This document shows positions 1 through 20,380 of a stretch of 20,380 bases of DNA, piece after piece. The notes under the pieces are model-generated. The model was not told the DNA's origin and made no database searches. It saw only the letters and a list, made by a program, of their open reading frames with translations. Source of the DNA: a virus; the IMG/VR virus record IMGVR_UViG_3300042891_000324, positions 1 through 20,380 of that record; one strand, written 5' to 3'. Position numbers and translations under genes: made by a program. Within the stretch, counting starts at the first letter, position 1, and every line of letters begins with the position of its first letter.

Positions 1-402
1 CCTAACCTTCCGCATGTACGCCGCCTGATACAGCGCATAGTCCTGGACAGACAAACGCCAGTCGTCGTAGTACGCATGGCCCGTATGCTCACGACTGCAT
101 GTCGTAGGTCTTGACCTTGCGACCTTCATGCCGAACGCATTGTTGGTCTGCATAAATCGATTAGATGTAAAGTGACCACTCTCCAATATAGCCTGAGCGA
201 ACGCGATGTGCGGAAACTTAATACCGCACTGCTTCACGTAGCTATAAAAAACTTCAGGGCTGAAAGAAGGATGATTGTGAACAACGGCCTTCTTCCCCTC
301 AACGATCTTAGTTACTACTATTGTCTCCTTACTCTTATAGGATAAGAGCACAAATGATATTAGCCCTACAGCGACTATCAAATTATTTCGATGATAAACC
401 AT
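1..402 (-). CDS. Glucosaminidase-type peptidoglycan hydrolase, N-terminal part (cut by window edge)
   Basis: The reverse strand reads open from an ATG at 402 to the window edge (134 codons). Residues 1-22 contain a hydrophobic stretch (NNLIVAVGLISFVLLSY) that fits a signal anchor. From about residue 50 the protein matches the pattern of the FlgJ/LytG-type glucosaminidase domain (GH73 family): a helix with AQAILESGHF, where the Glu is the expected catalytic acid, followed by SNRFMQTNNAFGMK. Such enzymes cut the GlcNAc-MurNAc glycan strand of peptidoglycan. In a phage this could serve lysis or cell-wall penetration, and a second, different cell-wall enzyme lies at 15891. Its start overlaps the small membrane gene at 378-533, which suggests a coupled pair. 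The assignment is from motifs read by eye and the C-terminus is not in the window. Confidence 0.75.
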   Translation of the reverse strand, partial: MVYHRNNLIVAVGLISFVLLSYKSKETIVVTKIVEGKKAVVHNHPSFSPEVFYSYVKQCGIKFPHIAFAQAILESGHFTSNRFMQTNNAFGMKVARSRPTTCSREHTGHAYYDDWRLSVQDYALYQAAYMRKVR

Positions 403-533
403 AACGTTCCGATTAGATTAATAAATAAACAAATGAATAATATCCATACAGTATACCTGTGAAATGGATTCCATAACGCTGAAACGATGATCGCGTAAAA
501 CGTTACGATTAAAAATAAAGGACTGTACCACAT
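378..533 (-). CDS. Small double-membrane-span protein, holin-like
   Basis: A 51-residue reading frame on the minus strand starts with ATG at 533 and overlaps the glucosaminidase start by 25 bases in another frame. Almost the whole protein is hydrophobic: span 1 is about residues 4-20 (SPLFLIVTFYAIIVSAL) and span 2 about residues 29-49. A short turn with HRY lies between them, and a Glu sits near the end. Two short spans directly ahead of a muralytic enzyme fit a small class II-type holin, but tiny membrane proteins are common in phage early regions and no family was recognised. It is the first gene after the hairpins that follow the tRNA-like element. The role is inferred from topology and position only. 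Confidence 0.55.
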   Translation of the reverse strand: MWYSPLFLIVTFYAIIVSALWNPFHRYTVWILFICLFINLIGTLWFIIEII

Positions 534-562
534 AGTTAATTGAATTTAAATTAAGTTAAACA

Positions 563-585
563 AAGGAGGGGAACCACCCCCTCCT
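563..585 (-). terminator. GC-rich hairpin, probable intrinsic terminator (minus strand)
   Basis: AGGAGGGG (564-571) and CCCCTCCT (578-585) form an 8-bp stem around a 6-base loop. On the minus strand the stem is followed by a U-rich run (TTTGTTT). It lies between the tRNA-like element and the 51-residue membrane gene, so it would end or attenuate the tRNA transcript before the lysis-type genes. Confidence 0.5.
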
Positions 586-597
586 ATGAAACCAAAT

Positions 598-624
598 AAA
601 ACATGTCTACCATGAACATGTTTT
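598..624 (-). terminator. Hairpin directly after the tRNA-like element
   Basis: AAAACATG (598-605) pairs with CATGTTTT (617-624). On the minus strand this hairpin begins right after the 3' end of the tRNA-like element and ends in U-rich sequence. It could be a terminator or an RNA-processing and 3'-end protection signal. Confidence 0.45.
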
Positions 625-711
625 GTTCAGGCGATGGACTCGAACCATCTACAGGGACTTAAAGGAATTCAACGCTATAAGTTTGTAAGCTACCTTACTA
701 CCCGACCTAAT
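625..711 (-). tRNA. tRNA-like element, atypical or degenerate
   Basis: The minus strand carries a textbook T-arm: the stem GATGG/CCATC encloses the loop TTCGAGT. It is followed by GCCTGAA, which pairs imperfectly with ATTAGGT about 80 bases upstream (6 of 7, two of them G-U). A D-arm-like stem (GTAG/TTAC around a loop with GGTAG) is also present. The middle is abnormal. The only clean stem found is ACTTA/TAAGT, which encloses 16 bases instead of 7, so no anticodon can be assigned. CCA is not encoded. A promoter lies 13 bases upstream and two hairpins follow, as expected for a small stable RNA. It could be a decayed phage tRNA, a tRNA mimic, or a class II tRNA whose fold I could not resolve. 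Confidence 0.45.
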
Positions 712-723
712 CACTAATACATG

Positions 724-755
724 CAAATCTATGCAATTCTTATAAACTTTGCAAA
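724..755 (-). promoter_or_regulatory. Bacteroidota-type promoter for tRNA-like element and lysis-type genes
   Basis: Read on the minus strand, TTTG (755-752) is followed after 20 bases by TAGATTTG (731-724), a full match to the -33 TTTG / -7 TAnnTTTG consensus. Initiation would fall just ahead of the tRNA-like element. The inverted pair GTCAACA (761-767) / TGTTGAC (780-786) lies immediately upstream and could be an operator or activator site. Confidence 0.7.
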
Positions 756-1073
756 TCTCTGTCAACAAATGTTGCAAAATGTTGACTCAGTGCTGACACA
801 AAAATGTGTAACTGCCTGACTGCCAATAGACTAACCTATTTTAGTGCTGAGATGACGACATGACGCTTATTTTTTTATTTTTTTTATCTCCACGCCCCAT
901 CTCCCTTTATATATACTCTATTATTTTTTTTTCTAATTAATTAGAGTAAAGAGTAACATCTTAACACTAAGAAAGCTGAAAGCTAGACTGGCAAAGGGCT
1001 AGACATAGTTTTGCGGGCAACATCAACACAACATTTGTCAGCACGATTTAACAGATTTTAACAAATCTTGACA
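756..1073. other. Gene-free spacer between the two leftward units
   Basis: No credible reading frame was found here. The stretch holds the inverted pair GTCAACA/TGTTGAC upstream of the leftward promoter, several T-rich runs (870-890 and 920-932), and the palindromic TCTAATTAATTAGA at about 932-945. The hairpin AGATTT-TAAC-AAATCT (1053-1068) sits directly after the last gene of the small-gene array, where it could weakly terminate transcription. Confidence 0.5.
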
Positions 1074-1271
1074 CTAATTCAGGAAGATATCCTCAATCGC
1101 TACAGCTGTGCACCTAAGTGGTGCATAGTGCATCACCTCGAATTCTTGGATACCCATATCTAACATGTACGCTACGATCTCGCTGTACCTCTCCACATGA
1201 CTCTCCCCATACAGCACACCTATCACCCATTCCTCTGGAATGCCAACAGGTCTGACGACTGCTTGCCACAT
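1074..1271 (-). CDS. Small protein of unknown function, last gene of the leftward array
   Basis: A 65-residue protein beginning MWQAVVRPVG. The open frame extends 7 codons further upstream to a TTG, but the ATG at 1271 lies one base after the TGA of the preceding gene, so ATG is the better start. The sequence is mixed polar and hydrophobic with no signal peptide or membrane span. It contains VIGVLYGESHVERYSEIVAYM and an acidic C-terminal helix (VAIEDIF). I recognise no family. Tight coupling to the membrane gene upstream suggests they are translated together. Confidence 0.6.
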   Translation of the reverse strand: MWQAVVRPVGIPEEWVIGVLYGESHVERYSEIVAYMLDMGIQEFEVMHYAPLRCTAVAIEDIFLN

Positions 1272-1272
1272 A

Positions 1273-1374
1273 TCACTTACGTTCTTCCTCAATTAGCACA
1301 TCGATTACTCCGATCAAACCGTAGAAGCCTGCCATCAACAGCAGGCTTTCTACTACAAAGATAACTACTTCCAT
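1273..1374 (-). CDS. 33-residue single-span membrane protein
   Basis: A tiny minus-strand gene, ATG at 1374 and TGA at 1273-1275. The protein MEVVIFVVESLLLMAGFYGL continues with a hydrophobic stretch and ends in a charged tail (LIEEERK), giving one membrane span of about 25 residues. Its leader ends in GCC before ATG, like most genes of the array, which supports it being real. It ends one base before the ATG of the next gene. Function is unknown; single-span micropeptides in phage early regions often act on host membrane proteins, but nothing specific can be claimed. Confidence 0.55.
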   Translation of the reverse strand: MEVVIFVVESLLLMAGFYGLIGVIDVLIEEERK

Positions 1375-1379
1375 GGCTT

Positions 1380-1940
1380 CTAATTTTCGTTAATACTATA
1401 CTGGCTAATCTCGTCCTTGTAGAACATAGAGATATGCATATCATCAAAGTACATAGGCTCTTCAACCTCCTCATTGCGTAGGATAAAGTCCAGGACTGCA
1501 CCGAGTTTATGCTCGTCGTTAGAGAATTCATCCAACCAATCGAATGGATCTATTGAATGGTAGCTAATGAAACCGTCTCGACTTGTGTACCTATCAGCGA
1601 TATACCTATCGAACGTTTGGAAGTTAGCAAGTAGGTATCTGTATACCTTTAGGTAATCGAATTCAACATCGATGTAGATCGCATCGTTCTCGAAGTTGTA
1701 GTAATTTGGGCTCGCAATACGTTCGAACGTGATCTCTGATACGAATGGACGCAGTTCCTCTTCAACGAACTCACACATCTTTTTCGCTATCGTCTCATGG
1801 TACTTCTCCCAATCAACCATATCATCGAACGTCGTTCCTTCAGGTAGCTTGTAGTGCTCATCCTCTCCGTAAAAATCTACGTCATCCCATATTGATCCGT
1901 AGAATCCGCTGAACAGCGGTAAAAATGTTTTTGCTTTCAT
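1380..1940 (-). CDS. Conserved accessory-element protein, unknown function (186 residues)
   Basis: This is the largest gene of the leftward array. The N-terminus FLPLFSGFYGS (residues 6-16), the block SPNYYNFEND (77-86) and YTSRDGFISY (118-127) are a pattern I associate with uncharacterised proteins on Bacteroidota phages and conjugative elements. The protein is acidic and rich in aromatic residues, with no membrane span or signal peptide. Such small acidic proteins can be DNA mimics or inhibitors of host defence, but no catalytic motif is visible and that is speculation. The leader carries the shared ACCAAATAAA-type motif and ends in ACC directly before ATG. It starts 2 bases after the stop of the upstream gene. 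Confidence 0.8.
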   Translation of the reverse strand: MKAKTFLPLFSGFYGSIWDDVDFYGEDEHYKLPEGTTFDDMVDWEKYHETIAKKMCEFVEEELRPFVSEITFERIASPNYYNFENDAIYIDVEFDYLKVYRYLLANFQTFDRYIADRYTSRDGFISYHSIDPFDWLDEFSNDEHKLGAVLDFILRNEEVEEPMYFDDMHISMFYKDEISQYSINEN

Positions 1941-1942
1941 GG

Positions 1943-2161
1943 TTACTTGTTTATTTGGTTTAACATCTGTCTATCTATAGACTCCCATTTCTCGATCATC
2001 TCCAAGTCATTTAAATCCTGGATCGCATCTTTGCTCATGGTGTACGTCTTCTCGCTACCTTGGAATCTAACGTGGCGCATGTACCTATTCAACTTGTTAG
2101 GCCAATACTCTACGATCTTTCCGTAGCTTTTAAGCTTCTGATCTGTTACTCTTCCGTACAT
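1943..2161 (-). CDS. Small basic protein of unknown function (72 residues)
   Basis: ATG at 2161 lies 2 bases after the stop of the upstream gene. The protein starts MYGRVTDQKLKSYGKIVEYW and continues with RHVRFQGSEKTY and TMSKDAIQDLNDLEMIEKW. The alternating hydrophobic pattern of the first half suggests a small beta-barrel or SH3-like fold, followed by one helix. It is basic at the front and acidic at the back. The leader shows the array motif in a variant form (ACGAAATAAAAC, then GCC before ATG). The pattern resembles small uncharacterised Bacteroidota phage proteins; no function is known to me. Confidence 0.7.
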   Translation of the reverse strand: MYGRVTDQKLKSYGKIVEYWPNKLNRYMRHVRFQGSEKTYTMSKDAIQDLNDLEMIEKWESIDRQMLNQINK

Positions 2162-2163
2162 GG

Positions 2164-2367
2164 CTATCGTTTTATTTCGTAATCGTAATTCGTAACGTAG
2201 TTAACTAACGGCAATGGTTTGTTTTGTACGTACTGATCAATCATCTCCATATCAGTTACTCGTTTCTTGAATACCACAACCTCGTCGTTGATTACTAGTT
2301 CAACTGTTGCGTTATATGCACCGTGTCCGCTTGGCATGACAGATGCGTAATGAATTGTTGCTTCCAT
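2164..2367 (-). CDS. Small protein of unknown function (67 residues)
   Basis: ATG at 2367; the frame closes 2 bases before the next gene starts. The sequence MEATIHYASVMPSGHGAYNA is followed by TVELVINDEVVVFKKRVTDM and a short helix, ending YDYEIKR. This alternation predicts a small all-beta domain with one helix. Its leader (CAAAATAAATAACTAGGAATT-type) departs from the ACC-ATG consensus of its neighbours. It has no membrane span and no recognised family. Confidence 0.65.
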   Translation of the reverse strand: MEATIHYASVMPSGHGAYNATVELVINDEVVVFKKRVTDMEMIDQYVQNKPLPLVNYVTNYDYEIKR

Positions 2368-2376
2368 AATTCCTAG

Positions 2377-2541
2377 TTATTTATTTTGTTCTACAAATCG
2401 TTGCAATACCTCTTGCAACTGTTCCTTTATATCTTCAATGATCATGTCATCAAGGGGACTGATGTCCCCAGTTGACAATCCATTCTCCTGCGCAACACCG
2501 ACAAACATGTCGTTGATTGCTTGATCAATTATTTCTTGCAT
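2377..2541 (-). CDS. Small acidic helical protein (54 residues)
   Basis: A minus-strand frame from ATG at 2541 to TAA at 2377-2379. The protein MQEIIDQAINDMFVGVAQEN continues with GLSTGDISPLDDMIIEDIKE and a final amphipathic helix QLQEVLQRFVEQNK. The centre SGD/TGDISP between two helices is typical of a small uncharacterised family in Bacteroidota mobile elements, judged by eye. It starts 2 bases after the upstream stop and its leader ends GCC-ATG, so it fits the array. It was found by reading the gap between neighbours. Function is unknown. Confidence 0.65.
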   Translation of the reverse strand: MQEIIDQAINDMFVGVAQENGLSTGDISPLDDMIIEDIKEQLQEVLQRFVEQNK

Positions 2542-2543
2542 GG

Positions 2544-2819
2544 CTATTGGTTATTAATTGCTTCTTCATACGTCTCGAAAAACATCTCATCAAACATCTC
2601 GTCTCCAATTGCTTCGATGATATACTCAACGTCACGTCCTATCATTGAACCGATTGTTACTCCATTCTCTAGCGCGATGTAAACATATCCGCTGTTTGCG
2701 TTGAATCCGATATCCATGATATCAGCTCTGTTACAATGCTCAGCATATGCGTCAAAACATTTGCTCAATCCTTTTGCTTCTAGGTAGGCAATGCTACCGC
2801 TTAATCCGTTAATCTTCAT
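2544..2819 (-). CDS. Conserved small phage protein (91 residues)
   Basis: ATG at 2819, with the shared leader (ACCAAATAAAAAATAGAAACC-like) just upstream. The protein begins with a helical part (SGSIAYLEAKGLSKCFDAYAE). A two-strand core NSGYVYIALENGVTIGSMI (about residues 42-60) follows, and an acidic helical tail ends FETYEEAINNQ. The NSGYVYIALENG motif recurs in small proteins of gut and aquatic Bacteroidota phages as I recall them. There is no membrane span and no catalytic motif. Function is unknown. Confidence 0.75.
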   Translation of the reverse strand: MKINGLSGSIAYLEAKGLSKCFDAYAEHCNRADIMDIGFNANSGYVYIALENGVTIGSMIGRDVEYIIEAIGDEMFDEMFFETYEEAINNQ

Positions 2820-2842
2820 GGTTTCTATTTTTTATTTGGTTA

Positions 2843-2956
2843 TTAATTAAATGCCAACAGATATGTACACATTCCGTCAGCTAATGTGATACGCAAAGCT
2901 TTCATGCGTAATTGCGTCATGCGATCATTTAGATCGAATATTTCATTTGTCTTCAT
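2843..2956 (-). CDS. 37-residue protein of unknown function
   Basis: This small frame runs from ATG at 2956 to TAA at 2843-2845. It overlaps the 3' end of the upstream gene by 14 bases, so translation could be coupled. The protein is MKTNEIFDLNDRMTQLRMKA followed by LRITLADGMCTYLLAFN. It is short and lacks the usual leader because that sequence lies inside the neighbouring gene. Support comes from position and from otherwise unexplained space in a tightly packed array. Confidence 0.45.
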   Translation of the reverse strand: MKTNEIFDLNDRMTQLRMKALRITLADGMCTYLLAFN

Positions 2957-3092
2957 AGCATCTGAATTTACGTCCGTAACGGATATACATCCGCATGTGT
3001 TTAACTGCTTCCTTTCTATCGTTTGCGTTAACGATTGTTCTGTCTATCTCTCCGCCATCGGGAGCGATTAGAATAAATCTATACCTTTTCAT
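2943..3092 (-). CDS. Small basic protein, MKRYR family of the array (49 residues)
   Basis: ATG at 3092, TGA at 2943-2945. The protein MKRYRFILIAPDGGEIDRTI is followed by VNANDRKEAVKHMRMYIRYG and a short basic end. It has a beta hairpin followed by an Arg/Lys-rich helix. Its opening MKRYR and general layout resemble the product at 3869-4054, so the two may be old paralogues. The leader is one of the best copies of the shared motif (AACCAAATAAAAC, then GCC-ATG). Function is unknown. Confidence 0.65.
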   Translation of the reverse strand: MKRYRFILIAPDGGEIDRTIVNANDRKEAVKHMRMYIRYGRKFRCYEDK

Positions 3093-3102
3093 GGCGATTG
3101 TT

Positions 3103-3252
3103 TTATTTGGTTAACTCAATTATATCGTTGTAAATCTCAATGATTTCCTCATTAGAAAAAGTAAGCAAGTCGATCTTATCTTTATCGTTATGGCTGTTCT
3201 CAACTGCTAGTAGTATGAACTTAATCATCTCGTCTCTTTTTATCGCTTCCAT
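3103..3252 (-). CDS. Small acidic helical protein (49 residues)
   Basis: ATG at 3252, TAA at 3103-3105. The protein MEAIKRDEMIKFILLAVENS is followed by HNDKDKIDLL and TFSNEEIIEIYNDIIELTK. It looks like two amphipathic helices with an acidic C-terminal half. The leader is a near-perfect copy of the shared motif (AACCAAATAAAAC, AATTACC-ATG). A GC-rich hairpin lies just upstream at 3276-3293. No family recognised. Confidence 0.65.
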   Translation of the reverse strand: MEAIKRDEMIKFILLAVENSHNDKDKIDLLTFSNEEIIEIYNDIIELTK

Positions 3253-3275
3253 GGTAATTGTTTTATTTGGTTAAT

Positions 3276-3293
3276 ACGCGGATCGCTCCGCGT
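3276..3293 (-). other. Intercistronic hairpin with GNRA-type tetraloop
   Basis: ACGCGGA and TCCGCGT form a perfect 7-bp GC-rich stem. On the transcribed (minus) strand the loop reads GCGA, a GNRA tetraloop. It lies in the gap between two small genes, directly upstream of the shared translation leader of the 3103-3252 gene, and is not followed by a U run. That fits an mRNA processing or stability element better than a terminator. Confidence 0.5.
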
Positions 3294-3323
3294 TTCGTCT
3301 ATCTAAGACTCGTCAGTTAACAT

Positions 3324-3518
3324 TTACTCTTTTAATGATTCAATCAAACAAAAATATTTATCATATAAATCGTTGAATACATCTTGTGCGTCATCTGTAT
3401 AATGAGTAATTCCAGCTTGCTCATCCTCGAAAATCTTAATAGAATCAGACCATTTTTCTACTAATTCTATATGTGCTAATTCACTAGCTAATTCTAATAC
3501 ATCAATTATTACTTTCAT
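3324..3518 (-). CDS. Small acidic protein of unknown function (64 residues)
   Basis: ATG at 3518. The protein MKVIIDVLELASELAHIELV continues with EKWSDSIKIFEDEQAGITHY and a helical acidic end (FNDLYDKYFCLIESLKE). Its leader (CATTTAAAAATTAGAAATC before ATG) differs from the ACC-ATG type. Its codons look more AT-rich than those of its left-hand neighbours. It is strongly acidic, with no membrane span. An acidic helical protein of this size could be a protein-protein inhibitor, but there is no specific evidence. Confidence 0.6.
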   Translation of the reverse strand: MKVIIDVLELASELAHIELVEKWSDSIKIFEDEQAGITHYTDDAQDVFNDLYDKYFCLIESLKE

Positions 3519-3543
3519 GATTTCTAATTTTTAAATGTTAATA

Positions 3544-3648
3544 CTATTTCCAAGCAGTGATTCGTCGCTTGCTTGTGCTTACTAATTTACCTTCTACGAA
3601 GAATCCGATAATCTCGAATTGACCTTCTATCTTAATGATTTTGCTCAT
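3544..3648 (-). CDS. 34-residue basic protein
   Basis: ATG at 3648, TAG at 3544-3546. The protein MSKIIKIEGQFEIIGFFVEG continues KLVSTSKRRITAWK. It looks like a single beta sheet with a basic C-terminus. The leader (AACCAAATAAACC, then CACC-ATG) is a clear copy of the array motif, which supports real translation despite the short length. Function is unknown. Confidence 0.55.
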   Translation of the reverse strand: MSKIIKIEGQFEIIGFFVEGKLVSTSKRRITAWK

Positions 3649-3689
3649 GGTGTTTGGTTTATTTGGTTTAAATTTTAGCCAGTCAAGAA

Positions 3690-3845
3690 TTATACAATCT
3701 TGACGTTCTTATATTTCATTATCACTTTACATGCATCTACACTTGGTAGTGTAGCTTTATACACAACGTTACCTTCTCTATCTAAAGCTTGCATAATGTA
3801 ATACTCGCTGTTGATTTTGCTTAGAATTATTAAATTGAATTTCAT
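3690..3845 (-). CDS. Small protein of unknown function (51 residues)
   Basis: ATG at 3845, TAA at 3690-3692. The protein MKFNLIILSKINSEYYIMQA continues LDREGNVVYKATLPSVDACK and ends MKYKNVKIV. Its beta-rich opening resembles other small array members (the MKRYR proteins). The leader ends AATTACC-ATG. An inverted repeat, GTCAAGA/TCTTGAC, overlaps its last codons (3682-3704) and could form a hairpin at the end of the message. Confidence 0.6.
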   Translation of the reverse strand: MKFNLIILSKINSEYYIMQALDREGNVVYKATLPSVDACKVIMKYKNVKIV

Positions 3846-3868
3846 GGTAATTGTTTTATATGATTACT

Positions 3869-4054
3869 TTACTGTTCGAATTTTAGGTTGTCTTCGTTTA
3901 AACCCTTTAATTCTCTACTTGCTTCTCTATAGCTAATGTGTTCACAACTGAAAATGCAGTTATCTAAATTATCAACTATAACGTATCTTTTTTGACCTAC
4001 GTAATCTAATTCATCACTTGGTGCAAACGTCTGTTCAATTCTATATCTTTTCAT
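3869..4054 (-). CDS. Small protein, MKRYR family of the array (61 residues)
   Basis: ATG at 4054. The protein MKRYRIEQTFAPSDELDYVG continues QKRYVIVDNLDNCIFSCEHI and a charged helix SYREASRELKGL. It shares the opening MKRYR and a beta-then-basic-helix layout with the gene at 2943-3092. The leader (AATAAACCAAATTACC-ATG) is a shortened form of the array motif. No catalytic or metal-binding pattern is clear; the two Cys are isolated. Function is unknown. Confidence 0.65.
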   Translation of the reverse strand: MKRYRIEQTFAPSDELDYVGQKRYVIVDNLDNCIFSCEHISYREASRELKGLNEDNLKFEQ

Positions 4055-4076
4055 GGTAATTTGGTTTATTAATCTA

Positions 4077-4199
4077 CTATCCTAATCCTGTGTGACTTGC
4101 ATATACATGCCCACTACAGGCCATCACTACGACAAACATAAATGCCGCAACAAATAAGCTAATGAAAGCTACTTCGATCAATCTTTCTACTGTTCTCAT
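4077..4199 (-). CDS. 40-residue single-span membrane protein
   Basis: ATG at 4199, TAG at 4077-4079. The protein MRTVERLIEVAFISLFVAAF continues MFVVVMACSGHVYASHTGLG. One membrane span covers about residues 9-27 and ends in MACSG, so a lipobox-like Cys follows the hydrophobic stretch. It could therefore be a small lipoprotein or a simple inner-membrane peptide. The leader is a strong copy of the array motif (AACCAAATAAAAAC, then GTACC-ATG). Confidence 0.6.
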   Translation of the reverse strand: MRTVERLIEVAFISLFVAAFMFVVVMACSGHVYASHTGLG

Positions 4200-4223
4200 G
4201 GTACTTGTTTTTATTTGGTTAGT

Positions 4224-4301
4224 GGTGCAGTGGTTATCGCTACCATTAATCAGTCATTCTGACTGCACCGTGTGTGATCGCCGCGACAACTGTCCGCGAT
4301 C
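4224..4301 (-). other. Structured leader region of the leftward array
   Basis: Several perfect inverted repeats lie within 80 bases. GGTGCAGT (4224-4231) pairs with ACTGCACC (4262-4269). CAGTCA-TTC-TGACTG (4251-4265) overlaps the first and would be mutually exclusive with it. GATCGC (4276-4281) pairs with GCGATC (4296-4301). All lie between the leftward promoter and the first well-supported gene, directly upstream of its translation leader. Alternative hairpins in this position fit an attenuator or RNA-level switch. They do not match any riboswitch class I can recognise. Confidence 0.45.
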
Positions 4302-4350
4302 CGTCTATTATTTCAGCATTCTCAACATCCCGACTAGATGTTGTGCCCAT
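4246..4350 (-). CDS. Possible 34-residue leader peptide
   Basis: A minus-strand frame from ATG at 4350 to TAA at 4246-4248 encodes MGTTSSRDVENAEIIDGSRT followed by VVAAITHGAVRMTD. It is the only frame between the promoter and the first firm gene, and it overlaps the hairpin region. It lacks the shared translation leader seen at its neighbours, so it may be chance. If translated it could act as a leader peptide that affects folding of the downstream hairpins. Confidence 0.25.
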   Translation of the reverse strand: MGTTSSRDVENAEIIDGSRTVVAAITHGAVRMTD

Positions 4351-4506
4351 TGTGTAAAGTAGATAACGTCCGCACCGCTTGTCACTATCTAATTACATAT
4401 TTCAAAGAACTGTTGTTGTTGTTAGCTTTGTTCAGTGGTTGGCTTTGTCACCCCCTTTTAATTACTCTTAAGCTTTATCTGAGGTCGTTCCCTCATCTTG
4501 TTGAAA

Positions 4507-4539
4507 CAAAGATAATGCAAGTTGAATGAGTTATGCAAA
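4507..4539 (-). promoter_or_regulatory. Main promoter of the leftward small-gene array
   Basis: On the minus strand TTTG (4539-4536) is followed after 21 bases by TATCTTTG (4514-4507), a full Bacteroidota -33/-7 pair. Transcription would start near 4500 and read through the structured leader into the small genes. The upstream element sits inside the inverted repeat at 4529-4552, so a protein bound there would block it. Confidence 0.7.
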
Positions 4540-4558
4540 CTTTCGCATAACTTTTTTT
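4529..4558. promoter_or_regulatory. Inverted repeat over the leftward -33 box, operator or terminator
   Basis: AGTTATGC (4529-4536) and GCATAACT (4545-4552) form a perfect 8-bp inverted repeat with an 8-base centre, followed on the plus strand by seven T. Read as RNA on the plus strand it is a weak intrinsic terminator. Read as DNA it covers the -33 element of the leftward promoter. There is no convincing plus-strand gene upstream, so an operator role seems at least as likely. Confidence 0.45.
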
Positions 4559-4671
4559 CATTTTATAGCTTATTTATACTCATTCTAAATAAAAATACAT
4601 GTTATACTTTGCTTTTATATCGGTTTATCTATTGATTATCAGATAGTTAGAAAGAACGATCTATCTGGATC

Positions 4672-4691
4672 GCCCGATTTTTGGGCTTTTT
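4672..4691 (+). terminator. Short GC hairpin with T tract
   Basis: GCCC (4672-4675) and GGGC (4683-4686) flank GATTTTT and are followed by five T. AGATAG/CTATCT (4641-4646 and 4661-4666) could form a second hairpin just upstream. No plus-strand gene precedes it, so if real it would end a short non-coding RNA or block readthrough. Confidence 0.35.
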
Positions 4692-4857
4692 ACGGTTAGC
4701 TGATGTTATTCAACGTCTAAGAACATGCGGCCTTGATCCACGAACGAACGAACGGCATGCCGATTGGTTGACTGGCTGAACGTCTTGCGCGCGGTAGGAT
4801 CTTCTTGTCCTATAATTTACATTATGTTAAATAGAATGGATGATCGAATGGACGTCG

Positions 4858-4955
4858 GCACATACATACGTACGTACGTCGGTAGGTCTATCTATATACC
4901 TACAGCTGTACCCATCTATATACATACATGTGTGTATACATATATACATGTATAC
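4858..4955. repeat. Alternating pyrimidine-purine tracts in the central spacer
   Basis: Bases 4917-4955 alternate pyrimidine and purine without a break for 39 bases (TATATACATACATGTGTG and so on). Bases 4858-4879 alternate for 22 bases, with CATACATACGTACGTACG. Such tracts are prone to Z-DNA and to easy unwinding, and the included palindromes (for example TATACATGTATA) can extrude as cruciforms. No frame across this region looks like a real protein. Confidence 0.6.
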
Positions 4956-5030
4956 CTACCTACCTATGCACCCCCTCAACAAAAAGCTAAAAAGTTCAAT
5001 GCATTTACCCAAAATCGATACCCCCCACCT

Positions 5031-5160
5031 CGATTTAGATCGGTTTTCGTTTGATGGGTGCTTACGTCAAATGGGTATATTACCCACTACCCCCGAATAT
5101 GCGACCCCCGAAAAAAGATGTTAGAATTTGTTGAAAAGCCCGATTTAGTGTCGGTTTGTG
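5031..5160 (+). repeat. Two direct copies of a CGATTTAG..CGGTTT motif
   Basis: CGATTTAG-AT-CGGTTTTCG (5031-5049) and CGATTTAG-TGT-CGGTTTGTG (5141-5160) are near-identical direct repeats about 110 bases apart. Between them, ACCCCCGAA occurs twice (5089-5097 and 5104-5112). They lie in the gene-free region and look like protein-binding sites. Confidence 0.5.
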
Positions 5161-5254
5161 CTGAGTTGATGTTACATGCAAAACTCCTACAGCCCAGTCG
5201 TAGTAAGGGTTTTAGTGTTTTTAGTGTTAAGATGTTGACTTTTTTACCAATTAT

Positions 5255-5320
5255 AAAAAAAAAAAAATAGTATATATATAGTAGTAGTAGTAGGAAAAAA
5301 TAAAAAAAATATTTTTTTTT
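5255..5320. other. A/T-only stretch with homopolymer and short tandem repeats
   Basis: A run of about 13 A is followed by a TATATATA tract, four to five GTA units, a second A-rich part and a run of about 10 T. This low-melting segment sits immediately left of the phased TCGACA array, the arrangement expected of a DNA-unwinding element beside initiator sites. It contains no protein frame. Confidence 0.55.
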
Positions 5321-5328
5321 GCAGTAAA

Positions 5329-5451
5329 GTCGACATCTCGACACTAAAAATTGTTAACATGCACAGAATCAATAACTTACGTGTTTTTGAGTCGACATTT
5401 TCTCGACACTGGACCGACATTTCTCGACACAAGTCAACATTTTCGTACATT
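5329..5451 (+). repeat. Phased TCGACA repeat array, candidate iterons
   Basis: Seven copies of TCGACA or a one-base variant were read: 5330-5336, 5338-5344, 5392-5398, 5403-5409, 5414-5420 (CCGACAT), 5424-5430 and 5434-5440 (TCAACAT). The last five start at intervals of 11, 11, 10 and 10 bases, so they face the same side of the helix. The trailing base alternates T and C (ACAT / ACAC). The array lies between the A/T-only stretch and the first rightward gene. It fits binding sites for a replication initiator or a regulator. Confidence 0.6.
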
Positions 5452-5493
5452 CAGAGGTCTAAGAGGCGTCAGACGAACTATGTGCTGCGTTGG

Positions 5494-5508
5494 CTTACCG
5501 ATGGTAAG
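5494..5508 (+). promoter_or_regulatory. Short inverted repeat ahead of the first rightward gene
   Basis: CTTACC-GAT-GGTAAG forms a perfect 6-bp inverted repeat 19 bases before the ATG at 5528 and is followed by GTATATAATG. It could be an operator or a hairpin in the leader. No TAnnTTTG element was found directly upstream, so the promoter of this unit is not identified. Confidence 0.35.
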
Positions 5509-5527
5509 AGGTATATAATGATGAACA

Positions 5528-5824
5528 ATGAAGAGTAGGCTTCTTTGCATAGATGATTCCATCAAGGCGGACCAAATAGAGTTCGTGTGCATGGTGTATC
5601 CGCAGTGGGTGAAGAAGGGTGAGGAGTATACTGTTCGGCAGGTATTGGAGAACGATGGGATTGTCACTGGTGTTTTATTGGAGGAGGTTCGTAACGAGGA
5701 GATCTTCCAACAGCTTCTTGGTCGGTATCAGGAGCCAGCGTTTAGGATGAGTAGGTTTGTAGAAATAACTGCGTGCGAGAACTCTGTTTGTAATTCATTT
5801 GAATTTACTAACTTTGTTGAGTAA
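5528..5824 (+). CDS. Small conserved protein with WVKKGEEYTV motif (98 residues)
   Basis: This is the first rightward gene. The protein has LLCIDDS (residues 5-11), YPQWVKKGEEYTV (24-36), then GVLLEEVRNEE and a C-terminal part with FRMSRFVEI. Small proteins with a leading CIDD and a W-x-K-x-G-x-x-Y-T-V core are common in Bacteroidota genomes and phages as uncharacterised one-domain proteins, likely an SH3-like barrel. There is no membrane span. Codon choice differs from the next gene, which is more AT-rich. The next gene starts 20 bases downstream, so the two are probably co-transcribed. Confidence 0.75.
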   Translation: MKSRLLCIDDSIKADQIEFVCMVYPQWVKKGEEYTVRQVLENDGIVTGVLLEEVRNEEIFQQLLGRYQEPAFRMSRFVEITACENSVCNSFEFTNFVE

Positions 5825-5844
5825 TTACTTTTTAAAAACATGTC

Positions 5845-6936
5845 ATGGCATTAATGAGAACAAGCCGTAAGGCAACAAAAGGTCCAGGTGACCCAGTTAA
5901 ACCGACTACTAAGCCTAACGGTAGTAAACCTTCTAGCGATCGTTTCACAACAGGCAAAGGTGGCGTAAATAACACACCAGAAGTAACTGTTACTGGTAAA
6001 AGAAAAGAATTTGTTCCTCCTACAGACGTTGAGGGTCAATGGAAATATTACGGAAAAGATCCAAGACATGAATATGAGCCAGGTCTTGGTAAAAAGACAA
6101 AGCACCAAAAGCTTAGTCCTGATGAATTGAATCGTTTTAATGATGAACAACGTAAAGGAGGTATGAAGCTTCTTGCAAAGGAAGTTCGTTGGGATCCTAC
6201 TGATAAATCAAAAGAATGGGTAGGTGGTAGACCTGGTAAATTCCAAGCTGATTACCTTGATCCAGTTAAAGATAAGGCTGCGTATGATGCAGACTCTCAA
6301 AGGCGTAAGGCTGCATATATAGCTGCTGAAAAAGCTAAGTATACAAAACCTACTACTCCTGCAAAGCCAGTTACAACTCCTTATAAAAAACCTGCTGATG
6401 TATATCAAGAATATTTAAAACCAGGACCACCTAGACCTGTTGAGATGGTTAACAAAGCTATTGAAGCTCCTGCTGGTAAACGTCGACAAATGAAAAAGAA
6501 CCCTAGAGTTAGTGGTCCTATTCAAAAGAATAAACTTACTAAGACTGATTTGAACATCAAGGGTCAGATCGAAGGAGCTAAATTCCGAAGAGAAGAGAAG
6601 TTAGCTGGAGCGTACACTCGTACTAAGGAGGCTATCCAGAAAAAAGGTGATGACGCTTCTTGGAACATGGGTCTTCACCCTAAGAATAAGGCTAAGCAAA
6701 CAATGCTTAAAGATTTCAAAGGTGAACTAAAAACAGCTAAGAAGTCAGCTACAGACAAAGTGGCTAAAAAAGCTGCTGGAAGTGCTATTAAGGATATTCG
6801 TAAGTCACAGAGATTTGAAAAAAGAGAAGTTGCTGGAAGAAATAAGTACTTCACTAAAGAAAAAATGGCTGAACAAGTTGAGAAAAAACCTGGCATGAAA
6901 GGCAGAATGCAAGCTGGAAAGATGCGTTATTCTTGA
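5845..6936 (+). CDS. Large basic, low-complexity protein, possible virion or DNA-binding protein (363 residues)
   Basis: The protein is very rich in Lys, Arg, Pro and Gly and predicted disordered over most of its length. Near the start lies PEVTVTGKRKEF (about residues 45-56); a short VTGKR-type motif like this recurs in Bacteroidota phage proteins. The middle has Pro-rich segments (KPTTPAKPVTTPYKKP) and the end is a Lys/Arg-rich helical part with AKKSATDKVAKKAAG. Lack of hydrophobic core, high charge and position at the head of the structural region suggest an internal virion protein or DNA-compacting protein. No enzyme motif is visible. ATG at 5845 is chosen as the first in frame after the previous stop. 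A strong terminator follows the gene. Confidence 0.75.
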   Translation: MALMRTSRKATKGPGDPVKPTTKPNGSKPSSDRFTTGKGGVNNTPEVTVTGKRKEFVPPTDVEGQWKYYGKDPRHEYEPGLGKKTKHQKLSPDELNRFNDEQRKGGMKLLAKEVRWDPTDKSKEWVGGRPGKFQADYLDPVKDKAAYDADSQRRKAAYIAAEKAKYTKPTTPAKPVTTPYKKPADVYQEYLKPGPPRPVEMVNKAIEAPAGKRRQMKKNPRVSGPIQKNKLTKTDLNIKGQIEGAKFRREEKLAGAYTRTKEAIQKKGDDASWNMGLHPKNKAKQTMLKDFKGELKTAKKSATDKVAKKAAGSAIKDIRKSQRFEKREVAGRNKYFTKEKMAEQVEKKPGMKGRMQAGKMRYS

Positions 6937-6956
6937 TAAATATATTTTTTTTTTGA

Positions 6957-6994
6957 AAAATACCTGCCAAAAAATTTGGTGGGTATTTTTTTTT
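6957..6994 (+). terminator. Strong intrinsic terminator
   Basis: AAAATACCTGCCAAA (6957-6971) pairs over 15 positions with TTTGGTGGGTATTTT (6975-6989), with two G-U pairs and a 3-base loop, followed by a T run. It ends the 5528-6936 unit. The downstream arm contains TTTG at 6975-6978, which also serves as the -33 box of the next promoter. Confidence 0.8.
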
Positions 6995-7005
6995 GACTAC
7001 ATTTG
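6975..7005 (+). promoter_or_regulatory. Promoter of the secreted-protein gene, -33 box inside the terminator
   Basis: TTTG (6975-6978), 19 bases, then TACATTTG (6998-7005) is a full -33/-7 match for the Bacteroidota primary sigma factor. The start codon of the next gene is 27 bases downstream. Terminator and promoter share sequence, so one unit ends and the next begins within about 50 bases. Confidence 0.7.
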
Positions 7006-7032
7006 AAATAGAAACTCAATTAAATAACAACT

Positions 7033-7392
7033 ATGAAGAAAGCAATCTTAGCGGCAGTTATGGTATCGGTTAGTATCATCGCCACAGCACAAACATTTGA
7101 ATCACCAATTCTTTACAAGAACATCGATGAAAGTAATCCGCATGAATGGGTTATGCTTGAAACCGATACAAACTTAATGTTAATATATGGAGATAAAGGT
7201 TTTATAGATGATGTATCAAGCGAATGGTTTGTAGAAAATGGTTTAGATATAACAAAACCAGATGAAGTAAAATCTACAAGAAAACATGACATTGATGTAT
7301 GGTATACTGTGAATAAATTCAATGAGCCTTTAAAGGTTGCTATTTACGAAGACAAAACAACAAAGACTTTTATAATAGGCATTCTAGAATAA
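7033..7392 (+). CDS. Small exported protein (119 residues)
   Basis: Residues 1-20 are a clear Sec signal peptide (MKKAILAAVMVSVSIIATAQ) with a likely cut after ATA-Q or AQ. The mature part is acidic with a mixed alpha/beta pattern and no Cys, and ends TKTFIIGILE. An exported phage protein could modify the host envelope, for example in superinfection exclusion, or be carried as cargo. I recognise no family. It is bracketed by its own promoter and by the terminator of the downstream repeat cassette, so it is a single-gene unit, often a sign of a horizontally gained gene. A fragment resembling its N-terminal mature part (LYKNIDES) occurs at 8164-8217. Confidence 0.75.
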   Translation: MKKAILAAVMVSVSIIATAQTFESPILYKNIDESNPHEWVMLETDTNLMLIYGDKGFIDDVSSEWFVENGLDITKPDEVKSTRKHDIDVWYTVNKFNEPLKVAIYEDKTTKTFIIGILE

Positions 7393-7414
7393 ACCACCAC
7401 TCTACATAACGAAG

Positions 7415-7442
7415 ACGCACACTTAACGGTGTGCGTTTTTTT
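7415..7442 (+). terminator. Intrinsic terminator of repeat copy 1
   Basis: ACGCACAC (7415-7422) and GTGTGCGT (7429-7436) form a perfect 8-bp stem around TTAACG, followed by seven T. It ends the exported-protein unit. Confidence 0.8.
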
Positions 7443-7445
7443 ATT

Positions 7446-7453
7446 TATCTTTG
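7446..7453 (+). promoter_or_regulatory. Promoter -7 element of repeat copy 1
   Basis: TATCTTTG matches TAnnTTTG. The expected -33 position falls in the terminator loop (TTAAC), a weak match. Transcription would start in the following A-rich run, leaving a leader of roughly 10-20 bases before the ATG at 7472. Confidence 0.6.
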
Positions 7454-7471
7454 TCAAAAAAAAAGGAAATT

Positions 7472-8161
7472 ATGCCAACAGTACCAAGTGGAACCAAGTT
7501 TATAGGCATCTCATCTAATGTAGACACATTGGAGCGGAAGTCATCTTTAGCGAACAGCCCATCACAGATTTATACGATTGATGATATAGTATCTTCTGTA
7601 CCTGCTCAAGAATCAGTATCGGGTATTCATGCATTGATTAAGCCAATTTCAGGAATGTTGATTACTCCAGCTGTAGCAGGTGGAGGACAGACTACTGTTA
7701 ACTATCCAGCAGCTGACACTATAGTTGCATACCCGTTTATACCTAATAATACTTTTAGTGTTACAGAGTTAAATGTAGAGGTAACTACAGCAGCTTCAGG
7801 CAACAACATAAGAGTTATGATATACTCTCATGGTGAATCAACTGCTCTTCCAGATCAGAAGTTATTTGAATCTGACAATGTATCAACAACATCAACAGGA
7901 GTTAAGGTTATACCATGTAGTTTTGAGTTTGTAGCTGGAGAGACGTATTGGTTTGCATCGCATGGTGGGTCATTGGGTATTGGCATGAGGGCGTTAGATT
8001 CACCTCAGTTGTTTAGTATAGGTATCAATCCAGCTGACGGTAATATTATCAATATAATACTTAAGACAGGTGTTCCAGTTGGTTCAGCACCACAGACATT
8101 TGGCACATCTGTATCACCATCGTTTGGTAAGGCGTGGAGAGTTATTTTAAAAGCTGAGTAA
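7472..8161 (+). CDS. Virion appendage or receptor-binding protein (229 residues)
   Basis: The start is set at ATG 7472. An upstream in-frame TTG at 7451 lies inside the promoter element and is rejected. The N-terminus PTVPSGTKFIGISSNVDTLE, then KSSLANSPSQIYTIDDI, is a conserved opening that I associate with tail-fibre and appendage proteins of Bacteroidota phages, probably for docking to the virion. After a linker ending at about residue 65, a beta-rich C-terminal domain follows (for example IRVMIYSHGES, FEFVAGETYWFASHGG), resembling a jelly-roll carbohydrate-binding module. It most likely binds the host surface. It has its own promoter within the repeat cassette. Confidence 0.7.
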   Translation: MPTVPSGTKFIGISSNVDTLERKSSLANSPSQIYTIDDIVSSVPAQESVSGIHALIKPISGMLITPAVAGGGQTTVNYPAADTIVAYPFIPNNTFSVTELNVEVTTAASGNNIRVMIYSHGESTALPDQKLFESDNVSTTSTGVKVIPCSFEFVAGETYWFASHGGSLGIGMRALDSPQLFSIGINPADGNIINIILKTGVPVGSAPQTFGTSVSPSFGKAWRVILKAE

Positions 8162-8163
8162 GA

Positions 8164-8217
8164 ATGATGTTCTACAAGAACACTGATAGAAGCATGATTA
8201 TGTGCAGGGTATTATAA
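8164..8217 (+). pseudogene. Probable remnant of a duplicated exported-protein gene
   Basis: A 17-codon frame reads MMFYKNTDRSMIMCRVL. FYKNTDRS resembles LYKNIDES of the exported protein at 7033, and the DNA also matches (TTCTACAAGAACACTGATAGAAG against CTTTACAAGAACATCGATGAAAG, in part). It stops just before copy 2 of the terminator-promoter cassette, exactly as the full gene stops before copy 1. The simplest reading is a past duplication of gene plus cassette, with most of the second gene since deleted. Confidence 0.5.
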
Positions 8218-8241
8218 CAACCACCACTCTACATAACGAAG

Positions 8242-8270
8242 ACGCACACTTAACGGTGTTCGTTTTTTTT
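8242..8270 (+). terminator. Intrinsic terminator of repeat copy 2 (one mismatch)
   Basis: ACGCACAC (8242-8249) and GTGTTCGT (8256-8263) pair except for one position, followed by a T run of eight including the arm end. It ends the 7472-8161 unit, perhaps incompletely. Confidence 0.65.
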
Positions 8271-8273
8271 GTT

Positions 8274-8281
8274 TATCTTTG
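8274..8281 (+). promoter_or_regulatory. Promoter -7 element of repeat copy 2
   Basis: TATCTTTG, identical to copy 1, lies 12 bases before the ATG at 8294. Initiation about 5-7 bases downstream would give an almost leaderless message that begins in the A run. Confidence 0.6.
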
Positions 8282-8293
8282 TCAAAAAAAAGA

Positions 8294-8917
8294 ATGATAA
8301 GTCCATTTGGTATAAAGATAGGAGGTAGCTCTTCCCCTGCACCAGCAGCACCAGTAGGAGCAACATTGATGAAGACAGGGCAAACCACTTCATACCGTAC
8401 AGGCGATGACGGTGATTTAGAAGCTGGTAGAGCAACTTCATTTACTGTACTTGCAAGTAATAATCCATTCGGTAATACTAATAGATTTACGGACACTTTA
8501 GGGGGTACGGCTTATGCTAATAATATTGTACTTGACTGGAGTACGTATAATGGTACTACGGTTTTAGGATGGTATAGATTAGCCATGCCAACTGTTGGAA
8601 CTTACACATGGAATCAAGCTATTGATGATGCTTTAGCTTTTTCAATAGGTACATTCACTACAGGATGGAAATTAGCTAATACTGTGGAGTATTCAAGTTT
8701 ATTCAATTGGGCTAATACTCCTGCTAATAAATTGAACTACGCACCATTTAATTTAATTGGTGATTTTTGGAGTAGTACAACAGATGCTAACTTGACAACC
8801 AGTGCATTCTATGTTATAAACTCAGTACAGTTATACATCTATACTGTAGGTAAATTATCTGGTATTAAATCTGTATTCAATAGAACATTCACAGTAACAG
8901 GAACAACTTTAACATAA
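8294..8917 (+). CDS. DUF1566 (Lcl C-terminal)-like receptor-binding protein (207 residues)
   Basis: ATG 8294 is chosen; an in-frame TTG at 8279 lies within the promoter. After a short Pro/Ala linker the protein follows the layout of the DUF1566/Lcl_C domain: LMKTGQTTSYRTGDDGDLEAGR (about 25-46, split here as LMKTGQTTSYRTGDDG then DLEAGR), FTDTLGGTAY (65-74), LDWSTYNG (80-87), WNQAIDDALAF (106-116), GWKLANTVEYSSLFNW (124-139), DFWSSTT (157-163). This domain has a C-type-lectin-like architecture and appears in phage adhesins and in targets of diversity-generating retroelements. No reverse transcriptase or template repeat is visible here. The likely role is host attachment. The next gene starts 6 bases after the stop. 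Confidence 0.75.
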   Translation: MISPFGIKIGGSSSPAPAAPVGATLMKTGQTTSYRTGDDGDLEAGRATSFTVLASNNPFGNTNRFTDTLGGTAYANNIVLDWSTYNGTTVLGWYRLAMPTVGTYTWNQAIDDALAFSIGTFTTGWKLANTVEYSSLFNWANTPANKLNYAPFNLIGDFWSSTTDANLTTSAFYVINSVQLYIYTVGKLSGIKSVFNRTFTVTGTTLT

Positions 8918-8923
8918 AAAAAT

Positions 8924-9163
8924 ATGGCAACTTACAAATTTGAACAGTTTAACGTAGAAATTACTAACCCAACAGTAAAGGTTGTAAACGTAGCAGATGC
9001 AATTAATGAGAAAACGTGTAGCGTTGACGTAGTTCTAACTACCGACACAGCGACATTTGGTGTTAACTTGCAAGGGTTTACATACACGGAAACTTGGACA
9101 GATGAGGAGGTAATCCTTTGGGTTAATGACGTAGAACTGCCGAAATACGAAGTTCCTGCATAA
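8924..9163 (+). CDS. Small virion-associated protein, unknown function (79 residues)
   Basis: MATYKFEQFNVEITNPTVKV is followed by VADAINEKTCSVDVVLTTDT and then FGVNLQGFTYTETWTDEEVI, a fully beta-type pattern. The size and the form ATFGVNLxGFTYxxTW resemble small conserved proteins that accompany fibre genes in Bacteroidota phages. It could be a capping or trimerisation partner of the DUF1566-like protein, with which it is co-transcribed (6-base gap). There is no signal peptide or membrane span. Codon use is less AT-biased than in the preceding gene. Confidence 0.7.
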   Translation: MATYKFEQFNVEITNPTVKVVNVADAINEKTCSVDVVLTTDTATFGVNLQGFTYTETWTDEEVILWVNDVELPKYEVPA

Positions 9164-9190
9164 ATTCTTTCATTTATATCTTTTTTACCG

Positions 9191-9217
9191 TATATTTGAC
9201 AAAATTTAATCAAATAT
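9191..9217 (+). promoter_or_regulatory. groEL-groES promoter within an inverted repeat
   Basis: TATATTTG (9191-9198) matches TAnnTTTG; TTTC at 9168-9171 is a near match for the -33 box with 19 bases between. ATATTTGA (9192-9199) and TCAAATAT (9210-9217) form a perfect 8-bp inverted repeat that overlaps both the -7 box and the ATG at 9216. A repressor bound here would block both promoter and start. No CIRCE-type element was found. Confidence 0.6.
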
Positions 9218-10814
9218 GGTAGTAAAACAGATATTTTTAGATGAAAATGGACGTAAGAAACTGAAAAACGGCATCGACAAGATATCAGCAGCAGTTTCAT
9301 CCACTTTAGGCCCATCAGGGCAGACGGTCTTAATAGAGTCCGAGCACCACATAGGAGGTGTTACCGTTACGAAGGACGGTGTGACCGTCGCACGATCAAT
9401 CAATTTGTACGATCCAGTGGAGAACTTAGCTGTTCAGCTGGTAAGGGAGGCAGCATCGAAGACAGCGTCGTCGGCAGGTGATGGCACTACGACTAGTATT
9501 GTGCTTACCAAGGCTATTATCGATGCGTTCGAGGACTACTTTGATGTAGAAAAGCACAGCAAGACTGAGGTATTGAGACAGATACAGTCTATTGCAGACG
9601 ATGTAGTGAAGGAGCTTGGACGTATGTCTAAGAAGGTAAGTGGTAAGAGACTGCTTGATGTAGCTACGATTTCTGCGAACAACGATCCAATTGTAGGTAA
9701 GTTGATCGCTGATGTGTACTCGCAGGTTAGTCATGTTATTGTAGAGAACTCTAAGACAACGAAGACATACTCTGAGGTTATCAAGGGTATCCGTGTTGCC
9801 AGGGGGTGGACATCTAAGTACTACGTGAACGATCACAAGAAGATGGAGTGCGTGATGGAGGATGCGTATGTGTTACTTACGGATCATGAGATTAATAATC
9901 TATCTAACATAGAGAACGTACTGGCTCATGTGTTGAAGGAAGGTAAGCCATTGCTTATTGTAGGTCAGTTGTCAGCTCAGGTTGCAGCTACACTTAACAT
10001 GAACGTTGTTCAGGGCAAAATCAAGGTGTGTAACATTATTCCACCAAACTTCGGGTATCGTAAGGACGAGATGATGACTGATATATCACGATCTCTTGGT
10101 GCTCACTACTACTCAGAGTCTACTGGTGACAACTTAGCGTTGTGTACAGTTTCAGGATTGGGTCGAGCGAAGAAGATCATCGTAGGTCAGGACAGCACTG
10201 TTATCGTAAGACCTGACGGCACTGATGAAGATCTAGATGCGTATGTGAAGGAGCTTAAGCTTAGTAAGTGGGAGATTACTTCTGAGGAAGAGATCAAGTT
10301 CATGGACGAGCGTATTGCGTCAATCTCAGGAGGTGTAGGAATGATCTACGTCGGAGCGAGTTCAGATATCGAGCAGAAGGAGTTGAGGGACCGTGTTGAC
10401 GATGCAGTGCTTGCGGTGAAGGCAGCGATTGAGGATGGTGTACTTCCAGGTGGAGGCGTAGGGCTAGTGAACGCAGTTGCGTTTGTAGCATCTAAGGCGA
10501 TGTTGAATGGAGCTCCGTCTGTTGCTATGGATATTATGTCACAGGCATGCGAGCAGCCGTTCCATAAGATCTGTGAGAACGCAGGTGTTGATGGCAACGA
10601 GGTTCTTGACTACGAGAAGTTCTTTGACGATGGTAGTGTAGGTGTTGGGTATAATGTGAAGGAGAAGAAGACAGGCGATATGGTGAAGATGGGTATTATA
10701 GATCCAGCGAAGGTGACGAAGAACGCACTTAAGAACGCTGTATCTGTTGCTACTACGATCCTTAGTACGAATGCGATAATCACAAATGTAAGAGAGAATG
10801 AAAGCGTTAAATAG
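9216..10814 (+). CDS. groEL: Phage-encoded chaperonin GroEL (Hsp60)
   Basis: A full-length group I chaperonin of 532 residues (bacterial GroEL is about 540-548). The equatorial ATP site is intact: LGPSGQ (31-36), TKDGVTVA (52-59), GDGTTT (88-93), GGG in LPGGGVG (410-416), and MGIIDP with the nucleotide-contact Asp at about 496. The catalytic Asp equivalent to E. coli D398 is D396 in RVDDAVLAVKAAIEDG. The apical domain (about 190-375) is present but diverged, with GWTSKYYVN (197-205) in the substrate-binding helix region. The Gly-Gly-Met tail is missing; the protein ends NVRENESVK. It would fold phage proteins, perhaps the capsid or fibres, in the host cytoplasm. groES overlaps its last 17 bases. 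Confidence 0.95.
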   Translation: MVVKQIFLDENGRKKLKNGIDKISAAVSSTLGPSGQTVLIESEHHIGGVTVTKDGVTVARSINLYDPVENLAVQLVREAASKTASSAGDGTTTSIVLTKAIIDAFEDYFDVEKHSKTEVLRQIQSIADDVVKELGRMSKKVSGKRLLDVATISANNDPIVGKLIADVYSQVSHVIVENSKTTKTYSEVIKGIRVARGWTSKYYVNDHKKMECVMEDAYVLLTDHEINNLSNIENVLAHVLKEGKPLLIVGQLSAQVAATLNMNVVQGKIKVCNIIPPNFGYRKDEMMTDISRSLGAHYYSESTGDNLALCTVSGLGRAKKIIVGQDSTVIVRPDGTDEDLDAYVKELKLSKWEITSEEEIKFMDERIASISGGVGMIYVGASSDIEQKELRDRVDDAVLAVKAAIEDGVLPGGGVGLVNAVAFVASKAMLNGAPSVAMDIMSQACEQPFHKICENAGVDGNEVLDYEKFFDDGSVGVGYNVKEKKTGDMVKMGIIDPAKVTKNALKNAVSVATTILSTNAIITNVRENESVK

Positions 10815-11061
10815 TTTTATTGTAGTTAAGCCTAGGGAGATAGAGCAGAAGCAGACTGCGAGTGGGTTGTTGTTAACTGGCTCAGAGACTGTGAAGCAGA
10901 GATATCAGGAAGCTGATGTAGTTGAGGTCAGCTCACTTGTTGACGAGCACATTAAGAAGGGTGACGTTATAGCGTATGATGCTGTTCAGGGTCATGACTA
11001 TCGGAGTGGAGATCAGACGTACCGTATAATTCAGTATCGAGACGTTGCCTTGATTCTTTAA
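10798..11061 (+). CDS. groES: Phage-encoded co-chaperonin GroES (Hsp10)
   Basis: An 87-residue protein (bacterial GroES is about 97). It has the family layout: NSFIVVKPRE (5-14), a mobile loop with QKQTASGLLLTGSETVKQ (17-34) in which LLL takes the place of the GroEL-contacting IVL, then IKKGDVIAYDAVQGHDY (52-68), and the final strand YRDVALIL. The roof loop appears shortened, as in phage co-chaperonins. It should cap the adjacent GroEL. The order groEL-groES is the reverse of the bacterial groES-groEL. The 17-base overlap implies coupled translation. Its 3' 95 bases are also coding on the other strand for the winged-helix gene. Confidence 0.9.
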   Translation: MKALNSFIVVKPREIEQKQTASGLLLTGSETVKQRYQEADVVEVSSLVDEHIKKGDVIAYDAVQGHDYRSGDQTYRIIQYRDVALIL

Positions 11062-11554
11062 ACTCCTCGTTAAAATTTTTAACGGCTATGGCGAAGACCT
11101 TGTCTGTGAATCCTGCTTTCTTATTAAACATAGGGTTTCTACTTGGTTTTACAGGTATTGGTTCTTCGCCGTTTAGCTTCTTATAGATAGAGTTTATCAT
11201 CTTCTTGGCTTTGAAGCTGAGCTCGTACAATCTAGATTGGTTCTTAGTAGGTTCACGGAATGTTCTGATGAGCCCTTTTTCTTTTAGTCTAGCCATCCTG
11301 TATGTGTCCCACCTGAAGATGTTGTCGTATGAGTTGAACGTAGTCTGGTTGAACAGCATCTCGTCGTGCAGGAAGAAAAGTATCTCAAGCTCTATCATTG
11401 TCACTTTATAGTAACGACATGCCCAGTACCTGATCACACGCCAGTACTTCATGTAGTTATGTGCTGGGTATTCTCTAACGATTACTTTCTGGAGTGGTCT
11501 AGGTCTAATTTTTATAACGTACTTATCTTTTTTCTTATCCTTGCTTGTTCTCAT
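10967..11554 (-). CDS. Winged-helix DNA-binding protein, likely regulator (195 residues)
   Basis: The only minus-strand gene in the right block. After a basic N-terminus (KDKKKDKYVIKIRPRP) a winged-helix domain covers about residues 37-120: YWRVIRYWACRYYKVTMIEL (helices 1-2), FRWDTYRMARLKEKGLIRTF (recognition helix and wing start), NQSRLYELSFKAKKMINSIY (wing and last helix). It resembles MarR/PadR-type folds. The following SRNPMFNKK (138-146) is a conserved tail I recognise from uncharacterised Bacteroidota phage proteins. The last 32 residues are encoded antisense to groES. Its promoter is back to back with that of the fibre gene within a palindrome, so it probably represses itself and controls late genes. 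Confidence 0.8.
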   Translation of the reverse strand: MRTSKDKKKDKYVIKIRPRPLQKVIVREYPAHNYMKYWRVIRYWACRYYKVTMIELEILFFLHDEMLFNQTTFNSYDNIFRWDTYRMARLKEKGLIRTFREPTKNQSRLYELSFKAKKMINSIYKKLNGEEPIPVKPSRNPMFNKKAGFTDKVFAIAVKNFNEEFKESRQRLDTELYGTSDLHSDSHDPEQHHTL

Positions 11555-11560
11555 ATGTAG

Positions 11561-11592
11561 GCAAATTTAGATTAAATTTGCTACCTTTGCAA
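11561..11592. promoter_or_regulatory. Palindromic divergent promoter region
   Basis: GCAAATTTA (11561-11569), GAT, TAAATTTGC (11573-11581) is a perfect 9-bp inverted repeat. The left arm read on the minus strand is TAAATTTG, with TTG (11592-11590) 20 bases upstream: a full promoter for the winged-helix gene. On the plus strand TAAATTTG (11573-11580) and TACCTTTG (11582-11589) both match the -7 consensus for the fibre gene. Any protein that binds the palindrome would act on both directions. Confidence 0.65.
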
Positions 11593-11597
11593 CTAGC

Positions 11598-13757
11598 ATG
11601 AGTATATTTCCACGTCCATTAAAGAGGGTCCTAGGCAAGATAATACCGTTCTCTAAGGAGGACAAGGTACCTACATTTAACCTTGGTAGTGGGACAGCTG
11701 ATAGTAGTACATATCTAAGAGGAGATGGAACATGGGCAACTCCACCTGGCGGTGGAGGGGGAGGCATGAAGAGTGGAACAGCTACAGCTTCTGTTACTGA
11801 TGTGTACACTACAACTATTACTGGTGTTACATCTTACACCACGAACGATTCGTATATTATAAAGTTCAACACAAATAATGTCAACGGTGCTACGTTGAAC
11901 ATTAACAGCATTGGTGCTGTAGATCTTGTGAAGAATAACAATGTACCTATAGTAGGTGGAGACATAAGTGTAGGGCAGGAGTTTTTGGTTGTTTACGATG
12001 GGACGAACTTTCAGATGATCGGTATAAAACCGAATCAGATGTTTGCGTTTGTAACCAATGCTGACAGTGTTACCATTAACAAAGGTCAGCCAGTGTATGC
12101 GTTTGGAGCAGCAGGGGACAGGATGTCTGTTAAACTTGCTGCGAACACGAGTGACGCGACTTCTGCGAAGACTGTAGGGCTTGTATTTAGCAGCTCGATT
12201 GCTGCGAACGGCACAGGATTTATTATAACGCAGGGTGTAATACAGAACTTGAATACATCTATGTACTCTCCAGGAGCTACATTATATGTAGGGGCTACGG
12301 CAGGTACTCTTACTTCTACTAAGCCATATGCACCAAATCACTTGGTATATGCAGGTATTGTTGAGAGGGCGAATGCTGGTAACGGTCAGATATATGTAAA
12401 GGTGCAGAATGGATATGAGCTTGATGAGATCCATGATGTGGATCTTATAACGACTCCACCATCAAACAACAATGTACTTGCATTTGAGTCGTCACCAACT
12501 CCTTTATGGAAAGCAAAAAGTATAGCTACTTTACTTGGATTTACTCCTGTACCTAACACTAGAACAATATCTACAACTAGTCCATTATCAGGTGGTGGTA
12601 ACCTTACTTCTGACAGAACTTTATCTATATCTGATGCAGCTGCTGATGGGACTACTAAGGGAGCAGCTACATTTACTGCATCTGACTTTAATGCTGCTAG
12701 TGGAGTTGTTTCTATTGATTACACTAATGGTCAGTCAGCTAGTAGTTCAGCTAAAGGATTTTTAACTTCAACTGATTGGAGTACTTTTAATGGGAAACAA
12801 AACGCATTAACATTAACCACAACTGGAACAAGTGGAGCAGCTACATTAGTAGGCTCTACTTTGAATATTCCACAGTATGGCGGTGGAGGTAATAATATTG
12901 ATATTCAAATTTTTACTTCATCGGGAATATGGACAAAACCAGCAGGAGCTAAATTAGTTGAAGTATATTTAGTAAGTGGTGGAGCAGGTGGTGGTTCAGG
13001 TCGTAGAGGTGCTACAGCATCGGCTCGCTATGGTGGCGGTGGCGGTGCTTCAGGATGTATTCAAGCAGTAAAAGTCGATGCTCAATATCTTGCAAGTACT
13101 GAGAATATTTGGATAGGCGCAGGTGGCAATGGTGGAGCAGCAATTACTACAAATGATACAAATGGAAATGCAGGTTCAACTGGTTCACCATCTTTTTTAG
13201 GTGGAAGTGGAACGCCTGCAACTTCAAAAATTTGCACTTTTAATGGTATTCCAACAGGTGTTGGTGGTTCAGCAACAACTCAAACTACAACATCAAACAT
13301 TTCTTTTGTGTTTGGGGTATCAATGTCATCAATTCAATATTCAATATCACAATCTACTTCAAACACGCTAAATTCAATATCGCTTCAGTATTCAGTTCCT
13401 TTATTAAGTGGTGTGCAAGGCGGAGGAATAAATACTACAAACACTCCTGTAAATGGTCATACACTTCAATATATGAATGGAGCAAATGTTTTATATTCAA
13501 TTGCTGGTGGAACTGCTTTGGGTGGATTAGGTAACAATGGAACTACATACTTTAACAGTTTAACAAATTTATTTGTTGCATTAGGTGGTAGTGGCGGTGG
13601 CGCAGGTAATGCAGCAGGAACTATTGCAGGCGGTAGAGGTGGAAATGGAGGTCAAGGTGCAGGTGGCGGAGGCGGAGGTGCTTCAACTAACGGAGCTAAC
13701 TCAGGCGCAGGTGGCAATGGTGGAAATGGATTTTGTGTTATAGTAAGTTATAAATAA
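11598..13757 (+). CDS. Tail fibre with glycine-rich C-terminal domain (719 residues)
   Basis: The N-terminus (about 1-30) is a short basic docking part, then GSGTADSSTYLRGDGTWATP and a Gly6 hinge (50-56), typical of fibre shafts. The middle (about 60-420) is Thr/Ser/Asn-rich beta structure. It includes a segment with SGGGNLTSDRTLSIS and FLTSTDWSTFNGKQ, as in many trimeric fibres. From about residue 435 comes IFTSSGIWTKPAGAKLVEVY followed by a domain packed with Gly runs (GGAGGGSG, GGGGGAS, GAGGNGG), resembling polyglycine-II adhesins such as the tip proteins of S16-like and other phage fibres. The last strand is GFCVIVSYK. It should bind the host receptor. Codon bias changes within the gene near base 12480. 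Confidence 0.85.
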   Translation: MSIFPRPLKRVLGKIIPFSKEDKVPTFNLGSGTADSSTYLRGDGTWATPPGGGGGGMKSGTATASVTDVYTTTITGVTSYTTNDSYIIKFNTNNVNGATLNINSIGAVDLVKNNNVPIVGGDISVGQEFLVVYDGTNFQMIGIKPNQMFAFVTNADSVTINKGQPVYAFGAAGDRMSVKLAANTSDATSAKTVGLVFSSSIAANGTGFIITQGVIQNLNTSMYSPGATLYVGATAGTLTSTKPYAPNHLVYAGIVERANAGNGQIYVKVQNGYELDEIHDVDLITTPPSNNNVLAFESSPTPLWKAKSIATLLGFTPVPNTRTISTTSPLSGGGNLTSDRTLSISDAAADGTTKGAATFTASDFNAASGVVSIDYTNGQSASSSAKGFLTSTDWSTFNGKQNALTLTTTGTSGAATLVGSTLNIPQYGGGGNNIDIQIFTSSGIWTKPAGAKLVEVYLVSGGAGGGSGRRGATASARYGGGGGASGCIQAVKVDAQYLASTENIWIGAGGNGGAAITTNDTNGNAGSTGSPSFLGGSGTPATSKICTFNGIPTGVGGSATTQTTTSNISFVFGVSMSSIQYSISQSTSNTLNSISLQYSVPLLSGVQGGGINTTNTPVNGHTLQYMNGANVLYSIAGGTALGGLGNNGTTYFNSLTNLFVALGGSGGGAGNAAGTIAGGRGGNGGQGAGGGGGGASTNGANSGAGGNGGNGFCVIVSYK

Positions 13758-13927
13758 TGATAAAAAGATACGCAATAATTGAAAATGGTATAGTAGCAAG
13801 CATTGTTGTTGCTGAAAATAACCCATCAACTATGACTGACCTGCTCTGCATTGAGGTAGATGAGACGATTCAAATAGGCTACTTATACGATAGCAATACT
13901 TTTATTGAAAATATAGAAACGGAGTGA
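13757..13927 (+). CDS. Small fibre-associated protein (56 residues)
   Basis: ATG overlaps the fibre stop by one base (TAATG). MIKRYAIIENGIVASIVVAE, then IEVDETIQIGYLYDSNTFIE, follows a well-known pattern of short phage proteins placed after fibre genes (YAIIENGIVxxIVV ... IGYxYDxxxF). In other phages this segment occurs alone or at the start of tail-fibre assembly proteins. It may assist folding or assembly of the fibre tip. It starts by reinitiation and ends in TGATG, overlapping a following short frame. Confidence 0.75.
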   Translation: MIKRYAIIENGIVASIVVAENNPSTMTDLLCIEVDETIQIGYLYDSNTFIENIETE

Positions 13928-14014
13928 TGCAAAATAAAAAACGAATAACAAAATGACAACTACGAGTACCTAGTAGATGGGTGGTATTGGTTTGATGAAA
14001 AACCTGAAGTGTAA
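13927..14014 (+). pseudogene. Frameshifted or recoded mini-gene after the fibre partner
   Basis: ATG at 13927 overlaps the previous stop (TGATG) and reads MQNKKRIT before a TGA. In the next frame, without its own ATG, the sequence continues NDNYEYLVDGWYWFDEKPEV and stops at 14012-14014. The aromatic-rich YEYLVDGWYWFD looks like real protein. The two parts join if one base is skipped in the AAAA run at about 13950. It may be a broken gene, a sequencing error or a frameshift site. Confidence 0.4.
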
Positions 14015-14029
14015 TTATTTAAAAATACC

Positions 14030-14037
14030 TATATTTG
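14030..14037 (+). promoter_or_regulatory. Promoter -7 element before the small virion gene group
   Basis: TATATTTG matches TAnnTTTG and lies 4 bases before the ATG at 14042, so transcripts starting about 5-7 bases later would begin at or past that ATG. Either the start site is closer than usual or this promoter serves the next gene (14215). No -33 match was seen. Confidence 0.45.
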
Positions 14038-14041
14038 CAAT

Positions 14042-14218
14042 ATGAAAAATAAATATCCATACAATAAGCCAGTTTTTTCTTACGATACGTACATCGATAA
14101 GTTGATTCGTGCTAAGAAGAGCATGAAGATGGCTGAAGATTTGAAAGAAGAAGTGACAGAGGCCGCAATTAAGATGTCTGTCATGGGTATGATGGGCGGT
14201 ATGAAGAAAAAGCGATGA
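14042..14218 (+). CDS. Small basic protein, Met-rich tail (58 residues)
   Basis: MKNKYPYNKPVFSYDTYIDK is followed by a charged helix LIRAKKSMKMAEDLKEEVTE and a short hydrophobic, Met/Gly-rich end (MSVMGMMGGMKKKR). One amphipathic helix and a possible membrane-touching segment are all that can be seen. The stop overlaps the next start by four bases (ATGA), so the two genes are translationally coupled. No family recognised. Confidence 0.6.
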   Translation: MKNKYPYNKPVFSYDTYIDKLIRAKKSMKMAEDLKEEVTEAAIKMSVMGMMGGMKKKR

Positions 14219-14451
14219 TCCAAAAGATCAAGCGTCAGCAGGGTCTTGGTGATACTGTTGAGTTCATCACTGAGGTAACAGGCATTAAGTATGCTGTTAA
14301 GAAGGCTGTTGAGCTTGGTATTATTGAGGAGTGCGGATGTGATAAGAGAAAAAAGTTATTGAATGAAAAGTTCAACTACAAAAGGGAAGACAGCGAAGTA
14401 CTACGCGGAGAACAAAGAGGCGAATCAGAAACGCCTCAAGCAGCAGTCTAA
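14215..14451 (+). CDS. Conserved small phage protein with CGC-RK motif (78 residues)
   Basis: The core GLGDTVEFITEVTGIKYAVK continues KAVELGIIEECGCDKRKKLL and NEKFNYK. The block EECGCDKRKKLLNEKF is a recurrent short motif (CGCxxRKxxLNxxF) in uncharacterised proteins of phages from Bacteroidota and aquatic metagenomes, often near structural genes. Two Cys three positions apart could bind metal with a partner, but no second pair is present. The last 28 codons run out of frame with the start of the next gene (89-base overlap). Confidence 0.7.
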   Translation: MIQKIKRQQGLGDTVEFITEVTGIKYAVKKAVELGIIEECGCDKRKKLLNEKFNYKREDSEVLRGEQRGESETPQAAV

Positions 14452-14617
14452 GTACAATAAGACTGAGAAAGGACTAGAGCTTAGAGTCGAGGCGAATGCA
14501 GGACGTAAGAAGCTAGGACTTAAAAAAGGAGATAAGCGAGACGCAAGCCATACAAAGGATGGTGGAGTTGTAGCAGAACATAGAAGTAAAAACAGAGCAC
14601 GAAAAGGTTTAAAATAA
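14363..14617 (+). CDS. Conserved basic phage protein with DASHTKDG motif (84 residues)
   Basis: This Lys/Arg-rich protein has a first half of charged helix (KYYAENKEANQKRLKQQSKY) and then LGLKKGDKRDASHTKDGGVV, AEHRSKNRARKG. The sequence D-x-SHTK-x-G ... NRARKG recurs in small proteins of many tailed phages, where its His and Arg residues suggest nucleic-acid contact; HNH-like structure has been suggested by its spacing but the set here is incomplete. It overlaps the upstream gene by 89 bases in another frame. It is probably a virion or packaging-associated DNA-binding protein; this is inference. Confidence 0.7.
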   Translation: MKSSTTKGKTAKYYAENKEANQKRLKQQSKYNKTEKGLELRVEANAGRKKLGLKKGDKRDASHTKDGGVVAEHRSKNRARKGLK

Positions 14618-14624
14618 AAAAGAT

Positions 14625-14918
14625 ATGCCAAATTCATACGGAGAAATCCTAACAGCAAGAGGAGGATCATATATCCTTAATGATTCATCTACATATACAA
14701 ATAGTTTATTTTATGCTGTAGTTGTATTAGAAGATACTATAATTTCTGAATTGGAATCAACCGATGTAAATGGAATTGTAAATAATGTATTAAATGATCA
14801 TATAGCAGATCCAGCTGTAGCAGTTAAGGCAGGTGCTATTTTAACTCCAATGGATATTAACAAGCCATTTTCTAGAATAGCAATAACTGGCGGATCTGTA
14901 ATGTTAGTTCTTAAGTAG
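14625..14918 (+). CDS. Small beta-rich structural-type protein (97 residues)
   Basis: MPNSYGEILTARGGSYILND opens the protein. The end KPFSRIAITGGSVMLVLK is a beta hairpin that I recognise as a common ending of small virion proteins in Bacteroidota phages (FxxIxITSGSVxL). A variable centre (LESTDVNGIVNNVLNDHIAD) lies between. It is likely a head or appendage decoration protein. The gene starts 8 bases after the previous stop and ends one base before the holin start, so it shares their transcript. Confidence 0.65.
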   Translation: MPNSYGEILTARGGSYILNDSSTYTNSLFYAVVVLEDTIISELESTDVNGIVNNVLNDHIADPAVAVKAGAILTPMDINKPFSRIAITGGSVMLVLK

Positions 14919-14919
14919 G

Positions 14920-15420
14920 ATGAAAAAACTAGCTACTGTATTTACGCTATTCTTAGGGTTTATTTCTCCTATTGAGTTGTCTATTATACTTCTAATGGGA
15001 GCTATGGGTGTAGATACGATAGTTAAGTTAATATCACTTAAGATACAATCTAAAAAAGAAGGACGTAAATTTATGGATGTGTTTGCATCTAAGATGCTTA
15101 GAAAGGGATACATTCTTAAAGGCAGTGGATACTTATTGTTTGCACTAGCTGTATTTCCTTTAGATTTCTACATGCTAACTCCATTTACAAAAGGATTTAT
15201 GCAGTACCTATCTATTGAGTATATAGTAGTTACAAAGGCGATATTTACAAATATTCTACTTATTATATTCTGTATTATTGAACTTTCGTCAATAAACGAG
15301 AACTGGTTTGACATCTCAGGTAATAACATACTTAAGTCAGTAAAAGAGACTGTTGTTATACTTAGAGACGCAATAAATGGAGTTATTGAATTTATAGGTG
15401 GAGCAAAGAACAATATATAG
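14920..15420 (+). CDS. Probable holin (166 residues, three to four membrane spans)
   Basis: Hydrophobic segments lie at about residues 4-37 (LATVFTLFLGFISPIELSII then LLMGAMGVDTIVKLI, likely two spans or a hairpin), 67-86 (GSGYLLFALAVFPLDFYMLT) and 98-123 (IVVTKAIFTNILLIIFCIIE). A basic loop KIQSKKEGRKF separates the first and second groups, and the C-terminus is soluble. This matches larger holins of Bacteroidota phages. Position supports it: a spanin-like gene overlaps the end and an amidase follows. It would form the inner-membrane lesion that starts lysis. The exact holin family cannot be named without a profile search. Confidence 0.75.
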   Translation: MKKLATVFTLFLGFISPIELSIILLMGAMGVDTIVKLISLKIQSKKEGRKFMDVFASKMLRKGYILKGSGYLLFALAVFPLDFYMLTPFTKGFMQYLSIEYIVVTKAIFTNILLIIFCIIELSSINENWFDISGNNILKSVKETVVILRDAINGVIEFIGGAKNNI

Positions 15421-15889
15421 GTTATTTATAGTACTATTCTTACTGTACTCTTGCAGTGCAGAAAAGCACTTGATGAAGGCAGAAAAGCATATAGCTATTG
15501 CTAAATCTAAAGGTGCTGTTATTAAGTCAGACACTGTATGGAAGTACCATTACGAATACGATACTATATATAATAAAGAGACTAACAATTTTGAGGTTAG
15601 GCACTTAGTAAAAGATAGCTTTCCTTATACTGTGACAAATACTATTAAGTCAAGTATGTCAAAGCAGGAGCGTAAGTACTTTGAAGATATGTTCAAGCAT
15701 ATGGAGAAGATGATGAAGCTTCAGAACGACAGTCTTAAGTTAGCACTAAAGTTTCAGACTAAACAACATAAGCAAGATAAAAAGACAGAACGAACAGTAG
15801 TTCGTCAGGAGAATAAGTCGAATCCTTGGGTATGGGTTATTCTTGCTGCTCTTTTGGTTCTAGCTATTTTTTTATTTAAATTCCAGTAG
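15398..15889 (+). CDS. Unimolecular spanin-like lipoprotein (163 residues)
   Basis: The N-terminus is a lipoprotein signal (RLFIVLFLLYSC, Cys19). The C-terminus is a membrane span (PWVWVILAALLVLAIFLFKF, about 143-162) directly preceded by a basic patch. Between them lie about 120 polar residues with a helical, coiled-coil-prone part (SKQERKYFEDMFKHMEKMMK). An outer-membrane lipid anchor at one end and an inner-membrane span at the other is the hallmark of u-spanins, which fuse the two membranes as the last step of lysis. It overlaps the holin gene by 23 bases and the amidase starts 1 base after it, a full lysis cassette. Confidence 0.75.
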   Translation: MEQRTIYRLFIVLFLLYSCSAEKHLMKAEKHIAIAKSKGAVIKSDTVWKYHYEYDTIYNKETNNFEVRHLVKDSFPYTVTNTIKSSMSKQERKYFEDMFKHMEKMMKLQNDSLKLALKFQTKQHKQDKKTERTVVRQENKSNPWVWVILAALLVLAIFLFKFQ

Positions 15890-15890
15890 T

Positions 15891-16565
15891 ATGTTAGATA
15901 TAAAAAAAATCAAGCAAGTTCCGTTAAAAGAAAGCCAGTACATTAAGGAATCTACTAAAAAGCTTCAGATAGTACTTCACCACACAGCAGGTAACTCATC
16001 AGGTCCAGCAACGATCAAGATGTGGGACAACGACGATAGAGGTCGTATTGCGACGTGTATTACTATCTCTGGTAAAGGTCTTTCTAGAGACACATACGAT
16101 GGAGAGATCTGTCAGGCGTTTGCATCTAAGTTTTGGGCATATCACCTAGGAATTAAGCCTGATGTATTCAGAGCTAACGGTCTTCCGTACCGATCACTAG
16201 ATCCTATCGCTATAGGTATTGAGATATGTAACTGGGGTCCACTTACAAATAAGAATGGTAAGTACTATAACTATGTAGATCGATTAGTTCCTGCTGATCA
16301 GGTATGTGAGTTAGCTGTTCCTTATAAAGGTCACAAGTACTACCACAGGTATACTGACGCACAGATAGAGGCTGTTAGAGATCTTCTTGTTTACTGGAAG
16401 AACTTATGGAACATTCCAATAGAGTATAAGGAGGAAGACATGTGGAGAGTTTCTAAGAACGCACTGTCGGCAGTGCCAGGTGTGTACAGCCACAACTCTT
16501 ACCGTAAAGATAAGTCGGACATCTACCCATGTCCACGAATGATTGAAATGTTAAAATCACTGTAA
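15891..16565 (+). CDS. N-acetylmuramoyl-L-alanine amidase endolysin (Amidase_2 / T7-lysozyme type)
   Basis: The protein has 224 residues with no signal peptide, so export depends on the holin. The zinc-amidase pattern is clear: IVLHHTAGNS (27-36, first His ligand), a core strand PIAIGIEICNWG (105-116), and HNSYRKDKSDIYPCP (201-215), where His201 is the second ligand and Asp210 or Cys214 the third, with Lys208 as the catalytic Lys equivalent. It cleaves the bond between MurNAc and L-Ala in peptidoglycan. It follows the holin and spanin-like genes with a 1-base gap. It differs in chemistry from the glucosaminidase at the left edge. Confidence 0.9.
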   Translation: MLDIKKIKQVPLKESQYIKESTKKLQIVLHHTAGNSSGPATIKMWDNDDRGRIATCITISGKGLSRDTYDGEICQAFASKFWAYHLGIKPDVFRANGLPYRSLDPIAIGIEICNWGPLTNKNGKYYNYVDRLVPADQVCELAVPYKGHKYYHRYTDAQIEAVRDLLVYWKNLWNIPIEYKEEDMWRVSKNALSAVPGVYSHNSYRKDKSDIYPCPRMIEMLKSL

Positions 16566-16705
16566 TGGCTAAGATTAAATCTCAGGAATCAACTAGAGTT
16601 GCTAAGGTACACGTAGAAAGACCTGGTATTCATTCTAAGACAAAGACATCTAAGCTTAAGAGTAGTAAGAACTACAAGAAGGCGTACAAGGGTCAGGGAA
16701 GATAA
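16565..16705 (+). CDS. Conserved short basic phage protein (46 residues)
   Basis: ATG overlaps the amidase stop by one base (TAATG). The protein MAKIKSQESTRVAKVHVERP is followed by GIHSKTKTSKLKSSKNYKKA and YKGQGR. HxKTKTSKLKSSKNYKK is a strikingly conserved block that I recall in short proteins of many Bacteroidota phages, near terminase or structural genes. It is highly basic and probably unstructured, perhaps a nucleic-acid or ribosome binder. Function is unknown. Confidence 0.75.
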   Translation: MAKIKSQESTRVAKVHVERPGIHSKTKTSKLKSSKNYKKAYKGQGR

Positions 16706-16706
16706 T

Positions 16707-16734
16707 ATTTACAAAAAACACTATCTTTGTAAAT
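16707..16734 (+). promoter_or_regulatory. Promoter within an inverted repeat
   Basis: TATCTTTG (16722-16729) matches the -7 consensus. ATTTACAAA (16707-16715) and TTTGTAAAT (16726-16734) form a perfect 9-bp inverted repeat, with the right arm overlapping the -7 box. The arrangement matches those at 9191 and 17186. The ATG of the next gene is at 16748. No U tract follows, so an operator seems more likely than a terminator. Confidence 0.6.
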
Positions 16735-16747
16735 AATAATTTGCGTT

Positions 16748-17182
16748 ATGGGAAAAATTAATAACTATCAGACAGAGACTCCTAACCCAGGAGATAAGAT
16801 GCTAACATCAGATGCAAATACTGGTGAGACTAAAAACGTTACTGTTCAGTCAGTTGCTGATTTAGGTAGATCATCTAAAGTTTACCGTGCGTTCTTAACG
16901 CAGACAGGACTTACTGCTCCTGTGGCTACAGTTGTTCCTGGAAATACTATTGCTGGTACTTGGTCTTATACTAATGTTGGACAATACACGTTTACATCTA
17001 ATGGATCATTTGATTCAGTTAACGCTGCATGTATTGTAGGTGTTGGTACTGCTGAGGAAGTTACTTATGAGTTCTCTGTAGTTAACGATAATTCTGTCTT
17101 ATTTAAGACACATAACTCTGGAACATTAGCTAATAGTTTATTAGCAGGTCTATATATAGAAATTACTACTTACGATATATAA
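16748..17182 (+). CDS. Virion appendage-type protein (144 residues)
   Basis: The start GKINNYQTETPNPGDKMLTS then DANTGETKNVTVQSVADLG (to about residue 40) is a docking-type segment repeated at the N-terminus of many Bacteroidota phage fibre or head-fibre proteins (KINxY ... GDKxLxxD ... TKNxTVxxxA). The rest is beta-rich (TWSYTNVGQYTFTSNGSF, EEVTYEFSVVND), resembling a small fibre head. It has its own promoter in a palindrome. The likely role is a short surface fibre or decoration on the capsid. Confidence 0.65.
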   Translation: MGKINNYQTETPNPGDKMLTSDANTGETKNVTVQSVADLGRSSKVYRAFLTQTGLTAPVATVVPGNTIAGTWSYTNVGQYTFTSNGSFDSVNAACIVGVGTAEEVTYEFSVVNDNSVLFKTHNSGTLANSLLAGLYIEITTYDI

Positions 17183-17185
17183 TTC

Positions 17186-17214
17186 TGTCGCAATTATTGA
17201 CTATATTTGCGACA
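17186..17214 (+). promoter_or_regulatory. Promoter of the packaging gene group within an inverted repeat
   Basis: TGTCGCAA (17186-17193) and TTGCGACA (17207-17214) form a perfect 8-bp inverted repeat. TATATTTG (17202-17209) matches TAnnTTTG and overlaps the right arm. This promoter would serve the chain of overlapping genes from 17231 to the terminase. No -33 box is evident. Confidence 0.6.
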
Positions 17215-17230
17215 AATTAAATTAAATAAA

Positions 17231-17476
17231 ATGGCTAAGAAAAAAGTATTAACAGCTGAAGAACTAGAAAAGTTCGTTGCTGCGAGAACAAATTACTATC
17301 AGCTAAGAGAACACCTAGCTGATATCACGATCACAGAGGAACGTCTTAAGACAGACAAGCAGACTACACTTATTAACCTTGACGTAGCTCACAACGAACT
17401 AGCAGTAGTTCAGAAGGAGATTCACGACAAGTACGGTGAGGGTCGCATTAATATGCAGACTGGCGAGATATCATGA
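17231..17476 (+). CDS. Coiled-coil protein upstream of the packaging genes (81 residues)
   Basis: The start is set at ATG 17231; an in-frame TTG at 17207 lies within the promoter. The sequence MAKKKVLTAEELEKFVAART then continues as heptad-like helix through ITEERLKTDKQTTLINLDVA to about residue 70 and ends KYGEGRINMQTGEIS. The ending KYGxGxINxxTGEI is a conserved signature of a family of short coiled-coil proteins in Bacteroidota phages, as I recall it. The stop overlaps the next ATG by four bases. Function is unknown; a scaffold or packaging accessory is possible. Confidence 0.7.
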   Translation: MAKKKVLTAEELEKFVAARTNYYQLREHLADITITEERLKTDKQTTLINLDVAHNELAVVQKEIHDKYGEGRINMQTGEIS

Positions 17477-17691
17477 TAATTCGCAAGATTTCCATAGGGA
17501 CAGATCTTTTAAACGCCATGCACTTCCAGGTTGGAAAGCCTGTTATGGGTGGTGAGTATACCGTTTTTGACATCATGAGAACTGATGAAGGGCTTTACGA
17601 TATATGGGTTGAGAAAGATGGAGAGGCTGTTAAATGGAAGTCTATTGGTAGTACAGTTCCAGTATCTATCGAGTATAATATAAACTTCTAA
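17473..17691 (+). CDS. Small conserved protein (72 residues)
   Basis: MIIRKISIGTDLLNAMHFQV is followed by GKPVMGGEYTVFDIMRTDEG and a strand-rich end VPVSIEYNINF. The opening (IIRKISIGxDxxNAMHFxVGxxV) and the ending (PVSIEYNIxF) form a pattern that I recognise from marine Bacteroidota phages in the same position before the terminase. It is likely a small beta domain. It is coupled on both sides by ATGA and TAATG overlaps. Function is unknown. Confidence 0.7.
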   Translation: MIIRKISIGTDLLNAMHFQVGKPVMGGEYTVFDIMRTDEGLYDIWVEKDGEAVKWKSIGSTVPVSIEYNINF

Positions 17692-18257
17692 TGAAGTCAC
17701 CACACTACTTTATTGTGCGTCCTCATCAAGGTGTACGATATAATGCATCCAAGAACTTGAATGGGAAGGATTTCATTATGTCCTCATCTCAAGAGGACCA
17801 CAGATATACAAATCGAATAGGGGTGGTTGTTGCTACCCCTATTGGTTATTCAGGAGAAATATCTGAGGGAGATCTTGTTGTAGTTCACCACAATGTATTT
17901 AGGTTGTATTACGATATGAAGGGTAACGAGCGTTCAAGTTGGAACTACTTCAGAGATGATATCTTCATGATAGAGCCAGATCAGTTGTACTTGTACAAGA
18001 AAGAATTCTCTGTAGAATGGAGTGCTCCACGTCCTTATTGCTTTGTACGTCCAATGCTTCATGAGAATGAGGATGGAACTATATCTACTATAAACGTAGA
18101 GTCAGAGCTTAAGGGTGTTGTTGAGTATATACCAGAAGGAGAGGATGTTAAGGTTGGAGACGTTGTCTCATTCAAGCCTGAATCTGAGTACGAGTTCAAC
18201 ATCGATGATACTAAGTTATACCGAATGAAATTAAGTAGTCTATGCTTGAAAATCTAA
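17691..18257 (+). CDS. Tandem GroES-fold-like protein next to the terminase (188 residues)
   Basis: Two halves each read like a GroES barrel. In the first half HYFIVRP (5-11) is followed by a long loop, RIGVVVATP (42-50), ISEGDLVVVHHNVF (57-70) and DQLYLYK (97-103). In the second half YCFVRP (116-121) is followed by a loop, LKGVVEYIPEG (140-150), VKVGDVVSFKP (153-163) and LYRMKLSSLCLKI (176-188). Compare GroES strands: FIVVKP, GxVVxVG, VKxGDxVxF and a final ILAVI-type strand. Key difference: the mobile loop lacks the usual GIVL motif. It may be a chaperonin cap specialised for the phage GroEL, or the fold may serve a structural role. It lies 6 kb from groEL-groES and overlaps the small terminase gene. 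Confidence 0.6.
   Translation: MKSPHYFIVRPHQGVRYNASKNLNGKDFIMSSSQEDHRYTNRIGVVVATPIGYSGEISEGDLVVVHHNVFRLYYDMKGNERSSWNYFRDDIFMIEPDQLYLYKKEFSVEWSAPRPYCFVRPMLHENEDGTISTINVESELKGVVEYIPEGEDVKVGDVVSFKPESEYEFNIDDTKLYRMKLSSLCLKI
17780..17843 (+). other. Two adjacent strong hairpins inside the tandem GroES-like gene
   Basis: GTCCTC (17780-17785) pairs with GAGGAC (17793-17798). AATAGGGGT (17816-17824) pairs with ACCCCTATT (17835-17843). The second is a perfect 9-bp stem unusual for an otherwise AT-rich coding stretch. They fall in the loop and first GVVVATP strand of domain one. Confidence 0.5.
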
Positions 18258-18541
18258 GAGATAAGAAGGACAGAGTACTACGTGCAGCAGAGAAGTCTGT
18301 TGACGAGCTTATTAAGGTACTCGAACAGCAAATTGTAAACTACTCTATTGACGACGACTTGTCAGTGGATAAGATGAAGAATGCCGCTGCTGCTAAGAGG
18401 CTTGCATTTGAGGATGCACTATCTATACTTGAGCGTATAGATGCAGAGCGTGCGAAAGAGACTATTGGTTCTATGCCAGTTGTGTTATCTGGTAGTGGAG
18501 GATTTGCAGAGGGAAGGGCAAGAAGCAATGCGAAGAAATAG
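18242..18541 (+). CDS. Probable terminase small subunit (99 residues)
   Basis: The protein is helical throughout: MLENLRDKKDRVLRAAEKSV, then the central DLSVDKMKNAAAAKRLAFED (40-59) and ALSILERIDAERAK, with a flexible end (LSGSGGFAEGRARSNAKK). The LSxDKMKNAAAxKRLAxxDAxxIL block is typical of short proteins encoded directly before the large terminase in Bacteroidota phages. Size, helical nature and gene order fit a small terminase subunit that recognises phage DNA and regulates the motor. It overlaps the upstream gene by 16 bases and the large terminase by 14. The identification is by context and pattern. Confidence 0.65.
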   Translation: MLENLRDKKDRVLRAAEKSVDELIKVLEQQIVNYSIDDDLSVDKMKNAAAAKRLAFEDALSILERIDAERAKETIGSMPVVLSGSGGFAEGRARSNAKK

Positions 18542-20380
18542 TAAATATGATCTATATAAAATAAACAACGATCACGTAAACAAGACTGCTCGTTCGACAA
18601 AGAACGCTGCTAAGTCTTGGCAGTATGGATATGATCGTGACTATGACTTAATTATTATTTCGAAAGATGGTACTATTGGCGACATATATTACATTAATGG
18701 TCTTAATATCGCACTTCCTAGGACGCCGAAAGATTTGGAGGTTGGGGAAAACAGATGGATGCCACATGAGTACCCGAAAGAACTTCAGAAAATAAAGTCT
18801 TCGTTCGAGTGGTCAAGACGTGATAATGTATTTAAATCACAGTGGGTTGACTACATCGAGAATGAGTTTGACAGACGTGAGTTTGGGTACTGGTTCATGA
18901 ACGATGGTGAGCCTACTTACATGACAGGTACACACTATATGTATCTTCAGTGGTCTAAGATAGATATCGGTCTTCCTGACTTCCGTGAATCCAACAGAAT
19001 ATTCTACATCTATTGGGAGGCATGCAAGGCTGACGAACGTTCTTTTGGTATGTGTTACCTTAAGAACCGTCGTAGTGGTTTCTCGTTCATGAGTTCAGGT
19101 GAGGTGTCAAACTTAGGTACAATATCTAAGGACTCTAGGCTTGGTATACTTTCTAAGACTGGTCCTGATGCCAAGAAGATGTTTACAGATAAGGTTGTTC
19201 CAATAGTTAGGAACTACCCATTCTTCTTTAAGCCTGTTCAGGATGGTATGGATAATCCAAAGACAGAGCTTTCGTTCAGGGTTCCAGCTTCAAAGATTAC
19301 TAAGAAGAGTATGAATGAGGAAAAGACTGACGATATCGAAGGTCTTGACACAACTATTGACTGGAAGAATACAGCTGACAACTCATACGATGGTGAAAAG
19401 CTTTTACTATTGGTGCATGATGAATCTGGAAAATGGCTCAAGCCTGATAACATATTGAACAACTGGCGTGTAACAAAGACATGTCTTCGACTAGGATCTA
19501 AGGTAATTGGTAAGTGTATGATGGGTTCTACATCAAACGCACTAGAGAAGGGTGGTAACAACTTTAAGAAGTTGTACATGGACTCTAATCCTAAAATTAG
19601 ATCAGCGAACGGTCAGACTAAGTCAGGATTATATAGTCTATTCATACCTATGGAGTGGAACTTTGAGGGGTATATCGATCAGTATGGATTTCCAGTGTTC
19701 GAAGATCCAAAGACTCCAGTTGTAGGTATAGATGGTGAGATGATAGACAACGGTGTTATTACATATTGGAATAATGAGGTTGCCGCACTTAAGAATGACT
19801 CTGATGCACTTAACGAGTACTACAGACAGTATCCTAGGACTGAGTCACATGCGTTTAGGGATGAGTCTAAGCAATCACTGTACAACTTATCTAAGATATA
19901 CCAACAGATAGACTACAACGACTCACTTATTAAGGAGCGTGTACTAACTAAGGGTAACTTCCATTGGAAGGATGGAGTTCTAGACTCTGAGGTTATATGG
20001 ACTCCAGATCCAGGAGGTAAGTTTACAGTATCGTGGTTACCACCACCTGAGTTAAGAAACAAAGTAATAACAGATAGGCATGGGAAGAAGCGTCCTGCAA
20101 ACGAGCACTTAGGTGCATTTGGATGTGACCCTTACGATATATCAGGAACTGTAGGTGGTGGTGGATCAAACGGTGCTCTTCACGGACTTACTGGATTTCA
20201 TATGGAGCCTAATGCTCCAACGAATCAGTTTGTATTAGAGTACGTTACACGTACACAGACAGCGGAGATATTCTTTGAAGACGTACTTATGGCCATTATA
20301 TTCTACGGTATGCCAATACTTATTGAGAACAATAAGACTAGACTACTGTACCATATCAAGGACAGAGGGTATAGGGGTTA
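18528..20380 (+). CDS. terL: Terminase large subunit, 5' part (cut by window edge)
   Basis: ATG at 18528 is chosen because the later ATG at 18548 is out of frame; the frame then stays open for 617 codons. The ATPase half shows a deviant Walker A, LKNRRSGFS (178-186), a Walker B with LLLLVHDE (292-299) and a coupling motif MMGSTSN (331-337). The nuclease half begins at about 525: GCDPYD (533-538) supplies the first RNase H-fold acidic residue, and PILIENNKTR (596-605) the next. The order, and the layout of the long N-terminus (EPTYMTGTHYMYLQWSKID), match large terminases of Bacteroidota phages. It packages genomic DNA into proheads and cuts it. The C-terminal nuclease end is missing. Confidence 0.9.
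   Translation, partial: MRRNSKYDLYKINNDHVNKTARSTKNAAKSWQYGYDRDYDLIIISKDGTIGDIYYINGLNIALPRTPKDLEVGENRWMPHEYPKELQKIKSSFEWSRRDNVFKSQWVDYIENEFDRREFGYWFMNDGEPTYMTGTHYMYLQWSKIDIGLPDFRESNRIFYIYWEACKADERSFGMCYLKNRRSGFSFMSSGEVSNLGTISKDSRLGILSKTGPDAKKMFTDKVVPIVRNYPFFFKPVQDGMDNPKTELSFRVPASKITKKSMNEEKTDDIEGLDTTIDWKNTADNSYDGEKLLLLVHDESGKWLKPDNILNNWRVTKTCLRLGSKVIGKCMMGSTSNALEKGGNNFKKLYMDSNPKIRSANGQTKSGLYSLFIPMEWNFEGYIDQYGFPVFEDPKTPVVGIDGEMIDNGVITYWNNEVAALKNDSDALNEYYRQYPRTESHAFRDESKQSLYNLSKIYQQIDYNDSLIKERVLTKGNFHWKDGVLDSEVIWTPDPGGKFTVSWLPPPELRNKVITDRHGKKRPANEHLGAFGCDPYDISGTVGGGGSNGALHGLTGFHMEPNAPTNQFVLEYVTRTQTAEIFFEDVLMAIIFYGMPILIENNKTRLLYHIKDRGYRG

Follow-up and report, generated by a model that had tools for sequence, protein, structure and literature searches.

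The small-gene array and its phage

The window, meaning the whole stretch of DNA analysed here (20,380 bases), comprises the whole of one viral record and encodes TerL (phrog_6681), both GroEL and GroES, an amidase and an endolysin-like gene. Tiny genes in a leftward block (Table 1) face a rightward block containing GroEL and TerL, a layout common to MW202828.1, the nearest named record by TerL (68% identity), and to the elemo phages. Further TerL relatives (~30-41%) infect Flavobacterium, Cellulophaga, Maribacter and Tenacibaculum; of three genome-bin contigs that carry a related TerL, two are Polaribacter and Flavobacterium. TAnnTTTG is a promoter element of Bacteroidota, and several late genes of the window have this motif just upstream. 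The TerL relatives, these contigs and the promoters suggest a phage of Bacteroidota, an assignment to the group rather than to a particular host.

The putative array promoter, read from 4539 to 4507 as TTTG-N21-TATCTTTG, lies ~300 nt upstream of the first array ATG. The leader described below was itself considered as a promoter and rejected: within the array, TAnnTTTG has three more minus-strand matches (4140, 3356 and 1363), all of them outside leaders, and a sigma-70 scan of 400-5600 gave no excess. The array is most simply read as a single long leftward transcript, with a leader of its own for each ORF. Rfam gave only sub-threshold eukaryotic matches on the window, and a nucleotide search of the array among GenBank phages found no match.

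Table 1. Features of the leftward array, from the promoter-like match to the terminator-like hairpin. G001 and G002 are related records identified in the text.
Position	Strand	Feature	Remarks
4507..4539	-	Bacteroidota-type promoter (TTTG, 21 nt, TATCTTTG)	likely drives leftward array; consensus match only
4200..4222	-	leader AACCAAATAAAAACAAGTACC before gene 4077-4199	orthologous leader retained in G001 and G002
4077..4199	-	small gene, 40 aa (MRTVERL)	membrane-like
4055..4077	-	variant leader AATAAACCAAATTACC before gene 3869-4054	
3869..4054	-	small gene, 61 aa	
3846..3868	-	variant leader ATCATATAAAACAATTACC before gene 3690-3845	
3690..3845	-	small gene, 51 aa	
3649..3671	-	leader AAACCAAATAAACCAAACACC before gene 3544-3648	
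3544..3648	-	small gene, 34 aa (MSKIIK)	kept in relatives
3519..3541	-	second-flavour leader TTAACATTTAAAAATTAGAAATC before gene 3324-3518	
3324..3518	-	small gene, 64 aa (MKVIID)	G002 has MKIEKI instead
3253..3275	-	leader TTAACCAAATAAAACAATTACC before gene 3103-3252	
3103..3252	-	small gene, 49 aa	
3093..3115	-	leader TTAACCAAATAAAACAATCGCC before gene 2943-3092	holds preceding gene's stop
2943..3092	-	small gene, 49 aa	
2820..2842	-	leader AATAACCAAATAAAAAATAGAAACC	near-identical ones before MQEIID (G001) and MRNLTAEQ (G002)
2544..2819	-	gene, 91 aa (MKINGL)	missing or replaced in relatives
2542..2564	-	short leader AATAACCAATAGCC before gene 2377-2541	
2377..2541	-	small gene, 54 aa (MQEIID)	three different leaders in three genomes
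2368..2390	-	second-flavour leader AAAATAAATAACTAGGAATT before gene 2164-2367	
2164..2367	-	small gene, 67 aa (MEATIH)	missing from G001 and G002
2162..2184	-	partial leader GAAATAAAACGATAGCC before gene 1943-2161	
1943..2161	-	small gene, 72 aa (MYGRV)	
1941..1963	-	leader AAACCAAATAAACAAGTAACC	same leader before unrelated MSNKELK in G002
1380..1940	-	gene, 186 aa (MKAKTF)	phrog_37559, function unknown
1375..1397	-	second-flavour leader TTAACGAAAATTAGAAGCC before ORF 1273-1374	
590..602	+	opposite-orientation copy AACCAAATAAAAC	leftward RNA has complement GUUUUAUUUGGUU between hairpin and terminator
564..585	-	strong intrinsic terminator-like hairpin	left end of array

A repeated leader at the array starts

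Between 1300 and 4300 the minus strand has six exact copies of AACCAAATAA, compared with a mean of 0.008 and a maximum of 1 in 1000 dinucleotide shuffles. All six lie directly upstream of an ATG, with the end of the AACCAAATAAA core 9-11 nt before it. When aligned, the 12 array starts show AACCAAATAAAAC at about -20 to -8, followed by a spacer and then A/G-C-C at -3 to -1; AACCAAATAAA itself lies at about -20 to -10, its sequence constant and the spacer variable in length. Identity reaches into the spacer bases and includes C at -1/-2 and at -17/-18. Partial copies stand upstream of starts 2161, 2541, 3845 and 4054, and leaders of a second flavour (AAATTAGAAATC, AACTAGGAATT, AAAATTAGAAGCC), which end in TAGAAGCC, TAGGAATT or TAGAAATC, upstream of starts 3518, 2367 and 1374. 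The tally of six strict, about four partial and three second-flavour leaders agrees with an earlier note on this DNA, which had assigned the leader to at least eight genes and whose coordinates for six copies are all correct. The stop codon of an upstream gene can fall inside the next leader, as in the ORFs ending in ELTK (gene 3103-3252) and NQINK (gene 1943-2161).

The 30 nt before the 12 array starts have a mean pairwise similarity of 9.32, against 5.65 ± 0.22 for the same leaders shuffled and 4.07 ± 0.20 for other minus-strand ATGs of the region. For 22 rightward (late-type) starts the value is 4.88, with 4.53 for their own shuffles, so the leader is not common to them. Both expectations of the earlier note, enrichment at starts over shuffled sequence and a lack of the leader at late genes, are thus borne out, and the enrichment is locked to the start. 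Its statement that Shine-Dalgarno (SD) sequences are missing also stands, as the array leaders have no GGAGG-type SD and the single exception-like case is an AGGA within the leader of 2367.

Initiation in F. johnsoniae is favoured by A at -3, -6, -12 and -13 together with weak structure, and Bacteroidota ribosomes act without SD pairing (PMC6847099), a trait for which anti-SD sequestration has been described (PMC9976891). At the 12 array starts, A is found at -11 in all 12, at -10 and -7 in 11 each, at -12 in 10, at -3 in nine and at -6 in eight (G in the rest at both of the last two), and position -13 is divided evenly between A and T (6/12 each). The mean MFE of -25 to +25 is -1.25 kcal/mol for the array, -3.8 for late starts and -5.9 for random array windows; for the leader region of 3252 the folding energy is 0.0 kcal/mol. 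The array leaders, which have no SD and little structure and are rich in A at -3, -6, -7 and -10 to -12, are consistent with the Flavobacterium initiation pattern, and from these sequence features we infer translation from the array ATGs. Their likeness to the SD-less, Kozak-like regions of Bacteroidota (Baez 2019, PMC6847099) lies in A at -3, -6 and -12, low structure and the lack of an SD. Those regions, however, show weak positional preferences genome-wide, whereas the array has a nearly fixed sequence with AACCAAATAAA and CC at -1/-2; C occupies -1 in 11/12 starts and -2 in 10/12, and is not a Flavobacterium determinant. The reading of the upstream A-rich part by bS1 is a proposal and not a demonstrated fact (PMC6847099), and host bS1 is a possible reader of the leader. 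The common initiation signal that the earlier note had suggested gains from the enrichment, the register, the missing SD, A at -3/-6/-12 and the weak folding. The phage-encoded recognition factor named with it does not: proteins with an S1 domain (PF00575) or of the bS21 family (PF01165) were found in 0/16 related records, several of them fragments, in a search whose controls matched.

Leaders and gene exchange in related arrays

Three other records carry arrays of the same genus, and searches with the MKAKTF and MYGRV proteins returned no records beyond them. Two of these (G002 and G003) share alignment coordinates, so the comparison rests on three distinct arrays of this genus, those of the window, G001 (IMGVR 3300044630_001714) and G002 (3300042356_000196), and gene content differs among the three. 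The 30 nt before the window gene MKVIID are identical (30/30) to those before the unrelated MKIEKI in G002. Leaders share 29/30 nt between MKAKTF in the window and MSNKELK in G002, and likewise between MKINGL in the window and MQEIID in G001, with MRNLTAEQ of G002 behind a close version. MQEIID and MKAKTF, for their part, each have three different leaders across the three genomes. Since near-identical leaders precede unrelated ORFs and one gene can have different leaders, the leader belongs to the slot; it mostly stays there, and the ORF appears to be swapped at the ATG. Alignment-block ends in the array fall within leader zones (from 5 nt inside an ORF to 25 nt before it) in 14 of 21 cases, where circular shifts gave a mean of 2.7 and only 0.18% were as high. 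This concentration supports homology-driven exchange but does not prove a causal role of leader homology, because selection for intact ORFs would also leave joins at gene borders. ERF and RecT recombinases were not found; G002 does carry an exonuclease and an SSB.

The scan of related phages that the earlier note had suggested found a related but different leader in two records and weak or no uniformity in most others. The two records, G013 and G014 (TerL 73% and 72%), have arrays with a uniform leader of their own, TATAAACCAATAAAAAACTAGAAAYT (TAAACCAATAAA...CTAGAAAYT). In them, AACCAATAAA has 9 and 8 copies, all on the array strand (expected 0.3 and 0.13), and TAGAAAYT-ATG 9 and 12 (expected 0.1 and 0.2), and near-identical leaders likewise stand ahead of different genes. 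The core AACCAA-TAAA shared with the window's leader suggests common descent. MW202828 has 14 copies of a palindrome, GTGTCGTTAACGACAC, and several of these lie upstream of leftward starts at a distance of 16-23 nt. Most other relatives (for example G010, G012, G018, G021 and the elemo phages) have leftward small-gene arrays with weak uniformity or none. A scan of viral contigs with the leader pattern gave, outside the close relatives, almost only single, chance-like matches among those listed. One contig with four pattern copies (G027) was rejected as a parallel case, as the lipoprotein-like genes behind them are mutually similar and paralogy explains the copies.

Gene borders of another kind are found in the late region, where a 73-nt repeat (7392-7463 and 8219-8291, 96%) combining a hairpin terminator with TATCTTTG and an A-rich leader flanks ORF 7472-8161 on both sides. 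Three related records (L087, L088 and L089) have one copy of the repeat and leave most of this ORF unmatched, and the gene between the repeats is replaced or missing in relatives. Such a repeat around a replaceable late gene makes repeat-bounded gene turnover in the genus more credible.

The reading that we consider rather probable is that the leader is an initiation region of this phage lineage that doubles as a shared border for small-gene exchange. It would act as the translation initiation region ahead of each small ORF in one polycistronic, probably early, leftward operon and, being SD-free, A-rich and almost unfolded, would let SD-ignoring host ribosomes start independently at every ORF. 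Because the leader is common to all slots, recombination between co-infecting relatives could exchange, insert or remove an ORF where leader and ATG meet, and a working initiation region would remain before any incoming ORF. The leaders would be more uniform than generic Bacteroidota leaders because they also mark ORF borders.

Independent convergence of the leaders on an optimum for SD-less host ribosomes (bS1 or A-rich preference), with no role for recombination, is unlikely and already partly refuted. The A positions and low structure match the F. johnsoniae determinants, and a core that is constant while the spacer varies would suit such selection. Late genes of the window phage and of Flavobacterium elemo phages, however, use many different A-rich leaders, and the identity takes in the spacer and the C residues at -1/-2 and -17/-18. 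Leaders identical over 29-30 nt before unrelated ORFs in homologous slots argue for descent rather than convergence.

The spread of gene-plus-leader units, also raised in the earlier note, would have each ORF move with its own leader copy, multiplied by duplication. Gene exchange is indeed seen, and some cases resemble such cassettes: MTYYSIK in G001 and MEAIKRDE in the window both stand behind TTAACCAAATAAAACAATTACC between different flanks, and some leaders stay with orthologous genes (MRTVER and MSKIIK). The three leaders each of MQEIID and MKAKTF, and slots that keep theirs while the ORF alone is exchanged, make this quite unlikely as a general account.

The leader could also be the target of a trans-acting regulator of all array genes, such as an RNA-binding repressor or an antisense RNA. 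Its restriction to one operon would suit such a role, as would the plus-strand copy of AACCAAATAAAAC, which is single, conserved in relatives and places a full 13-nt complement immediately ahead of the terminator in the leftward RNA. Some 95 nt around this copy are unchanged in three genomes, while the adjoining tRNA-like stretch is exchanged in G001; on one strand the 11-mer would be met by chance in ~1% of cases, and none of 400 shuffles contained the 13-mer. Predicted duplex energies of the complement with the six strict leaders are -11.8 to -16.8 kcal/mol, compared with -7.6 ± 2.5 for random array 30-mers. Second-flavour leaders (2367 and 3518), on the other hand, pair with it no better than random, half of it is locked in a hairpin, and G013 has no opposite-strand ACCAATAA. 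The complement was noticed post hoc and is an unproven lead for antisense control, and a trans-acting regulator is judged improbable. A RegA-family search gave no match, but its control was also unmatched and the result is uninformative. It is very doubtful that the array mRNA regulates itself, with GUUUUAUUUGGUU at its 3' end, between the tRNA-like element and the terminator, pairing with most leaders and silencing the small genes together; if it did, ORFs newly placed behind a leader would fall under common control at once. An artefact of AT-rich composition, which the region does have, is refuted by the dinucleotide-preserving shuffles and by the other ATGs of the region.

Known gene-border repeats and significance

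Two known systems resemble the array leader. The SAS/ESAS of cluster K mycobacteriophages (Pope 2011, PMC3203893) are likewise short asymmetric repeats directly before many unrelated non-structural gene starts, in one orientation and specific to a lineage; an upstream stop may fall inside the repeat, and some cluster K genomes have a single reversed copy. The SAS, however, is a 13-bp GGGATAGGAGCCC with an SD core (PMC3203893), whereas the array leader is A-rich, SD-free and variable in spacing, and no inverted-repeat extension was seen in the window. The PeSLs of T4-like phages (Arbiol 2010; Comeau 2014, as cited in PMC4503421) are repeated gene-border sequences tied to small-gene shuffling. 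As described in PMC4503421, they combine an early promoter with a stem-loop, and the array leaders have neither; on that description, the 7392-7463/8219-8291 repeat of the window phage is nearer to a PeSL than the leaders are. Lacking a defining feature of each, the leader is filed under neither. SAS and PeSLs were already known, and what is new is an SD-less initiation leader that would double as a gene-exchange border.

The array bears on the question of how phages keep taking in unknown small genes while expression remains unbroken. The standard joint here appears to be the translation signal itself, and an ORF that comes to lie behind a leader would gain a start signal at once. For the small-gene arrays of Bacteroidota phages this offers a rule of gene turnover that can be tested; it also provides a practical marker of the true starts of tiny unannotated genes in SD-less phages, and candidate leaders for expression in Bacteroidota.

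Repeat-bounded ORF of the late region

One late ORF of the window is enclosed by a 73-nt direct repeat composed of a terminator hairpin, TATCTTTG and an A-rich leader. Only one copy of the repeat is present in each of the related loci L087, L088 and L089, and most of the ORF is unmatched in all three. This repeat-bounded ORF resembles a cassette of the T4 PeSL type, in which an early promoter and a stem-loop mark gene borders.

Repeats, reversed leader and tRNA-like elements
Feature	Record	Position	Strand	Remark
Direct repeat, 73 nt	window	7392-7463 and 8219-8291		both sides of late ORF 7472-8161
Reversed leader copy, single	window	590-602	+	complement in leftward RNA
tRNA-like element	window	624-712	-	end of leftward array
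tRNA-like element, different from the window's	L091	6622-6747		RF00005 match, 39 bits

The end of the leftward array

The reversed leader copy places the complement of the leader in the leftward RNA, adjoining the terminator, and this stretch is unchanged across three genomes. The window's tRNA-like element is degenerate; that of L091 carries a 33-nt insert in the anticodon loop (ARAGORN). The array is also framed by a diverged inverted repeat (908-1033 and 5159-5280, ~72%).

Uniform elements in other phages

On its replication side, the array of the relative G014 (37300-45900; L249, L250) has a second uniform leader, [CT][CT]AAAAGAAG-ATG, with 8 copies against 0 expected. In a different phage (IMGVR 3300042691_042157; L213, 3200-9000), genes that resemble one another, of MGYILDFNKW type and lipoprotein-like MKKL type, recur as head-to-head pairs with uniform leaders. 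In MW202828.1, the nearest named record by TerL, the palindrome GTGTCGTTAACGACAC occurs 14 times within 43745-55154, against 0 expected; several copies lie directly upstream of leftward genes and others elsewhere, including gene interiors. This palindrome is possibly an operator.

Follow-up and report, generated by a model that had tools for sequence, protein, structure and literature searches.

Phage-encoded chaperonin components have been described in several combinations. T4 gp31 and RB49 CocO are phage-encoded co-chaperonins, but T4 and RB49 depend on the GroEL of the host; gp31 lacks roof loops and accommodates the larger capsid protein gp23 (PMC6318259). Phages EL, OBP, and AR9 encode a GroEL, and the characterised phage chaperonins function without GroES (PMC9598537, PMC7185714). 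Some phages possess both GroEL and GroES homologs (PMC7185714), and one group of Bacteroidota phages from the sea, comprising 36 genomes, commonly encodes GroEL (PMC5332604). In the Flavobacterium Elemovirus phages (NC_055854 and relatives), groEL is followed by groES, and a gene annotated as a 180-aa "co-chaperonin GroES" lies directly before terL, the gene for the large terminase subunit. Maribacter phage Panino (PP540027), for which both groEL and groES were reported (PMC11590407), carries groEL, then a short groES, and a long GroES-like gene before terL; its short groES (28129-28395) is annotated merely as a hypothetical protein. The Cellulophaga Pervagoviridae (phi38:1, phi40:1, and Calle) likewise have groEL, groES, and a long gene before terL, and cpn10 is listed as a Pervagoviridae core protein (PMC8776804). 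In plastids, Cpn20 of chloroplasts and apicoplasts consists of two GroES domains head to tail. The chloroplast Cpn20 occurs alongside a single-domain co-chaperonin, and a seven-fold hetero-oligomer of chloroplast Cpn10 and Cpn20 is thought most likely (PMC5780408).

The locus studied here lies in a stretch of viral DNA of 20,380 bases, the entire IMG/VR record IMGVR_UViG_3300042891_000324, hereafter the window. Near-copies of its sequence were found on records of up to 56 kb, and we regard the window as a fragment of a tailed Bacteroidota phage of roughly 50-65 kb. The nearest deposited genome is that of Caudoviricetes sp. ctfjg026 from Manatee Spring (MW202828), a 60.9-kb circular phage genome with 68% identity in the terminase and 46% in GroEL. 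The terminase is also about 40% identical to those of Flavobacterium and Maribacter phages, and the host, judged from these relatives, most likely belongs to the Bacteroidota. The window also encodes two peptidoglycan-degrading proteins: the ORF at 1-402 (minus strand), truncated by the start of the window, is glucosaminidase-like, and that at 15891-16565 (plus strand) encodes an Amidase_2 protein.

A preliminary description of the window, made from the sequence alone, had reported an intact groEL-groES pair with a 17-base overlap and in reversed order. The genes and their overlap were recovered as described, and a convergent gene that had gone unmentioned was recognized as a third member of the cassette across the lineage. 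The features of this region are:

9216-10814, plus strand: groEL, group I chaperonin of 532 aa (PF00118, 201 bits; phrog_5725, 437 bits; ATP-site residues conserved)
9477-9494, plus strand: GDGTTT nucleotide-binding motif of GroEL, residues 88-93 (sequence and alignment)
10401-10403, plus strand: catalytic Asp396 of GroEL, equivalent to E. coli D398 (sequence and alignment)
10798-11061, plus strand: groES, single-domain co-chaperonin of 87 aa (PF00166, 44.5 bits; AF2 model; Foldseek)
10798-10814, plus strand: groEL/groES overlap of 17 bases (sequence; likely translational coupling)
10846-10896, plus strand: mobile loop of GroES with SGLLLTG (sequence, alignment)
10967-11554, minus strand: convergent third cassette gene, 195 aa, overlapping the 3' end of groES (phrog_17028)

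The groEL product matched Cpn60_TCP1 (PF00118) far above the cut-off of 34 bits, with positions 1-488 of the 490 in the profile aligned. When it was aligned to E. coli GroEL (MG1655), all 16 nucleotide-binding and hydrolysis positions compared were identical (E. coli numbering: T30, L31, G32, P33, D52, G53, V54, D87, G88, T89-91, D398, G415, I493, and D495). The GGM tail was missing, and the apical domain had diverged most: against GroEL from E. coli and from Bacteroidota it was 32-34% identical, and the other domains were 33-56% identical. The earlier statements that the ATP-site motifs are kept, that the Gly-Gly-Met tail is lacking, and that the apical domain has diverged were thus borne out. 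In the hydrophobic apical groove, the site for clients and GroES, W199, Y203, Y204, L237, and M264 were conserved and three positions were altered (L234E, L259A, and V263N). The inter-ring contact positions R452, E461, S463, and V464 all differed from those of E. coli, so that the ring state of the phage GroEL is uncertain and single-ring behaviour is possible.

The groES product matched Cpn10 (PF00166) over residues 2-85 of 87 with a cut-off of 21 bits, and it also matched phrog_3188. Its AF2 model had a pLDDT of 79, and the top solved structures retrieved by Foldseek were Cpn10/GroES structures, T4 gp31 included. The mobile loop reads SGLLLTG, compared with GGIVLTG in E. coli, in agreement with the reported replacement of IVL by LLL, and in the model pLDDT dropped at residues 17-19 and 24-33, in keeping with a flexible loop. 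The roof hairpin is typical of bacterial GroES, is absent in gp31-type lids, and is not needed in a phage co-chaperonin. In alignments, the roof-hairpin region of the window protein was shorter than in bacterial GroES, and some relatives retained part of it; we read the short GroES as lacking all or most of the hairpin.

These features bear on the possibility that the phage GroEL works without a co-chaperonin, as in EL, OBP, and AR9, and that the co-chaperonin genes serve the host GroEL. The altered inter-ring and groove positions would fit such a protein, as would the behaviour of the characterised phage chaperonins. The GroEL proteins of EL, OBP, and AR9 are very distant from that of the window. 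No Cpn10 match was found, however, when the genomes of AR9 and Pseudomonas phage HHBS47_1 were scanned, whereas groES adjoins groEL here and usually overlaps or adjoins it in the related loci. We consider this explanation improbable. The window lineage instead offers a testable counter-case to the lid-free chaperonins, with a genome of moderate size and culturable relatives (Elemovirus, Callevirus, and Panino).

Gene order was compared in 80 related IMG/VR loci fetched with a GroEL profile, 71 of which had a neighbouring groES. In 70 of these 71, groEL preceded groES, and the sole exception was a host-like sequence with 38% identity. The profile was also used to fetch 80 bacterial loci; 74 of these had a neighbouring groES, which came first in 73. 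The order reported in the preliminary description was therefore confirmed, but the novelty it implied was not, since groEL also precedes groES in Elemovirus, Panino, and ctfjg026, and the groEL-first pair is already known from deposited genomes. The abstract of Marine et al. 2017 (ISME J) reportedly says that the order of viral chaperonin subunit genes follows GroEL phylogeny; if so, the reversed order had already been described. Other phages have groES first, including immuto, DAC19, and Callevirus, the last with one intervening ORF.

The identical 17-base overlap was present in 15 of the 70 loci with the groEL-groES order, and the two genes are probably translationally coupled. A homologue of the third gene adjoined groES on the opposite strand in 64 of the 70 loci and overlapped it in 61. 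This gene gave no significant match in the Pfam search, and its homologue in MW202828 was deposited as "repressor protein"; the product is possibly DNA-binding and may regulate the groEL-groES cassette. Similarity to the deposited phages was graded. The cassette is shared with ctfjg026. In Elemovirus, GroEL is only 36% identical and the third gene is more diverged, and in Panino one small ORF separates groEL from groES and the third gene lies about 1 kb off. The Pervagoviridae differ in having groES before groEL with one ORF between, and their GroEL falls outside the phage clade of the window. The comparison of loci points to groEL-groES as an old inherited phage cassette that usually travels with the convergent third gene.

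The origin of groEL was examined by phylogeny, for which the preliminary description had proposed that a phage-only clade would speak for an old phage chaperonin. Such a clade was found: 11 phage sequences grouped together with 100% support, and when Elemovirus and Panino were included, a branch supported at 100/99 separated all 13 groEL-first sequences from all bacteria. The exact placement of Elemovirus and Panino within the clade is unsure because both have long branches. The best bacterial match was 39% identical, with none higher among the 80 best retrieved. These results indicate that groEL is an old phage gene rather than a recent host capture. A capture retained as cargo and no longer important to the phage might explain why the GC content of groEL (0.455) and groES (0.436) is somewhat above that of the window (0.390), and some other phages did capture host groEL, as judged from the nesting of DAC19 GroEL inside Bacteroidota and the grouping of two Vibrio phages with E. 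coli. Given the tree, the low bacterial identity, the conservation of the cassette in many records, and the dN/dS of groEL and groES (0.06-0.15 in the measured pairs), a recent or cargo-like capture is barely credible here. The GroEL on CALPIT020000291, titled Streptomyces griseus, also grouped with Bacteroidota, and that bin is probably contaminated or mislabelled.

The unusual part of the locus is not the reversed order but a double-length, lid-like protein encoded beside terL. The preliminary inventory of chaperonin genes was correct for the groEL-groES pair, but it listed a single co-chaperonin and overlooked this second GroES-like gene. The features of this region are:

17691-18257, plus strand: tandem co-chaperonin-like gene, 188 aa (phrog_13932; AF2; Foldseek)
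17691-18005, plus strand: predicted domain 1 of the tandem protein, residues 1-105
18006-18254, plus strand: predicted domain 2 of the tandem protein, residues 106-188
18242-18541, plus strand: ORF of 99 aa between the tandem gene and terL (weak phrog_20415)
18441-20378, plus strand: terL, large terminase subunit, cut by the window end (phrog_6681, 9.5e-140)

The tandem protein matched phrog_13932, "co-chaperonin GroES," at 3.6e-21. Its AF2 model (pLDDT 77.5, pTM 0.75) was rich in beta-strands, with two loops modelled at low confidence (residues 21-40 and 121-140), which may be the counterparts of GroES mobile loops; no IVL-type tripeptide was evident. In Foldseek, the sole PDB match with E < 0.001 was 7ekq_R (E 2.5e-5, TM 0.57), which spanned both domains over 205 columns and whose molecule name is "Cpn20 co-chaperonin subunit," from an algal chloroplast. 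The likeness to this plastid protein is one of fold: there was no direct sequence match between Cpn20 and the window protein, and a search of the PDB with a profile of the phage tandem family gave no hit up to E = 1, not even to Cpn20.

The C domain matched GroES profiles in hhalign at 1.9e-10, and its score against a combined GroES profile was reached by none of 1,000 shuffles. The N domain of the window protein had a weak sequence match of its own to GroES. However, the N domain of a full-length homologue, phi18:3 gp096, scored 18.1 bits against the short phage GroES profile, compared with 7.1 for the best of 1,000 shuffles, and retains a recognisable loop, KTESGLEL. For the window protein, Pfam matches stayed below the threshold, whereas phi18:3 gp096 and phi40:1 gp089 matched Cpn10 above the cut-off. 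Profile comparison of the N and C halves gave a match too weak to prove duplication, so that the assignment of the N domain rests on the predicted fold and on phi18:3. We are moderately sure that the tandem protein consists of two GroES-fold domains head to tail. Domain 1 also has features unlike GroES: in the window lineage its loop is highly conserved but not GroES-like (R16, Y17, S31, S33, E35, D36, and R42), and an invariant VHHNVF motif at residues 65-70 is possibly a metal- or partner-binding site. For the tandem gene, dS could be estimated in two pairs, which gave dN/dS values of 0.06-0.07; like groEL and groES, the gene is under purifying selection. A role as a known virion protein was also considered and was unsupported, phi40:1 gp089 having no virion-proteomics annotation (an absence, and hence weak evidence). 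A description of the phage tandem architecture was not found in the literature searched, which did not take in Marine et al. 2017; the Elemovirus record is silent on it, and in ctfjg026, which shares the gene, it is labelled "hypothetical protein."

Relatives of the tandem gene were found in about 190 viral contigs (191 candidate IMG/VR stretches). The gene lay just upstream of terL in every fetched locus holding both genes. Of 24 records that carry this groEL and reach at least 40 kb, 21 had the tandem gene; conversely, nine of the 10 records that were fetched via the tandem gene and reach at least 50 kb had groEL. Five deposited genomes with the tandem gene were scanned, and each had a separate short groES as well. 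The complete genome of phi18:3 has a short and a long co-chaperonin gene, the long one before terL, and no GroEL anywhere, so that the link between the tandem protein and a phage GroEL is not obligatory. Together with the linkage to terL, this indicates that the tandem gene stays with the terminase module whether groEL is present or absent and whichever the order of the chaperonin genes.

We put the probability at about 0.6 that the phage makes its own GroEL-GroES cage to fold virion proteins and that the tandem protein acts as a second lid or as part of a mixed one. The phage GroEL and short GroES would assemble into an ATP-driven cage with large virion proteins as clients, much as gp31 serves T4 gp23 together with host GroEL; the reduced GroES roof, as in T4 gp31, would open the top of this cage. 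The tandem protein would cap the phage or host GroEL for morphogenesis clients. For the related phage phi38:1, GroEL has been found both within infected cells and in samples of free virions (PMC13288928).

A different role for the tandem protein is suggested by its position. With GroEL-GroES functional as a pair, the tandem protein could be a repurposed GroES-fold factor that acts in morphogenesis or packaging with the terminase, for instance as scaffold, partner of the terminase, or adaptor for specific clients, and not as a GroEL lid. The strict linkage of its gene to terL rather than to groEL, its presence in phi18:3 despite the lack of GroEL there, and the conserved non-GroES-like loop and HHNVF motif of domain 1 all favour this role. 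On the other hand, phi18:3 gp096 and phi40:1 gp089 have remained recognisable as Cpn10, a short GroES accompanied the tandem gene in every deposited genome scanned, virion proteomics provided no annotation for gp089, and in MaF61 the gene directly upstream of groEL encodes a different tandem Cpn10. We hold this role to be a tentative possibility.

In Flavobacterium phage MaF61, ORF64 (912-1475 of the fetched locus) encodes this other tandem Cpn10, of 187 aa, and the phage has a third, separate Cpn10, a single one, besides it. Its arrangement resembles that of the window in pairing a tandem with a single Cpn10, but ORF64 is unmatched by phrog_13932 and does not lie beside terL. Tandem lids beside a chaperonin therefore do occur in phages.

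The manner in which a tandem protein could serve as a lid is a further question, for which we infer a mixed ring as one candidate. Three tandem subunits and one single subunit, for example, would supply seven domains, a composition of the kind proposed for chloroplast Cpn10 and Cpn20, which would explain the joint occurrence of both kinds of lid. It is conceivable, though doubtful, that a large clade of Bacteroidota phages has in this way evolved a plastid-like mixed lid of one single and several tandem GroES subunits, with the tandem subunit tied to the packaging module and directing the cage to morphogenesis clients. The strict terL linkage, the non-GroES-like loop and HHNVF motif in domain 1, and phi18:3 all weaken the mixed lid. 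If the tandem protein is a lid of either kind, a two-domain co-chaperonin would have evolved in phages separately from chloroplasts, perhaps twice when MaF61 is considered, and the lineage would help to examine how a lid with an even number of domains can match a ring of seven, and for what reason a lid gene travels with the terminase.

The match to 7ekq_R raises one more reading, as this chain belongs to the CPN11/20/23 cap, which associates with the Clp core in Chlamydomonas chloroplasts (PMC8889267). By analogy, the tandem protein might cap a protease ring such as ClpP. We judge this highly improbable, since the match reflects the common tandem fold, phage GroEL is present in nine of the 10 large tandem-gene records, and no protease link was seen.

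A separate observation concerns a related phage groEL on IMGVR_UViG_3300042465_001631, in which about 320 aa are inserted in frame, precisely at the junction of GDG and TTT in the ATP site. The insert has intein-like ends (VLTPFGW...VGDTI near the start and HN/T at the end) and a LAGLIDADG_3 match of 5e-4, and is a putative intein in a phage GroEL.
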